64,000 nt of DNA, taken from NCBI GenBank assembly GCA_018394295.1, contig CP074573.1, positions 1,364,001-1,428,000 on the forward strand, in the 5' to 3' direction. Below are positions 1 through 64,000 of this stretch, piece after piece. The position numbers and the translations under genes were made by a program. Position 1 is the first letter of the stretch. Every line of letters starts with the position of its first letter. The notes under the pieces were generated by a model, which did no database searches, had not been told where the DNA came from, and saw only the letters and a program-made list of their open reading frames with translations. The stretch is from Mycoplasmatota bacterium. Lineage in GTDB: Bacteria; Bacillota_I; Bacilli_A; Haloplasmatales; Haloplasmataceae.

Positions 1-215
1 ACCACTAGGATCAGAATACATTACCGGATTATTCTGACAATAAGCATACATATTATGTCCTAATATATCTCCTACTTCTCCTACTAAACCATCAGCATTA
101 ATAAATCTTCCCCACTCAGGGTTGTAATATCTAGATTGTAAATAGTACCATCCTGTTTCGACATCCTTGTAAAACGAACCCAAATAAATAAGTCTTATTT
201 GTAAAAAATATATTA
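1..215 (-). pseudogene. Orphan Rhs core fragment, runs off the left edge
   Basis: The minus strand reads the Rhs-associated core, with ETGWYYLQSRYYNPEWGRF, then NADG, YAYCQNNPVM and DPSG. The frame can be followed back to about 215 without a start codon or the upstream YD repeats. The main Rhs gene nearby has its own complete copy of this core. This copy is therefore a displaced C-terminal cassette, the known 'orphan tip' arrangement of Rhs loci, and its toxin would lie beyond position 1. Core identity is certain; its being an orphan is inferred from the missing upstream part. Confidence 0.8.
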
Positions 216-216
216 C

Positions 217-247
217 GAAAGATCCAACATATATAATTGGATCTTTC
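217..247 (-). terminator. 11-bp perfect hairpin after the immunity gene
   Basis: GAAAGATCCAA at 217-227 pairs perfectly with TTGGATCTTTC at 237-247, with a 9-nt A/T loop. It lies downstream of the 382-678 gene and could stop its transcription. The T-run is weak, so a repeat-element origin is possible. Confidence 0.5.
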
Positions 248-381
248 TTGTTATTAAAATTCATATTTTCACAATAAGATGACAATTAGTATTTATTCTT
301 TAGTGACCTAAGATTCAGCAATTAAACATGATTTTAATTGTTCTTACATCTTTGTAGTCTCTTATTTCCTTAATTGTAACT

Positions 382-678
382 TTAAAAGTTTATCTTTGGT
401 CTACTATAATCTATTTTTTCAGCATCTAAACAAATTGCTTTCTTATTATTATTTAAAAGATAAAAATTATTAAGCCAGTATACAAATGCTTCCGCCCTAT
501 ATGAGCAATACTTTTTTTCACCATCAATTGTTACCCAATATTTATGGATGATTTTTTTATTAAATAACCACTTAAAAAAAGTTGCTTTTATATTTTCAAT
601 TTCTTCCCATACTGATTCTGGTATATCAATGACATCAGCATCTTCAAATAGTTCATCGAAGAAAACATTTATTACCAT
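382..678 (-). CDS. Candidate immunity protein of the main Rhs toxin
   Basis: A 98-residue acidic soluble protein with no signal peptide or membrane segment. It starts 22 nt after the Rhs stop and has its own AAAGGAG site before the ATG. I recognise no family. In polymorphic toxin loci, the small gene directly behind the toxin tip normally encodes the cognate immunity protein, which binds the toxin in the cytoplasm. That role is inferred from position and size only. The gene is intact although the Rhs gene is broken, as expected if protection against sister cells is still needed. Confidence 0.6.
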   Translation of the reverse strand: MVINVFFDELFEDADVIDIPESVWEEIENIKATFFKWLFNKKIIHKYWVTIDGEKKYCSYRAEAFVYWLNNFYLLNNNKKAICLDAEKIDYSRPKINF

Positions 679-700
679 AGTCGGTCTCCTTTATAATTAA

Positions 701-3700
701 TTACTTATCAAATTTTATCGTTATATGGTCCACAGGTCCGATATAGATGTGAGGTATATTGCTAGCGGGTCCTGGCCTATTAGGGTGTACTTCTGGTCCA
801 TGTTGTGGAATATTAAGTTTATCTGCCCAATCTATAAGTATTTGAGCTTCAGATTCAGTAACCCCAAGTTTTTTTCCCATTTTAGCTAGTTCAATTAATG
901 ATTGCTGGTCTGGAGAAAATCTCTTTGAATCATTTTGTGAGAACATATATCCTGTTGATATTCCTTCTCCATTAAAAACCTCGTGTGTAAATCCTGGTAA
1001 AGTTGTAGAGAACCCTCCTGGTGTGGAATCTATAGGTGGAGAAGAATAACCTCCTGGTGCTGAATCTATAGGCGGAGAAGAAAATCCTCCTGGTGTTGTA
1101 TCAATAGAAGGAAAAGAAAATCCTCCTGGTGTGGAGTTTTCAGATACATAAACGGCTACAATAGCAACAACTGCCACTACTGCTACGACTCCAATTATTG
1201 TCCATCCAACTGGTCCTATACTTAAACCATACCCTAAACCTAATGCAAGAGCTCCGCCACTATATCCTGTTGGATCTACCATCATTACAGGATTATTTTC
1301 ACAATATGCATAGAGATTGTTCCCAAGAATACCACCATTTATTTGACCATCCGCATTGATAAAACGTCCAATCTCAGGATTGTAATATCTAGATTGCAGA
1401 TAATACCAGCCTGTCTCTTCATCATAGCGATAGCCACGGTAACGATATGGATTTACTTTTGCTATATCAAGTTCAGTTTTTTCTGTTCCATCTGCATTGT
1501 ATTCTTTAGTAAGAATGATAATACCCCATGCATCATACTTATACTTTACCACAGTATTCCCATATATCAACTAGTTTTATAATATCTCCTTGTAAATTAG
1601 TAATATAGAAATATTCAGTTCCATTCAGGTTCATACTTAGTAATGTGCCATCAACATCATATGTATAGTAGATTAGGTTTGTCCCATTATCTTCAACTAG
1701 AACTTTATCACCAGCAACAACATATTTTGTTGTTGTTTCATTTCCTGAGCTAGGCTGTATTTTTTTTTCAGTTCTGATACCTTGGTCATTATACTTGTAA
1801 AATGCTTGATAATTATGTCCTTTTACATAAGTAAGTTGTCTTCCATCCCAATCAAATGTCTTAGTATCATAACCATCGATACTTATATCATATAGGTTAG
1901 TCGGATTACCACTATTGTCATATTCAAATATATGTGTTTGAAAATAAGTACCATTTTTAAAGTATTGTATAGAACTTATTTGGTCTTTCCATGCATTATC
2001 ATAGAAATATTTCATATTTTCTTGTGGTACATTAGCTGTACCTTTTGGGTTTCCTACCTTAAAAACAATTTTAAATTCGATATTATAAAATAGACCATCA
2101 GTTGCAGTATATTTTCTATAATAATATCTTTCTTCTGAAGTATTTAAATTTGAGTAAGTCTGTGTAGTAGTCATAATAATTGGCATCTGATTAGCTGCAT
2201 CAAAATAAGTAAAAGACAAAGATGGACTTTCTCCAACACTCAGATTATAAATATCATTGTATTCATTACCACCATTATAATTCATTTTTACAGGGTAATA
2301 TCCTTTACTTGCTTGATAAAATGATGGTATAGTTGGTTCTATATATTCTTCTTGTCCATATAGAAAAGTCTTTGCATCTGTGATATTACCTCTTGTATCA
2401 TAATGGTAATATTTAGTAAAGGACGTATCACCACTATTAATCCATATATCTTCTCTTACAAGCTGATTAAAACCATCATATTGATAATCATATTGATCTA
2501 CTAATGTACCAGTTCCTGTTCTAACCTTAATCGACGTTATATTATGATTTGCATCATAATTATAGAAATGATATTCGTCAGCAGCACCATTTTTTTTATA
2601 GATTATTGAATATACTCTGTTAGTCGCATTTCCCATTGAAGAATCTACAAGATAGTCATCATAACCAATTTGTTTTGTAAATGTATTTGCTCCAATTAAT
2701 AATTCAATATTATCTAGTCTTCTAAGAGAATCCTCTTGGTAATTAATATTTTTTCTAATATCGGTTCCATTAACTTCATAAGTTGTAAAGTCATGTTCTC
2801 CAGTTGTGGAATTATAATGGAAAGATACACCTCTATTTATATTTCCTATCTTATATTCATAACTGCTCACATTTCCACTATCTTAACTATATTTAATTAC
2901 ATTACCATCTTTATCAGTTATATTTTCTAATTGACCAGCTAAATTATATGAATAAAAATAGATGTTATTATTATAGATGTCTTTATATATTGACAACCTT
3001 CCACTAGAATCATAATCGTATTCACTTCTAGTAACTCCATTAAATTTAATTACTTTTACTTGATTCTCGTCATTGTATTCAAAACTGACAATATCACCAT
3101 TACCATAAGTTTGACTATTAATTAAATCAGTATAGTATTTATTCCAATATATATCACCTTCACCATCGGTTTTTTCCAAATAATCGTATGACATAACTAC
3201 TGTATTTGCAATCTTCACTTCTTCAACTTGATCTAAATCATTGTAAATAAACTCGTATTCTAACCCATCTCTAACAATTTTCCATAACTTACCATCTGAG
3301 TTATACTTGTAATTTGAATCAATACCATCACCACTAACAGCATTACTACTTGTAGAATCAAGTCTTCCATACTCATCATAAACAAATGATTGATAATTTC
3401 CTATAGCATCTGTAATGGTTTTTAAAAAACCATTCTGTTGATCAATGTCCATATAGTTTATATTACCAAATTCATCTTTTACTGAATTCAGATACTGATT
3501 ATCAGTAGTGTATGCTATAGATGTTTTAAACCATTTATCCTGTTCATTGATAGGTTTATCTTTATCATATCCAACATAGGTATACTTTAATTGTTTAGTA
3601 ACATCATCATACTCAAATGTTGTTGTAACATTATTTTTTGTTATTTCTTTAATTAAGTGTGTATTAGAATCTCTCTCAATATTAGTTTTAACACCATTAG

Positions 3701-4785
3701 TTGTTACTGATTTTACATGATCACTAGAATCATATTCAATAGTTGTCTCACTAGTATTTTTTATTATTTCTAAATTACCACTTTGTGTGTATGTATAATG
3801 ATTTCCTACATTATCATGGTATAATTGTAAATTGTCAAAATAAGCTGTTCCTTCTCCTTGATATACACCAATTAATGACACATTGTCTGTGAATTGTGGA
3901 ACTTCAAAACTACGCATTTGATATTGCCAATCTTCATTAGAGGAATCAAAAGGCAACCATTTGATTACTACGTCATCTAGGTATCTACCTTCTATTTTAA
4001 CAGTTAAACCAAAAAACCTATTATCAGATTCAAATGGACCATCCCAAATATCTTTATTAGGAACTGAATTAGCTTTAGCCCATCCACCAACCATATAAGT
4101 TTCTCCTATGGTCACTAGATTAGTTATATCTTGGGTAAAAGTTTTCCTTGTGTTTCCATCGCCATTTATAACGATAGATTTTTCACCTAAGATTTCTTGT
4201 AGAATATCTTTTTCTAGATTTATGTATGCTAGACCTGCTCCTTCTACTGTCCATCCTGTTAATCCGCTTTCAAATGAATTATTTGTAATAACATTATATC
4301 TAGTATCAACAAATTCATTAACAATATGAACATTATCAAAATAAACAGTAGAAACACTATCATTTATAAGTTTTATTGTAATAGTTTTACTTGAATGTAA
4401 TCCAAATAATAATTCATACTTATCCCAACCATCTGTACTATGAACTTTATTAATAGTTCCCTTTATATCAGCTGAAATAACATCTATGTAAGCTCCTGGA
4501 GCCCCTCCTGAATTTCTTATCCATGCTTCAACCTTATGAGTACCAGCATTTAAACGAAAACTTTGTGAAGCATAAACAGTTGATGTTACTTTTTCCATCT
4601 TAAGTGAGTGGTTACCAAGTAAAGCTTCGCCAGTAAGATTAGTTAATTCAACGTTTCCATCACTACCTTCATAAATAGTCCAACCACTAAATCCATTTTC
4701 AAACCCATGATTAACTACTGGATTCTGTTGCTTATTTTTTTATTATATCTAAACCAGTAATCCATTTCAAATTTATTATCTTTTT
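701..4785 (-). pseudogene. Rhs/YD-repeat polymorphic toxin gene, broken by three lesions
   Basis: In order, the minus strand encodes two CBM-like lectin modules (FENGFSGWT and FESGLTGWT), a long array of YD repeats, the Rhs core (GWYYLQSRYYNPEIGRF to NPVMMVDPTG), a hydrophobic segment, a 12-residue TPGGF repeat and a C-terminal toxin domain. The toxin part contains SEAQILIDWA, GPEVHPNRPG and HIYIGPVDHI. Lesions: (1) the frame stops near 4785 with no start, signal peptide or usual N-terminal region; (2) an in-frame TAA at 2883-2885 separates IKYS from DSGNVSSYEY; (3) near 1562-1570 the frame shifts between IIKLVD and GNTVVKYKYDAWG. Intact Rhs proteins are much longer and secreted. This one is probably silent unless it serves as a recombination reservoir. 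Confidence 0.85.
1011..1140 (-). repeat. 36-nt tandem repeats encoding a Gly/Pro/Ser linker
   Basis: Four in-frame copies of a 12-residue unit (like TPGGFSSPPIDS) lie between the hydrophobic segment and the toxin domain of the Rhs gene. The DNA copies are very similar, so the number of copies can change by slippage or recombination. The unit probably acts as a flexible linker. Confidence 0.8.
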
Positions 4786-5182
4786 TTATTATAATTTTTG
4801 TTACTAACTTTAGTTAAATAATTTTTAAATTGAATCTTGATGAGATAATTAATTAAACATCTATTCTGTCAACTCAAGCCCTTGTTATTTAATCTCTCTC
4901 TCAAAAACTAAGGGTTTCCTAACATTGATATAATCAGTTTAATAATTGTATGATTTACTCAATGTCGAGAAACTCTTTTGAATTTGGACATTTTTAAGTT
5001 ATAAGTTTCTATTTTTACTATCTTGGCATCAATACCACACTCTCGACCTATGTTTTGATGTAGTGTTGCTAGTTGTACGTGTTAAAATTATTCTGTGCAA
5101 AAGTGTCCCTCTTTTTAATGAGTACCGTGAATTCATTGGTAAATAACTTTTACGCAAAATATTTTATGATTTTTTCACTTTA
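4786..5182. other. Non-coding stretch upstream of the truncated Rhs gene
   Basis: No convincing gene, RNA or repeat seen on either strand. It is probably the junction left when the Rhs N-terminal region was lost. Confidence 0.5.
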
Positions 5183-5800
5183 TTAATTTGAATATTCATT
5201 AATATCGAATTTGCATGCAAAGTATAATTTCATAATGTACTCAGCCAAAATATAGTATACAATGATATATACGATATGAAAAACTATTGTTAAAACTACT
5301 GTACTATTTTCCTCTGATATATTTACACAATTTTTTACAATAAGGAAAGCTATTCCATATCCGAATGTATATTCATAAATTTTTGATTTATATACTTTAT
5401 TTTTTTTATTTCTTGCTATGATTTTCATAATCTTAATACAGCTGATTAAAATAATAAATTGAATTAAAATCGAAATGAAAATAAAAAAATTGGAGTATTG
5501 TAAGACTGAATAAATTAATATATTCATTATTAGTAGCAAAAACAAGCTAGATATCGAACATAATAAAATGTTTCTTTTAATATTTACTTTTTGAAAAATT
5601 AATGAATAAATATTAAATAAAATATACACTACAAACATGTTTATTATGAATAGTTTAAATAATTGATTATTATTCATTAATTGAATAATTAATGCTAAAA
5701 TTACAATTACAATATTAATAATTATTAACGAATAAATTAATTTATTATCAATTTTTTTTCCTCTATTAATAAAGTTTTGTGCTCTAAATTTATCAATCAT
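5183..5800 (-). CDS. Polytopic membrane protein, candidate immunity to the adjacent tip
   Basis: A 205-residue protein with about six hydrophobic helices and short charged loops. It has a strong GAGGAG site before the ATG and starts 28 nt after the Rhs tip gene. I recognise no family. The neighbouring toxin tip ends in long Gly-rich hydrophobic stretches, and membrane-active toxins are usually neutralised by membrane-embedded immunity proteins. That pairing is inferred from gene order and hydrophobicity alone. Confidence 0.6.
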   Translation of the reverse strand: MIDKFRAQNFINRGKKIDNKLIYSLIIINIVIVILALIIQLMNNNQLFKLFIINMFVVYILFNIYSLIFQKVNIKRNILLCSISSLFLLLIMNILIYSVLQYSNFFIFISILIQFIILISCIKIMKIIARNKKNKVYKSKIYEYTFGYGIAFLIVKNCVNISEENSTVVLTIVFHIVYIIVYYILAEYIMKLYFACKFDINEYSN

Positions 5801-5828
5801 TTAACTTCTCCTCTATGTTTCATACCTT

Positions 5829-6518
5829 TTAACCAAAGAGTGCTTCTTTAAGACGATCATCTACATCTGTATTCTCAATTATTATGTAAGTAGCTATTGA
5901 AACTCCCAATCCTACAGGTCCAAGCCATGCAAATCCAAATAACACGCCGGATATTCCTGCATCTACAACAGTGTATCCAAGTTTTTGTCCATTAGATAAT
6001 TTAGGGATATTATAATTGTTATGTACAGATATACCAATATCTACAGCTAATAACCCAATTCCTACACCCTTAGCGACTTTACTGGCAGTTTTAAATCCAT
6101 TAGCATATCTGATTTGTTTATTAGAAAGAGTAAGCAATGCTTCTAACATACTACCTCTACTAAAACTATATACAGAATAATCATCAACACCGTTAACAGA
6201 AATTAATAATAAACTTTTTTCTGCATTTGCAATAATATCATCTGCAGTATTTCTAAGAAGTTTATTACCAAATTTAAACAGTTCATCTGAAACACCTACA
6301 AAATTTGAAACAGTTACAAGATTATCAACTTGTGTAGCCGATGACACGGAACTACCAATATTATCATCACTATTAAAAAACAAACCAGCTACACTCGTTC
6401 CATAAACTTGTGCAATTATTTCTGTATTAGCATTTACAGTGACCGGATTATTAACAGAAAATGTATATTGATTAGCTCCAATAATACTTGATGGTAATAT
6501 CGTAAATATTTTCATCAT
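5829..6518 (-). CDS. Orphan Rhs toxin tip with hydrophobic, possibly membrane-active C-terminus
   Basis: A 229-residue frame beginning ATGATG. The first part resembles neither the Rhs core nor any family I know. From about residue 140 it is dominated by Gly/Ala/Val stretches (KVAKGVGIGLLAVDIGISV, then a second stretch rich in GPVGLG) and ends in a charged tail. The DNA just upstream still encodes Rhs YD sequence but in another frame, so this is a displaced and frameshifted tip. Membrane action is inferred from composition and from the membrane-protein neighbour. Confidence 0.55.
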   Translation of the reverse strand: MMKIFTILPSSIIGANQYTFSVNNPVTVNANTEIIAQVYGTSVAGLFFNSDDNIGSSVSSATQVDNLVTVSNFVGVSDELFKFGNKLLRNTADDIIANAEKSLLLISVNGVDDYSVYSFSRGSMLEALLTLSNKQIRYANGFKTASKVAKGVGIGLLAVDIGISVHNNYNIPKLSNGQKLGYTVVDAGISGVLFGFAWLGPVGLGVSIATYIIIENTDVDDRLKEALFG

Positions 6519-6650
6519 AATAAAAACCGATTAATGTCCCATCAACATCATAGTTGTAGATCATCTCATAAACACCATTTGTTTCGTAGATTACCTTATC
6601 ACCTGAAAGTGTATAATTCGTAGTAACATTATATATTGTCTTGCTTGCTC
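6519..6650 (-). pseudogene. YD-repeat remnant in front of the orphan tip
   Basis: Minus-strand translation gives LSGDKVIYETNG and YNYDVDGTLIGFYYD, which match the YD region of the main Rhs gene just before its core. The frame differs from that of the 5829-6518 gene by one nucleotide. This is the recombination scar that links a foreign tip to Rhs sequence. Confidence 0.75.
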
Positions 6651-6652
6651 TA

Positions 6653-6694
6653 AAGAATCAACTTTATCCTAATAAGGGAACATAGTTGATTCTT
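6653..6694 (-). terminator. Long hairpin between tip locus and upstream gene
   Basis: AAGAATCAACT at 6653-6663 pairs with AGTTGATTCTT at 6684-6694, with an inner partly paired loop. It sits just after the 6779-7255 gene. The better T-run is on the plus strand, so it may act in both directions. Confidence 0.5.
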
Positions 6695-6778
6695 CTTTTT
6701 AATTATTAATCTGTGAATAAGCGGATGCATCAATGAACTAAATTTAGTAAATTACTAAATCAATAAAATTTCTAAACG

Positions 6779-7255
6779 CTATTCTGTAATTCCTAATTTA
6801 TTCATATAGTCAATTGTAGTTTGATCAATTTTAACATTTGGGTTATATGTTTTTATGTATTTGTATATATCTATATGTAACATTTTATAATTTTTCCAAC
6901 CACTATTAATTGTTAATTTAAATCCACTATTATTAATAAGTATTATTTTACGATTTAAATATTTAACTGATGTTATTTCTTCCCATGTAATGCCTCTACT
7001 AAAAAAATTAAAAATTTTAAATTTAAAATTATAATATAATCCGTCTCTATTTAGAGATATTTTCATTAAAAATAACGCTGTAATACTATAAATAATTAAA
7101 ATCCATACAACAAGTAAAATTAATAAATATTCATTGAAATACTCTATTATTAATATATATGTGATTACAATCATAATTAATATATTTAATAAATTAATTG
7201 GTATTAATTTAAATTTATTAGGTTTGTAAATTATCATACATTTATACCTCACCAT
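6779..7255 (-). CDS. Small membrane protein, PH-like tail, candidate immunity protein
   Basis: Up to 158 residues. The second ATG (7237) is better placed behind GGTGAGG than the first, giving 152 residues. Two adjacent hydrophobic helices near the N-terminus are followed by a soluble domain with a beta-rich pattern (GITWEEITSVKYLNRKI), reminiscent of bacterial PH-like domains in small membrane proteins. No family is certain. It lies directly behind toxin debris at 7257-7823, the position of an immunity gene. Confidence 0.5.
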   Translation of the reverse strand: MVRYKCMIIYKPNKFKLIPINLLNILIMIVITYILIIEYFNEYLLILLVVWILIIYSITALFLMKISLNRDGLYYNFKFKIFNFFSRGITWEEITSVKYLNRKIILINNSGFKLTINSGWKNYKMLHIDIYKYIKTYNPNVKIDQTTIDYMNKLGITE

Positions 7256-7256
7256 T

Positions 7257-7823
7257 TTAGTCCATTTCTTTTATATATTGATTGCTCTAATTCATCTATT
7301 TTATTCAATGCAATTATCCCCTGCAGCAGATATTATTAAAGAGGCACCAAAGGTTTCAGGTGCTCTTACTAATCCAGCAGAACAACTGAAGCACCTATAA
7401 AAACACTCCAATTTTAGCAAAGACTGCTAAAGTATGAATTCCTGTCTTTTGTAATCTTTGCCCAATAGTAAGAGTACTATTTTGACTAAACCAAATATTC
7501 CCATAATCTAAAATCATATTCTCCATTGATGAGACAAAACTTATTTTATTTAGTGCTTTAATTGTCTCCCAAAGATTATACCCTTTTTCATATATTTAAA
7601 TGGGTGTGCTTTTTTCATTAATTCATCTTTTTCTAATAAAGTACTAAGTGTAGCTCCAAATACAGTATCTGAAATATTAGAGAGGAGTGATTTACTAGAA
7701 GGTATAGTAAACGAAAATTCTAGAACAGTTTCAAATACTCTTTTATTTCATCATTTGGTTCTGTTATTGCAAGGGTAGTAGCTATTGCCGCAATACATAA
7801 TAAAGCTAATAATATGCTGTTTC
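7257..7823 (-). pseudogene. Frameshifted toxin-tip debris
   Basis: Several short coding-like stretches follow one another in different frames: TVFGATLSTLLEKDELMKKA, then SSMENMILDYGNIWFSQNS, TLTIGQRLQKTGIHTLAVF, and finally NKIDELEQSIYKRNGLKW with a stop. They lie upstream of the small membrane gene in the same order as tip then immunity elsewhere in this locus. Family not recognised. Reading as a decayed toxin is inferred. Confidence 0.45.
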
Positions 7824-7855
7824 CTTGAACCGCCAACCTCTTCCTTACCATGGAA
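7824..7855 (-). other. tRNA-Thr fragment, proposed distal att site of the island
   Basis: CTTGAACCGCCAACCTCTTC and the bases after it, to CCATGGAA, match 31 of 32 positions of the T-loop-to-anticodon part of tRNA-Thr at 25085-25116, in the same orientation. The acceptor side has decayed, so it cannot fold as a tRNA. For integration at a minus-strand tRNA, the displaced 3' fragment should lie to the left, as it does here. Confidence 0.7.
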
Positions 7856-8292
7856 TAAACGCCATATATGTGAGTATAAAGCAGTGTAATACATTGTTAA
7901 GATATATATAAGTTATTTCTTTATTTTAGAAATGATTTATGAGTTTTTCTAGCTATACTTTTATGATGTTTTTTTGTTAATTTGTTGTAAAAGTGTTGTA
8001 AAAAATATTACTAATTTGAATATTTTTAGTAAATAAATATTTATTTTTTTTGTACTTATCTTCTTAAAATGTAATCTAATTATTCTTAAGATCGAAGGTG
8101 TCTTACCTAAATAATGATTTAATTCATTTATAATAGGGTTTACTTTATCGCACTTTACCTATAAAGTAATAATAATTATTAGTATTTCCCATTAAATTAA
8201 TAGATAATTAATTTTATATATATTCTTAAACAAATTAAATTTATCGCTTCCACCTCTATGATTTTATAGAGTTTTTGGCTATTCTGTTACTT
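7856..8292. other. Non-coding left end of the island
   Basis: No gene seen. It holds the paired 11-bp repeats at 7982-8003 and otherwise only A/T-rich sequence. Confidence 0.5.
7982..8003 (+). repeat. Left arm-type repeat pair
   Basis: TTGTTGTAAAA and GTGTTGTAAAA lie end to end with an 11-bp period. The same pair recurs with the same period at 24984-25005 near the other end of the island. Repeats like these bind the N-terminal arm-binding domain of tyrosine integrases. That function is inferred. Confidence 0.55.
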
Positions 8293-10371
8293 TTAATTCA
8301 TAAATTTAGGTAATTGAAAATATACAAGTTCAGGATTGCCCAACAAAATATAAAATACTGACTCAGGAAAAATACCTTTTGATTGAATTACAGCATTTAT
8401 ATACTCTTCCATTTTTTCTTCTTTAGCTATTTCCATCAATCTTTCAATACTATCTTCATATATATGTTTTGGCCTCAATTGGACTCCAGATTTGTTCATC
8501 ATAAATTTCTCTAGTGGCGATTGTCCTCTATTTCTTTGAGTAGCCCATTTCTTTAGTTTCTTAGAGGATTCGATAATTTCCAGGATAGCATTCGTTCCTA
8601 CAACATGGCACCAAATTCTATCCAGAGTATCAAGTTCAGTTCTTCCATTCATGGCCTCACTTATATATGTAATTAATCTATTCATTAGCAATATATTTTT
8701 TTGAACGTGTATCGGGATAAGAGTTCCCATTACACAAATAGCCCCATTTCTAAAGAACAAATCGGATACGTTTATTGCGCCTAGACCTTTTGGACTAACA
8801 TGGCATGCACTCAATAATACTACTTCCGGCACATGAAAATCATTATCATTTCCAAACCAAAGCTCATCGCCAACAAGAATTCCAGTTATTTTCCTATCAG
8901 TATCATAATGACCATGCGCAGAAACAATTAGTATATCAGCATCTTGATTTTTTTTGATAAATTTCTTTAACCTATGTACTGTATTAGTTTCTTCACGAAT
9001 AATTTCAATCTTCTCATCAATACTCCAGAATTTCTCTATGGCACTCCATCCTTCATCAGAGTAGCTTCTTATACTATCATCTTTCTTTAGACATTCTGCA
9101 ATAATTATCTTACATTTATCCAAAATAAGTACATCATTCACTCCTGACAATTCACTTTGATAAATTCTTAATAAGGGAGTCAATCCTTTCCCTGAAATTG
9201 GAGTATAGCAGTTTAAAGGGGATGTCGTACCAGGAAGAATTGCTAAACCAAAAGGCAGCTCAGAAAAGTAGGAGATTTGCTTTGAATTTCTTAATAATTC
9301 AAGTTCAAAACCACTTAATTGAGAAGCCAAAATATCGCCTATTCTTTCCATTGATTTCCAGATGAATTTATTACTAATATTTTCTTTACAATGTTCTTCT
9401 AATTTATATATTATATCGAACAACTCTTTTCCCATATAGCCTAACTCTAGGTATGCTGCGCTCCTAGATATTGCTCTATATAACCCTAAATTTTTTATTG
9501 AAAGTAATTCGATTTCATAGTTGTCTTCTAACCCATCGCCTCTATACCTTTTAGTTTGGATGTTAGGTATACCAGGTAGAGTTACAACCAATGGTTTGAA
9601 ATTTACATTTAAGTTTTTTTTCAATTCAGTTTCATAGAGTCTTTTATTAATTGTTTTGTCTTCAGAAAGTTTCTCTTTAATTGCGGACATTGTTTTTATT
9701 CTAATGTTGTAATTATCAAGAGTACCAGAAACATATTCCAAAATATGATCAACATCTTGACTTTGTACCATAAACTTTTCAAAATCATCATTCTGGATTG
9801 TGTAGAAAAATGCTGGTAATAAATTCAACTCTTTTCCAGAAAGAAATTTATCTAAATTAGGAATATCTATTCTTTCTGAATGCCCATTTTCAAATAAATC
9901 TTGCAAATCTGACCATATTTTCATTGGACTACAAGATCTAAATTCACCGAAAGATTTAATGCCAAGGATAGGTCTAAGCTTAGTATCTAGTTTCACAGCT
10001 TCATCATAGCAACCTTCCTCATATAGCACCAGTGCACCCTCATAATCAATAATACTTTCCATATTCGAAATAGTGTCTACTAAATATTTAGGTAAAAAAA
10101 TAATGCTATGAGACATATTATTTAGTTCTGTTAGCAAGTGAAAAGGGATTTTGAATAAATCTGAAGTATGTCTTGGTAACTGAAAAATCTTTGAAAAAAT
10201 ATCTATGGAATTAAATAGCTCCTTTGGGAGTAAGTGAAATGTATTAGCATTTTTCCTTATCTCCTCCAATGTTCCAATAACAATTGGGTTTATATCCTCT
10301 AGTTCATCTTCTGACATATAAATAACAAAATATGTAAGTCTATTTCTCCTTAAAGACGTCTTATCGTTCAT
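8293..10371 (-). CDS. CHAT-domain cysteine protease
   Basis: 692 residues with a caspase-like CHAT domain in the C-terminal third. The predicted catalytic His is in ILIVSAHGHYD (about residue 482) and the Cys in VVLLSACHVSP (about 523). The N-terminal 450 residues are helical and not recognised; no clear TPR is visible. CHAT proteases cut partner proteins, for example the TPR-CHAT protease of type III-E CRISPR systems. The ATG overlaps the end of the upstream gene by 11 nt, so the two are translationally coupled. Location inside a mobile island suggests a defence or toxin role; the substrate is unknown. Confidence 0.8.
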   Translation of the reverse strand: MNDKTSLRRNRLTYFVIYMSEDELEDINPIVIGTLEEIRKNANTFHLLPKELFNSIDIFSKIFQLPRHTSDLFKIPFHLLTELNNMSHSIIFLPKYLVDTISNMESIIDYEGALVLYEEGCYDEAVKLDTKLRPILGIKSFGEFRSCSPMKIWSDLQDLFENGHSERIDIPNLDKFLSGKELNLLPAFFYTIQNDDFEKFMVQSQDVDHILEYVSGTLDNYNIRIKTMSAIKEKLSEDKTINKRLYETELKKNLNVNFKPLVVTLPGIPNIQTKRYRGDGLEDNYEIELLSIKNLGLYRAISRSAAYLELGYMGKELFDIIYKLEEHCKENISNKFIWKSMERIGDILASQLSGFELELLRNSKQISYFSELPFGLAILPGTTSPLNCYTPISGKGLTPLLRIYQSELSGVNDVLILDKCKIIIAECLKKDDSIRSYSDEGWSAIEKFWSIDEKIEIIREETNTVHRLKKFIKKNQDADILIVSAHGHYDTDRKITGILVGDELWFGNDNDFHVPEVVLLSACHVSPKGLGAINVSDLFFRNGAICVMGTLIPIHVQKNILLMNRLITYISEAMNGRTELDTLDRIWCHVVGTNAILEIIESSKKLKKWATQRNRGQSPLEKFMMNKSGVQLRPKHIYEDSIERLMEIAKEEKMEEYINAVIQSKGIFPESVFYILLGNPELVYFQLPKFMN

Positions 10372-10777
10372 TGATATTCTCCAGAAGATTAATCACATTT
10401 TCAATTGAGTATTCTAATATTTCATCTTTATTATCATTTTTATGTAAAGTGTTGTACCCATATCCTGATAAAGATTCACCAACTTTGTTAAAAGGAATCC
10501 TGGTATCAATAAACATTTTAGGTTCTTTGGTGTAACTTGTTGTTCTTGTTCTATTATCAATTAAAAGGTAGCCTCTATCTTGATTATAAATCACATACCA
10601 ATCATCTTCTCTTTTCCTCTTCATATACTCAAATTCCTCTACCAATTGTGAATTCATTTTCCCATTTAAAATCATCTTAAACCATTCTTCATAGAAAGGC
10701 ATAATAAACCTGAACATACCAATTTTATCATTTCGAATTGTTCTTCCTTTATATCGCTGTTCTAACCATATTAACAT
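10361..10777 (-). CDS. Small partner protein of the CHAT protease
   Basis: 138 residues, rich in aromatic and charged residues, with no signal or membrane segment and no family I recognise. It has a perfect GGAGGAG site 4-5 nt before the ATG. The stop overlaps the CHAT start, which implies fixed stoichiometry and a joint function as sensor, adaptor or protease substrate. Just upstream is a hairpin with a T-run, so expression may be attenuated. Confidence 0.65.
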   Translation of the reverse strand: MLIWLEQRYKGRTIRNDKIGMFRFIMPFYEEWFKMILNGKMNSQLVEEFEYMKRKREDDWYVIYNQDRGYLLIDNRTRTTSYTKEPKMFIDTRIPFNKVGESLSGYGYNTLHKNDNKDEILEYSIENVINLLENINER

Positions 10778-10781
10778 ATTA

Positions 10782-10814
10782 CTCCTCCAGAAAAAACAGT
10801 CCCAAAAGGACTGT
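10782..10814 (-). terminator. Terminator hairpin directly before the CHAT operon RBS
   Basis: On the minus strand ACAGTCC pairs with GGACTGT around a TTTTG loop, followed by six T. Within two bases of that T-run comes GGAGGAG and the start codon of the 138-residue gene. It could end transcripts of the 11030-11977 operon 216 nt upstream, or act as an attenuator of the CHAT operon. Confidence 0.7.
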
Positions 10815-11029
10815 ATAGTTTTCCCCTTAGATTTCCCTAATTATATTATACATTATAAATTACATTATTAAAAATAACAATAACAATGCATATAAGAACA
10901 ATTATAAAAGAAAAGTCCTTATTTAAGAATAGAGCTCTAAATTAATCCATTCATAATATAGTCGATCAATAAAATTTCTCCGACAAATATTACATGTTAA
11001 TAGAAATTATTTAACTATATGTTATTTAA

Positions 11030-11689
11030 TTAATATGTCTCTATTGAATTTTCTTGAGTAGTTTTCATTTTAAAGAAATTAATAAAGCTTTTACCCCACT
11101 CTGATATACTATGGGTCAACTCTATATCATCTAAACTCATTAATTCCCATTGTTTTTCCATCATTGCATAGCGTGCACTATAGGCTAAACTTTCTAAAGC
11201 ATTTTGTGTTTCTTCATATAAATTATTCCTTAATAAACCTCTAGAAAATAATCTTTCCTTTGAAATCTCATTTATTTTGTATGATTCGTCATTTGCAAAG
11301 TTTATCAATTCATCTATATCAATTTTCATTAAATAGTCTAAATCTTTATAGTATTGTATTATTTTATCCAGAGATAACTCATTTTCTATTGATGTAGAAA
11401 TACCATTAGCACAATATACAATTTTTTCTTCAATATGATTTTCAATAACATTTTCAAATAAAACAAAATTAAATACTTTTTTGAATTCGTTAGAATTTAA
11501 ATAAGCAACAATTTGGTCATATTTAAATTCCAAGTTTGTTAATCTAGTTTCTAATTCCTTTAAAAATAGCTCTTGATTTCGTTGTGTCTTTTCTTCTTTA
11601 TACTGTTTATAAATTGAATAAAAGTCATTTACAATAGGAATTTTAGATATTATTAAGTTATCTGTTATAATTCTCATTAAATCTTTCAA
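11030..11689 (-). CDS. Hypothetical protein, helical
   Basis: 219 residues, mostly charged helix, with likely coiled coil around residues 30-70 (YKEEKTQRNQELFLKELETR) and no membrane segment. It follows the 86-residue gene by 27 nt and carries a GAGAA-type site, so the pair is probably co-transcribed. Family not recognised. Being island cargo next to the CHAT operon, it could be an accessory defence gene. Confidence 0.55.
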   Translation of the reverse strand: MKDLMRIITDNLIISKIPIVNDFYSIYKQYKEEKTQRNQELFLKELETRLTNLEFKYDQIVAYLNSNEFKKVFNFVLFENVIENHIEEKIVYCANGISTSIENELSLDKIIQYYKDLDYLMKIDIDELINFANDESYKINEISKERLFSRGLLRNNLYEETQNALESLAYSARYAMMEKQWELMSLDDIELTHSISEWGKSFINFFKMKTTQENSIETY

Positions 11690-11716
11690 ATTTTCTTCTC
11701 CTATACCAATAGTTAT

Positions 11717-11977
11717 TTATAGACAGATTTCAAACTCAGTATCCATAAAATATTCATCAGGATTATAAGTAAACTCAATAATCCGCATTGCTTTCAATGC
11801 ATCTAATGCAGAATCTATAGTTTCATAATCATCTTGATACTCTGAAACTTCTTTGTCATGTTTTATTGCAATTAATATTTCTTCGTATGTGACTATAGGT
11901 TCTTTCAATCTTAAACTTTCAAAAAATTTTGATAACCAATTATACATAATTTCTTCACTTTTTGTTTCAAACATCAT
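11717..11977 (-). CDS. Hypothetical small acidic protein
   Basis: 86 residues, acidic, with a helix-rich middle (DDYETIDSALDALKAMRIIEF) that looks like a winged-helix or adaptor fold, though I cannot assign it. A clear AAAGGAGAG site precedes the ATGATG start. First gene of a two-gene operon with 11030-11689. Confidence 0.5.
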   Translation of the reverse strand: MMFETKSEEIMYNWLSKFFESLRLKEPIVTYEEILIAIKHDKEVSEYQDDYETIDSALDALKAMRIIEFTYNPDEYFMDTEFEICL

Positions 11978-12422
11978 TTTTATACATCTCTCCTTTATAT
12001 CTCTCCAATTTTACTCAATAAATTATCCATTATCAAATATCCCCCTTTATTCATTCATCATATTATACCATTTTTAGACTATAAATTAAACTATAAAGGA
12101 AATAATCTAAAGAAGACCTTATTTTTTTCAAAGCTATTTCCAATTGTTAATTTTATTTGGGCTTTATAAATCAAAGATTAAGATTAAATGATAATTATTC
12201 ATTAGTATCATTGGTTTTACCTAGTATTTTAACAAAAAATTTTTGATTTATTTGTATGTAGATTTGGGTTCAAATAGTTTTTTATTTAGCTCAACAGATT
12301 TAACAAATTAACTTATAATTTCAATTTTATATTTGATATCCACATTGCTATTCTTCAATAGCTTTGACAACATATCAACAAAAACTTTTATATCCTTTTT
12401 TATTTAGTTTTCAGTTTTTATA
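11978..12422. other. Non-coding stretch
   Basis: A/T-rich; no credible gene, RNA or repeat seen beyond the likely promoter of the 11717-11977 gene near its right side. Confidence 0.45.
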
Positions 12423-12641
12423 TCAATTATATAATATGATTATTTCATTGTTAAACAATAAGAGCATTAGAAAGAATTCACTCTCTAATGCTTGATTTAT
12501 TTTCTCTAACAGATATGGTTCTTGATAAAATGATCTCATAGGTCTTGAATCACTCTTCTTAAATCGTTCATAGACATATGCTTTTAATTCCTGATGATTA
12601 ATTGACAAATTACCTACTTTATATTTGTTACCAAAAAACAC
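12423..12641 (-). CDS. Short doubtful gene or gene fragment
   Basis: 72 codons with a plausible soluble part (INHQELKAYVYERFKKSD) followed by a low-complexity hydrophobic end. No ribosome binding site precedes the ATG. It may be the start of a truncated gene. Not recognised. Confidence 0.25.
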   Translation of the reverse strand: MFFGNKYKVGNLSINHQELKAYVYERFKKSDSRPMRSFYQEPYLLEKINQALESEFFLMLLLFNNEIIILYN

Positions 12642-12721
12642 ATCGAATATTTAATCGATATATATATATGTTTTATTTATATGATTATCAAAGTGTTATT
12701 TCCACTTTGTTATTGAATCTT

Positions 12722-12955
12722 TCAATGTCTGATAAGATATTTTCCATTTTTTAATTCACTGACTTCAATATCATTTAAGACATATTCACTTGCTTCTTCT
12801 ATAGACAATTCTGAGAATATTGAACATATTTTAATTACATCTAATATTTCAATTTTACCCTGACCTTCATTTAATATTGAATATATTCTTTCAAGACCTT
12901 CTTCACTAAATTGATCCTCCCTTGAATATCATTCAAATTCATATTTGAAATCATC
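12722..12955 (-). pseudogene. Decayed small gene
   Basis: A coding-like frame (EGLERIYSILNEGQGKIEIL, then SIEEASEYVLNDIEVSELK) with an acidic helical pattern. It is preceded in frame by a TGA after YDDFKYEFE and has no start with a binding site. Family unknown. A 17-nt direct repeat (ATCATAACCTATCCTTT) lies just upstream. Confidence 0.4.
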
Positions 12956-13039
12956 ATAACCTATCCTTTTAACTATCATAACCTATCCTTTAGCACCTTC
13001 CATTAAAGTATTTAAATTTACTCTTTAGTAAGTTTAATT

Positions 13040-13300
13040 GGCGGGGGAGTGAAACAACCAACGCCCCACCTTCGTTGTTCGAGCTTATCTCAGCTCTATG
13101 AATTTATTTATTAGATTTGTTGTTTCTATGCAAATAGTGTTGGAATTAATTCTGCTATTACCTATCAACAAATAACCTATAGAGGGTAAGTTTCCTATCC
13201 CCGTATTATTTAATTGACTCAACTTAAATTCGTTGACCACTATCTTACACCTGAACTGGAAGCAACTTCTCGCACCAGAACATCTTTCTTTAATTAATTG
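13040..13300 (-). ncRNA. Structured RNA A with 3' H-type pseudoknot
   Basis: This stretch is not coding but is rich in pairing on the minus strand: CTGG/CCAG around GAAGTTGCTTC, TCAAC/GTTGA, AATAA/TTATT, AATAG/CTATT, GAGCT/AGCTC. At its 3' end GAACAAC (13080-13074) pairs with GTTGTTT, and the interleaved GGTGGGG (13070-13064) pairs with CCCCGCC (13046-13040). G-U pairs work only on the minus strand, which sets the orientation. It lies 30 nt after ssb. No Rfam family recognised. Confidence 0.65.
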
Positions 13301-13332
13301 TTAGTAGAATTTTATTTTATTAAAATTTTTAT

Positions 13333-13665
13333 CTAATCAAACTCTTTACGAGAATTAATATAAGTTATTTTTTCACCCACTATTTCCGGGATATGTATGG
13401 TCCCATTCTTTGTTTCAATTGATGCTTGTTGAATTCTTGCTTTAATACCAACTACAGATCCTTCTTTTAGAAAATCTAATGCAGCACCCTCTACCCCCTC
13501 CCATAAACTTATAGTAACTAAATCACTGTCATATTCTAATGTATTGGGGTTTTTGAAACTTCTTTTAATATCGAGTGTAATTTTTATTTTATTAACACCA
13601 GATTCTATTGTTTCACTAATAGGATTCCCAACTAATCTTCCAACCAATATACACTGATTTAACAT
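13333..13665 (-). CDS. ssb: Single-stranded DNA-binding protein, short mobile-element type
   Basis: 110 residues with the OB-fold start MLNQCILVGRLVGNP and a central DLVTISLWEG. It lacks the acidic tail (usually ending IPF) of chromosomal SSB, as is common in plasmid and phage versions. The ATG follows directly after the stop of the upstream gene, whose 3' end holds the AAAGGAGG site. Last gene of the operon 15163 to 13333. It probably protects single strands during element replication or transfer. Confidence 0.75.
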   Translation of the reverse strand: MLNQCILVGRLVGNPISETIESGVNKIKITLDIKRSFKNPNTLEYDSDLVTISLWEGVEGAALDFLKEGSVVGIKARIQQASIETKNGTIHIPEIVGEKITYINSRKEFD

Positions 13666-13950
13666 TTATTTTTTCCTCCTTTTATTATAATGCTTATTTG
13701 TTCTTTGATGAATATTATCAAATTTATATGTAAAGTTATCGTTATTAAAATCCACTACATTGACACTTTCTGTTACAATGACAACCTTATCTTTACTATA
13801 TGTTTCTGTTCTTCTTGTCGCATTTGTTAAGTTATTTTGATAACCTTTCTTATATCGTCCTCTATTTGTTGCAGCGACAGGTCTTGCAATACTATTATTA
13901 GAGCGATTATTTTTATATTTTTTTGTAGGATAATATTTTTGTTTAGCCAA
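13666..13950 (-). CDS. Small highly basic protein
   Basis: 94 residues with a Lys/Arg/Asn/Tyr-rich N-terminal half and a C-terminal KHYNKRRKK tail. It starts with TTG behind an excellent GGAGGTGA site. Its stop abuts ssb. Probably binds nucleic acid by charge; no family recognised. Confidence 0.55.
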   Translation of the reverse strand: MAKQKYYPTKKYKNNRSNNSIARPVAATNRGRYKKGYQNNLTNATRRTETYSKDKVVIVTESVNVVDFNNDNFTYKFDNIHQRTNKHYNKRRKK

Positions 13951-14014
13951 TTGTTCACCTCCTACTTGTACAGAACAAGAAATATTTATAAACTAATCTA
14001 TCTATTTTATACGA

Positions 14015-14491
14015 TTAATTAAGTATTTTTTCTTCTCTCATACTTGAATATTTAATATCTGACTCATCATATTGATTTCCAATAATGATATGATCAAGTA
14101 ACTCAATTCCTATTAATTCACCTACCTCATTTAGGCGTTTCGTGATGCTTATATCTTGTGGACTTGGTCGAACATCTCCACTTGGATGATTATGTGCCAC
14201 GATAATACTAGCTGAAGCAGATAGTAATGCAAAGTTAAATACTTCTCTTGGATGTACAATGGATCTATTTAGCAATCCGATAAACACTGTTTTTACTGCA
14301 ATGATTCTATTCTTGGTATCTAAACAAATTACAATCAAATGTTCTTGCATTTCCCCTTGCAAGTTAAATACATCATAAATTAATTTAGCAATGTTCTCAG
14401 GCTTTGTTACTTGAAAATCATCATCTACTTTATAATTCATGCCATTTTCTTTTACTAATACCATTTTGGTTCTATAATAATTAATACGCAT
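14015..14491 (-). CDS. radC: RadC-like JAB-domain protein
   Basis: 158 residues with the conserved metal-binding JAB motif AHNHPSGDVRPSPQD and the RadC end LLDHIIIG. It lacks the N-terminal HhH region of chromosomal RadC, so it is the short form found on plasmids, ICEs and phages. Its ATG directly follows the stop of the upstream gene. The biochemical role of this short form is not settled. Confidence 0.85.
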   Translation of the reverse strand: MRINYYRTKMVLVKENGMNYKVDDDFQVTKPENIAKLIYDVFNLQGEMQEHLIVICLDTKNRIIAVKTVFIGLLNRSIVHPREVFNFALLSASASIIVAHNHPSGDVRPSPQDISITKRLNEVGELIGIELLDHIIIGNQYDESDIKYSSMREEKILN

Positions 14492-14776
14492 TTAATACCA
14501 CTCTCCCACTCCATGATAATCAGAAAATAATGTTTCATAATTAAAGTAACTTATCTCCTTACCATTATCTATTAAGTCAGTTAAGTATTCTCTAGCACTT
14601 TGAGCAACACCAATTAATGTCTCATAATCTTTTTTCAAATAAACTTCAATATATAAATTAATAATTTTCATTTTATCTTCATCATTAATGTCAGTTAACA
14701 AATCTTCTAACTCTCTGTATATGACACTCTTTGATAATAGTTCATGTTCTGATAATTGTTTTATAACAGTTAACAT
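14492..14776 (-). CDS. Hypothetical acidic protein of the radC operon
   Basis: 94 residues from the ATG at 14776, chosen because TAGGTGAT lies at good distance before it; a GTG nine bases upstream is possible. Helical, acidic and soluble. The end (FNYETLFSDYHGVGEWY) is reminiscent of small antirestriction-type element proteins, but I cannot assign it. Coupled to radC by TAA-ATG. Confidence 0.55.
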   Translation of the reverse strand: MLTVIKQLSEHELLSKSVIYRELEDLLTDINDEDKMKIINLYIEVYLKKDYETLIGVAQSAREYLTDLIDNGKEISYFNYETLFSDYHGVGEWY

Positions 14777-14785
14777 AATTATCAC

Positions 14786-15163
14786 CTACCAAATAACTAC
14801 ATCAGAGTTAGTTTCTAAATTCTTAACCATTTGTAAATTACTTTTCAGTAACTCAATGTCTTTTGTGCTGATACCTAATATTTCGCCATTTTCATCACAG
14901 TTCCCCATAATTAATACATTACCATAAAGATATTGATTTCTATCATTTAGTAATAATGTCACCTGTGGATCTGCCTTTAATAATCCTTCATCATCAAAGT
15001 AAATTGTTTTACCTTGATAACTTACAATGTCAATTAAATCGACATTTAGATGTTTATATATTTGATGTAATTCTGATACATTAGCATGCTTATTAATCTC
15101 AATAATACTAATTTCTAAAGATTTCTTGTTATCTTTTCTTTTGATTAACAATCCTTTTTTCAT
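14786..15163 (-). CDS. DUF3846-like mobile-element protein
   Basis: 125 residues. The centre TIYFDDEGLLKADPQV followed by GNVLIMGN resembles DUF3846 proteins, found mainly on conjugative plasmids and phages. First gene of the operon with 14492, radC, 13666 and ssb. An AAAGGAG site precedes the ATG. Immediately upstream are a terminator hairpin and a 22-codon leader frame, suggesting attenuation. Confidence 0.6.
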   Translation of the reverse strand: MKKGLLIKRKDNKKSLEISIIEINKHANVSELHQIYKHLNVDLIDIVSYQGKTIYFDDEGLLKADPQVTLLLNDRNQYLYGNVLIMGNCDENGEILGISTKDIELLKSNLQMVKNLETNSDVVIW

Positions 15164-15183
15164 TTATTTCTCCTTTCATAAAC

Positions 15184-15227
15184 AAAAAAGCCTATCTTTA
15201 CGATAGACCCATTTAATCTTTACGATT
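15184..15227 (-). terminator. Twin hairpins with T-run in the DUF3846 operon leader
   Basis: On the minus strand AATC-GTAAA-GATT is followed by CTATC-GTAAA-GATAG and then GCTTTTTT. Both hairpins share the loop GTAAA. The T-run ends about 8 nt before the ribosome binding site of the 14786-15163 gene, so this is a leader terminator rather than an operon end. Confidence 0.65.
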
Positions 15228-15254
15228 TGTTTATCATACAAGCATTTACTGGGA

Positions 15255-15323
15255 CTAATACATACTCCAAAAATGATATCTTAACAAATTTAAATCGTAC
15301 TGATATTTAGCAAATATCTTCAT
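15255..15323 (-). CDS. 22-residue leader peptide candidate
   Basis: A perfect AGGAGG at 15338-15333 precedes two ATGs; the second opens MKIFAKYQYDLNLLRYHFWS and ends after two more residues with TAG. It lies just upstream of the twin-hairpin terminator, as leader peptides of attenuators do. The first ATG would give only seven residues. Confidence 0.45.
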   Translation of the reverse strand: MKIFAKYQYDLNLLRYHFWSMY

Positions 15324-15564
15324 ATATCATCGACCTCCTATAATTCTATCTGTTATCATATTTATAATATATATTAAAAATAACGGTTATGTCGGGTAAT
15401 TAAAGCTAAATATATAACATTTTATGGAAATAGTAAGGATATTTCCATTTTTATTAGGTTCTGTTCCTATCAATCATTATAGACTCTATATACACCTTTT
15501 TGATATTAGGATTAAAATACAAATTTATTTAAAAATATTAATCATCATAGAACAATAAATTAGA

Positions 15565-15755
15565 TAAATTTTAGGCCATACAGCAAGACCTGGGAGAAGT
15601 CCCGAACGCAAGAACTAGTACGAGGTAAAACCAGCTATCCTGAAAGATGGGTAAATAATATTCTGTGTAATATGCTGTTATTCCGAGATGGAATGCCCGT
15701 TGAAAGCTAGTACCTGGTAGTAAGCAGGGGGCTACCAGCCATCCCCTGCCCAAAC
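15565..15755 (+). ncRNA. Structured RNA B with 3' H-type pseudoknot
   Basis: Plus-strand pairings: GGGA/TCCC, CTATC/GATGG, AATAA/TTATT around ATATT/AATAT, ATTCC/GGAAT, ACAGCA/TGCTGT. The 3' end is a perfect pseudoknot: CTGGTAG (15714-15720) with CTACCAG (15732-15738), interleaved with GCAGGGG (15724-15730) and CCCCTGC (15743-15749). Local G/C content is far above the surroundings. The minus-strand frame that covers it (60 codons) is a Cys/Pro/Trp-rich shadow. Family not recognised; the layout of the 3' pseudoknot matches RNA A. Confidence 0.65.
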
Positions 15756-16048
15756 TTTGTTAAATCATATATGATAAATATTAATATTAAAATATTGTAA
15801 AGTTTATCTAATGATTATTTTATTGTAGATCAAGTAACTAAAGTTGTTGAATATGAAACTGAAATAGAAAATTAATATATTGACAAAAGTATCTATAAAA
15901 TTGATTTTATTATATTTCCAATAACCTATAGTCTATATCAGCGATTGCAAAAAAATATAGTTTTTTTAAAATTTAGACGCTAATAGTTGATAATTCATTT
16001 AGTGATATAGTTCAAAGAATTCAAAAAATTATTATATTAATTGAGCAT

Positions 16049-16590
16049 TTATTCTTTTAAGATACCATATTTTATTAATATTTCTTCTAATATTTTAATT
16101 TTCTGATTAAGATAATCAATTTCACTCTCGAATACCTTTGTACTATTATAATTGATTTCTATTTTCTTGTTTGCATTAATAACAGCATTTAAATCATATT
16201 TATATGAAATTGCAGTTTCATCGGATTTCTCTGCATTTCTTGATAAAAACTCAAGCATTAGAAAATTAAGATCAGACTTCATATTTTTTAATTCATGTTA
16301 TTTTTGCTTCCACAATTCTTCTGATTTCCCTTTGAATAATAATTCATTAGATGAATTTCTATACTATAAAAATCTTCCCTCTTCTAATAAATCAATATTT
16401 GCAACGTTTATGTTTGCAGTTTTTATGTTTGCTTCTCTAGTATGGACAAGTCCTCATTTTGCTTTAAACCATAACCAAGATAATTACTTCTTGTTAACCC
16501 AGCAGTAGTAACAACACGTCCTATTGTATTTACTGAAATGGTTATACCCTCACCGTTTTCATAAATATTTGTTAAAGGAGTTTTAAAACA
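16049..16590 (-). pseudogene. Decayed gene of unknown family
   Basis: A 77-codon frame (16049-16282, helical, ending ILEEILIKYGILKE) has no binding site. Coding continues upstream in shifting frames: NTIGRVVTTAGLTRSNYLGY, then REANIKTANINVANIDLLEE, then NSSNELLFKGKSEELWKQK. At least two stops and one frameshift break it. Family not recognised. Confidence 0.5.
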
Positions 16591-16649
16591 TTAAAATAAT
16601 ACCCTTTTTTTATTTAATATAACAATTAATTTAAATTATTGTGTAAGTA

Positions 16650-16679
16650 GCTTATGAATTATATCATAAGCCTTTTTTC
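16650..16679 (+). terminator. Intrinsic terminator
   Basis: GCTTATGA pairs with TCATAAGC around ATTATA, followed by CTTTTTT on the plus strand. There is no intact gene upstream; it may end the transcript of RNA B. Confidence 0.6.
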
Positions 16680-16725
16680 TATTATACAGACCAAGTTACC
16701 TCAAAAAAATAATGCCCTGTACTAA

Positions 16726-16789
16726 TTGTTGTTAAGATTTTATTAAAATAAAAGCTCACTAACAATTGATTAAAGAAATAGTTAGTGAG
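16726..16789 (+). promoter_or_regulatory. Operator-like element A before the 106-residue gene
   Basis: Positions 16726-16765 are a 40-nt relative of element B (17316-17355): both run TTGTT, AAGATTTTA, AAAATAAAA, ACTAACAA. Overlapping it, CTCACTAAC (16755-16763) pairs with GTTAGTGAG (16781-16789), which contains part of the ribosome binding site. It could therefore control translation. Confidence 0.45.
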
Positions 16790-16799
16790 GTGAAAATAT

Positions 16800-17120
16800 A
16801 TGATAAATAGCATTATTAAAAGTGGCGGAGGAAATATTAAGGATGGTAAAATCATCGAATATAATGATGGTTATATGGTTGGTTACTCTACTATTGCGAT
16901 TGAAAGCAAAGAGAAGATGATAGAACATTTTCCAAAATACGTCCAATTATCAAATCAAAAGAACGTCGGTTTCTGGTACAACAATAACGATGGCCTATGG
17001 TATGTGGATTTCAGCGAAAACATTGAAAGTTATATAATTGCATTAATACTAGCTATGACACGTGGAGAAAAAGCTATCTGGGACTGCCATAACTTAGCTG
17101 AAATAAAAGTGGCTGAATAA
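16800..17120 (+). CDS. Hypothetical protein, ArdA/antirestriction-sized
   Basis: 106 residues, soluble, beta-rich start (GKIIEYNDGYMVGYSTIAIE). GAGGTG lies at good distance before the ATG. No family recognised. It is the first plus-strand gene of the integration module and shares an upstream element with the excisionase. A following hairpin ends it. A regulatory or element-maintenance role is possible but not shown. Confidence 0.55.
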   Translation: MINSIIKSGGGNIKDGKIIEYNDGYMVGYSTIAIESKEKMIEHFPKYVQLSNQKNVGFWYNNNDGLWYVDFSENIESYIIALILAMTRGEKAIWDCHNLAEIKVAE

Positions 17121-17139
17121 TTTCTATCCACAAAAATAA

Positions 17140-17177
17140 AAGCATTAGCCTTGAATAAGGCTAGTGCTTCTTTTCTT
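17140..17177 (+). terminator. Intrinsic terminator of the 106-residue gene
   Basis: AAGCATTAGCCTT pairs with AAGGCTAGTGCTT (one G-U) around GAAT, followed by CTTTTCTT. Confidence 0.75.
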
Positions 17178-17315
17178 AAATAGGAACTTTAATTAATTCC
17201 CGTCTTTTTAAATAACCGAATATTTCATACATATCACACCAATTATATCTTTTTTATTAGAACTAAATAACTTATTTATTTAAACATTGTAATTCACACT
17301 GGGCATTTTCCCTTA

Positions 17316-17355
17316 TTGTTGGTAAGATTTTAATAAAATAAAATCTTACTAACAA
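17316..17355 (+). promoter_or_regulatory. 17-bp palindrome before excisionase (element B)
   Basis: TTGTTGGTAAGATTTTA and TAAAATCTTACTAACAA are inverted copies with a single G-U mismatch, separated by six bases. It lies about 55 nt before the excisionase start and has a 40-nt relative at 16726-16765. A dimeric-repressor operator or a leader hairpin are both possible. Confidence 0.5.
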
Positions 17356-17409
17356 ACCATTAACGATAGATTTACATAAATTAATATCAATTTAGAAAAG
17401 GTGATTAGA

Positions 17410-17589
17410 GTGAGTATGTTAACAGTTGATGATGTTGCTAAAAGATGGAGATGTTGTAGATTAACTGTAATATCTTATATAAAAAAAGGAAAATTAAAAA
17501 GTTTTAAAATAGGTCCTCAGTATCGGATACGAGAAAAATGGGTTGAAGAATTTGAGAATAATTTTTATCAACCAGATGATAAAAATTAA
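17410..17589 (+). CDS. xis: Excisionase-type helix-turn-helix protein
   Basis: About 59 residues. The MLTVDDVAKRWRCCRLTVIS pattern and the following GKLKSFKIGPQYRI are the winged-helix of excisionase-family (MerR-like HTH_17) proteins. AAAAGGTGA fits the GTG at 17410; GTG 17401 and ATG 17416 are alternatives. It lies directly before the integrase, as xis usually does, and probably steers excision. A terminator-like hairpin separates the two genes. Confidence 0.75.
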   Translation: MSMLTVDDVAKRWRCCRLTVISYIKKGKLKSFKIGPQYRIREKWVEEFENNFYQPDDKN

Positions 17590-17639
17590 TCAAATTAGAA
17601 TTAAAATCAAATATATATTATAAAAATAGTAAGGTTATC

Positions 17640-17670
17640 AAGGAATCTAGTTAAAATAGGTTCCTTTTTT
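17640..17670 (+). terminator. Terminator-like hairpin between xis and int
   Basis: AAGGAATCTA pairs with TAGGTTCCTT (one G-U), followed by a T-run. It could keep integrase expression low unless read through. Confidence 0.65.
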
Positions 17671-17720
17671 CTTTACTCTAATATCAATTTACTTTTAAAA
17701 AATGTCTTAGGAGGAACATT

Positions 17721-18866
17721 ATGAATATAAAATATCAAGTAAGAGAACTAAAAAATAAAATTAAGGTATTTGAATACAGATATCGTGTAAATGGAAGACA
17801 AACGACGAAATCTTTCAGAGCAAAAAGCGCAACAAAAACTGCTGAAAAAGCAGCGATTAAAGAACTAGAAAATTTCGCTAAAGAAATAGAGGCTAAAAAA
17901 ACATTAGGAGTCGCTAAAGATGAGAGTTCAACTAAATTTTCAGAATATTCTGAATTAGTATTTAAAATACATGACCGAAATTTATCAGAACAAACAAAAC
18001 AAAATAGACAATATTATCTTAGTGTAATCAATGAATATATTGGTAACGTTAAATTAAAAAATTTAACCGCAACTAGAATTGAAAGCTTTCTAGTAAAAAT
18101 GTCAGAAACTAAATCCGACCAAGTTCTAAGTAAATACAAACAAATTATTAATATTGTAATGGATCATGCTTTTTCAAAAGATCTAATCCCTATTAATCCT
18201 ATGATGAAGGTTAGAATTAAAATTAGTCAAAAAAATATTAAAGAAGTACAACCAATTGATATTAAAGAACTTGAGAAATATCTTGAAATCGCAAGAGGAA
18301 ATAAAAAATACTATTTTACTTTACTCTTAATGCTTTATACCGGAATGCGAGTTGGTGAAGCATTAGCATTACAATTTGATGATTGGGATTTTGAAAGAAA
18401 TATTATCCATATTACAAAAAACCGGAAAAGAAATGGTAAGATTGGTCCAGTTAAGAAAGACCGTCCAAGAACATTTCCTATTCACGAGAAATTAAAAGAA
18501 TTATATGATGAAGTTAAAACCTGGCACGATTATAATAAAGAAATACTAGAAGATGATTATGAAGACAACAATTTATTTATCGCACACGAAGATGGTCAGT
18601 TTATTCCTTACAGTGCTTTTAGACAATATTTAAGAAGACTAGATAAAACTGGCATAAAAATACGCCCCCACCAATTACGCCATACATTTGCGACATTGTT
18701 TGACGATATTAATCTTAAGGATTTACAAGCGATGGGTGGTTGGAAAGATGTTGATACATTGATTAATGTCTACCAGGCACATAAAGGATATAAAACTAAG
18801 ACTATTAAAACGCTTAATGAAAAGTTTAGTAATATAAAAAATGGTAATGAGAGCAAATCAATTTGA
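17721..18866 (+). CDS. int: Tyrosine recombinase, island integrase
   Basis: 381 residues. The N-terminal basic region (about 1-60) fits an AP2-like arm-binding domain, then a SAM-like core-binding domain (about 70-165). The catalytic domain shows LYTGMRVGEALAL (Arg), the HQLRHTFATL box (His/Arg, about 317-320) and INVYQAH with Tyr about 351. AGGAGG precedes the ATG. It ends in TGA. It should catalyse integration and excision between the tRNA-Thr site and the copy carried by the element; the arm repeats at 7982 and 24984 are its likely extra binding sites. Confidence 0.92.
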   Translation: MNIKYQVRELKNKIKVFEYRYRVNGRQTTKSFRAKSATKTAEKAAIKELENFAKEIEAKKTLGVAKDESSTKFSEYSELVFKIHDRNLSEQTKQNRQYYLSVINEYIGNVKLKNLTATRIESFLVKMSETKSDQVLSKYKQIINIVMDHAFSKDLIPINPMMKVRIKISQKNIKEVQPIDIKELEKYLEIARGNKKYYFTLLLMLYTGMRVGEALALQFDDWDFERNIIHITKNRKRNGKIGPVKKDRPRTFPIHEKLKELYDEVKTWHDYNKEILEDDYEDNNLFIAHEDGQFIPYSAFRQYLRRLDKTGIKIRPHQLRHTFATLFDDINLKDLQAMGGWKDVDTLINVYQAHKGYKTKTIKTLNEKFSNIKNGNESKSI

Positions 18867-18929
18867 TTTACCCTCATTATTTTTTTTAATTTAATATATG
18901 TTATATTTTTTATTCTACTTATTTTAGCA

Positions 18930-19200
18930 ATAACATTTGACTACTGGCATAAAAAGGTACATCCGTTTACCAAATATACTTTGAGGAAAACTTGTTAATT
19001 CGTTAATATTTTCAACTGGAACTAAAACCGTTAGATCAGAATAAAAGACACATGTATCAGACTATTGAGTTTCTTGTTGCATGAAAAATTATTGCTTTTA
19101 TGTCTTTAAAGTCAACAAATCGTTCAAAATTCTAGCCAAAATAAAATATCTTTCTATGTAGTGATCTGAATTAATAATACCCGATTCATCTAGTACTAAT
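18930..19200 (-). pseudogene. Possible DUF3800-like remnant
   Basis: Minus-strand translation gives KVLVLDESGIINSDHYIERY at the start, like the FIDESG opening of DUF3800 proteins, then interrupted pieces (KDIKAIIFHATRN, TVLVPVENINELTSFPQSIF). Several stops and shifts separate them. The family assignment rests on the LDESG motif only. Confidence 0.35.
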
Positions 19201-19204
19201 ACTT

Positions 19205-22200
19205 TTATAATCCCCAGAATCTATTAAAGAAATCAACAAGTCTCTGTAATACGTGCTTTTTCTTTTCACTTCTGTTAATACCTTCTGTATTTCCAAACAT
19301 TGAAATCGGTGGAAGCACTTTAACTATTGATGTTCCTGTTTCTTTAATTTCTCCATTTCTAAAAGCTTCATTAATAAATGATTTTGTTTCTTCAGAATTT
19401 AAATTCTCCTCATTTATTATTTTTTCAAGCTCTTCCTTTTTTTTGTTCTCAATATATTCACACCATTCATCTGTAACAGTAGCATCAACTGTTAATGAAG
19501 CAATAAAATTTAGAATTAAGTCTTTTTTGTTTCTTAACGATGGAGATGAATCTATTGCTTTTCTGATTTCAATTTCTTTATCTTCAATGTGTTCTCCATG
19601 GAATTTATCAACCAGCATCAATATATAGTCAATATTTACTTCAACCGATTTTACAAGTTCAATTTCAAATTCAATCTCTTCATTGATTTGTTCCGCATCA
19701 GCTCCACGATTTCTACGATATTTGTCATATAGACTTAAGTAAATACTTTGGTAATCCTGATAATCGAAATCACTTAATATTTCATTACCCTTGAAATCAT
19801 CAAAACTGACAAGAATGTTCTTTGTCTTCAATATCTGATTAAACAATGAAATAAATGCTTTTTCAGCTCGCTCTCCCATGATTTCATGTCCAAGTGGATA
19901 CTGGTCCAGTAATTCTTGTACTAAGTTCTTATAACCTTTGAATCCCTCATATCCTTCATAATATTCTTTAAAGGATTTAAGTAAAACTACTCCACCAGCT
20001 TCTTTATCTCCAAAGATGCTAATTGCTTTGTTTACTTGTGGTTCTAAGTTTCTAAAACAGATCACATTTCCAAATGTTTTTATTGAGTTCAAAATTCGGT
20101 TTGTTCTTGAGAACGCTTGAATCAGCCCATGCATTCTAAGTTTCTTATCGACCCAAATTGTGTTCAAAGTAGTAGCATCAAAACCAGTTAAGAACATATT
20201 AACCACAATTAATAGATCTACTTCTTTATTTTTAACTCGCAAACTCAAATCTTTGTAGTAATTTTGAAATTTATCACTAGAAGTATCATAACTTGTTCCG
20301 AACATTTCATTATAATCCTGAATGGCTTCTTCTAAGAAATCTCTTGAACTCTGGTCTAGTTTTTCTGTAGACTCGTTATTCTCATCAAAAATACCATCTA
20401 GTGATTCATTAGGACTCCAACTAAATATAGTAGCGATTTTTAATCTACTTGCAGGTACATACTCTTCTTGTTGTCGCTTGAATTCAAGGTAATACTTCTT
20501 AGCTGCTTTAATACTCGCTACAGCAAAAATAGCATTAAATCCAGTTGTCTTAAGTGATTGTCTATTCTCCACACTTTTTGTAAGTCTTGATTGATATTTA
20601 CTTTTAGCGACTTCTTCAACATTTAGTAGTTTGCTGAAACTATATGCTTTTTCATTTCTTTTTGTCTTTTGAGCGAAGTGCTCTAACGTATAAGATACAT
20701 TTACTGCAATTCGTAGATCATCCAGTAAAGCTTCTTCTCGTTTAATATCATATACCTCTTCATTGTCATCAATGTCTTCTGATGCTTTTACCGTATTTAA
20801 ATAATCAATTCTGAATGGTAAGACGTTACCATCATGAATTGCATTAACAATTGTGTATGTATGTAATTGATGACCGAATGCTTGTTCGGTTGTTTTAAGC
20901 GTTGGAAACTTGTTACTAGTGGATGCATTAATCGCAAATATAGGAGTTCCAGTAAATCCAAAGATATAATACTTTTTAAACGCCTTCACAATATCTCGAT
21001 GCATATCGCCAAATTGTGATCGATGACACTCATCAAAGATAAAAACTATTTCTTTAAAATAGATATCGTGTGTTGGATTTTTCTTTATGAAAATTGCCAG
21101 TTTTTGAATAGTAGTAATGATTATTCTAGCATTTAAATCTTCTAGTTGTTTTTTTAGAACGGATGTACTAGTATTTGAATTTGCTGCACCTTTTTCAAAC
21201 TTATCATACTCTTTCATTGTTTGGTAATCTAAATCTTTTCTATCAACAACAAATAGTACTTTATTAATGTATTCTATTTCTGAAGCAATACGTGCTGTCT
21301 TAAATGAAGTTAATGTTTTACCAGAACCTGTCGTATGCCAAACATAACCACCAGCCTCGATTTTTCCATATTTTTTACTATTGTGTGCAATGTTAATTTG
21401 ATTAATGATTTTTTCTGTAGCAGCAATTTGATATGGTCTCATAACTAGTAATAAATCATCAACTGTAAATACACAAAATTTGGTAAGGACATTTAATAAC
21501 GTATGTTTTGATAAGAATGTATCTGTAAAATCATATAGTTCTAGAATATTCTTATTATTTGCATCTGCCCAATAACTAGTAAATTCAAATGAGTGACTTG
21601 TTTTTTTCTTAGTTGCAATGGAACCCTGATTTTCTTTTGTCGCTAATTCTCTAGTTGTATTTGAGTAATATTTTGTTTCAGTTCCATTTGAAATAACAAA
21701 AATCTGTGCATATTGGTACAATCCACTATCTGCCCAGAAACTCTCATTTTCATATCGTCTTATCTGATTAAACGCTTCTTTAATTGATACACCACGACGT
21801 TTTAATTCAATGTGAACTAAAGGTAATCCATTAACCAAAATTGTTACATCATAAATATTTTTTCTTTTACCATCGACTACATATTGATGAATTACCTGAA
21901 GTTGATTATTGTGAATCTGCTTTTTATCAAGTAAACGAATGTTAATCGATGAGTCATCATCTCTTTTTAGTGTAAATATATAATCTTCTTGAATCTTTCT
22001 AGTCTTGTCAACAATTCCATCATTTGGATTATCGATATACTTACTAAAAATCTCTTCCCATTCGTTTTGAGTAAATGTATAGTTGTTTAGGCGTTCTAGT
22101 TGATTACGTAAATTAATAACAAAATCTTGATTATTGTGAATATTAACATAAGAATATCCTTGACTTTTTAGTTGCTTTATCAAATTATTCTCAAGATCTG

Positions 22201-22297
22201 ATTCACTTTGATAAGTCTTTTGGCGTTTGAATTTAGACTTATATTCAGCAACAACAGTAGATTCATTTTGTTGAATTATAACTTTATATTCATCCAT
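19205..22297 (-). CDS. hsdR: Type I restriction endonuclease subunit R
   Basis: 1030 residues, the usual HsdR length. The nuclease motif is IYDVTILVNG then VHIELKRRG (D...ExK, about 150-168). Motor motifs: VWHTTGSGKTLTS (Walker A), FIFDECHRSQFG (DExH form), GFTGTPIF, and GLIQAFSRTNRI near motif VI. It translocates DNA with ATP and cuts unmodified DNA at a distance when bound to the modification complex. It starts 13 nt after hsdM-S, so they form one operon. No sign of decay. Confidence 0.95.
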   Translation of the reverse strand: MDEYKVIIQQNESTVVAEYKSKFKRQKTYQSESDLENNLIKQLKSQGYSYVNIHNNQDFVINLRNQLERLNNYTFTQNEWEEIFSKYIDNPNDGIVDKTRKIQEDYIFTLKRDDDSSINIRLLDKKQIHNNQLQVIHQYVVDGKRKNIYDVTILVNGLPLVHIELKRRGVSIKEAFNQIRRYENESFWADSGLYQYAQIFVISNGTETKYYSNTTRELATKENQGSIATKKKTSHSFEFTSYWADANNKNILELYDFTDTFLSKHTLLNVLTKFCVFTVDDLLLVMRPYQIAATEKIINQINIAHNSKKYGKIEAGGYVWHTTGSGKTLTSFKTARIASEIEYINKVLFVVDRKDLDYQTMKEYDKFEKGAANSNTSTSVLKKQLEDLNARIIITTIQKLAIFIKKNPTHDIYFKEIVFIFDECHRSQFGDMHRDIVKAFKKYYIFGFTGTPIFAINASTSNKFPTLKTTEQAFGHQLHTYTIVNAIHDGNVLPFRIDYLNTVKASEDIDDNEEVYDIKREEALLDDLRIAVNVSYTLEHFAQKTKRNEKAYSFSKLLNVEEVAKSKYQSRLTKSVENRQSLKTTGFNAIFAVASIKAAKKYYLEFKRQQEEYVPASRLKIATIFSWSPNESLDGIFDENNESTEKLDQSSRDFLEEAIQDYNEMFGTSYDTSSDKFQNYYKDLSLRVKNKEVDLLIVVNMFLTGFDATTLNTIWVDKKLRMHGLIQAFSRTNRILNSIKTFGNVICFRNLEPQVNKAISIFGDKEAGGVVLLKSFKEYYEGYEGFKGYKNLVQELLDQYPLGHEIMGERAEKAFISLFNQILKTKNILVSFDDFKGNEILSDFDYQDYQSIYLSLYDKYRRNRGADAEQINEEIEFEIELVKSVEVNIDYILMLVDKFHGEHIEDKEIEIRKAIDSSPSLRNKKDLILNFIASLTVDATVTDEWCEYIENKKKEELEKIINEENLNSEETKSFINEAFRNGEIKETGTSIVKVLPPISMFGNTEGINRSEKKKHVLQRLVDFFNRFWGL

Positions 22298-22310
22298 TAA
22301 AACACCCCCT

Positions 22311-24521
22311 TTAGAATTTTAATAATTTATTTCGATAATACTCATATTGTTTTCTTCTAGCTTCTATCTCAGCAGGTAAACCTTCTTTTATGTCATTAAC
22401 CAAAATCTCAAATGCATCTAGTATACTTGCAATTTTGATTTGTATTTCTATTGATGGTATTGGAATAATTAGATTTTTGACAATATTAGCATTTAAATTT
22501 TTCACTGTCCCTATGTTGGCCCCTGATGACATTTGCTGTTGTATTAGATTTGAGCTTAATAAATGATACAAAAAGTCAGAGTTTAATTCAGTTTCATAAT
22601 CAGTAATTGCAAGCCATCCATCGTGTATACATCCATCTATTTGTAAAATGTAAGGTCTACCAAAACTCATTGAATTTGATAAGATGAAATCTCCAGGTTT
22701 TACGTAGCGTGATTTTGTCGCTCCATCAAGCGTTATTTTCTCTTTGCTTTCTGTAATATATTTAGTACCAGGTTTAGCATCTCCAATTTTTATCCAATTA
22801 ACACCATTTTCATCTACGGTTACGTAGTCTTTAATTGGTCTTGGTGATGCTCCTCTAATTATGGTTGCCACATCTCCAAATTTAACAAATCTTGTGTTTT
22901 CAGTATCAAATGATAATAATGTAAGATTAGCGACAATTTCATCAATTGATTTTCTTAGTGAATCAATTTTCTTAACAATATTCTTTATTTCTAGATTGAG
23001 TAAAACATTATCAATTTCTTCATTGTGATTCTCTGTTTCAATATATGTATTGACCGAAAGATTATAATCTCTTTCTACAATTTCATTTATTACTACGTAT
23101 CTAGAAAAATGATCTTCATCAGTCTTATATCGCACAGACTCTAAAATTCTACTGATATTCTCTTTTGTTAGTTTGTTCTTAGTACCTAATCTAACAAATT
23201 CATCACTTGCATCAATAAAGTGAATCTTGTTTTCAGATTTGTTTTTGCGGAGTATCATAATTGCTGTTGATATGGTGTTACCAAAGAATAAATCGGATGG
23301 TAGTTGTATAATTGAATCAATGAAATTATTATCGATTAAATACTTTCTAATCTTTTGTTCAGTTCCACCACGATATAAAATACCTGGGAACTCAACAATC
23401 GCTGCTGTACCATTTGAGGATAACCAATTTAATATATGCATAACAAAAGCATAGTCTGCTTTTGACTTTGGTGCTAATACACCTGCAGGAGCAAATCTCT
23501 CATCATTAATAAATAATGGATTGTCTTTTCCGTCCCAGTTTGTTGAATATGGAGGATTTGATACAATAGCCTCAAATGGTTTGTCATCCCAATGAACTGG
23601 ATTTTTCAATGTATCACCATATGCTATATCGAATTTTTCAAAATTGATATCATGTAAAAACATATTAATTCTAGCTAAGTTATAAGTAGTTAAATTGATT
23701 TCCTGTCCGAAAAATCCTAACTTAACATTATCTTTTCCTAATATCTTAGCAAATTTTAATAGCAATGATCCTGATCCACATGCTGGATCATATACTTTTT
23801 CAACCTTCTCTTTATCCGGTATAACTTTATTCCCATTTTTATCAACTGTTTCATTACCAAAATCAATTAATGTTAGTTTTGTTAGTAACTCACTTACTTC
23901 TTGTGGAGTAAAAAACTCTCCTCCCGACTTTCCTGCATTTGCTGCATACATTGTCATCAAGAACTCATATGCATCTCCAAATGCATCAATTGTGTTATCC
24001 TCATATTTTCCAAGTCTTAGTTTATCAACTGCAGTTATAAGTTTTCTTAACTTGTCATTTTTCTCAATAACCGTTCGACCCAGTTTATTTGAGTTAACAT
24101 CGATATCATCAAACAAACCTTTTAGGTTGTCTTCAGATTCAGTTCCTTGTGCGGATTTTTCAATATTCTTAAATATGTTTTCTAAAGTTATATTTAGATC
24201 TTCATCGTTTTTTGCTTTTTTAGCCACATTTGAGAAAAGTTCACTAGGCAAAATAAAAAAACCCTTCTCATCTACAACTTGCTTACTTGCAGATTCAGCT
24301 ACTTCATCTGACAAATTCTCATAATTAAATTCTTTATATCCTGAAGCTTTTTCGTTTTTATTTAGGTATGTAACCAGATTCTCTGAAATGAATCTATAGA
24401 ATAGCATTCCAAGTACATATTGCTTAAAATCCCATCCATCAACAGAACCTCTAAGGTCGTTGGCAATTTGCCATATCGTTTTATGTAATTGTGCTCTTTC
24501 GCGTTCTTTTTGATTTGACAT
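22311..24521 (-). CDS. hsdM: Fused HsdM methyltransferase and single-TRD HsdS
   Basis: 736 residues from the ATG behind GGAGAG (24521). Residues 1 to about 500 are HsdM: N-terminal helical domain (WQIANDLRGSVDGWDFKQYV), YDPACGSGSLLL (SAM binding) and IVSNPPYS (catalytic NPPY, adenine-N6). From about 540 it continues as a specificity unit with one target-recognition domain (FVKFGDVATIIRGASPRP onward) and the typical HsdS end GLPAEIEARRKQYEYYRNK. Normal HsdS is separate and has two domains. With one domain, two fused chains probably pair and read a symmetric bipartite site. No separate hsdS is in the window. Confidence 0.9.
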   Translation of the reverse strand: MSNQKERERAQLHKTIWQIANDLRGSVDGWDFKQYVLGMLFYRFISENLVTYLNKNEKASGYKEFNYENLSDEVAESASKQVVDEKGFFILPSELFSNVAKKAKNDEDLNITLENIFKNIEKSAQGTESEDNLKGLFDDIDVNSNKLGRTVIEKNDKLRKLITAVDKLRLGKYEDNTIDAFGDAYEFLMTMYAANAGKSGGEFFTPQEVSELLTKLTLIDFGNETVDKNGNKVIPDKEKVEKVYDPACGSGSLLLKFAKILGKDNVKLGFFGQEINLTTYNLARINMFLHDINFEKFDIAYGDTLKNPVHWDDKPFEAIVSNPPYSTNWDGKDNPLFINDERFAPAGVLAPKSKADYAFVMHILNWLSSNGTAAIVEFPGILYRGGTEQKIRKYLIDNNFIDSIIQLPSDLFFGNTISTAIMILRKNKSENKIHFIDASDEFVRLGTKNKLTKENISRILESVRYKTDEDHFSRYVVINEIVERDYNLSVNTYIETENHNEEIDNVLLNLEIKNIVKKIDSLRKSIDEIVANLTLLSFDTENTRFVKFGDVATIIRGASPRPIKDYVTVDENGVNWIKIGDAKPGTKYITESKEKITLDGATKSRYVKPGDFILSNSMSFGRPYILQIDGCIHDGWLAITDYETELNSDFLYHLLSSNLIQQQMSSGANIGTVKNLNANIVKNLIIPIPSIEIQIKIASILDAFEILVNDIKEGLPAEIEARRKQYEYYRNKLLKF

Positions 24522-24775
24522 AATATCTCTCCTAATTTTAATAATCACAATATCAGCCTAAAGTGCTAATAACATTTTAGCTACTTTTGTCCTAATTATA
24601 ACATTTATAGGTTCACTTTTAAATGAAATTTTGTCAAGTTGCATTCACTTTAGAGTCTACTCTTCTGAATACTGCTTAATTATCATAAAAATGAAATCAT
24701 ATATTCTAGCCTTTGAATAATTCTTATTGCTATCTAGTATGTAACCATATCCAAATCAAATATGAAAGAATCGAA

Positions 24776-24907
24776 ATGAAGATAGACTTATACCAAAATG
24801 AATATTTAGCCCCTATATTAGAAGATGATATTATTAAGGATTTTAAGTTTGAGGATTTACTTAGCCATCTATCTGATATACAACAAAAATATAGCAACAA
24901 GAATTAA
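24776..24907 (+). CDS. Doubtful 43-codon gene
   Basis: MKIDLYQNEYLAPILEDDII continues with an acidic helix. The composition looks coding, but no ribosome binding site is seen and the frame could be a remnant. It lies between hsdM and the right island end. Confidence 0.25.
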   Translation: MKIDLYQNEYLAPILEDDIIKDFKFEDLLSHLSDIQQKYSNKN

Positions 24908-24983
24908 TGTGAAAATCTATAAGATAATTTACATGCTAAGAACTTGTGAATTTATAATATAAAATACATTGTAAATTTAAAAA

Positions 24984-25005
24984 TTGTTGTAAATTTGTTG
25001 TAAAA
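24984..25005 (+). repeat. Right arm-type repeat pair
   Basis: TTGTTGTAAAT and TTGTTGTAAAA with an 11-bp period, in the same orientation and layout as the left pair at 7982-8003. A third weaker ATTGTAAAT lies just before. Probable integrase arm sites. Confidence 0.55.
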
Positions 25006-25013
25006 AACAAAAT

Positions 25014-25039
25014 AAAAAAAGTCGGAACTTTCTCCAACT
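25014..25039 (-). terminator. Terminator of tRNA-Thr
   Basis: On the minus strand AGTTGGA pairs with TCCGACT (one G-U) and is followed by seven T. It lies 30 nt after the tRNA 3' end. Confidence 0.75.
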
Positions 25040-25068
25040 CTAATTTCTTATCTATATTTAAATAAAAA

Positions 25069-25143
25069 TGGTGCTGGTAGACGGACTTGAACCGTCAACC
25101 TCTTCCTTACCATGGAAGTACACTACCTTTGTGTTATACCAGC
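25069..25143 (-). tRNA. tRNA-Thr (anticodon GGT), integration target
   Basis: All arms fold: acceptor GCTGGTA/TACCAGC, D stem ACAC/GTGT, anticodon stem CTTCC/GGAAG with loop ATGGTAA (anticodon GGT, U33 present), T stem GACGG/CCGTC with TTCAAGT, discriminator A and encoded CCA. Its 3' half is repeated at 7824-7855, which marks it as the attachment site of the island to its left. Confidence 0.95.
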
Positions 25144-25234
25144 ATCAACATTTCCATTAGTAATAATATCAAATTTCACAGATTTAGTCTAGTAATAAGC
25201 ATACTTTTTTTATAAAAAATAGTTCTTTTTAAAA

Positions 25235-25714
25235 TTAAATAATTATATCAGAAACATTTAATTCACAAGTTAAACAATGGTCTGTTTCATTAAATCCCAT
25301 TTTTTGATAGTAATTTCTAGCGATTTTATTATCAACTCCAACATAAAGTCTAACTCTCCATAAATCTAACTGCTTAGCAAGTTTAAAAACTTCTTTCATT
25401 AATAATTTGGCAACTCCATGTCTTCTATATTCTGGTATTGTCCATAATTCATCGATATATAACAATCCTTTTCTTGGGTCTGGTTTAGGTATTATAATCG
25501 CATTAATATATCCAACAAATTGATTATCCATACAAGCTGCATAAATAAAGAAAGTATCAGAATCTAATACATGATATTGTTCCATAAATTGTTTCATATC
25601 ATTATTATCATAATAAGTTAAATCTTTGCTTTCTTTTTTTGTTCTCCTATGTTCGATTAATTTAGTAAACTCCGAATAATTTTCTTTTGTGATACGTTTA
25701 ATTGATATCAACAT
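25235..25714 (-). CDS. GNAT family N-acetyltransferase
   Basis: 159 residues from the ATG at 25714, placed 6 nt after AAGGTGG; a GTG nine bases upstream is less likely. Typical GNAT features: YIDELWTIPEYRRHGVAKLL (strand 4 and the acetyl-CoA R/Q-x-x-G-x-G/A-type loop) and NYYQKMGF near the end. It moves an acetyl group from acetyl-CoA to an unknown amine. First chromosomal gene right of the tRNA. Confidence 0.85.
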   Translation of the reverse strand: MLISIKRITKENYSEFTKLIEHRRTKKESKDLTYYDNNDMKQFMEQYHVLDSDTFFIYAACMDNQFVGYINAIIIPKPDPRKGLLYIDELWTIPEYRRHGVAKLLMKEVFKLAKQLDLWRVRLYVGVDNKIARNYYQKMGFNETDHCLTCELNVSDIII

Positions 25715-25853
25715 ATAATCCACCTTTTTGTCACTCCATGTCGATTAGATATATTAATTTAATTCGACATTTTTTGTTTTAATTTTTTAACTATTTTATT
25801 TTACATAAATCTATTATATAATCTATATAAAGAATATTCATGGAGGTATTTTA

Positions 25854-26465
25854 ATGAACAAAATATTATTAACTGGATTCGAACCTTTTGATGGAGAGAA
25901 CATTAATCCCTCATGGGAATTAGTCAAATCATTTAATCACCAAATAATTAAAAATTATGAGATCATCACAATTCAAATCCCTACTGTTTTTTATGAATCA
26001 AAAGAAGTATTAAAAAAAGCTATTAAAGAATATGAACCAAGCATCATCATCTCATTAGGACAAGCTGGTGGTAGTAATAGTATTCGTTTAGAAAGAATTG
26101 CGGTGAATTTAAATGATGCTACAATACCTGATAATAAAGGAAATCAACCAATAGATGAAACAATCATATTAGATGGGCCTAATGCTTATTTTACAAAATT
26201 ACCTGTTAGAAAATTATTAAATGCATTAAATAAAGAAGATATTCCTACATCATTATCACTATCAGCAGGTGCTTATGTATGTAACCATTTATTTTATCAT
26301 CTCTTAAATACAATAGATAGTAGACGTTCAATCGGTGGGTTTATACATATCCCTTATATAGATAGTCAGGTAACAAATAAGAAAAATACGTTCTCACTAA
26401 GTCTTCAAACACTTCAAAAGGCTTTAACTATTATATTAGAAACGACTATTAATACACTTGATTAG
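25854..26465 (+). CDS. pcp: Pyroglutamyl-peptidase I
   Basis: 203 residues, the family's usual length. Start MNKILLTGFEPFDGENINPS is diagnostic. The catalytic triad is visible as Glu in RLERIAVN, Cys in GAYVCNHLFY and His in GGFIHIPY. It removes N-terminal pyroglutamate from peptides in the cytoplasm. A GGAGG site precedes the ATG and its 3' end overlaps the converging kinase-like gene by 17 nt. Confidence 0.95.
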   Translation: MNKILLTGFEPFDGENINPSWELVKSFNHQIIKNYEIITIQIPTVFYESKEVLKKAIKEYEPSIIISLGQAGGSNSIRLERIAVNLNDATIPDNKGNQPIDETIILDGPNAYFTKLPVRKLLNALNKEDIPTSLSLSAGAYVCNHLFYHLLNTIDSRRSIGGFIHIPYIDSQVTNKKNTFSLSLQTLQKALTIILETTINTLD

Positions 26466-27360
26466 AATTACTTGATAATGACTGTAATAACTGGATAATA
26501 TTTTTCTCCATCTGTCTATTATGAAGCTTTTCTAGTTCTTCTTTTGCCCAACTAGGAAAGTTTTCACCCTTATAAGCTACATATAAAGAAAATAAAGGAG
26601 AAAAGACTTCATCAATATCTTTTTCAATTGGATTATACTCTGTATAATGTTTTAAAAATATTTCTTTAGCATCCCCTTCTAAGGATACAGATACATTTCT
26701 TATATCACTATACTTAAATCCTTTTCCTAAAAAATTATAATCATACATAATTACTTCTTCTTCATCTTTAGATACAATAAAATTAGTATAATAAAAATCA
26801 TTATATGTAAAACAAGTTGAGTATTTTCTAATAATAGCTTTTATTTTATCAAACTCTTTTATAAACTCACTCCAATAAGCATATCCATTAGAGTTTGATT
26901 TATGAACAATATCTTGAATCACTTCTTTTGTGATCAAGTCATATTCATTATATAATTGATTTAATAATTCAGGATGTTTATCTAAATATAGTGAACTTTG
27001 TTTATGAAATATTTTATACCATTTAATAAGTCCTAAAGCTACTTTAGGATTACTTAAATCTTCTTTTGTTCCCAAACGATGCTGTATACTTACATTAATA
27101 TCTTCTAATATGATTGATGATTCATTATAATAATATAATTTAATTGTTGGAACGTTGAGTTCATTTAACAATTTGTAATAATATATTTCTCTTCTGAATT
27201 CTTCCTTTTCAAAATACTTAATCACATAATTATCATCCCAATAAGAAAAACGGAATAAGTAAATTCCATTTTTTACACGTATTTCAGTCAAACTATTAAT
27301 TTTAGATAAGTCAAAATCATACTTACTTAATTCTTTTAAAATCACATCTTTTTTATTCAT
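26449..27360 (-). CDS. Aminoglycoside phosphotransferase-like kinase
   Basis: 303 residues with the APH/choline-kinase fold: an N-lobe with VIKYFEKEEFRREIYYYKLL, the catalytic loop FTYNDFYYTNFIV (Asp and Asn kept, the usual HGD reads YND) and the metal-binding IMYDYNFLGKG. The substrate is unknown. Most such Firmicutes proteins are small-molecule kinases, not proven resistance enzymes. Confidence 0.75.
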   Translation of the reverse strand: MNKKDVILKELSKYDFDLSKINSLTEIRVKNGIYLFRFSYWDDNYVIKYFEKEEFRREIYYYKLLNELNVPTIKLYYYNESSIILEDINVSIQHRLGTKEDLSNPKVALGLIKWYKIFHKQSSLYLDKHPELLNQLYNEYDLITKEVIQDIVHKSNSNGYAYWSEFIKEFDKIKAIIRKYSTCFTYNDFYYTNFIVSKDEEEVIMYDYNFLGKGFKYSDIRNVSVSLEGDAKEIFLKHYTEYNPIEKDIDEVFSPLFSLYVAYKGENFPSWAKEELEKLHNRQMEKNIIQLLQSLSSNSNQVY

Positions 27361-27589
27361 TTATATCACCTAATCCTAATTATAACATGATATCTCAATA
27401 TTTAACATAAATAATAAATCAATTAAGTATTATCAATCAACAACAATTACTAAAAATATACTTAATAGTTTGATTTGAATAAATTAATGAACTGATGATT
27501 ATTCCTTAATTAGATTAATTAGTATTAATCATATAATAAAGTTAAAATTTATGATATAATTTATTTATTAAAAGTATTGGAGGGAAAAT

Positions 27590-28141
27590 ATGGAAAATTT
27601 AGAGAATAGGGAAAACATAAGATTTGTGAAAATTAATGGATATTACACAAGTATAATCGTTCTGGTAATACTTTTCATATTATCAGGAATCATATATGGA
27701 GTTAAAATAAAGTGGATGAATGAAGCACTTCCTCTAAACGATTTACCTAAATTGATAAAAAGATTAGATTTGTATTTTATAATTTTATTAGTTGGGATAT
27801 TTGTACATGAGTTCATAAAATTTGTGATTTATAAAATATATGGTGTAGGTTCTATTAAACTTAAATTCAAACAATTATTGGCCTTTCTTTATAGTCCTAA
27901 TGAGTTAACTATTCTTCAGGCTAGACTCTTATGGATCATACCATTTTTATTTATTGCTGCTTTAACTATTATTTCCATTATATATTTTAATTTTTCTGTG
28001 GTTTTTGGATTTAGTATTCTACTTATAACTATAAGTGATGATTTAGTCATGTATCTGAATTTATTAAAATTCAATCGGAATGATGTGTTTATACAAGAAG
28101 AAAATTTTTTAGGATTTAAATGTATTCAAAGGAATGAATAA
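27590..28141 (+). CDS. DUF3267-like membrane protein with a degenerate zinc site
   Basis: 183 residues, four to five hydrophobic helices. FVHEFIKFVIYK lies where DUF3267 putative zinc peptidases have HExxH; here the second His is Lys, so activity is doubtful. AVFGFSILLITISDDLV-type acidic residues near the end are kept. A TATAAT (27555-27560) and GGAGG precede the ATG. Confidence 0.65.
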   Translation: MENLENRENIRFVKINGYYTSIIVLVILFILSGIIYGVKIKWMNEALPLNDLPKLIKRLDLYFIILLVGIFVHEFIKFVIYKIYGVGSIKLKFKQLLAFLYSPNELTILQARLLWIIPFLFIAALTIISIIYFNFSVVFGFSILLITISDDLVMYLNLLKFNRNDVFIQEENFLGFKCIQRNE

Positions 28142-28214
28142 TATATGTAAAATAATTATCAATTATATTTTACTTAATAATATACAAAGCAATCTATATC
28201 CTTATATTCTAAAA

Positions 28215-28250
28215 TAAATCAACTAAGTATTAATACTTAGTTGATTTTTA
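28215..28250. terminator. Bidirectional terminator
   Basis: ATCAACTAAGTATTAATACT continues to a near-perfect palindrome, with A-run before and T-run after. It lies between converging genes. A relative of the same stem is at 29396-29422. Confidence 0.8.
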
Positions 28251-28372
28251 ATATGATGTATTATGTAGTTCCACATGATTTTTAATTGTATATAGATTAA
28301 AAATATATGATAATTTGATATATAATATAATTAAATCAGGTTACCACTTTTTACTATCTAATAAATCATAAT

Positions 28373-29280
28373 TTAATCACACTTGCTTCTTTTTATAATT
28401 ATAGAAGGATTAAAATCTATACTTACATCATTTTCAATTAAGTATATTAGAGTATTATAAGCGTCAGATCCTTCAGAGATATCAAGTGTTTTAATATCCA
28501 AAATTATTTGATAGTCATGTTCTTTTGATGTGAACGCTCCGTTATCAAACATTGTTCTTAAAATATTCAAATTAGATATACTATTATTTTCAATATTTAA
28601 AAATGTAAGATTTATCAAATTTTTTAAGGCATTTAAATCACTTATTTGATTATAATGTAAAGATAATTCTCTTAGATTTGTTAAATTACTCAATGCTGTT
28701 ATATCATTTATTTGATTACGCACTAAATTTAATTCTGTTAGATTTATTAAACCACTTAGTACTGTTAAATCACTTACTTGATTATAACCTAAATTCAAAT
28801 TTGTTAGATTTGTTAGTTTGTTCAATGCAGTTATATCACTTATTTGATTTTTATCTAAAGTTAATCCAGTTAAATTAATTAAATTACTTAATGCAGATGT
28901 ATTTTTAATTCGATTACTTCCTAAATTTAATTCTGATAAACTCGTTAAATTACTTAATGGTGTTATATCATTTATTTGATTATGTTATAAATTTAATTTT
29001 ATTAAATTTGTTAAATTACTTAATGCTGTTATATTACTTATTTCATTAGCCCAAAAACTTAATTTTGTCAGATCTGTCAAATTACTCAATGGTGTTAAAT
29101 CTCTTATCTCATCTCCATCTAAAGATAATTCTTTAAGATTAGTTAAATTACTGATTGGTGTTAAATCACTTATTTTATCTCCAACTAAAGATAATTTTGT
29201 CAGATTTGTCAAATTACTCAATGGTATTAAATCATTTATTTTATAATTATGTAAAACTAATTCTGCATATTAATTGAATC
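28373..29280 (-). pseudogene. Leucine-rich-repeat protein fragment
   Basis: About eleven 22-residue LRRs (like ITALSNLTNLRELSLHYNQI) followed by the C-terminal cap shared with the paralogues (ILRTMFDNGAF and DISEGSDAYNT). An in-frame TAA at 28985-28987 splits it (LNL-stop-HNQI). The 5' part with signal peptide is gone, since an upstream stop closes the frame near 29270. Probably not expressed as a surface protein. Confidence 0.8.
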
Positions 29281-29395
29281 AACAGATGAATTTACCATGA
29301 TTTCCCATAATAAATTAATTTCTAAAAAAATGTATGAACGTTTCAAATATATATAGATATATTAAAAGTTTTATTTGATATTATAAATAATAAAA

Positions 29396-29422
29396 ACCAA
29401 CTAAGTATCATTTCTTAGTTGA
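29396..29422 (-). terminator. Terminator of the LEA-like gene
   Basis: Minus-strand AACTAAG pairs with CTTAGTT and is followed by GGTTTTT. Confidence 0.65.
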
Positions 29423-29437
29423 TTTTAAATTTACTAA

Positions 29438-29998
29438 TTATTTTAAATCATCATTCTTTTTAATCTTATTAACTGTTTCTTTTGTTTTATTGACAATATT
29501 TTTACCTGTATCATAGATATTTTGTCCTACTTTTTTTATTGACTCAGCTGTATCTGATGCAAATTCTTCTATTTTATCTCTTGTGTTATTGACAATATTT
29601 TCACTTTTAATTTTTATTTTATTACCTATATGACTCTTATCCCTTGCGAATTCTTCCATTTTATCACTTGTATTATTGACAAAATTACGACTTCGTTCTT
29701 GTATATTTTGTCCGATATCACGCATGTTTTCACTCGTATCACTTGCAAACTCTTCCATTTTATCTCTTGTATTATTGACAAAATTACTACTATCACTCAT
29801 GTTTTCACTTGTATCACTTGCGAATTCTTCCATTTTGTCTCTCGTATTATTAACAAAATTTTGACTTCTGTTTTTTATGTTTTGACCTACATTACGCAAA
29901 TTATTATTTACATCTGAAGCAAATTCTTCTAAACCTTCGTTTTTGTTTTGTCTTTTTATTTCTGTATTATCATAATAATTATGATTATTATTATCCAT
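29438..29998 (-). CDS. Repetitive amphipathic LEA-like protein
   Basis: 186 residues from the ATG at 29998, which follows AAAGGAGG; upstream in-frame starts lack a site. After a polar Asn-rich head come about five repeats of roughly 33 residues built on NFVNNTRDKMEEFASDTSEN and related forms, all predicted helix with hydrophobic residues in an 11-mer pattern. This resembles LEA and YtxH-type stress proteins. Cytoplasmic, no signal. Repeat copies are similar in DNA, so unit number may vary. Confidence 0.7.
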   Translation of the reverse strand: MDNNNHNYYDNTEIKRQNKNEGLEEFASDVNNNLRNVGQNIKNRSQNFVNNTRDKMEEFASDTSENMSDSSNFVNNTRDKMEEFASDTSENMRDIGQNIQERSRNFVNNTSDKMEEFARDKSHIGNKIKIKSENIVNNTRDKIEEFASDTAESIKKVGQNIYDTGKNIVNKTKETVNKIKKNDDLK

Positions 29999-30025
29999 AG
30001 TAATTCCTCCTTTTTTATTTATTTT

Positions 30026-30250
30026 TTGCATATAATCTATGTCTATTATAAGTAATATTTACCTTTTTATCATGAAATAAACAAAATATAAATAACTTAT
30101 GCTAAGAATACATTAGAGTAGGAAATCAATGGAAATTAATTTAGAGTCAATCCGTGAAGAGATCATTGGTTCTCATACCTTTTTTTAGTTAAAATCATTA
30201 TAAACATCATGGGCTTGCTTTTTTTGAGTTTGCGTCAAAATCACACAAGA
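30026..30250 (+). pseudogene. Duplicated and decayed start of the class V aminotransferase gene
   Basis: 30026-30190 repeats 33370-33520: the same promoter-region words (CTATGTCTATTA, AAGTAATATTTACC), then ATGGAAATTAATTTAGAGTC, encoding MEINLESIREEIIGSHTFF then a stop. After a deletion the copy continues with a piece matching the interior (ATCATGGGCTTGCTTTTTTT against 34157 onward). Confidence 0.75.
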
Positions 30251-30615
30251 TATGTATAAAATAAAAAAAGGCTTAATCAAAACTGCCTAAACCTTGATAT
30301 TTAGTATATTAGATATTTTGATATTGAGAGATTTATTCAAGAAGGTTATGTCTTAATCATTAACAAACTTTTACGTAGTTTACTAATATTCATTAGATTT
30401 TATATTTTATACAAATCATGAAATGATAAAAAAAACCAGCAATAATCTGTGGTGGTTTGCTGGGTATATGTTATATTATTTTAATATTAAAGGAAATTCA
30501 CCAATATATTTAAATAATTTATATATTATGATTTCACCTTGTTCAAACATATTTTCAGAATATGTAGATATTAATTTATCTCGTATTAAATAATTTTAGT
30601 TATTTCTTCTTCTGT
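30251..30615. other. Non-coding stretch
   Basis: No gene seen. A/T-rich with a short hairpin-like stretch near 30430-30465. Confidence 0.4.
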
Positions 30616-31092
30616 TTAAAATAATCCATACTTATTTAACTTTAATTTAGCCATTTCTGAAAACCTATTCACATCATTATATACACATGAATAATAATCG
30701 TCTTCTGGATAACCATAATCAAATCCAATAAAAATAAAATTTCTATTAAAAGCTTCTGGATTTATAGTACAAATTGGAGTTGACTTTTTAGTTTCACAAA
30801 ACAATAGTTCTATATTAAAATCCGCTTTAATACAAGCATCAATATAAGAATTTAAAAATTTGATATCGCAACATGCACCAACTGCATCTTTGTTATAATA
30901 AAACTTCATAAAATACTCGTCTAAATAATTACTCAAAATATTAATATCATTTATACTTAATCCTTTCGTATATTTATCGATTGGCCAAGAGTCACCATCA
31001 ATACCATGATAATTTTTATACTTTTTTGCATCATCTCCATCAATTCTCTTTATAATAAAACCATTTGGGTTATAGTTAACTGCATTAATCAT
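30616..31092 (-). CDS. Candidate immunity protein, soluble
   Basis: 158 residues, soluble and acidic, with no signal. Good AAAGGAG site before the ATG. No family recognised. It directly follows the toxin-tip fragment 31153-31240, the place of an immunity gene. The role is inferred from context. Confidence 0.5.
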   Translation of the reverse strand: MINAVNYNPNGFIIKRIDGDDAKKYKNYHGIDGDSWPIDKYTKGLSINDINILSNYLDEYFMKFYYNKDAVGACCDIKFLNSYIDACIKADFNIELLFCETKKSTPICTINPEAFNRNFIFIGFDYGYPEDDYYSCVYNDVNRFSEMAKLKLNKYGLF

Positions 31093-31152
31093 AGGATTAC
31101 TCCTTTATAAATATGTCTTATTTCCTATTATAAAATTTGTTGATTAAATTAC

Positions 31153-31240
31153 TTATCTAATATAAAGAATATGTTTTCTTCTTATATGTGTATGATCATA
31201 TCCTTCAGTCCAATGTCCACCACTACCACCCAAACTAACC
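31153..31240 (-). pseudogene. Toxin-tip C-terminal fragment
   Basis: Minus-strand GGSGGHWTEGYDHTHIRRKH followed shortly by a stop. It repeats the GSGEHWTEGYDHTHI end of the 31715-32270 tip, so it is a recombined second copy of the same toxin end. Confidence 0.65.
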
Positions 31241-31243
31241 TAA

Positions 31244-31666
31244 TTATTTATTTAAGTTAGTAATTTTATGATTTTGAGATATTTTTTTATTACAAGCTGA
31301 AAATATAAATAACGGTAGAAACCCACAACAAATTTCATAAATTTTGTATCTTTCGAGACTTATTAAGCGTAACATACTAATTTCATGTGTATTAAGAAAT
31401 TCATTATATTTTTGAATAGTATATATATTTTGAAGAATAATAAATGATAAATAAAAAATAGCAGATATTATAATGACTGATTTTTTAAATGATGATCTAA
31501 TCATATAATAAATCGCATAGAAATACATGATTAACAGAACTAGATTAAGAATAATCTCTGTTATAAATAATGTATTGTAATCTTCATTATTTATGGAATA
31601 AATGGTAAATATGCTATTTATAACACCTATTATGACCAATAAGACTAAAACAACTTTTTTAAACAT
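31244..31666 (-). CDS. Membrane protein, candidate immunity protein
   Basis: 140 residues with four hydrophobic helices (first at residues 3-24) and charged ends. Weak binding site. It follows the 31715-32270 tip by about 50 nt in the same direction. Family unknown; an immunity role is inferred from gene order. Confidence 0.45.
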   Translation of the reverse strand: MFKKVVLVLLVIIGVINSIFTIYSINNEDYNTLFITEIILNLVLLIMYFYAIYYMIRSSFKKSVIIISAIFYLSFIILQNIYTIQKYNEFLNTHEISMLRLISLERYKIYEICCGFLPLFIFSACNKKISQNHKITNLNK

Positions 31667-31714
31667 AAATATAATTCATCTACTTTCTATATAAATAATC
31701 AAAATGTTTATTAT

Positions 31715-32270
31715 TTATCCAATAATTTCGTGTAAATAAGATATATGTGTATGATCATATCCTTCAGTCCAATGCTCACCACTACCTTCTCGAATTCCAT
31801 GATGTTGAGATACTCCGTACTCCTTACACCACTCATCAATAATGAAAGCTTCTTCTTCAGATAACTCCTTTCCCTTTCTATTATAATTTTGTACAATTTC
31901 TTTTCCAAGTTGATCTAAAGCTCCTTTGTTTTCATTGTATGAGTTATTATTAATATCTGGAGTGTTTTCAGCTCTCTCACTTTCCATTTATTTGAAACCC
32001 AGGAAGTAAAACTCATTATATATAATCCTGTTTTTGCAAGTGCTGAAAATGAATCAGAAACAATATCATCTTTTAATCTATCAGTGCTAGCACAAAATCC
32101 CACAGGTTTAAAATTTTACGACTCATAAAGTAGATAATAAATAATTCCAACTACTAAAACTGCTGAAACTAATATACATAATCCTGTAAACAAATCATCA
32201 ACTAGAGCTATACTTCTACTTGGATCAATATACAAACAGGATTGTTTCCAGCCCTGTTGTGACCAATATT
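31715..32270 (-). pseudogene. Orphan Rhs tip with two frameshifts
   Basis: Going down the minus strand: the core remnant NNPV, a frameshift, YIDPSRSIALVDDLFTGLC, a hydrophobic segment and a stop; then STDRLKDDIVSDSFSALAKT in another frame; finally a 90-codon frame ending in a toxin domain (LSEEEAFIIDEWCKEYGV, HHGIREGSGEHWTEGYDHTH). The toxin end follows the same scheme as the main Rhs toxin (SEAQILIDWA, then a His-rich tail), so both may be one nuclease-like family. Confidence 0.65.
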
Positions 32271-32320
32271 AGTGGTTTGCTTTATTTAAAGATAAATTAC
32301 TTAAATATTACAATATAGAT

Positions 32321-32620
32321 TTAGAGATCATCTAAATTACTTTTGATATATTCTTCTATATCTTTCCATGCATCTTCAGTCACAAAATATAACTGTGAAG
32401 CTGAGTAAATTCCACCATCTTTGGTTCGAAATTTAACCATCCACTGTAGATGTTCATTTCTTATATTTTCGTCTTTATAGTCATCAACATAATAGACAAC
32501 TTCACCTAATTTAAATTCTCTTGCATACTTCCAATCAAATTCCATTTCATACTCACACGCTACAAAGTTTGAAATAATAATTATTGGGTAATTTTCTAAT
32601 GATTCGGTTATTACACTCAT
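32321..32620 (-). CDS. Candidate immunity protein, small soluble
   Basis: 99 residues, acidic, beta-rich with several Trp/Tyr (KLGEVVYYVDDYKDENIR). AAGGAG precedes the ATG. No family assigned. It lies in the tip-and-immunity array. Confidence 0.5.
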   Translation of the reverse strand: MSVITESLENYPIIIISNFVACEYEMEFDWKYAREFKLGEVVYYVDDYKDENIRNEHLQWMVKFRTKDGGIYSASQLYFVTEDAWKDIEEYIKSNLDDL

Positions 32621-32800
32621 AATTTTTCTCCTTATCTACCAAAATTATCCTCTCCATGATTAATCCTTCCAGTGTTGTATGTTGGATATTTTCTTACCCA
32701 CACTATTTGACTAAAGAGCTAGTTAATGTTAATTTTTATTAAAAATTAATTTCTTATAATGTATATAAAACTTATTTATTATTGATATTTATAATTTCTT

Positions 32801-33025
32801 TTAATTCAGTATTCCAAAAGTGTTTACAATATCATAAATATTCTTTCCACTGTTATTTTTCTCATGTAATTCAGGGTTAAATCTCATACAAAACAATAAA
32901 AAATCTTTAAATATAGAAGTATTATTTTTTTTCCTTGCAGCCATTTGACAAAAATATAATACAAATGATAAAACTAAAAACTCTGTAATAATGACATTTC
33001 TAAATATTTCGATATTGTTATCCAT
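32801..33025 (-). CDS. Small protein with one hydrophobic helix
   Basis: 74 residues; a likely membrane helix at about 12-30 (ITEFLVLSFVLYFCQMAA), then a basic soluble tail. Weak start signals. It follows another tip remnant (33061-33210). It may be an immunity fragment. Confidence 0.35.
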   Translation of the reverse strand: MDNNIEIFRNVIITEFLVLSFVLYFCQMAARKKNNTSIFKDFLLFCMRFNPELHEKNNSGKNIYDIVNTFGILN

Positions 33026-33060
33026 ATTCCCTTACTTATAAGCCAATAATAATCATATCC

Positions 33061-33210
33061 TATATATACCAAAATTAATTCTAGATGAAATTGAAGCAAC
33101 TGAAGCACCACCTAGCCAAAAACAATAATTTAAATAATATCATCTTTTAATCTATCAGTTCTAGCACAAAATCCCCCAGGTTAAATATCTTGCGACTTAT
33201 AAATATGCAT
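33061..33210 (-). pseudogene. Third copy of the Rhs tip linker
   Basis: The bases around AATATCATCTTTTAATCTAT and CTAGCACAAAATCCC repeat 32060-32130 closely, so this is another copy of the STDRLKDDI linker with no toxin behind it. Just upstream a 40-codon remnant frame (33210-33332, starting MENIQENFKSEKSERLKE) is also visible. Confidence 0.55.
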
Positions 33211-33470
33211 CATATATATATGATATCATAGATTTCAATAATCTCAAATATTGTTTGCTCTTTATATTCACACTCAAATTCTTTTAACCTTTCACTTTTT
33301 TCAGATTTAAAATTTTCTTGAATATTTTCCATATCAAAAATAGGTTTAATAATTTCTACTTCTTTTTCACATATAATCCATGTCTATTAGAAGTAATATT
33401 TACCTTTTTTATCATGATTTAGATTAAATATTAATAACTTATAATAGGAATTTATTCAAGGAGGAAATAA

Positions 33471-35189
33471 ATGGAATTAAATATAGAATCGATACGTAAA
33501 GAGATCATTGGTTCTCATACCTTCTTTAATACACCTTATGGAAAAAGGCTTATAACTTATGCTGATTATACAGCGTCCGGTAGAACGTTAACCTTTATTG
33601 AAAATTATTTAATTAAACTACAAGAAGTATATGCAAATACCCATACAACCGATAGTTTTACCGGAAAAACAATGACAGGTATTTTACATAAAGCTGAAAA
33701 AAACATAAAAAAATATTTAGGAGCTAATGAAAACAATTATATTATTCCAACTGGAACTGGAGCAACAGGAGCAATTGTAAAATTGAGTGAAATATTAGGG
33801 TTATATTTAACTCCAGGTTTGAAAATGAATATTGATTATATGCGTAAAAGAATCATACATAAAGAAAGGTATAACCAAGAAATAATTAAAGATATATTTA
33901 AACATATGAGTGAAACAAAACCTATTATCTTTGTTAGTTCATTTGAACATCATTCTAATTATTTAATATGGAAAGAAAGCTTCGCAGAAGTCATTGAAAT
34001 CAGTTTGACCTCGAGTGGTAAGTTTGACTACCTGGACTTAGAAAATAAATGTGATCTTTATAAAGATAGAATTAAAATCGGTTCTTTTTCAGCTGCTTCT
34101 AATATTACTGGAATGAAAAATGATGTTTACCTTTTAGCTAAAATCATGCATAAACATCATGGACTCGCTTTTTTTGATTTTGCTGCTAGTGGACCTTATG
34201 TAGAAATTAATATGAATAAAGATGAAAACTGTTATTTTGATGCCATCTTTTTATCACCACATAAATTTGTTGGTGGTCCTGGTTCAGCAGGTATTCTTGT
34301 CATAAATAAAAATCTATATAGTATACTCTATCCACCTACTGTTGCTGGTGGAGGAACTGTTAGTTTTGTTAGTCCTTATTGTTATGAATTTACAAAAGAT
34401 GTTGAAGCAAGAGAAAATGCAGGTACACCAGGCATTTTACAAGTGATTAAAGCAGCACTTGCTTTAGAATTTAAACAAAAAATAGGAATTAAAAAAATAG
34501 TTCAAATTGAAGAAAATATGATTAAAAAAGCAATCAATGAATTAAAAAATGAACCTAATATAGAAATATTAGGTTCATTAGATCCAGAAAAAAGAGTTAG
34601 TATTTTATCATTTATCATAAATCAAAATGATAAATACTTACATTATAAACTAATCGCAAAATTACTAAATGATTTGTTTGGGATACAATCAAGAGCGGGA
34701 TGTGCTTGTGCAGGACCTTATGCTCACAGATTATTAGGAATTGATGAAGCTGAATCAACATTAATCAAAGAAATTGTTGATGAAGGAATGGAATCCTTAA
34801 AACCAGGTTTTGTACGTGTTAATTTTCATTATTTAATGTCAGATGAAGAAGTAGAATTTGTTATAAATGCGATTAAGTTCATCGCACATTATGGTTATTT
34901 ATTTTTAACACAGTACAAAATGGAAATAAAATCTGGTAATTGGAGTCATAACTATTTAAATGAATACAACTCTATAGTAGATTCATTTGGACTATATGAA
35001 AGTTTTAATATTAGTGAACCACAGAATATTTTAATAAATAAAAAATCAGAATTTAATAAATATTTCGATGAAGCAAATAAGACAGTTGAAAATCTTAAAA
35101 GAGAATTTCAACCAAACTATAAACAATTTCAGAATAAAAAATATGAAGATTTTAGATGGTTTAATTTTATTCATCATATAAATGATTAA
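33471..35189 (+). CDS. Class V aminotransferase / cysteine-desulfurase-like PLP enzyme
   Basis: 572 residues. The PLP lysine sits in FLSPHKFVGGPGSAG (about residue 265); cofactor-binding FFDFAASGPYVEI precedes it, and AGCACAGPYAHRL holds a Cys where desulfurases have theirs. It is longer than IscS/SufS (about 400) because of a C-terminal tail of some 150 residues, as in the uncharacterised subgroup. The substrate is unknown. AAGGAGG before the ATG. A broken copy of its start lies at 30129. Confidence 0.8.
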   Translation: MELNIESIRKEIIGSHTFFNTPYGKRLITYADYTASGRTLTFIENYLIKLQEVYANTHTTDSFTGKTMTGILHKAEKNIKKYLGANENNYIIPTGTGATGAIVKLSEILGLYLTPGLKMNIDYMRKRIIHKERYNQEIIKDIFKHMSETKPIIFVSSFEHHSNYLIWKESFAEVIEISLTSSGKFDYLDLENKCDLYKDRIKIGSFSAASNITGMKNDVYLLAKIMHKHHGLAFFDFAASGPYVEINMNKDENCYFDAIFLSPHKFVGGPGSAGILVINKNLYSILYPPTVAGGGTVSFVSPYCYEFTKDVEARENAGTPGILQVIKAALALEFKQKIGIKKIVQIEENMIKKAINELKNEPNIEILGSLDPEKRVSILSFIINQNDKYLHYKLIAKLLNDLFGIQSRAGCACAGPYAHRLLGIDEAESTLIKEIVDEGMESLKPGFVRVNFHYLMSDEEVEFVINAIKFIAHYGYLFLTQYKMEIKSGNWSHNYLNEYNSIVDSFGLYESFNISEPQNILINKKSEFNKYFDEANKTVENLKREFQPNYKQFQNKKYEDFRWFNFIHHIND

Positions 35190-35316
35190 CTTTTTCCTTC
35201 AAGTCTGTCTTTTCTCGTATCATAAAATAATATATATAATCAAGTAATTGACCTTTCAATATTAGTCATTTATAATAAAATAATACTTATAAATATAAAA
35301 ATATTATAAAAACCTA

Positions 35317-35347
35317 TTGACTCTTTCCTTAGGGAATACTATATACT
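35317..35347 (+). promoter_or_regulatory. MerR-type promoter with 19-bp spacer
   Basis: TTGACT (35317-35322) and TATACT (35342-35347) are 19 bp apart instead of 17, with the dyad TTCCTTAGGGAA inside the spacer. This is the hallmark of MerR-activated promoters. It lies 27 nt before the merR-like gene, so autoregulation is likely. Confidence 0.75.
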
Positions 35348-35373
35348 TTATTTTGTTTGATAGGAGGAATAGA

Positions 35374-36318
35374 ATGGAAAAACTAAAGAAAATAGGATAT
35401 TTGTGTTCAGTTTATAACATCACACCAAAGACAATCAGGTTTTATGAAGAAAAAGGACTTATACAAAGTAAAAGAGATCCACAAAGTGGTTATCGATTAT
35501 TTAACCTTGAGTCAGAAAATAGGTTGAAGCTAATACTGTTACTACGTGAACTCGATGTAACCATTAAAGAAGTACACCAAATACTTAAATATAATTCAGT
35601 TCAAAAGACTGTAGAAGTTCTCAATAACAAACTATCTGAAATTGATTCAAATATAATAAATTATAATAAACTAAAAGACAAAGTTCAATTTATTATAGAT
35701 GCATCATTATCTTTTCAATCAAATATTTTAACAGAATTTGAGAAAAATAGTTTTTTATCTTCCTATTCAAACAAAAATAATAAAAATAAAGGGAGAGAGA
35801 AAATGAATCAAAATCAACTTAACAACTTAACTGCCAACGATGTGAAAATCATTAAGTTAAACAAGTCAACTGTAGCATACGTTAACTCAGGACTTGTAAT
35901 ACAACCTGAGGGAAAAGCAGTTACTGAATTAATGAATTGGATTAGAAAAACAAAGTTATATGAAAATTCAAATATTCGTATATTTGGTTATGACAATCCA
36001 TCACCACAAACCAATGACTTTGACAATGAAGAATATGGTTATGAGATATGTGTTACCTTGCCTGATGGTTTTGATAATACAGAAGGTATAGCTACAAAAG
36101 AATTTGAAGGAGGATTATTTGCTACTGTATCATTCTCTTTTGCATCAGGAACCGATACAATCCCAAAAAGATGGAATCAACTGGTAGAATGGGTAAAAAA
36201 AAGTGATTACACATTTAGAGATGCACAATACTTCGAAGAATATCTCTGTAGATTTGATGAAGACGGTAATGATGAATACGATAACTTAGAGTTCTATTTA
36301 CCTATTATGAAAAAATAA
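35374..36318 (+). CDS. MerR-family regulator with GyrI-like effector domain
   Basis: 314 residues from the ATG behind AGGAGGAA. Residues 1-70 are a MerR winged helix (GYLCSVYNITPKTIRFYEEK), then a dimerisation coiled coil to about 120, a short linker, and a C-terminal GyrI/SOUL-like drug-binding domain (KIIKLNKSTVAYVNSGLVIQ to the end). It resembles BmrR/TipA-type multidrug sensors. No transporter gene follows, so autoregulation or sequestering of ligand is plausible. Confidence 0.85.
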   Translation: MEKLKKIGYLCSVYNITPKTIRFYEEKGLIQSKRDPQSGYRLFNLESENRLKLILLLRELDVTIKEVHQILKYNSVQKTVEVLNNKLSEIDSNIINYNKLKDKVQFIIDASLSFQSNILTEFEKNSFLSSYSNKNNKNKGREKMNQNQLNNLTANDVKIIKLNKSTVAYVNSGLVIQPEGKAVTELMNWIRKTKLYENSNIRIFGYDNPSPQTNDFDNEEYGYEICVTLPDGFDNTEGIATKEFEGGLFATVSFSFASGTDTIPKRWNQLVEWVKKSDYTFRDAQYFEEYLCRFDEDGNDEYDNLEFYLPIMKK

Positions 36319-36371
36319 ATAATTATTTCTCAAATAATGCAAACAAGTATAACAATTTGAAATTTTTAGGC

Positions 36372-36397
36372 CAAAGCAGTTTTGCTTTGACTTTTTT
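36372..36397 (+). terminator. Terminator of the MerR gene
   Basis: CAAAGCA pairs with TGCTTTG around GTTT, followed by a C/T-run. Confidence 0.8.
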
Positions 36398-36497
36398 CTT
36401 TTTATACAAATATGATAAGAATATTTTAAATTATCTTTTAAATTTACTATTTAATAAAATCATTTTAAAATTACCCTAATATGTCTAATAAACAGAA

Positions 36498-37445
36498 CTA
36501 CCTTGTTTTCCATAATGCCATCGGATGATTCTTTATTCTACAAAGGACATCCGAATGTTCAAAAAGCAGTTCCGGTACGTACTTGTTATTTTCAAATTGT
36601 TCTAAAAATTCTCCCTCTGAATTTGTTAATACCATTAAATCTTTAATGAATTGTTTTACAACCTTTTTTACTATATCTAAATCAAATTGATCTTTTCTTC
36701 TAATAACAGGTAATAAGTCTGTTTTAATTTTATATTTACTTATAGAATCTATAGCTTTGGTATCAAAAGTCTTATTAATCTTCTTTGCTGAAATTGCTGC
36801 ATAAAAAACCACACACTTTCTCAACAATACCTCTTCACTTTCATCAAACAAACCAAATTTAATCATATTTCCAACATCATATAAATCTCGAGCAGCAGCT
36901 CTGCTTAACAAAGCATTAATCTTACTACCAAATATCTCGATGGCAGCTAAAGATTTCACTTTATATTCACTAGAAAAATGCTGTGTCACGATAGGTCGTT
37001 CTTCTACTGGAAGTACATGGGCTCTTAATGAATAGTTGATTTCTATTTTTATATTGTCCTTATTGCCTATCAAGTTTATATACTCATAGACCCAGGAATC
37101 TAAACTATGTGGAGTCTTCGTTTTTAAACTTTTTGTATATCCTTGAGAAGTCATATATCTGTCGATAACAGAATTAATGGCTTTTCTGTTTTCTAACATG
37201 ACATCTTTACTGTCTAATTTTATGTAATCTAAATCTATATCTACAGATAACCGTGGTAGATTAAAAATCGTTAGATTGATAGCTGTTCCCCCTTTTAAAG
37301 CGAGGCTATCTTTAAGTAAAGGATTTGTGTTAAAATACTCTAAAATATCTGCTAACCGGGTCACTTTTTCTAAAGTATCTCGTATGAATCCTAATTCTTT
37401 TGCTTTTTTTCCCATGTACAGGATGTCATAACTAGACAAGTTCAT
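36498..37445 (-). CDS. abiEii: AbiEii toxin, nucleotidyltransferase
   Basis: 315 residues from the ATG at 37445, which lies just after AAGGTGGTG; earlier starts are unlikely. Nucleotidyltransferase motifs LALKGGTAINL and RLSVDIDLDY (G-G...DxD), KIEINYS, and the helix ALLSRAAARDLYD. Members of this family add nucleotides to tRNA acceptor ends or similar targets and act as type IV or related toxins in phage-induced abortive infection. It overlaps the antitoxin gene by 14 nt, the standard AbiE layout. Confidence 0.9.
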   Translation of the reverse strand: MNLSSYDILYMGKKAKELGFIRDTLEKVTRLADILEYFNTNPLLKDSLALKGGTAINLTIFNLPRLSVDIDLDYIKLDSKDVMLENRKAINSVIDRYMTSQGYTKSLKTKTPHSLDSWVYEYINLIGNKDNIKIEINYSLRAHVLPVEERPIVTQHFSSEYKVKSLAAIEIFGSKINALLSRAAARDLYDVGNMIKFGLFDESEEVLLRKCVVFYAAISAKKINKTFDTKAIDSISKYKIKTDLLPVIRRKDQFDLDIVKKVVKQFIKDLMVLTNSEGEFLEQFENNKYVPELLFEHSDVLCRIKNHPMALWKTR

Positions 37446-38199
37446 CACCACCTTGATCCATAAATTCAAATAATCCTTCTGGTAACACTAACTTCCATTC
37501 ACTATTATAATAACCAGCGTTTGTATATTCCTTTAATAAATATCTAGTGCTATTCCCTATTTTACTTCTACAATATTGAATAAAATCTTCAGACAATTGC
37601 ACATCGAGCATGTAATTTTCTAAAAGAAAACCTGTTTTCTGGTATAGAGCTTGTATAGTATAACACCCAAGATAAGTTTTTAATTTATCTTCATCTAAAT
37701 ACTGTACTCTTTCAAGACATTTCAAAAGTTCTTCGAAACCACCTATTTTTTGAAAATCCTTTATATTATCTATAACAGTTCGCTCCAAATCTGTTACTCG
37801 GATTCCTTCGGTATTCTTAGGCTTAATGACCCCTGAGTTTATTTTTGAAGCCACATACTTATAACTCACACCTTCAAATTCAAAATCTCTAAATCGAGTC
37901 TCAGAAGATATATATACTTCATAGTAAACTTGATTTGCTAGACCAAAATATTCAAAGGCAGTATGATGAGAAATGTAAGCGGATGGGGTTATTGCGCATG
38001 CTATTTGATATCTTGATGCGATTACCTGATTTGTCGCAGGATTCACACATGAATAAACATTGTTTCTTATCTTTTTAACTAACCCTTTCCTCATTAAACG
38101 TCCAAGAAGGGAATACGCAGTTTTCTTATTATTTGTTAATTGTTCAACATTAGCAAGAGAAAATACGCTTAGTTTAGCTAATTCAGTATAACCAGTCAA
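37432..38199 (-). CDS. abiEi: AbiEi antitoxin and repressor
   Basis: Start chosen at TTG 38199, because GAGGTGA lies 5-6 nt before it; an ATG at 38232 has no site. About 255 residues: an N-terminal winged helix (NKKTAYSLLGRLMRKGLVKK), then the AbiEi antitoxin domain (ITPSAYISHHTAFEYFGLA, TDLERTVIDNI). AbiEi proteins repress their own operon by binding inverted repeats, and one is seen directly upstream. Confidence 0.88.
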   Translation of the reverse strand: MTGYTELAKLSVFSLANVEQLTNNKKTAYSLLGRLMRKGLVKKIRNNVYSCVNPATNQVIASRYQIACAITPSAYISHHTAFEYFGLANQVYYEVYISSETRFRDFEFEGVSYKYVASKINSGVIKPKNTEGIRVTDLERTVIDNIKDFQKIGGFEELLKCLERVQYLDEDKLKTYLGCYTIQALYQKTGFLLENYMLDVQLSEDFIQYCRSKIGNSTRYLLKEYTNAGYYNSEWKLVLPEGLFEFMDQGGDELV

Positions 38200-38218
38200 C
38201 TTAGTCACCTCGTATAAT

Positions 38219-38248
38219 GTAATTACAGTCATAATTTGCTGTAACTAC
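38219..38248 (-). promoter_or_regulatory. Inverted repeat, candidate AbiEi operator
   Basis: GTAATTACAG (38219-38228) and CTGTAACTAC (38239-38248) are inverted with one mismatch and a 10-bp spacer, placing the halves two DNA turns apart. It lies just upstream of the abiEi binding site. AbiEi in other systems binds such repeats. Confidence 0.6.
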
Positions 38249-38300
38249 ATTTTTTATATTATAATTATATTTAATAACTAGTAGACTATTTTCTGTCACC

Positions 38301-38387
38301 TTACAGCTTATAAGACTGTTTTAGTGAGTTTATAGCTACAGCTTTATTTAATATGTTAATTAGTTAGTTACAGCGAATAGACTGTTT
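38301..38387 (+). repeat. Two direct repeats in the IS110 leader
   Basis: TTACAGCTTATAAGACTGTT (38301-38320) and TTACAGCGAATAGACTGTTT (38368-38387) differ mainly in the middle. They could be the two loops of a bridge RNA or regulatory sites; the TTACAGC word also occurs in the neighbouring abiE operator. Confidence 0.45.
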
Positions 38388-38468
38388 ATCAATAGCGAGG
38401 TTACATTTATAAAGTTTGTAGTGACACGCTACTAGTAATAGCTATTTATATGGGAGGATTTATATATC

Positions 38469-39653
38469 ATGATTTATGTAGGTATTGATGTTGCTTCGAA
38501 AAAACATGATTGCTTTATTACTGATCACAACGGAGTAGTTCCCTGTGATGTATTTACGATTACTAATGATATTGAGGGTTTTAAAAAACTCTCTAAAGTT
38601 ATTAATGACTTTAAAGAGTTAGTTAATGATAATTATGTGCGTATAGGATTAGAGTCTACAGGGCATTATTCTAAGAACATACTGAATTATCTTTTTGACC
38701 AACAATTTGATGTTTACTTATTTAATCCACTTTTAACCAGTATGGCTAAGAAAGCTTCATCTGTTCGTAAAACTAAAACAGATAAAACCGATGCAAAAGC
38801 CATCTGTAAATTTCTACAAGGAAATTGGAAAGACTTCCAACCCTATACAAGAAAATTATACCATGCCGAAGAACTAAAGTCATTAACACGTCACAGAATT
38901 AGATTAACTAAAGAGATTTCTCAAACTAAAATTCAATTATCTAATCTAATTGACTATGCTTTTCCAGAATATAAAACTGTATTTAGTAACTTATATATAA
39001 ATTGTTCATTAGAATTATTAAAAACCTACTCTATTCCTTCTGTAATCAAAAACACACGTATAGATGCGTTATCTAATCTTCTTAAAAAGCATTCTAAGGG
39101 CCATCACTATTTAACCACTGCGAAATTAATTAAACAATTAGCGAAAGAATCTATTGGCGATGATGCTTCATATTATGCTTTTGAAATCCGATTAATTGTT
39201 GAGAAAATTCAGTTTTTAAATTCACAACTAGATCAATACGATAACTACATAAAAGAAATAATGGATAAACACTTTTCTATAATTCTTTCTATTCCTGGCG
39301 TTGGATATACAACAGGAGCAATATTAATTGCCGGTATTGGCGATATTTCATTATTTTCTAGTGAAGATAAACTAGTTGCTTTTATTGGTGCTGAACCATC
39401 TATTTATCAATCTGGTGAATTTGAATCTAGTAATTCGAAAATGTCAAAACGAGGCTCAAAATACATGCGTTATGCAATACATCATGTATCTAATAGAATC
39501 ATTCATTCAGATGAAAAATTCTCTAAATATTATCAAAAAAAGATTAATGAAGGTAAACACCATTTTGTTGCATTAAGCCATGTAGGAAAGAAAGTTATAA
39601 GAACCATATATTCTATATTGAAATATAATACAGCTTATGTAACTAAACATTAA
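38469..39653 (+). CDS. IS110-family transposase
   Basis: 394 residues. The RuvC-like DEDD domain is complete: VGIDVASKKHD (Asp), IGLESTGHYS (Glu) and KTDKTDAKAI (two Asp). The C-terminal Tnp20 domain has SIPGVGYTTGAILIAGIGD and the serine region SSNSKMSKRGSKYMR. Full length with no stops, so possibly active. GGGAGG precedes the ATG. It recombines element and target DNA guided by a bridge RNA in studied relatives. Confidence 0.93.
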   Translation: MIYVGIDVASKKHDCFITDHNGVVPCDVFTITNDIEGFKKLSKVINDFKELVNDNYVRIGLESTGHYSKNILNYLFDQQFDVYLFNPLLTSMAKKASSVRKTKTDKTDAKAICKFLQGNWKDFQPYTRKLYHAEELKSLTRHRIRLTKEISQTKIQLSNLIDYAFPEYKTVFSNLYINCSLELLKTYSIPSVIKNTRIDALSNLLKKHSKGHHYLTTAKLIKQLAKESIGDDASYYAFEIRLIVEKIQFLNSQLDQYDNYIKEIMDKHFSIILSIPGVGYTTGAILIAGIGDISLFSSEDKLVAFIGAEPSIYQSGEFESSNSKMSKRGSKYMRYAIHHVSNRIIHSDEKFSKYYQKKINEGKHHFVALSHVGKKVIRTIYSILKYNTAYVTKH

Positions 39654-39677
39654 CATATTAAATTATCAAAGATCTAA

Positions 39678-39703
39678 AACTCAAAGTTCCTTGAGTTCTT
39701 TTT
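39678..39703 (+). terminator. Terminator after the transposase
   Basis: AACTCAA pairs with TTGAGTT around AGTTCC, followed by CTTTTT. Confidence 0.75.
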
Positions 39704-40078
39704 AGCATACTTATTTATTTAGAAAATATTTTTTAAAATTTTTATTAAAAAACACTTGCATTCTAAATAGTTAGCTCACTTTAATATTTGCTAATAATTC
39801 TTCACAAACAAAGAATTATGTACTAATTATAAAGTAATAATCTCTATTAATATTCTTAATTAGTCATTTTATATTTATTTTTCTTTAATATTATCACGTT
39901 TTTCTTTAAATGTGAAGTATTTCGTTCAATTTTTAAAGATAATACAGAAAAATATAGTTTACCAAAGATTGCTGAAATATAATTATGAAAATTTAATACA
40001 TATCCTTATTAGATTCAAATAACTAACATCAATTTTCATTATATAGTCACAAAAAACATTTATATAAATATAAAAAAA
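39704..40078. other. Non-coding stretch
   Basis: No gene or repeat seen; it contains the undetermined right end of the IS110 element. Confidence 0.4.
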
Positions 40079-40100
40079 CCTAGAATAAAAATATTCTAGG
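40079..40100 (-). terminator. Terminator of the cobamide operon
   Basis: Minus-strand CCTAGAATA pairs perfectly with TATTCTAGG and is followed by seven T. It lies 145 nt after the last gene. Confidence 0.75.
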
Positions 40101-40244
40101 AAATATTTAGATTTGTCCTAATTAATTGTCAACAAAGAATATAATAAGGTTTTTATTCTGTAAATAACTAAATCTTAATAGTTGTGTTATTAAGAAATTG
40201 CCTTATACTTAATAAAAAATAAATTAAGCACCTTTAAATCTTTT

Positions 40245-40910
40245 TTAGTTTAAAATTGTTATTTTATTTAATAGGCTTTTAGGCAATGAATTAAAATTAT
40301 CATATTCAATTAAAACACTGGTTGATGGACCAGCGCTTTTATATAAATCAATTGTATCTGAAGTAAATGATTTATCAAATATTCTTTTCCCTTTTTCATA
40401 TATTCCCTTTGAACCAATACAAACAACTTTAGAAATATTAGAATTGTTAACTAATTGTTTAAATTCTTTTAAAGTAATCACTTGGTGAGGATTATCAATT
40501 AGTTCATTTCCAATAAGAGGATATCCCACAACTGCATAATTATTATATCTTGGTCTTTCCTTATCTAGTTTTTCTCCGATAACAGTGACACTAAATGCAG
40601 ATTGATTCATAGTAAAATTAGTTTCTGTACTACTAATATATGGGATGTTAATTTCAAGTTCTTCTAGTACTTTATTTATTCCACTTACTAATTTATGATG
40701 ATTTTCATCACCACAAAAATTAGTAAATACTAAGGCTTTAAGAGTTGTATTTTGACTCATATTTTCCATTACCGCATTTCTAACTGTATAATAGGATAAT
40801 AATTCACAAGAAACTTTAACTTGATCATCCTTTTTCTCACCAATACTACCTGCGTTGTCTACTGTCACTATTAAGTTGCTTGTATCTTTAAGTTCTAAAT
40901 AATCTTTCAT
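40245..40910 (-). CDS. cblS: Probable alpha-ribazole kinase CblS
   Basis: 221 residues of a PurM-like kinase fold: DTSNLIVTVDNAGSIGEKKD at the start and ALVFTNFCGDENHHKL in the middle. CblS phosphorylates alpha-ribazole, the activated lower ligand, to its 5'-phosphate. It occurs with the transporter CblT in Firmicutes that salvage alpha-ribazole. Last gene of the riboswitch-controlled operon, together with cblT. No ATP-site mutations are evident. The name rests on length, fold pattern and its neighbours. Confidence 0.75.
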   Translation of the reverse strand: MKDYLELKDTSNLIVTVDNAGSIGEKKDDQVKVSCELLSYYTVRNAVMENMSQNTTLKALVFTNFCGDENHHKLVSGINKVLEELEINIPYISSTETNFTMNQSAFSVTVIGEKLDKERPRYNNYAVVGYPLIGNELIDNPHQVITLKEFKQLVNNSNISKVVCIGSKGIYEKGKRIFDKSFTSDTIDLYKSAGPSTSVLIEYDNFNSLPKSLLNKITILN

Positions 40911-40972
40911 AATATCTTCACTTCGATTCTGTAATATTCTTTAGTTATATAGTTAGTAATAAGTTTATATAC

Positions 40973-41746
40973 TTACCACAAAGGTAAAAAATCATATATT
41001 AAAACACCCAAGAATAAGAGCACTTCTGTAATTTCAATGTAAGCTCCAATAATATCACCAGTGATTCCACCAAACTGTTTTAAAGCAAATTTTCTATAAA
41101 TGAACAGATATATAAGAGCGATTAAAATCATAAATATTGTTATGTATATCTGGTTTATAATAAACCCAAAAGTAACTACTAGGATAAAGTAAAGGATAAA
41201 ATACACTTGATATTTTTTATTAAGTTTTCCATACATTGAAGCTAATGAATCTTCTTTTGCGAATTTTGTGTTTAATAGTAAAATTGATTGAAATAATCTT
41301 GATATAATTGGAATTAATAATATTACAAGTGTTAGTTTATTTTGAATTATTATTTCATTAATGATTACTAATTTACTACAAAGTAATACAAACAAATAGA
41401 CAGCAGCAAAAGCACCAATATTTGAATCTTTCATTATAAGTAATTTTTTTGGTATATCTCTTCTACTAAAATGAGCATCACATGTATCCATGAATGCATC
41501 TAAATGTAATCCCCCTGTAATAAATATGAAAAATACTACAATTAGCATTGAACCAAATAGAGATGAAAAATTTAAATAATCTATTAACAAAATAACAACA
41601 TATAAAAATAATGCTATTACAACACCAATTAAAGGGATAAATATAGGCATATACTTGTTGTCTTCTTCATTCCATTCTATAAAAGGAACTCTTATTGTAG
41701 TAAAAAAGCCAACTGTCATAATAAATCTCTTGAATAGTTTCTTCAT
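40973..41746 (-). CDS. cobS: Adenosylcobinamide-GDP ribazoletransferase
   Basis: 258 residues from the ATG at 41746, behind AAAGGAAG; longer starts are unlikely. Membrane enzyme with about seven helices. Conserved FIFITGGLHLDAFMDTCDAHFSRR (Mg-binding Asp-rich region, broken here by naming ITGGLHLDAFMDTCDAH) and KQFGGITGDIIGAYIEITE are diagnostic. It joins alpha-ribazole(-phosphate) to adenosylcobinamide-GDP, the last step of cobamide assembly. The partner cobU is not in the window. Confidence 0.92.
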   Translation of the reverse strand: MKKLFKRFIMTVGFFTTIRVPFIEWNEEDNKYMPIFIPLIGVVIALFLYVVILLIDYLNFSSLFGSMLIVVFFIFITGGLHLDAFMDTCDAHFSRRDIPKKLLIMKDSNIGAFAAVYLFVLLCSKLVIINEIIIQNKLTLVILLIPIISRLFQSILLLNTKFAKEDSLASMYGKLNKKYQVYFILYFILVVTFGFIINQIYITIFMILIALIYLFIYRKFALKQFGGITGDIIGAYIEITEVLLFLGVLIYDFLPLW

Positions 41747-41835
41747 AAGCATCTTCCTTTCCACTTCTACCTCACTAAACATAATCTGTTTCTTTAATCT
41801 AGTACTTAATATTTCCTTCTAACAAAACAATAAAA

Positions 41836-42321
41836 TTAATACTCCTCATACGAATCAGAAAAAATATTTTTAATTCTTTCATAAACAAGTATCCCAACAA
41901 GGATGTTTAAAGTACTAGCTATTGCAATTGGAATAAACGTCGCTATAACTGCTTCTGTTGGTAATAGTAATAATAAAAATGGAGCAGCAAGGAATGTATT
42001 TAATAAAACGCCTACAATAAATCCAATCATCTTACTTTTCTTATAGAGAAATCCAAACATATAACAACTACCAAACATTGACGTTGCGATAATAAAATGA
42101 ATTAATATTCCAAATGGAAACCCTGAAGAATAAGCGGTTGCCAAATGTCCAATAAAACCAATAATCCCCCCAATAAAAGGCACAAATAGGACAGCTGCTA
42201 AATAACCAGGTACAGCGTCAAACGATGCTGTTGCAACACCTAATGGTAGTTTTACTAGTGATAGAGGAACACTTAATGCAATTAGTACCGCAATAATAGT
42301 TATTTTTTTTGTGTAATTCAT
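41836..42321 (-). CDS. cblT: Alpha-ribazole transporter CblT
   Basis: 161 residues, five to six helices, with the ECF-S-like pattern VPGYLAAVLFVPFIGGIIGF and AYSSGFPFGILIHFIIATSM. It matches CblT, which takes up alpha-ribazole in Firmicutes such as Listeria and Geobacillus. The neighbouring CblS then phosphorylates it. Third gene order position between cobC and cobS supports the assignment. Confidence 0.8.
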   Translation of the reverse strand: MNYTKKITIIAVLIALSVPLSLVKLPLGVATASFDAVPGYLAAVLFVPFIGGIIGFIGHLATAYSSGFPFGILIHFIIATSMFGSCYMFGFLYKKSKMIGFIVGVLLNTFLAAPFLLLLLPTEAVIATFIPIAIASTLNILVGILVYERIKNIFSDSYEEY

Positions 42322-42417
42322 AATCTTCTCCTTTATATTTTTTATATTCTTTTAATCAATCTTATGTATTTGAATAAGATTGATTAATAAACTAAAAGTT
42401 CAAATAAACTATTTTTT

Positions 42418-42996
42418 TCATTGAAAGATCTCGTAACCAATAAATTTACCACCTTCATATTCTAATACATAACCTAAACCGTTTGGTATTTCCCATTCAA
42501 AGAAGTTTCTAGATTCATCAATCAGTGTTGACATGATGACTCTTATTACACCACCATGAGTCATAAATAATGAATCACTTTTTAATGTTTTTACATAATC
42601 TAAGAAGTTTGTGATAACTCTTTTCTTAAAATCTTGATAATTCTCACCATTTATAGGCGTTATATTAAAATGATCATTAATCCAAGATAAGTAATTTTTA
42701 TTATGCTTAAGATCTTGATAGGTTAATCCTTCAAAATCTCCAAAATTTATTTCATCTAAAAAGGGTAATAACTCTTTGATATTAACATTTTTACCATATA
42801 TCACTTCTAGTGTTTGCTTAGTCCTATTTAATGAAGAAGCATATAAATCAATATTTTCAGGATAATTAGTATATTTTTTTACTTCTAATATTTCAGATAT
42901 CCCCTTTTCTGATATATCAATTTCATTTTTACCAGTGTATCTTTTTTCTTCATTTGCTTTTGTTTTGGCATGTCTAAGTAGGTAAATTTTCATCAT
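42418..42996 (-). CDS. cobC: Alpha-ribazole phosphatase-like histidine phosphatase
   Basis: 192 residues of the phosphoglycerate-mutase-like superfamily: IYLLRHAKTKANEEKRYTG (RHG-type phosphohistidine motif), SLNRTKQTLEVI, and FMTHGGVIRVIM with the second His. First gene of the cobamide operon, directly after the riboswitch. CobC removes the 5'-phosphate from alpha-ribazole phosphate or cobalamin phosphate. Which of the two Met codons starts is open. Confidence 0.85.
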   Translation of the reverse strand: MMKIYLLRHAKTKANEEKRYTGKNEIDISEKGISEILEVKKYTNYPENIDLYASSLNRTKQTLEVIYGKNVNIKELLPFLDEINFGDFEGLTYQDLKHNKNYLSWINDHFNITPINGENYQDFKKRVITNFLDYVKTLKSDSLFMTHGGVIRVIMSTLIDESRNFFEWEIPNGLGYVLEYEGGKFIGYEIFQ

Positions 42997-43084
42997 TAAC
43001 TCCTTTAGTTATTTAATAACTATTTTACTAATGCTAATCAATTTAAAATGTTTTTTTTAATGTTTACATCAAGCAATTTAAACA

Positions 43085-43118
43085 AATAAAAAAAGTCATA
43101 CCCCAAGGAATATGACTT
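43085..43118 (-). terminator. Riboswitch expression platform terminator
   Basis: AAGTCATA pairs with TATGACTT around a 10-nt loop, followed by seven or more T on the minus strand. It lies about 45 nt after the riboswitch, before cobC. Confidence 0.85.
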
Positions 43119-43164
43119 ACATACTAAAGTTACCAAGCAAAAAAAACTTGTTTATTATAAATCT

Positions 43165-43335
43165 CATTACCCAGGAGAATAATTTGTGTAGTGGTAGGTC
43201 TACCGGCTTAACTTCATCCTACTTTGCGCCTTCCCGATTTCTCAGTGACTAAATGCATTTCGTCTGTATCACGGTTGCTGGGACAGCTTGAGCTTCAAAC
43301 TCAATTCCCTGTTATGTCCTTAGGACACCATTACA
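43165..43335 (-). promoter_or_regulatory. Cobalamin riboswitch
   Basis: The conserved blocks are present in order on the minus strand: GGTG, AACAGGGAA, CCCAGCAACCGTGATAC, GTCACTGAG, CGGGAAGGCGC, AGTAGGATGAAGTTAAGCC and the B12 box GCCGGTAGACCTACCACT. It senses adenosylcobalamin-type cobamides. When it binds, the following terminator should form and shut off cobC-cblT-cobS-cblS. Confidence 0.95.
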
Positions 43336-43443
43336 TATATTCAGTTGATTAAATCTTATCATTACTAATAAAAATAGTCAATAACATGTTACCTTATATT
43401 GTACTTTTTTACAATTGTCTTTTACTCTTTCTCAACAAAGAAA

Positions 43444-43472
43444 AGAGTACATTTATTATCAAAATGTACTCT
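43444..43472. terminator. Hairpin between adhE and the riboswitch
   Basis: AGAGTACATTT pairs perfectly with AAATGTACTCT, with a T-rich tail on the minus strand. It may end adhE readthrough. Confidence 0.65.
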
Positions 43473-43499
43473 TTAATATTATTCTCACATAATTATTTA

Positions 43500-43610
43500 C
43501 CTAAGATATCTTGAAGGTTATAGAAGTCACCTAAATATTTTTCTATAGATAATTTATATCTATCTTGCATTGATAAACAAGTGTGCGAGCAACAAAAAAA
43601 ATTCTTCTTA
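43500..43610 (-). pseudogene. Short coding remnant
   Basis: Minus-strand SHTCLSMQDRYKLSIEKYLG, then DFYNLQDILGK and a stop. It has no start and no recognised family. Confidence 0.3.
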
Positions 43611-43700
43611 ATCATTTGTATTTGCTTGTATAGAATTAATAATTCTTTTTATAATAACCAAATTTTAAATAACTCTAACATTAAATTATTTAATTTAAAA

Positions 43701-43730
43701 CATGAACCTAATATGGAAATATTAGGTTCA
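43701..43730 (-). terminator. 30-nt palindrome after adhE
   Basis: ATGAACCTAATA pairs perfectly with TATTAGGTTCAT. Nearly the same 30 bases occur inside the aminotransferase gene (34549-34578). It sits 15 nt after the adhE stop and can serve as its terminator. Confidence 0.6.
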
Positions 43731-43744
43731 TAATTCTTAAAAAA

Positions 43745-46324
43745 TTATTTATATGATTTTACTAAAATACTTTCTAATTCTTTAATTAATGGGTAGCGAG
43801 GATTAGTTGTTGTACATTGATCCTCAAAAGCATTTGTTGCTACTGCTTTTACCTTAGACATATATAGTTTTTCATCAATACCACATTCACTAATAGTAGC
43901 TGGACTGTTAATTGATTTTTTAAGATCATTTACCGCTTTAATTAAACTATCAACACCTTCTTGTGTTCTTTTTGCAGGTAATCCTAAATATTTAGCAATT
44001 TGACAGTATTTCTTATCAGCAATAAATTTTTCATATTTAGGGAAAGTAGTAAATTTAGTTGGTTTCTGAGAGTTATACTTAATAACCTCTGGAAGTATTA
44101 TCGCATTAGCACGACCATGAGGGATATGGAATTCTCCACCAAGTTTATGTGCTAATGAATGGTTTACTCCTAAGAATGCATTTGTAAATGCCATTCCAGC
44201 GATCGCTGATGCATTATGCATTTTTTCTCTCGCTTCAGCATCATTTAATCCATTATTATAGGCTCTTGGTAAATACTTGAAGACTAATTCAATTGCTTTT
44301 ATAGCTAATGCATCTGTATAATCACTTGCTAAGATTGAAACATAAGCTTCAATAGCATGAGTTAATACATCAAGTCCTGTATCAGCTGTAATATCTTTTG
44401 GCATCGTCATACAGAACTGAGGGTCAATAATCGCTACATCCGGTGTTAATTCATAATCAGCTAGTGGGTATTTAATATTTCCATTTTCCTTATCTGTAAT
44501 AACACTAAATGCAGTAACTTCGCTTCCTGTTCCTGAAGTTGTAGGAATTGCTACAAATTTTGCTTTTTTACCTAATTTTGGATAAGGGAATGAACGTTTT
44601 CTTATATCTAAGAACTTAAGTTTTAATCCACCAAATGATGTTTCTGGATGTTCAAAGAATAACCACATTCCTTTCGCAGCATCAATCGCTGAACCTCCAC
44701 CCATCGCTAAAATACAGTCAGGATTGAAACGTTTCATTTCTTCTACACCATTTCTAATGGTTTTAAAACTTGGATCTGGTTCAACATTTGAGAATACTTC
44801 GATAGCAACACTTGAATGTCTTTTTCTTAAGTAATATAAAGCTTTTTCAACGTATCCTAGTTTCACCATTACTTCATCTGTAACAATGAATACTCTTGAA
44901 ATATCACGCATTTTTTCAAGATATTGAATTGAATTGTATTCAAAATAAATTCTTGGTGGTACTTTAAACCATTGCATATTCGTACGTCTTTTAGCGATTC
45001 TTTTCTTGTTAATTAAGTTTACACTACTTACATTTGATGTTGTTGAGTTTCTACCATATGATCCACATCCTAATGTTAGTGATGGCATATTAGTGTTATA
45101 GATATCTCCAATTGCCCCTTGAGAAGATGGTGAATTTACAATAACTCTACCAACTTTCATTGCTTTACCATAAGCTGTACATAAGTCTTCATCAGTTGAA
45201 TGAATTACTGCTGAATGTCCTAATCCACCAATTTCTAACATTGTTCTAGCTGCTTTAAATCCTTCATCATGATTATTAACAACATAATAAGCAAGAACTG
45301 GTGATAATTTTTCTTTTGAAAGTGGTGCCTCATCACCAAACTTAGTTAATTTTGCGATTAATATTTTTGTATCTTCGTTAACCTTAACGCCAGCACTTTT
45401 TGCGATATCATAAGCACTTCTACCTACAACACTAGCGTTTAATCTTTGTTCTGGGAACATAAATTCCGTCACTTTTTGTGTTTCTTCTTTAGTTAAGAAA
45501 TGACAATTATTACTTTTCATAAATTCTTCAAATTGCTTTGAAATTTCTTTATCAACAATAACTGCTTGTTCGCTCGCACAAATCATTCCATTATCAAATG
45601 TTTTTGATAACATTAAATCTGTACATGCTCTTTCAACATTCGCAGTTTTTTCAATATAACATGGTACATTTCCAGGTCCTACACCAAGCGCTGGTTTTCC
45701 AGCACTATAAGCACTTCTCACCATTCCAGATCCCCCAGTTGCTAGTATTAAAGATATACCTTTGTGATTCATTAACATATTTGTTGCTTCAATAGATGGT
45801 GTATGTACCCATTGAATACAATCTTTTGGAGCTCCTGCTTTTACTGCAGCATCTCTTAATACTTTCGCTGAAGCTACAGAACATTTTTGAGATGAAGGAT
45901 GGAATGCAAAAATAATTGGGTTTCTTGTCTTAGCACTAATTAATGATTTAAACATTGTTGTAGATGTTGGATTTGTAACTGGAGTAACTCCTGCAACAAT
46001 CCCGATTGGTTCTGCAACCTCAATATAATCTTCTAATGGATTTTGATCAATTACACCTACAGTTTTTTGTTTCTTTATTGAATGCCATATATATTCAGTA
46101 GAAAAGATATTCTTGATGACCTTATCTTCAAAAACGCCTCTTCCAGTTTCCTCAATTGCTAATTTTGCTAAGTCCATATGCTTATCAATTCCTGCAAGCG
46201 TCATTTCATGCACGATTGAGTCTACTTCTTCCTGACTTAGCAACATATAGTCTTGAAGTGCTTTCTCAGCATTATTTACTAATTCATCAATCATATTTTC
46301 AATGTTCACAGTTTTCTTTTCCAT
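43745..46324 (-). CDS. adhE: Bifunctional acetaldehyde/alcohol dehydrogenase
   Basis: 859 residues. The N-terminal CoA-acylating aldehyde dehydrogenase (about 1-430) has GNVPCYIEKTANVERACTDL and the catalytic Cys in NGMICASEQAV. The C-terminal iron-dependent alcohol dehydrogenase has MGGGSAIDAAKGMW (NAD), DVLTHAIEAYVS and GVNHSLAHKLGGEFHIPHG (iron ligands). It turns acetyl-CoA into ethanol and reoxidises NADH in fermentation, usually as spirosomes. GGAGG site; candidate cre and Rex sites upstream fit redox and carbon control. Confidence 0.97.
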   Translation of the reverse strand: MEKKTVNIENMIDELVNNAEKALQDYMLLSQEEVDSIVHEMTLAGIDKHMDLAKLAIEETGRGVFEDKVIKNIFSTEYIWHSIKKQKTVGVIDQNPLEDYIEVAEPIGIVAGVTPVTNPTSTTMFKSLISAKTRNPIIFAFHPSSQKCSVASAKVLRDAAVKAGAPKDCIQWVHTPSIEATNMLMNHKGISLILATGGSGMVRSAYSAGKPALGVGPGNVPCYIEKTANVERACTDLMLSKTFDNGMICASEQAVIVDKEISKQFEEFMKSNNCHFLTKEETQKVTEFMFPEQRLNASVVGRSAYDIAKSAGVKVNEDTKILIAKLTKFGDEAPLSKEKLSPVLAYYVVNNHDEGFKAARTMLEIGGLGHSAVIHSTDEDLCTAYGKAMKVGRVIVNSPSSQGAIGDIYNTNMPSLTLGCGSYGRNSTTSNVSSVNLINKKRIAKRRTNMQWFKVPPRIYFEYNSIQYLEKMRDISRVFIVTDEVMVKLGYVEKALYYLRKRHSSVAIEVFSNVEPDPSFKTIRNGVEEMKRFNPDCILAMGGGSAIDAAKGMWLFFEHPETSFGGLKLKFLDIRKRSFPYPKLGKKAKFVAIPTTSGTGSEVTAFSVITDKENGNIKYPLADYELTPDVAIIDPQFCMTMPKDITADTGLDVLTHAIEAYVSILASDYTDALAIKAIELVFKYLPRAYNNGLNDAEAREKMHNASAIAGMAFTNAFLGVNHSLAHKLGGEFHIPHGRANAIILPEVIKYNSQKPTKFTTFPKYEKFIADKKYCQIAKYLGLPAKRTQEGVDSLIKAVNDLKKSINSPATISECGIDEKLYMSKVKAVATNAFEDQCTTTNPRYPLIKELESILVKSYK

Positions 46325-46348
46325 TTAAAATACCTCCTTGAATTTAGT

Positions 46349-46366
46349 TTGTATTTATTTTCACAA
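46349..46366 (-). promoter_or_regulatory. Candidate Rex site
   Basis: Minus-strand TTGTGAAAATAAATACAA fits the Rex consensus TTGTGAAnnnnTTCACAA at 16 of 18 informative and spacer positions, with two mismatches in the right half. It lies just upstream of the adhE binding site. Confidence 0.4.
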
Positions 46367-46410
46367 GTAGTTTAACACAATTTTTTATCATCTTCAATTG
46401 GTTTGACATA

Positions 46411-46424
46411 TGAAAACGTTTTGA
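46411..46424 (-). promoter_or_regulatory. Candidate cre (CcpA) site
   Basis: TGAAAACGTTTTGA matches the cre consensus WGWAARCGYTWWMA at 13 of 14 positions, about 90 nt before adhE. Confidence 0.5.
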
Positions 46425-46621
46425 ATTTGAAAAAAAATTCACAAACTTTAAATTACTTAAATAGCCTCTATAGACTATGAATGTATGTTTAATACATTTT
46501 ATTTTTTTACACTTTTTAAAATAAATTCCTTTTCATTAGATATTTTTTCATATGCTGAAATTCTAAACCAATATCTGGATTTTTTATTTAAAATCATTAC
46601 AAAGAACTACTTTAAACCATC

Positions 46622-46661
46622 AAAAAAGAGCACATAATAAATTCTTATTAATGTGCTCTTT
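46622..46661. terminator. Terminator hairpin
   Basis: AAAAGAGCACAT pairs with ATGTGCTCTTTT. It lies between the HD gene and the adhE promoter and probably ends the HD gene. Confidence 0.75.
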
Positions 46662-46776
46662 TAATTTATATAAATACATAATAAGACCAAAAACATATCA
46701 TTTATGAGTCAAGAAAAAATATTGAAAATAATTATTCTTTAACCTAAAATCCAAAATGTCTTCACCGCTAGTTCAC

Positions 46777-47448
46777 TTAAGATTCATCTACTCCTGGTAC
46801 AATAGTAATTTCTAATTGCTTTAAATATCTTTTATAGAATTGAATTTGAAATTTAACATTTTCCTTAAACCATTCATCTCCAGATTTTGTTTTTAAATGA
46901 AAGGTATCATAAAGATTTTGTAAACGTTCTATACGTTTTAGAATACGATCTTTTTCTTGGTTGACTGGAAAACTTCCATTTCTATAATCCCAAGCCATTT
47001 GTTGATAGATTCTATAAGCACTAAAACGATCAATATTATCTGCATTAGTTACAATTTCAGCTTCTATTATATCCTCATATTCATAACCAGCTATCCCATC
47101 TACATGTACTGCAATTGAATAACAAATATCATCTATTTCTTTTTTGGTTAAATTTAGTGTCTCTAAAAAGCTTCTAGCTACTTTTGCTGATTGTCTTCCA
47201 TGATCAATATTTTTTTCACAATCATATTTTCCTACATCATGTAATAAGCATCCAAGGGTAACTACCCTTTTATTAGCGCCTTCTCTTTCTGCAAGCTTTA
47301 TTCCAACATTAGCTACTCTTAAACTATGTTCATACCTATATTTAATTTCTTCAACTGGTATTGGTTTTGCATCTATCGGTAATCTTTCATTTGCTTCATT
47401 TAAATACATGTATAAGAACTTCTCTGTCTTTTTAATTATTTCTTTCAT
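46777..47448 (-). CDS. HD-domain phosphohydrolase
   Basis: 223 residues. HD metal-site residues: EHSLRVANV (His), CLLHDVGKYDC (HD pair), HGRQSAKVA and VTNADNIDRFSA (final Asp). Such cytoplasmic proteins cut phosphate from nucleotides; the substrate is unknown. Monocistronic. Confidence 0.85.
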   Translation of the reverse strand: MKEIIKKTEKFLYMYLNEANERLPIDAKPIPVEEIKYRYEHSLRVANVGIKLAEREGANKRVVTLGCLLHDVGKYDCEKNIDHGRQSAKVARSFLETLNLTKKEIDDICYSIAVHVDGIAGYEYEDIIEAEIVTNADNIDRFSAYRIYQQMAWDYRNGSFPVNQEKDRILKRIERLQNLYDTFHLKTKSGDEWFKENVKFQIQFYKRYLKQLEITIVPGVDES

Positions 47449-47609
47449 TCTTTCACCACCTATGTTAATTATATCTTTTTTGATAGAACCTATTATAGAA
47501 ATCTATCTAATCAAAATTTCTACTACTATTGATTAATTATGTTACTCTTTATACGTGTGTTTTCTTCATTTTGTTTATTTTTAATCACCGTACCTATCCT
47601 TGTTATTTA

Positions 47610-48303
47610 TTAATTACAATAATAATCCCAAAACTCGAAATTTTTTAGATTTGTTAAGTTATCTAGTGGTGTTTTATCCATTTTGGGATTATCATTCAAT
47701 GATAAATCAGTGAGATTTGTTAAATTACTCAATGCTGTTTTATCACTTATTGGGTTACAATGTAACCATAAAATTTTTAGATTTGTTAAATTACTCAAGG
47801 GTGTTATATCCCTAATCCAATTTCCCCCTAAACTTAGATGACTTAGATTTGTTAAATTACTCAAGGCTGTTATATCCTTTATAAAATTACTCCATAAATT
47901 TAAATAAGTTAGATTTGTTAAATTACTCAAGGGGGTTATATTCTTTAAGATTTGTTAAATTACTCAAGGGTGTCAAATCATAGATAATATTTTTCGATAA
48001 ATCTAATTCTGTTAAATTAGTTAATTTACTTAATGGTTTTATATCTTTTATATTATTATTACTTAAATCTAATTTTGTGAGATTTGTAAAATGTTCAATT
48101 CCTGATAAATCTATAATATGCTTATTTTTTAAATCTAAATAAACTATACTTTCATATTCTTCTTAAGTAATTAATCCAGTTGGTTTACCTATAGCACTTC
48201 TAATTTCTTTTTCAAGATTTGAATCAGCAAATATCTGTTTAGTACTACCGGTTAATGTTAAAATAACTACAAAAATAACAATCCATTTTATTAAATTTTT
48301 CAT
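47610..48303 (-). pseudogene. Leucine-rich-repeat exported protein, broken
   Basis: Starts at ATG 48303 behind GGGAGGAAGG with signal peptide MKNLIKWIVIFVVILTLTGS and no lipobox Cys. It then runs IGKPTGLIT-stop-EEYESIV, where the intact paralogue has a Gln in place of the TAA. After four LRRs a deletion with frameshift near 47950 (NLKEYNPLE-stop) cuts it again, leaving five LRRs (47610-47930). The C-terminal cap is missing. Confidence 0.8.
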
Positions 48304-48512
48304 ACCTTCCTCCCATATTTTCTGTTCAAAAATTTTCTATAATACTTTTACAATCAAGTTTTGTTTCCTTAGATGTTTAAATAATATGTAATTAATATTT
48401 ATTTATAAATGATTTATGTAGACATGGTCATTAGGAATAAGAAGCCTTACTTATCATATCTCTTTGAATAGAATTAAACTTGATATATGTCCCCTATTTT
48501 GTTCCTATTTGA

Positions 48513-49364
48513 TTATTTTGATTCTCCAAGACAATATATAATAATTGCTTGTTGTATATATAATAAGTCTTTCTTAAAATTGTGTCCAACAAAAAATTTA
48601 GATTCTATAACATCCTTACTTACTTCCTCATTTCTGTAAAAAGGCGGGCATGGATTTAATAATGAATTATTTTTTGTTTGCTTCATTCGCTTAAGTGTTA
48701 TTTGGTATTTACTGATATAATCATTTGTTTTCAAATCTCTTGATATAGGATCTGTTAGTATAATATCACTTTTAGTTAAAATATTATCAAGGTCAATATG
48801 AAACATATAATTTTCATCATTTTCTTTTATTCTATTTTCAAGTGTACATACGTGATGAAATTCAAGATTCATCACTCTTGCGATTTCCATCCATGACCTT
48901 GAAATATTTCCATTTTCTCCAACGAAAGTATAAGTTAATTCTTTATAATCCTTTCTTAGTTTGCTTATTGAATACAAATCTGAAAGAATCTCACATGGAT
49001 GATTAAATGAAGTCATTGCGTTAATAATAGGAATCTGTGAATATTTCGCAAGTTCGAAAAGTTTATTAATATCTTTATACCTAACAATAACACAATCTGA
49101 CCAATTTTCCATATACTTAATAACATCTTCTAATTTCTCTCTTTTGTCAAGAGTTTCTGGTGGAAATAAGATAACTTGACCACCTAAATCATGAATACCT
49201 TTTTCAAAGGAAATTCTAGTTCTTATACTCGATTCAGGGAAAAATAATATAAATGTTTTTCCTTCAAGTATGCTCTGATTTCCTTTTGATTTTAGTTTAT
49301 CTGCCAAATCAAAAATTTTTAATATCTGTTCTTGGTTTAAATCACTTATCCTTAATAAATCCAT
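48513..49364 (-). CDS. Aspartate/ornithine carbamoyltransferase homologue
   Basis: 283 residues. The carbamoyl-phosphate loop reads PESSIRTRISFEKG, the domain-2 signature FNHPCEILSDL fits HPxQ-type boxes with Cys-Glu, and the end has NPCPPFYRNEEV in place of HCLPxxxG. These changes point to a transcarbamoylase with another second substrate than ornithine or aspartate. No arginine or pyrimidine genes are next to it. Confidence 0.75.
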   Translation of the reverse strand: MDLLRISDLNQEQILKIFDLADKLKSKGNQSILEGKTFILFFPESSIRTRISFEKGIHDLGGQVILFPPETLDKREKLEDVIKYMENWSDCVIVRYKDINKLFELAKYSQIPIINAMTSFNHPCEILSDLYSISKLRKDYKELTYTFVGENGNISRSWMEIARVMNLEFHHVCTLENRIKENDENYMFHIDLDNILTKSDIILTDPISRDLKTNDYISKYQITLKRMKQTKNNSLLNPCPPFYRNEEVSKDVIESKFFVGHNFKKDLLYIQQAIIIYCLGESK

Positions 49365-49515
49365 AGATGTTATCCCCCTCTCTATTTATTACCTATTAAC
49401 AATATAATTCAATTATTTAGAAAAATCAACCCAATAGGTTTAACATTAGTAATACTGATTGAATTAATTCCATTGAGTAGACTATCAATCTTATTTTTTA
49501 AGATATAACAAAATA

Positions 49516-50466
49516 TTAAGAACTATTAGATTCAGTTAACTTTACACATAATTCCCAAACTTTATCAATATTCTCTATCTTATCAGCATATTTAGGGTAA
49601 ACACTTTTATCAAAAAATTGTTTGATATCATCTATTATACTATTAGAATAAAGTGATGATTGAACAATTTCTCTTTTATCATTAATCAGTTTACCTGTTA
49701 TATCTTTGAATTCTTCTGATGTACATATATCCAAATAGATATCTGCCATTTCCTCAGGTAACAAACTAAACATATTTTGCATCTTCGCAATCATTCTCCA
49801 TATTATTTTTAGCTTTTTTCTAGTCTCTTTTGATGTTTTTGTCGCAGGAATTTGAATCGAATTTACTTTAATATTATCTTTTTTTAATGTATCTGCCATT
49901 TTAAAAGTGAGCATTAATAAAGCCATTTTGGAATCTCCATACATTTTATAAACATTATATGGTCTACTATCTTTAAATTCTCCTTGGAGATTATCAAAAT
50001 CTATTTTTCTTTTCGCTTCAAAAAAGTGTCTAATATTTGTGGTACAAGCTGTAAGAATTCTAGCATCATCTGATTTCTTAAGCTCGTCAATTAACATTTG
50101 TGTCATTAGAAAAGGACCTATTATATTCGTCGCAAATGTTAATTCAATTCCATCTGAACTTAGTTGATAGTTTTTTTCACCATAATTAAAATAAGCTGCA
50201 TTATGTATTAAAATGTCTAATTTCTTATACTTATTTTTAAATGTCTTACAAAAACACTTAATTGATTTAAATGATGAAATATCTAATTCTATTAAATCTA
50301 TATGACTATTTTTTGTCCTTTCAATAATCTCTTTTTGTACCTTTTTACTTTTTTCAATGTTTCTACATGCCATAATTACAGTAGAACCTGCTTCTGCAAA
50401 CTTAATTGTTGCGGCCCTACCTATCCCAGAATTTGCCCCAGTAATTATCACTACTTTAGAATTCAT
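49516..50466 (-). CDS. Short-chain dehydrogenase/reductase
   Basis: 316 residues with ITGANSGIGRAA (cofactor loop), LDILIHNAAYF and the catalytic Tyr-x-x-x-Lys reading MYGDSKMAL. It fits the retinol-dehydrogenase-like group, with NADP preference suggested by ACRNIEKSK. The substrate is unknown. Confidence 0.85.
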   Translation of the reverse strand: MNSKVVIITGANSGIGRAATIKFAEAGSTVIMACRNIEKSKKVQKEIIERTKNSHIDLIELDISSFKSIKCFCKTFKNKYKKLDILIHNAAYFNYGEKNYQLSSDGIELTFATNIIGPFLMTQMLIDELKKSDDARILTACTTNIRHFFEAKRKIDFDNLQGEFKDSRPYNVYKMYGDSKMALLMLTFKMADTLKKDNIKVNSIQIPATKTSKETRKKLKIIWRMIAKMQNMFSLLPEEMADIYLDICTSEEFKDITGKLINDKREIVQSSLYSNSIIDDIKQFFDKSVYPKYADKIENIDKVWELCVKLTESNSS

Positions 50467-50591
50467 CCATTCTCCTCCTCGTTTAATACACTTATAAGAT
50501 AATAATATTAGGAACTTATAAAGAAAATGAACATATTTGTTACATGTCCACTTCTATTTTAAATCACTTAAATTAATTTAAATATGTATGA

Positions 50592-51740
50592 TTATGCATG
50601 TAATTTCCTATATAAGGCATTCAAAATAACAATGATCGCATAATTTAATGAATTATTATCAATTTCATGACTATTTATGATTTTTAGAAATTCATAGAAA
50701 TCATACTTAACCAGTCTTTCAACATCTAATTCTTTAGCGATGTATTCTGATATAAATAGTATAAAATCTTCATAAGTTTCTTTTTTACTTGAACTAACGA
50801 TTTTAGACAGTATAGGGATTGCTTCTTCAAACAAAATGCGATGATTTAAACACTCTCGATGGATACTAAGTCTTGTTATTGTTTTAATTTCATCTTCTTT
50901 CAATGAATTTAAACAATAAAAGATCTCCTTTTCTGATGGTAAATTATAAAAATAATAATTAATTCCTTTTAATTTATCAAAAGCTTTTAATGCATCCAAA
51001 TAGCCCATTTCCATATTAATTAATGATCTTTCTTTATTAAAATAAAGAAAACTTCCTAGTCTATTTGAAGGATGGATATAAGTAACATCAACACCACAAT
51101 AACGTTTTAGCCTTTTAGGTTTCAAACTAACGGCGATGATTTCTTTATATCCTTTTTCAATAGCCATCTTAATAGGGAAATTATCATATATTCCACCATC
51201 AATAAATCGTTTATTATCCTCTTTATCTGGTGAAAATCCTGGAACAGATGCACTCCCCATTAAATAATATTTTAATTCTCCATAAGGGATATCTTCTAAA
51301 AATAATTTTAATGGTTTTCTTTCTGTGATTGAAAAAGTTACAAACCCAAAATCTATATTAGATTTCCTAATTATATCTTCATCTAAAAAATGATCAATCA
51401 TTTGTCTAAGTGGAGTAATATCTATCCCTCTATCTTTTATGATTTTCTCCAAAGGTTGTTTAATCATTTTTAAATTTAAAGTTGAAAACCCTTCTTCACG
51501 AATCTTGTTAATTTCATCTAAAAGGTTCTCATCAAATTCAAAGACATTTTTCATTTTGATATTTGACCACATATTATAAGCTTCTTCATATTGGTTTTGA
51601 GCAAAAAAAGCACCATTAAGCGCACCAACACTTGTCCCAACAACCAAAGATACATCAACTTTCAATTCTCTAAGTGCTTTCCAAACCCCAATTTGATAAG
51701 ATCCTTTGGCTCCACCACCTGATAATACTAATGCATACAT
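50592..51740 (-). CDS. Patatin-like phospholipase
   Basis: 382 residues. ALVLSGGGAKGSYQIGVW (oxyanion loop), VVGTSVGALNGAFF (Ser nucleophile, GxSxG) and FIDGGIYDNFP (Asp of the dyad) are all present. It hydrolyses lipid acyl esters. A helical C-terminal part of about 150 residues is unassigned. Confidence 0.9.
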   Translation of the reverse strand: MYALVLSGGGAKGSYQIGVWKALRELKVDVSLVVGTSVGALNGAFFAQNQYEEAYNMWSNIKMKNVFEFDENLLDEINKIREEGFSTLNLKMIKQPLEKIIKDRGIDITPLRQMIDHFLDEDIIRKSNIDFGFVTFSITERKPLKLFLEDIPYGELKYYLMGSASVPGFSPDKEDNKRFIDGGIYDNFPIKMAIEKGYKEIIAVSLKPKRLKRYCGVDVTYIHPSNRLGSFLYFNKERSLINMEMGYLDALKAFDKLKGINYYFYNLPSEKEIFYCLNSLKEDEIKTITRLSIHRECLNHRILFEEAIPILSKIVSSSKKETYEDFILFISEYIAKELDVERLVKYDFYEFLKIINSHEIDNNSLNYAIIVILNALYRKLHA

Positions 51741-51785
51741 TTTTCATCAGTCCTTTATTAAAAACTACTATATTTAAATATCACA

Positions 51786-52625
51786 TTATTTTTTATTTTT
51801 ATTTTTTCTATAAATACTTAATATATATTCATAACTCTTTGATGGTGTTTTTGGAAATTTTTTAAAGAATCTAGATATATTTTTAGATGTTTTCAATAAT
51901 TGATTTAATTGTTGTATTTTATGTTCAAGAGATTTACTGGCTTTTTCTTCGTATTTTTCTTTAAAATAATTTAATTCTTTTCCAATTCCATCTTTTTTCC
52001 GTTGAATACTTGTATATATGTGTTCAAAGGCAGTATCCGATTTTTCTGATAATTCATTACTAATAAAATGAAGTTTATCAACAATACTACGAAGTTTAAA
52101 CATATCTCTAAATGTATTTATATTATCTATCATAAATATAAAATAAAAACCATAAAGGATAAAATATAATACATTAGTAGGTAATAAATCATATACATTT
52201 TCAACAAATGGATTGACAAACCGCCAAAGGATATATCCACCAATACCAAATAAAATAGTATAGTCTAAAGCAATACGACCATTTAGATTAAATTTATGTT
52301 TACTATAATCCCACCATCTTGTTTTAAATATAATCTCTAAGATATATGATGTACAATACTCCCAAACTGCAGATACTAAGCTGATAAATAATATTTGACA
52401 AATAATTGTGATAAAACTATTATCGTTCATATTATCAAATATACCCATACTTAATATAATCGTCACACAAGCAAATCCATAGATAGGAATATATGGTCCC
52501 CTTAAAAAGCCTCGATTAATATATTTTTTTTCGTTAAATGATACATATGGTGTTTCCCATATCCACCCTATTAATGCATAAATCATAAATAAAAACAATA
52601 TTTTTACTAACATTATTATTGTCAT
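51786..52625 (-). CDS. CmpB-family (ABC permease-like) membrane protein
   Basis: 279 residues; five hydrophobic helices in the first 160, then a charged coiled coil. ALIGWIWETPYVS and NRGFLRGPYIPIYGF are the conserved start of the PF06541 type family. The family's transport role is only predicted. No ATPase gene lies nearby. Confidence 0.75.
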   Translation of the reverse strand: MTIIMLVKILFLFMIYALIGWIWETPYVSFNEKKYINRGFLRGPYIPIYGFACVTIILSMGIFDNMNDNSFITIICQILFISLVSAVWEYCTSYILEIIFKTRWWDYSKHKFNLNGRIALDYTILFGIGGYILWRFVNPFVENVYDLLPTNVLYFILYGFYFIFMIDNINTFRDMFKLRSIVDKLHFISNELSEKSDTAFEHIYTSIQRKKDGIGKELNYFKEKYEEKASKSLEHKIQQLNQLLKTSKNISRFFKKFPKTPSKSYEYILSIYRKNKNKK

Positions 52626-52768
52626 AAAGTAGTAAAAACTACCTTATTACTTCCTCCCTTACTACGATTGATATCAAATATACAATTACTATTTTATCAT
52701 GTTTGGAAATAATTTACTATAATGAATTTTTGTTTATAAACCACAGTACTTTTATACTACAAATACAC

Positions 52769-52806
52769 AACGAAGTCATAATATAAATCATGACTTCGTT
52801 TTTTTA
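52769..52806 (+). terminator. Terminator hairpin
   Basis: AACGAAGTCAT pairs with ATGACTTCGTT, and the T-run is on the plus strand. It lies between two minus-strand genes, so it may work only weakly for the LRR gene or act against antisense transcripts. Confidence 0.6.
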
Positions 52807-52862
52807 TAATATAGTTATGTATGATATTAATTTTAATTCTTAAAGAAATCACAATTATTTGT

Positions 52863-54632
52863 TTAATAAATATCAATTGAAACGCCTTTTCTTTTTAAGT
52901 ACATAATCATCTTATATGCATCTGATCCTTTGGTGATATCAATTGAATTTTTACCTAATATTAAATGATAATTATTATGATCACTTAGACCAGATGTAAA
53001 TGAACCATTATCAACCATTGATCTTAATATACTGATATCAGAAATATTATTTTGTGAAAGGTCTAAATATTTAAGATTAACTAAATTGCTTATGGGTGTT
53101 ATACTACTTATTTGATTATACGATAAATCCAATTCTGTTAGATTTGTTAAATTACTCAAAGGGGTTAAATCACTTATTTGATTATACGATAAATCCAATT
53201 CTGTTAGATTTGTTAAATTACTCAAAGGGGTTAGATCCTTTATTTGATTATACGATAAAGTTAAATCTGTTAGATTTGTTAAATTACTCAAAGGGGTTAA
53301 ATCCTCTATTTCGTTATTCCTTAAAGACAAATATGTAAGATTTGCTAAATTGCTCAAAGGGGTTAAATCACTTATTTGATTATTCGACAAATTTAATACT
53401 GTTAGACTAGTTAAATGACTCAAAGGGGTTATATCCTTTATTTCATTTTCCCATAAACTTAACAAGGTTAGATTTGTTAAATTTTTCAACGTTGTTAAAT
53501 CAATTTTTATATTTTTACTTAAATCTAATTCTTTTAAATTTGTTAAATGACTCAAGGGTGTTAGGTCACTTATTGTATTTTCAGTTAAATCTAAATCTCT
53601 AAGGTTTGTTAAATTACTCAATGATGTTATATCAGTTATTTGATTATTCGACAAGTTTAATTCTGTTAGACTTGTTAAATTACTTAAAGTGGGTAAAACA
53701 TTTATTGTATTATTTTTCAAATTTAAATCTTTTAGATTTGTTAAGTTACTCAAATATGATATATCACTTATTCCTGTTCCACCTAAATCCAATAAAGTTA
53801 GATTTGTTAAATTGCTCACTGGTGCTAAATCATTGATTTTATTACCCATCAAATATAACTCTGTTAAATTTGTTAAATGACTCAAGGCTGATATATCAGT
53901 CATTCCACTTCCCCATATACTTAATAAAGTTAGGTTTGTTAAATGACTCAAGGGAGTAAAATCACTTATTGTATTTCCCCCTAACCATAATTCTTTGAGA
54001 TTTGTTAAATTGCTTAAAGGTGTTATATCACTTATTTGATTATATGGGGGACACATACAATTCGCCAAATATAATTTCGTTAGATTGGTTAAATTGCTTA
54101 AAGGTGTTATATCACTTATTTGATTTCTACATAAGTCTAATGTTTTTAGATTAGTTAAATTACTCAAAGGGGTTAAATCCTCTATTTCGTTATTCCATAA
54201 AGACAAGTATGTAAGATTTGTTAAATTGCTCAATGGAGTTAGATCTCTTATTCCATTTGTACCTAAGGACAATTCTGTTAGATTTGTTAAATTACCTAAG
54301 GGTGTTATATCCCGTAAAAAATTACTCTTAAAGTATAATACTTTGAGATTTTTTAATTTACTTAAAGGTGTTACATCTCTTATAAAAGTATAAGATAAAT
54401 CCAATTCTGTAAGATTTGTTAAATGTTCAATACCTGATAAATCTGTTATATACTTATTTTTTAAATCTAGAGAAGTTATACTATCATAATCTTTTTGAGT
54501 GATTTTACCAGTTGGTTTACCTATAGTATCCCTTATAGCTTCTTCAATTAAATCCTCAGTCTTATGGCGACAACTTGTTAATGCTACAATAGCTATCAAA
54601 TATATAGCTACAATCTGTATTACTTTCTTCAT
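52863..54632 (-). CDS. Leucine-rich-repeat lipoprotein, internalin-like
   Basis: 589 residues, the only intact member of its family here. Lipoprotein signal (IAIVALTSC lipobox, Cys about 21), a short linker (IGKPTGKITQKDYDSITSLD), 21 LRRs of 22 residues (typical LTPLSNLTNLTELDLSYNQI), one with a six-residue insertion (CMCPPY), then a cap (ISILRSMVDNGSF, IDITKGSDAYK). Surface-anchored ligand binding is likely. Units near 53100-53340 are almost identical in DNA. AAAGGGGAG precedes the ATG. Confidence 0.9.
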   Translation of the reverse strand: MKKVIQIVAIYLIAIVALTSCRHKTEDLIEEAIRDTIGKPTGKITQKDYDSITSLDLKNKYITDLSGIEHLTNLTELDLSYTFIRDVTPLSKLKNLKVLYFKSNFLRDITPLGNLTNLTELSLGTNGIRDLTPLSNLTNLTYLSLWNNEIEDLTPLSNLTNLKTLDLCRNQISDITPLSNLTNLTKLYLANCMCPPYNQISDITPLSNLTNLKELWLGGNTISDFTPLSHLTNLTLLSIWGSGMTDISALSHLTNLTELYLMGNKINDLAPVSNLTNLTLLDLGGTGISDISYLSNLTNLKDLNLKNNTINVLPTLSNLTSLTELNLSNNQITDITSLSNLTNLRDLDLTENTISDLTPLSHLTNLKELDLSKNIKIDLTTLKNLTNLTLLSLWENEIKDITPLSHLTSLTVLNLSNNQISDLTPLSNLANLTYLSLRNNEIEDLTPLSNLTNLTDLTLSYNQIKDLTPLSNLTNLTELDLSYNQISDLTPLSNLTNLTELDLSYNQISSITPISNLVNLKYLDLSQNNISDISILRSMVDNGSFTSGLSDHNNYHLILGKNSIDITKGSDAYKMIMYLKRKGVSIDIY

Positions 54633-54734
54633 ATATTTCTCCCCTTTTAAATTGTTATTTTATTTATAGAACTAATGTTTAATTTAATATTTATTATCAG
54701 CCATCATTACTATAAATGTTAGAATAATATGATT

Positions 54735-55499
54735 TTATTCAAAAAAATAATCAATACCTTTTATCAATAATTTATTTAATTTATCGTAGGTAACTAAATT
54801 ATTTTTGAATAAAGAGACTTCCTGTTCAATCAGTTGAATTTGCTGTTCAATATATACATTTAATAATTCAATACGATTAATTGTCTTTTTCTCATTTGTT
54901 TTTATTTTCATATCAAGCAAAGTATTAATAATTGGTTTAAGTTCTCCCTTAAGAAGATCATCAACTAATGTAGAAAAGAGTATTGGAGGTACAGAATTAT
55001 ACTTTAAAATCCAAAGGGCTGCTAATATAGGTCTTAAAACATAAAAATACTTCTTAAAGACAACTTTTTCTTTGTTTCTAATATATTTTTCATAGTTACT
55101 AATACCCATATGTAAGTAATGGTATACCACAGATCGTGTAGAAAAATAATCCTTTGAAAGATCTTTTATATCTTTTAAAAAAGGTGTTGAATAATAAACG
55201 ATAGGTGAATTAATCCACTCAAAAAGAGTTGGATTTGATGAAAACATTAATTTACATGTCTTATCTAAATCCCAACCGTTAATATCTAATTCCTCATTTA
55301 ACATATACTCAATTACATCACGATTTTTATTAATTTTTAAATATTCATTTTTAGGTCTAACATAAACAAATCTGACATCATAATCACTATCTTCTGATGC
55401 AAATCCCCAAGCTCTACTTCCAGATTCAACTGCGAATATAATTTTAACATTTTCTTCTTTTTCAATATCATTAAGACAGTTTAATATTCTTTTTCTCAT
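54735..55499 (-). CDS. RlaP-type nucleotidyltransferase
   Basis: 254 residues. AVESGSRAWGFASEDSDYDV is the GS...DxD nucleotidyltransferase motif of the RlaP/YcgL family (PF10127), with NPTLFEWINSPIVY after it. Many relatives sit by RNA ligases; none is seen here. Substrate unknown. Confidence 0.8.
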   Translation of the reverse strand: MRKRILNCLNDIEKEENVKIIFAVESGSRAWGFASEDSDYDVRFVYVRPKNEYLKINKNRDVIEYMLNEELDINGWDLDKTCKLMFSSNPTLFEWINSPIVYYSTPFLKDIKDLSKDYFSTRSVVYHYLHMGISNYEKYIRNKEKVVFKKYFYVLRPILAALWILKYNSVPPILFSTLVDDLLKGELKPIINTLLDMKIKTNEKKTINRIELLNVYIEQQIQLIEQEVSLFKNNLVTYDKLNKLLIKGIDYFFE

Positions 55500-55710
55500 T
55501 ATCTCATTCCTTCAATCCTCATCTAATTATTATAATAGTAAATTAAGACTTAATCTAATTATATCACTTATATACTTAAAATAAATAGTCTTCCTCCAAA
55601 AAAACGCCAATGTATTTCAATCAATCTATAAGCACTCTTCTAAATATTTCAAGAAACAAAAATATTTATGATTTTTTCTATCTCTTTATATAGGATTTTT
55701 GTTTATATAC

Positions 55711-55738
55711 TTGAATAAATATTAAAGTTTGTTATAAT
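55711..55738 (+). promoter_or_regulatory. Sigma-70 type promoter
   Basis: TTGAAT and TATAAT, 16 bp apart, about 20 nt before a short leader frame and 100 nt before the P-loop gene. Confidence 0.55.
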
Positions 55739-55758
55739 GAATGTTGGAGGTTGATATA

Positions 55759-55809
55759 ATGTATATTTGTAATTATAGACCAATAAAAATACGAAATAAC
55801 TCTTTATAA
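55759..55809 (+). CDS. 16-residue leader frame
   Basis: GGAGG lies 8 nt before an ATG that opens MYICNYRPIKIRNNSL and then TAA. It lies between promoter and the next gene, so it may be a leader peptide or chance. Confidence 0.35.
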   Translation: MYICNYRPIKIRNNSL

Positions 55810-55836
55810 TTAAAAGAAATTATAAGGAGAGATAAA

Positions 55837-56499
55837 ATGAATATTAAAAATAATATTTTAAAAGAAAAATTAAAAAATGTTTATTTCATAGCTGGAACAA
55901 ATTGTGGCGGGAAGTCTTCAATGGCAAAATCACTAAGTGAAAAATTTGATATGATTTTTTATTGCGCTGATGATAACTATTGGAATCATAGAAAATATAG
56001 CACTATTAAAGACCAACCAAATATGAATCGTAAATTTCTTGGTTGGGATGAATTCTTTAATCGAGAAATAGAAGATAAAACAAATTGGCTACTTGAAAGT
56101 GAACTAGAAGAAATGGATTTCATTATTATGGATTTAGTTCAATTAGCACAAAAAGAGGATCAGAAAGTAATCGTAGACGTTCATTGTATGCCAGAAATAT
56201 TAAAGCAAGTTTCTGAGTATAACCGTGTAATTTTTTTACTTGCGGATCCAGAAGTAGTATTTAATGAGTATTTTGAAAGAGATGATAAATTAGATGTATA
56301 TAACTGTATTTTACAAAATACTACTGATCCAAAACAATCTATATTACATTCTAGAAAAGTCGCCAGAAGAATTGCCTCTATTGAAACAAAAAAAGCACTA
56401 AATAGTGGATTCAAATATTTACTTAGAACTGAATCTACTGATTTCTTAGATCGACAAAAATTAGTTATAGAACATTTTGGATTACAGGAAAATAAGTAG
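55837..56499 (+). CDS. P-loop kinase-like protein
   Basis: 220 residues. FIAGTNCGGKSSMAKSL is the Walker A; DQKVIVDVHC and VIFLLADPEVVFNEYFERDD look like a small-molecule kinase core. The substrate is unknown. AAGGAGAG before the ATG. Confidence 0.7.
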   Translation: MNIKNNILKEKLKNVYFIAGTNCGGKSSMAKSLSEKFDMIFYCADDNYWNHRKYSTIKDQPNMNRKFLGWDEFFNREIEDKTNWLLESELEEMDFIIMDLVQLAQKEDQKVIVDVHCMPEILKQVSEYNRVIFLLADPEVVFNEYFERDDKLDVYNCILQNTTDPKQSILHSRKVARRIASIETKKALNSGFKYLLRTESTDFLDRQKLVIEHFGLQENK

Positions 56500-56539
56500 A
56501 TGTTGTAAAATTATATACATATAATAAAAATTAAAGTTA

Positions 56540-56574
56540 AAAGCAACCACGATTTTATCATGGTTGCTTTTTTA
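56540..56574. terminator. Bidirectional terminator
   Basis: AAAGCAACCA pairs with TGGTTGCTTT; T-run on the plus strand and A-run before, between converging genes. Confidence 0.85.
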
Positions 56575-56607
56575 TTTTATCATATTCTATAAATCCCTAT
56601 ATAACTA

Positions 56608-57824
56608 TTAATCTAGTGAAATATTAATTGATACTCCATTATCTTTTAAATATTTAATGGTATTATATGCATCAGTACCTTCAGAAATATCAATTGGATT
56701 TCTATCTAAATAAATATTATATGGTATAGGTGTTTCGGTAGTAAATGCCCCGTTATCAAACATAGTACGTAAAATATTAATATCAGATATATTATTATTT
56801 GAGATATTCAATACATTAAGATTTATTAAATTGCTTAATGGTGTTATATCACTTATTTGGTTATCAAATAAACTTAAATCCTTTAAATTTGTTAAATTAC
56901 TTATCGGTGTTATATCACTTATTTCATTATTTATTAACTTTAATATTGATAGATTCGTTAAATGACTCAATATTGTTATATCGCTTATTTGATTACTATT
57001 TAAATTTAATTCTGTGAGATTTATTAAATCACCTAAAGGTGATATATTGTTTATTTGATTACTACCTAAATATAACTTTATAAGATTTGTTAAATTACTA
57101 ATCGGTGTTAAATCAGTAATCTCATTACTTCTTAACTTTAACCTTACAAGATTTGTTAATTTACTTAACCCAGTAAGACTACTTACTTGATTTCCAGTTA
57201 ATAATAAGTCTGTTAAACTAGTTAAGTAACCAAGTGTTGTCACATCACTGATTTGGTTATACTCCAAATATAATGAAGTTAAATTAGTTAAATTATTCAA
57301 TCCAGTTATGTCACTAATTTGATTAAAAGTAAGATTTAAATAAGATAAATTGGTTAAATTACTTAACGCTGAAATATTACTAATTTGATTATCAAATAAA
57401 GATAATTTTTTTAAGTTCGTTAAATTACAAATTTCTGAAATATCACTAATTTGATTATTACTTAAATTTAATTTCTCTAAGTCTGTTAGATATTCAATTC
57501 CTGACATATCTACAATATTCATTGAGTTTGCTTCTAACGCTCTAATATTCATCGCCTCCTCTAAATTAATAGGTCCTTCTAGTATGTCTAAGTTATTTCT
57601 TATGGCCACTTTTAGATTTTCATCTAGTATGATATTAAGCAAATTCTGTTTGACATGTGTATATCAATAACACCATAAGTATTTAATCCATGCTTGTTCA
57701 CTTGAGTTAACTTCATATTGAGTAAGAAAATCCTTATTAAATGTAATTTGGGATTTTCATCACAACTAGATAATGCCATAATAAAAAGAACTTATAAAAG
57801 GATTAATTTCGAAATAATTTTCAA
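56608..57824 (-). pseudogene. Leucine-rich-repeat lipoprotein, signal part detached
   Basis: The body (56608-57642) is open: about eleven LRRs and the family cap (INILRTMFDNGAF, IDISEGTDAYN). The signal lies at 57824 upwards in other frames: TTG behind GGGGG gives KIISKLILL, then after a one-base shift VLFIMALSSCDENP (lipobox Cys). A second shift restores the LRR frame (NKDFLTQYEVNSSEQAWIKY), which then meets one TGA near 57660. The body frame starts only at TTG and has no binding site. Confidence 0.75.
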
Positions 57825-58118
57825 TCTACCCCCTTTACTATTTAATTTCATCATATCCTATTAATTATATTTTACTTAATTCAAGTGTCTATTTTTCGCT
57901 ACATTTGTCGAAAAGTCTTATATTCTTACTATTTCACAACCTTTTCCCTAATTAAAACATTATAATTTATAAAAAGATAATAAAAAATGAAAGTAGATAG
58001 GAAAAAATTTTTCAAAGATATATTAGTTAAAAGTTCTTTAGTTTTGTTTTCATATGATTCTTATTAAGACACTTTGAATTATAATAGTTTACTGACACAA
58101 TTTAAGTTTTCTAATCAC

Positions 58119-58147
58119 TTGACAAATAAATAAAAATAATATATCAT
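58119..58147 (+). promoter_or_regulatory. Promoter of the tetR operon
   Basis: Perfect TTGACA (58119-58124), 17-bp spacer, TATCAT (58142-58147). Confidence 0.75.
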
Positions 58148-58148
58148 A

Positions 58149-58169
58149 CATGTGAACAATGTTCACATG
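58149..58169 (+). promoter_or_regulatory. TetR operator palindrome
   Basis: CATGTGAAC-AAT-GTTCACATG: perfect 9-bp arms around three bases. It lies between the -10 and the GGAGG of the tetR gene, so binding would block its own transcription. Confidence 0.8.
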
Positions 58170-58177
58170 GAGGTTAT

Positions 58178-58738
58178 ATGAGAAAACTAGAAAACCAAAA
58201 ACAGATTATTTTAGATACCGCAAAGCAGATTTTACAATCTGGTGAATATCAAAATCTTAGTATCAGAAAAATATCAACAGAATGTAAGATTGGTATAGGA
58301 ACGGTTTATAACTACTACAAGAATAAAACCGACATCCTAATGGATATAATAAAAGATTTTTGGATGAATTACATCTCATCAGTTACTTGTAAAATTAACA
58401 ATTGTACTTCATTATTAGATAAAATCGATATTTTTTACTATGAGTTAGTTTCATATAGCTCAAGATTTCGTTATGAACTTGTTTCTAAAGAATTAAATTC
58501 TTCTATCCTTGATAAAGGACGTGCACTTCATAACGATGCGCAAAGTATCTTGGTTAAACTAATCAAGACAGAAGTAAATAAAGACTATATTATGAGTGAA
58601 GAAGAACAGGATGATCTTTCATCATTTATCGCAAATAATCTAGTTGCCCTAATTATTATTAAAACTTACGACTATTCAGTTTTTAGAAACCATTTATCTA
58701 AAATAATAACAATATACAAAAGGAGAGAAAATAAATGA
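58178..58738 (+). CDS. TetR-family transcriptional regulator
   Basis: 186 residues. N-terminal TetR helix-turn-helix (LSIRKISTECKIGIGTVYNY, ending YYKNKTDILMDI). Likely autorepressor through the palindrome upstream. Ends in TGA overlapping the ATG of the membrane gene, which it probably controls. Confidence 0.92.
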   Translation: MRKLENQKQIILDTAKQILQSGEYQNLSIRKISTECKIGIGTVYNYYKNKTDILMDIIKDFWMNYISSVTCKINNCTSLLDKIDIFYYELVSYSSRFRYELVSKELNSSILDKGRALHNDAQSILVKLIKTEVNKDYIMSEEEQDDLSSFIANNLVALIIIKTYDYSVFRNHLSKIITIYKRRENK

Positions 58739-59385
58739 ATTATTTTGAAGTGATTTTTGACATTGCTTATTTATTATCAGTTATTTCAATATCAATTTTG
58801 ATTATCAAAAAAGGATTTAACAAACAGGACAAGGCAATCATAATTTTTGGTTTTATGGGATTATTACTAGGTTTTGGTGACTCATTCCATCTAGTACCAA
58901 GAATAATTGGGCATTTAACTACAGGACTTGAGGATTATGCCCTTTACCTTGGAGTTGGGAAACTGATTACAGGTATCACAATGACAATCTTTTATTATCT
59001 AATTTATCTTGTTTATACAATTAAAACGAACAAGAGGGATAATAAAATTCATCTAGCAATTATTATCCTAATCTTAATTAGATTTATTTTATTAGCATTA
59101 CCAGGAAATGAATGGACACAAAATAGTAATAATTTATTCTATGGTATCTTAAGAAATATTCCGTTCGCTATACTAGGAGCCCTAATAATCGTATTATTCT
59201 ATAAAGTTGGAAGTCAAAAAGAATATTCATTATTTAAGCAATTAGGATTTTGGATTATCGTTTCATTTGCATGCTACATCATTGTTGTTGTAGGTAGTGG
59301 AGCTGTTCCTCTACTTGGAGCTTTCATGATGCCAAAAACTGTGGCATACTTTTTAATCGTTTACCTAGGATATAAGAAACTATAA
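58735..59385 (+). CDS. Seven-helix membrane protein under TetR control
   Basis: 216 residues, about seven hydrophobic helices. Conserved-looking charged residues sit within helices (GFGDSFHLVPRI). Translationally coupled to tetR by a 4-nt overlap. Family not certain; a role in exporting or sensing the ligand of the regulator is inferred. Confidence 0.7.
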   Translation: MNYFEVIFDIAYLLSVISISILIIKKGFNKQDKAIIIFGFMGLLLGFGDSFHLVPRIIGHLTTGLEDYALYLGVGKLITGITMTIFYYLIYLVYTIKTNKRDNKIHLAIIILILIRFILLALPGNEWTQNSNNLFYGILRNIPFAILGALIIVLFYKVGSQKEYSLFKQLGFWIIVSFACYIIVVVGSGAVPLLGAFMMPKTVAYFLIVYLGYKKL

Positions 59386-59416
59386 TTATTTTTTGTTGAT
59401 TGTATACCGAAATGAG

Positions 59417-59456
59417 AAACTCATGATTACACTTTAGTGTGTATTCATGAGTTTTT
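59417..59456 (+). terminator. Terminator of the tetR operon
   Basis: AAACTCATGA pairs with TCATGAGTTT, with inner pairing ACACT/AGTGT and a T-run. Confidence 0.85.
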
Positions 59457-59776
59457 GTTCATTACATGTATGATTTAAAATTTAATTATAATTATATAGT
59501 ATTTTCATACCAATAATAATTAATTTTCATAATCAACATAATCATAGATGTGTAGAAAAAGTAATGGATGTAATTCTGGTAAATAAGACTACCTCTTGAG
59601 TGCTATTTCTAGATGGTTATAAGTTAATTTTTACATAATATGCACTGAACAAACAATTTCAATGATAAGCGGGATAAGGATAATAAAAAAGATAGATTAA
59701 TTAAATAAATTTATTATACAATGTGTCCAAGAGAGCTTTATAACATCTTTCATTCTTGTTTTATAAGATTGCCAAT
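59457..59776. other. Non-coding stretch
   Basis: A/T-rich; no gene, RNA or repeat seen. Confidence 0.4.
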
Positions 59777-59806
59777 AAAAAAAGACAAACGATTGTATCG
59801 TCTGTC
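59777..59806 (-). terminator. Terminator of the DUF3137 gene
   Basis: Minus-strand GACAGACGAT pairs with ATCGTTTGTC (one mismatch) around ACA, followed by seven T. Confidence 0.75.
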
Positions 59807-59830
59807 ATGAAGATAATCAATCCAAGTCTT

Positions 59831-60706
59831 TTAATAAGCTTCTATTGTTACAATTTCTTCAATTATGTTTAATTCATTAACAAAATAGTCATATATCTCA
59901 TTCAGTTTATCAACTGACAAATTCTTCTGCTTTCTCATTTTTTCAATAGGTTCGATAGCTAGGTGTATTTCATTTTCGGTTAAACTTAAGTATATTTTTT
60001 TTACATCTAATTTTTCTTTTAATTGTTTCACAACCTGCACATATTTCAATTCAGTGTTAGAAAGCATTTTTTCTTTTTCAAGATATACTTTTATGTCAGT
60101 AATATCTTCAATTTTATTATAACTTCCCCCTTTTTTATGCGGTCTTCCTTTTGATCTTACTTGGAGTAATGATGGATTGTGATTTTCAATAACAAAATAG
60201 GTTCCATTAAAATGAACTTGTCTATTTTTACCATTATTTGTAATTAACAATAAATCATAGATATCAAAATGTTTTCCACCTCTTAAAGTACCACTTACAT
60301 GTCTTTTTACTTCAGGACGACAATATCTAGAAAAAATACCTCCATTTTTATTAAAACTATTCTTAATTTTTTCATACGGTATATATGAATAATAGGATCT
60401 ATTTTCTAAATTAATTTTAGCATATACTTCCTTATATAAGTAGTTAAATGCTGGTTTCTCACTTACACCAAAATAACTCCAAATAATAGTAATTAATAAT
60501 CCAATAAAGATTAACCCTCCATAGATAGGATAAAGCCATTTCCAGGGCTCACTCGTTATAAAATCGGGAATAAATAATAGCCCAATCATTATTCCTACAT
60601 ATATAATAAATATTGGTGTCCATATAAGTTTGGATTTAGTGCTTCTAGTTTTTACCATATCAAAATATTTTTTTGATATAAATTCATATTCAGATACATT
60701 AAACAT
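59831..60706 (-). CDS. DUF3137-like membrane protein
   Basis: 291 residues from the ATG at 60706, because AGGAGAG lies just before it. A cytoplasmic head, two adjacent helices at about 30-50 and 60-82, then a soluble domain with HVSGTLRGGKHFDIYDLLLI and QVHFNGTYFVIENHN, which fits DUF3137 proteins. Function unknown. Confidence 0.65.
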   Translation of the reverse strand: MFNVSEYEFISKKYFDMVKTRSTKSKLIWTPIFIIYVGIMIGLLFIPDFITSEPWKWLYPIYGGLIFIGLLITIIWSYFGVSEKPAFNYLYKEVYAKINLENRSYYSYIPYEKIKNSFNKNGGIFSRYCRPEVKRHVSGTLRGGKHFDIYDLLLITNNGKNRQVHFNGTYFVIENHNPSLLQVRSKGRPHKKGGSYNKIEDITDIKVYLEKEKMLSNTELKYVQVVKQLKEKLDVKKIYLSLTENEIHLAIEPIEKMRKQKNLSVDKLNEIYDYFVNELNIIEEIVTIEAY

Positions 60707-60720
60707 CCAATCTCTCCTCA

Positions 60721-61192
60721 TCTTTAAATGTTATCAATATGCATCTATTATATCATAAAAAAAGGTGTTGGTGTAAATTCTATAGTCATTAAAGATAACT
60801 ATATTTATACTGTAGGTTTGTTTAATACGAGCTATGACCTAAATTAACTTAGTGGAAAAAGGCACTACCTTTGGTGTGGTGTGTTTGCGATTATCAATCG
60901 AGATAGGGAGAATAGTACGATTAAGGATTTCTTATAAAATAATGACATACTTACTAAATATGAAAAAACATATATTTTGGTATAAAGACCAAAAATATAT
61001 GTTTTTTTATATTTATAACTAATATCTCTAGCTAAAACAAAATTTTCATTGCCTTTAATCATTATTTCTTGTTCCACTTTAAAATCTTCAGATAGAAGCA
61101 ACATATAACTCTTTCTTGTACATCTGAGCTTCAACAGCAAACTAAATCAATGTGGCAAATTTGATAAGACAATTTAAAGAAATGGTTAATTC
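60721..61192. other. Intergenic stretch with a strong inverted repeat
   Basis: No convincing gene; minus frames here lack a site and cross a hairpin. AAAAAACATATATTTTGGT and its complement at about 60963-61008 form a near-perfect terminator-like stem. Plus-strand pieces around 60760-60930 look weakly coding, but no family is evident. Confidence 0.45.
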
Positions 61193-61770
61193 TTAATAAA
61201 TTACTTTACTTACTCTACGTGGTCTACCTTTAATGTTTCTAGTTTGTAGGTCTTGATAAACCATTTCCCCTTTATTATTCAATATTTCAACAAAGGTTGA
61301 AATATCTTGTACATTGATTATTCCGATATCATCAGGAGTAATACCTTCAATATTACAGAGAGTTCCTACAACATCAGCTGGTCTCATCTTTGTTTTTCTA
61401 CCCGCATTGATATGTAATTTCAAGATTCCTGCATTAAGAGATGCACCCTTCGCCTCTTTTCGAACAGGTTTTGTATTGATTTTTTTATCAAACTCCTCTT
61501 GATATTGTTTTACTGTTTCTTGAAGAGGTCTCATTTTCAATTCAATTAATTTATCCAGATAATCTTCTATTTCTTTCATCCATCTTACTTCATTACGAGA
61601 CACGAAAGAAATCGCTCTACCTTGCGTATTTTTACGTCCTGTTCTTCCAATCCGATGCACATAACTTTCTTGATCTCTTGGAATATCAAAATTAATTACT
61701 AGTGATATATTATCAATGTCTATTCCTCTTGATGCTACATCTGTTGCTACTAGATAACGAAAATACCCTT
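61193..61770 (-). pseudogene. 3' fragment of a DEAD-box RNA helicase, DbpA-type tail
   Basis: Minus strand: [20 protein letters not shown], then [11 protein letters not shown] (motif VI), a linker and a DbpA-like RNA-binding domain ([34 protein letters not shown], ending [11 protein letters not shown]). The first about 280 residues with Walker A and DEAD boxes are absent. The frame begins right at the end of the transporter operon's terminator at 61771, so a deletion or rearrangement joined them. Confidence 0.85.
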
Positions 61771-61773
61771 AAA

Positions 61774-61823
61774 AAGTAAGCAAAATTCCTACTCTTTTAA
61801 GGAACTCTGCTTACTTATTTTTT
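61774..61823 (-). terminator. Terminator of the ECF transporter operon
   Basis: AAGTAAGCA pairs with TGCTTACTT, with inner TTCC/GGAA, followed by T-run on the minus strand. Confidence 0.75.
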
Positions 61824-61877
61824 ATGAGAATATGCATGATTCAAATAATATGTTTCTAGTAATATAAAGACTAACAA

Positions 61878-62600
61878 CTATGAAACATTACGTTTATCAA
61901 ATAACCCATATTTTAGTTTCACTCTGTTTAACTTTTCTAAAATAGGGTTTGTTAGAATTAATAAAAAGACTACATTAGATACAGCATACACCAACATAAA
62001 AACAAAACTGGAAGCAACATATACTAAATATCTTGAAAGGTTAAATACGCCATCAATTGAAATTGTTGTCCAAATATCCATTAGTAATGAAAACATTACA
62101 CCGCCTAGTATACCAATTACTATGAGCAAAATGACATTTGGTTTTTCATTTCTTTTAAAAATTAAACCAGCAATTAAACCGATAAAGCCCCACACAAACA
62201 TTTGAAAGGGTGTCCAAGGTCCTTGTCCATAATACATGTTAGATACTAAAGCCGAAAATGAACCTGTTAAAAAACCGGCTTCTGAACCAAAGGCAATTGC
62301 GGTAATTATTACGATTGCGGTAACTGGTTTAAAACCTGGAATTGGAGCAAATATTAACCTTCCAACAACTGAAATTGTTATCATTACTGCTATAACAATA
62401 AGTTCTCTTGATTCATATTTATTTTTTTCAAAACGAATAAAAAACGGTATACAAGAAAAAATGGCTATTCCCATGGAAATTATATTATATTTTCTGTCGT
62501 TAAATAATATAACGCCAATAGCTATCATTAAAGGTATTATAATAGCATATATAACTAAACTTATAATAAATTTTTTACTTATCTTTTTTTCTTTATCCAT
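61878..62600 (-). CDS. ECF transporter S component
   Basis: About 240 residues from ATG 62600 (behind GGTGAAA). N-terminal extra helices, then the S-component fold: FAPIPGFKPVTAIVIITAIA and MYYGQGPWTPFQMFVWGFIG. It binds a vitamin or cofactor for import. Overlaps the ATPase gene by 8 nt or more. Proteins of this type often lie near cobalamin genes, but the ligand cannot be read from the sequence. Confidence 0.8.
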   Translation of the reverse strand: MDKEKKISKKFIISLVIYAIIIPLMIAIGVILFNDRKYNIISMGIAIFSCIPFFIRFEKNKYESRELIVIAVMITISVVGRLIFAPIPGFKPVTAIVIITAIAFGSEAGFLTGSFSALVSNMYYGQGPWTPFQMFVWGFIGLIAGLIFKRNEKPNVILLIVIGILGGVMFSLLMDIWTTISIDGVFNLSRYLVYVASSFVFMLVYAVSNVVFLLILTNPILEKLNRVKLKYGLFDKRNVS

Positions 62601-64000
62601 AAATTTCACCATTTTCCCTACATAAACGAATCACCATATCGCAAGTGATAGTATTACTATACAACTGTCTTGAAATTCTTGAAGCTGCTGTTGTATAGTA
62701 ACTGTTCTTTGAAAAGAAGTCGACTGGTGTTTCTACAGAAACGATTTGCCCATCAAAGAACATTGCACATCTATCAGCATGCTCAGCAGCAAATTCGATG
62801 TCGTGCGTTACCATTACAATAGTAATTCCTTCTTGTTTTAGTTGTGCTAATATATCCGCTAAAACTTTTTTCGAATAAGCATCAATACCTTTCGTTGGCT
62901 CATCAAGTAGTATAATTTTGGGCTTCATCAGTAGTATTTTCGCAAAAGCAGCTTTTTGTTGCTCACCACCACTTAGATCATATGGATGTCTATTATACAA
63001 ATGCTCAATTTCAAGTTTTTCTGTTATATCTGCTATCATTTCTTTACTTTCTTTTTTATCATATTCCATGATTTTTGTTACTTCAAGCAAATCTTCATAA
63101 ACCGTACTTTTAACAAAAAGTGTCTGAGGATTTTGTGGTAAAGAAGCTATATTATTTCTATATAGACTATTTTTATTATACTCCTTTATCTTCTTACCCC
63201 AAATTCTTAGTTTACCTCTATATAGTCTTTTAAGTCCATTTAAAATCTTTAAAGTGGTTGTTTTTCCCGCACCATTTCCTCCTAAAATACAGATCATTTC
63301 GTTTTTGTATACTTTTAAATTTAATCCAGAAAGTACATCCGGTAAATCTCTTTCATATCTAAAATAACCTTCAGCTATCTCTAACGCAATCTCTCTATTT
63401 TCGTAGTTTAGTTTATCTATCTTAAGTGATTTTACCTCAGTATTAAAATGTTTATTTAAGAAGTCCTTACCTTCTCTTACAGTTAACGGACACTCATCAT
63501 CAATATCAAATTGATTAAAAATTCTGATACTTGATGGCATACCTAAATTCATTTTATGACCATTTATGTTTTTTAATTTCTTACCTACTTCACGAGGAGA
63601 ATCAATTAATAACACCCGTGCTTTATCCATCAAGATAGCTTTGCTTGCAATCGGAAAAACTTCTTCTAGTCGATGTTCAACTAATAAGATGGTAATTCCT
63701 AATTCATTATTTATCTTTTTTAAAGTTGCAATAAATTCAGATGCAGCTATCGGGTCTAATTGACTTGTTGGTTCATCTAAAATAATCACTTTTGGTTGCA
63801 TAACCATGATGGATGCTAGAATTAGAAGTTGTTTTTGTCCGCCACTTAATTCACTCGTTTTCTTTCTATACCAATCACTAATCCCGAAAAAGCCAGATAT
63901 TTCAGCGACCTTACGCCTTATTACACTAATAGATTCCCCCATGTTTTCTAGTCCAAAAGCAAGTTCATGCCAAACTTTATCTGTTACAATCTGATTATCA
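62593..64000 (-). CDS. Tandem ABC ATPase of the ECF transporter, 5' end outside the window
   Basis: Two nucleotide-binding domains in one chain. First: ELSGGQKQLLIL (signature), KVIILDEPTSQLD (Walker B), VEHRLEE; its Walker A lies beyond 64000, and the frame is open to the edge. Second: ILGGNGAGKTTTLKIL (Walker A), LSGGEQQKAAFAK, IILLDEPTKGID, VTHDIEFA. It powers uptake through the S component that follows. A T component would be expected upstream. Confidence 0.9.
   Translation of the reverse strand, partial: DNQIVTDKVWHELAFGLENMGESISVIRRKVAEISGFFGISDWYRKKTSELSGGQKQLLILASIMVMQPKVIILDEPTSQLDPIAASEFIATLKKINNELGITILLVEHRLEEVFPIASKAILMDKARVLLIDSPREVGKKLKNINGHKMNLGMPSSIRIFNQFDIDDECPLTVREGKDFLNKHFNTEVKSLKIDKLNYENREIALEIAEGYFRYERDLPDVLSGLNLKVYKNEMICILGGNGAGKTTTLKILNGLKRLYRGKLRIWGKKIKEYNKNSLYRNNIASLPQNPQTLFVKSTVYEDLLEVTKIMEYDKKESKEMIADITEKLEIEHLYNRHPYDLSGGEQQKAAFAKILLMKPKIILLDEPTKGIDAYSKKVLADILAQLKQEGITIVMVTHDIEFAAEHADRCAMFFDGQIVSVETPVDFFSKNSYYTTAASRISRQLYSNTITCDMVIRLCRENGEIYG

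Follow-up and report, generated by a model that had tools for sequence, protein, structure and literature searches.

A stretch of 64 kb (hereafter the window) from a 3.29-Mb bacterial genome carries two noncoding regions on opposite strands, RNA A and RNA B, which a sequence-only reading had described as structured RNAs ending in the same 3' pseudoknot and as a possible new RNA class carried by mobile elements. This raises the question of whether the two RNAs are members of one class and what either of them might do for the DNA in which it resides. Our analysis indicates that both look real, yet they look like distinct things and probably do not belong together in one new RNA class. The genome is AT-rich, with roughly 24% GC in the neighbourhood of RNA B, and the order of the host is represented by only eight genomes in the collection that we searched.

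The two RNAs flank an operon, as had been proposed, and all of its genes lie between them on the minus strand. The operon begins with a DUF3846 gene (14786-15163; Pfam PF12957, 1e-10), which is followed by p97 (14492-14785), a radC-like JAB-domain gene (14015-14491; Pfam RadC, 1.1e-40), p94 (13666-13950), and ssb (13333-13665; Pfam SSB PF00436, 5.3e-11). Both p97 and p94 encode conserved cassette proteins of unknown function. The p97 protein shows 64-80% identity to its counterparts in the related genomes G003 and G006, and its only match as a genome-wide query was in Inordinaticella fortuita 4B, while homologues of p94 occur in seven further genomes of the class. Directly before the ribosome-binding site of the first gene lies an attenuator-like intrinsic terminator (15188-15210, minus strand), which is conserved in G006. 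The terminator-like hairpin with its T-run (15188-15230, minus strand, in the window; about 12540-12570 in L006) is preceded in both the window and G006 by a second hairpin, and both hairpins have a GUAAA loop. A like hairpin stands before the first operon gene in L038, L039, L040, L041, L042, and L043 as well. This arrangement suggests attenuation control of the DUF3846-to-ssb operon.

RNA A (13040-13290, minus strand) is a structured RNA some 245-250 nt long, characterized by homologues, a consensus fold, and conservation above that of the flanking genes. Its homologues reside in two genomes of the same family, G003 (94% identity) and G006 (74%). When a covariance model of 346 positions, flanks included, was run against 395 genomes of the class, nothing was found beyond the three known copies; the weaker matches were due to the AT-rich flanks and were discarded. 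In the comparison with G003, RNA A and the dyad upstream of it form the most conserved stretch (94%), ahead of ssb (85%), p94 (79%), radC (74%), and the p86 remnant (69%). Genes and remnants together range from 51 to 85%, the low value belonging to DUF3846, which is truncated by the contig end in G003. The contrast is weaker against G006, where RNA A is identical at 80% of aligned positions, with gaps, and the genes at 64-84%.

The consensus fold of RNA A has a z score of -4.2, and none of 200 shuffled alignments, generated by column shuffles that preserve gaps and conservation, folded as well. Across the three sequences, 95.8% of the helix cells are paired, compared with 34-50% once the partners are slid against each other. 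The architecture is multi-branched with long invariant runs, and G-U pairs occur in its helices. Only two pairs changed on both sides among the three sequences, so the structure rests mainly on energy and conservation and not on covariation; the covariation support in homologues for which the sequence-only reading had called is accordingly present but thin at the level of helices. The copies also differ in length by gaps of which some are not multiples of three, which disfavours a protein-coding reading. Scanning with cmscan against Rfam gave no match at either RNA A or RNA B, whether at the gathering threshold or at E ≤ 10, in agreement with the earlier failure to place them in a known family, and the homologues of RNA A had no match at gathering. 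Seven weak Rfam matches in the region sit away from both RNAs and look like chance. Exact RNA A or RNA B patterns were absent from the viral contigs.

The 3' end of RNA A (13040-13077, minus strand) holds an H-type pseudoknot, identified by the motif scan and composed of stem 1 (S1) CAACG/CGUUG, loop L1 AA, stem 2 (S2) GGYGGGG/CCCCGCC, no L2, and an L3 of 12 nt. The scan picked it up in the window, L006, and L007. Both stems are kept in all three copies; S1 is invariant, and S2 carries one U-G/C-G change. The 7-bp stem 1 first proposed for RNA A (GAACAAC/GUUGUUU) has two mismatches in G006 (GUGGUCU). Written as S1/L1/S2/L2/L3, the geometry of RNA A is 5/2/7/0/12, whereas that of RNA B is 7/3/7/1/4. 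Both RNAs thus have a pseudoknot, and RNA B has precisely the one described for it, but the geometry is not the same in the two.

Comparing the three loci, it becomes clear that RNA A belongs to a defined cassette. The window and G003 share the order DUF3846, p97, radC, p94, ssb, RNA A, p86, a p121-family gene, and a recombinase or its remnant. One additional gene separates ssb from RNA A in G006, where p86 is followed by p137 and then by a CcrB-like recombinase (NF047343, 2.6e-98) whose match falls below the 900-bit SCCmec-specific cut-off. The G006 cassette lies directly against rlmH, where staphylococcal SCC elements insert (PMC10061031); rlmH is absent from the window and from the other cassettes examined. 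The G006 cassette resembles SCC/SCCmec in its CcrB-like large serine recombinase and its position beside rlmH, whereas the DUF3846/p97/radC/p94/ssb block and RNA A set it apart. The Ccr-type recombinase that marks an SCC-type cassette is present in G006 and survives in the window only as a remnant.

Three gene remnants lie on the minus strand of the window in unchanged order. The p86 remnant (12725-12979), directly downstream of RNA A, is 60% identical in amino acid sequence to the p86 of G006, which is intact, and contains one in-frame TGA. It is followed by the remnant of a p121/p126-family gene (12444-12608; 47% amino acid identity to the G003 protein) and by that of a large serine, Ccr-like recombinase gene (12263-12439; 42% amino acid identity over 58 residues to the G003 recombinase). 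On the other side, the cassette homology has its outer edge at a p138 gene remnant (15227-15323, minus strand), and the DNA ceases to resemble that of G006 gradually, around 15540. Given these ordered remnants and the p138 remnant at the edge, the window is read as holding a decayed SCC-like chromosome cassette. The conservation, fold, position, and cassette context of RNA A mark it as a real, conserved structured RNA belonging to an SCC-like (Ccr-recombinase) cassette. Related loci marked by the p94 protein also occur in two other families, where three of them carry a full-length CcrB-like match and none has a recognisable RNA A. Adjoining the decayed cassette is a gene for a CHAT-domain protein (8293-10371, minus strand) that matches PADLOC BovA (9.3e-23). 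Elsewhere in the window, a tyrosine integrase lies beside a type I restriction locus (17721-24548) whose HsdM has a fused single specificity domain.

We tentatively favour RNA A as a structured 5' leader of the p86-p121/p126-recombinase block of the cassette. In all three loci, it lies downstream of the ssb block, on the same strand as p86 and about 60 nt upstream of it, and in the window no terminator separates the two, which makes a leader the simplest reading. Transcription would start in a conserved, AT-rich, imperfect dyad just upstream of RNA A (13285-13337, minus strand), a presumed promoter or operator that is 94% identical in G003 and 83% identical in G006. The transcript would adopt the multi-branched fold closed by the 3' pseudoknot and would extend by about 60 nt as far as the p86 ribosome-binding site, and the fold, presumably in response to a sensed signal, would control the expression of the excision and integration genes. 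An AT-rich dyad of about 40 bp, TTGTTRGTAAGATTTTAATAAAATAAAATCTTACTAACAA, is also present upstream of p106 (16726-16765, plus strand) and of an HTH_17/xis-like gene (17316-17355, plus strand), and the copy before RNA A (13297-13337, minus strand) is weaker than these two. The full dyad core, allowing up to three mismatches, was found nowhere else in the genome. The dyad resembles an operator or promoter used in common; the copy before RNA A also gets a promoter score on the opposite strand, and the promoter call is a consensus guess.

Some observations speak against a leader. RNA A is known from three copies only, with thin covariation, and it is intact in the window despite the stop codon in p86 and the loss of the recombinase gene. 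An intact RNA beside broken genes fits better with a function of its own and is the main point for a standalone, trans-acting RNA of the cassette. This RNA would be processed or would end at the pseudoknot, and its targets would be other RNAs or proteins, of the cassette or of the host; an RNA bound by SSB or p94 is one example. Such an RNA is a real possibility, if one we hold with less than even confidence: the conserved upstream dyad, common to p106 and xis, would serve it, and the multi-branched fold with its long invariant runs would suit it, but the missing terminator after the pseudoknot and the constant distance to p86 are at odds with it. It is improbable that RNA A acts as DNA, that is, as a single-strand origin or another replication or recombination site whose strand folds. 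The long-range multi-branched fold with its pseudoknot argues against a DNA site, and the G-U pairs used in the helices suit RNA, even though RNA A is noncoding and strand-oriented, ssb adjoins it, and SCC-type cassettes encode replication functions (PMC10061031).

The reading of RNA A as a leader can be set beside known systems. Like the large structured 5' leaders (riboswitches and T-box), RNA A comprises several helices within 200-250 nt, lies on the same strand directly upstream of a conserved gene (p86), and is more conserved than that gene. Unlike them, it has no Rfam match, no known ligand, and no recognised terminator or anti-SD expression platform, and the gene downstream is a cassette gene instead of a metabolic one. 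With ROOL, GOLLD, raiA, OLE, and HEARO, it shares the mobile-element setting, a complex fold, and a pseudoknot, but cmscan returned no match to them at E ≤ 10, and RNA A sits before a gene. It is also shorter than ROOL, GOLLD, and OLE. We regard RNA A as a new family of a known sort, a mobile-element structured RNA and probably a leader, with three known copies. In limited full-text searches of the literature, neither such RNAs in SCC-type cassettes nor a pseudoknot RNA in SCCmec turned up. Large loads of genes travel on SCC-type cassettes, among them resistance genes in staphylococci; to our knowledge, the control of recombinase expression in these cassettes is poorly understood. If the leader reading is true, RNA A at the head of the recombinase block would be a concrete, testable control point. 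A cobalamin riboswitch (86.9 bits) lies at 43176-43347 on the minus strand of the window.

RNA B (15572-15755, plus strand) is an orphan, GC-rich structured RNA candidate. Its GC content of 48% is the highest among noncoding 184-nt stretches of the window, and across a 400-kb control made up of 20 stretches, each of 20 kb, sampled along the same chromosome, the rRNA operon alone reaches 46%. A GC-rich noncoding stretch in an AT-rich genome is a classic mark of structured RNA. The pseudoknot of RNA B (15714-15749, plus strand) is perfect, with all seven base pairs formed in both S1 (CTGGTAG/CTACCAG) and S2 (GCAGGGG/CCCCTGC), and its loops are TAA (L1), G (L2), and CCAT (L3). The body of RNA B has no folding advantage over shuffled sequences, so what supports this RNA is its GC content and its pseudoknot. 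Searches of several hundred genomes, phages, plasmids, and viral contigs yielded no homologue, neither by BLAST in the class and phylum samples nor with a single-sequence model in 25 genomes; weak matches of 19-70 nt look like chance. Lacking both a fold advantage and a homologue, RNA B remains a candidate. The earlier proposal of two structured RNAs thus holds for RNA A, on homologues and fold, and leaves RNA B as a strong GC-island and pseudoknot candidate only. RNA B lies just outside the conserved cassette edge, on the strand opposite to the operon, and downstream of it there is no likely plus-strand gene before p106 at 16800. We consider it a candidate noncoding RNA that stands on its own, distinct from RNA A and beyond the conserved portion of the cassette.

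The rarity of the pseudoknots was assessed with an H-type scan that set minimum lengths of 5 bp for S1 and 7 bp for a GC-rich S2. In the 64 kb, the only matches were RNA A and RNA B. Mononucleotide shuffles gave no match in 28 runs (8 + 20), and the 400-kb control gave one. A chance origin of the two pseudoknots is therefore unlikely, bearing in mind that the scan settings were picked after the pseudoknots had been seen. RNA A and RNA B differ in sequence, as had been stated, and no homology between them was detectable; the covariance model of RNA A did not score RNA B above background either, and RNA B was rejected as a relative of RNA A on both grounds. Because the two RNAs are not shown to be homologous, the differences between their stems do not amount to covariation, and the claim of covariation within one window has to be withdrawn. 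The likeness of their 3' ends is general and does not reflect homology.

The sole further match in related cassettes is a third pseudoknot RNA candidate, RNA C, which lies on the plus strand upstream of p94 in cassettes of another family (L038:7922-8020 in G051; L043:9512-9608 in G040). In G051, its pseudoknot (L038:7983) precedes p94 by about 200 nt. In the G040 homologue, S1 is kept by a compensatory change (ACTCAG/CTGAGT to ACTCTG/CAGAGT), and S2 is not kept. RNA C bears no sequence resemblance to RNA A or RNA B, and the G051 copy has no Rfam match. Two exact RNA C pattern matches in viral contigs both fall within protein-coding genes and were set aside.

We consider it unlikely that RNA A and RNA B, with or without RNA C, form one RNA class defined by a 3' pseudoknot. 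The motif is rare, its few matches are RNA A with its homologues, RNA B, and RNA C, and the loop lengths of RNA B and RNA C are alike. However, the three RNAs share no sequence or model similarity, the geometry of RNA A differs from that of RNA B, the RNA C homologue in G040 has no S2, RNA B has no homologue, and no shared sequence or structure model for a class of RNA A and RNA B was found. What stands of the proposed new class on mobile elements is RNA A, which is conserved, cassette-borne, and outside Rfam; its union with RNA B does not. The recurrence of pseudoknot RNAs in p94-related cassettes is a hint, and one case plus a partial one do not make a class. It is conceivable, although doubtful, that Ccr-type cassettes of Bacilli repeatedly carry pseudoknot-ended RNAs such as A, B, and C at replication or recombinase operons, where they would function in cassette control, with sequences that diverged beyond recognition or were independently acquired.

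An origin of the RNAs as TnpB/IscB guide (omega) RNAs or as group II intron pieces is very improbable. Although G000, G006, and G051 have TnpB genes and four of the five genomes tested have reverse transcriptases, neither a nuclease nor a reverse transcriptase was found to accompany the RNA loci, TnpB is absent from G003 despite its RNA A, and Rfam gave no match. The TnpB and reverse transcriptase loci that were examined showed no similarity to the RNAs and no such pseudoknot, and this origin was rejected on the negative comparison. Contig C1 of G000 contains eight reverse transcriptase matches with near-identical scores, dispersed over the chromosome, which are probably multicopy group II introns.
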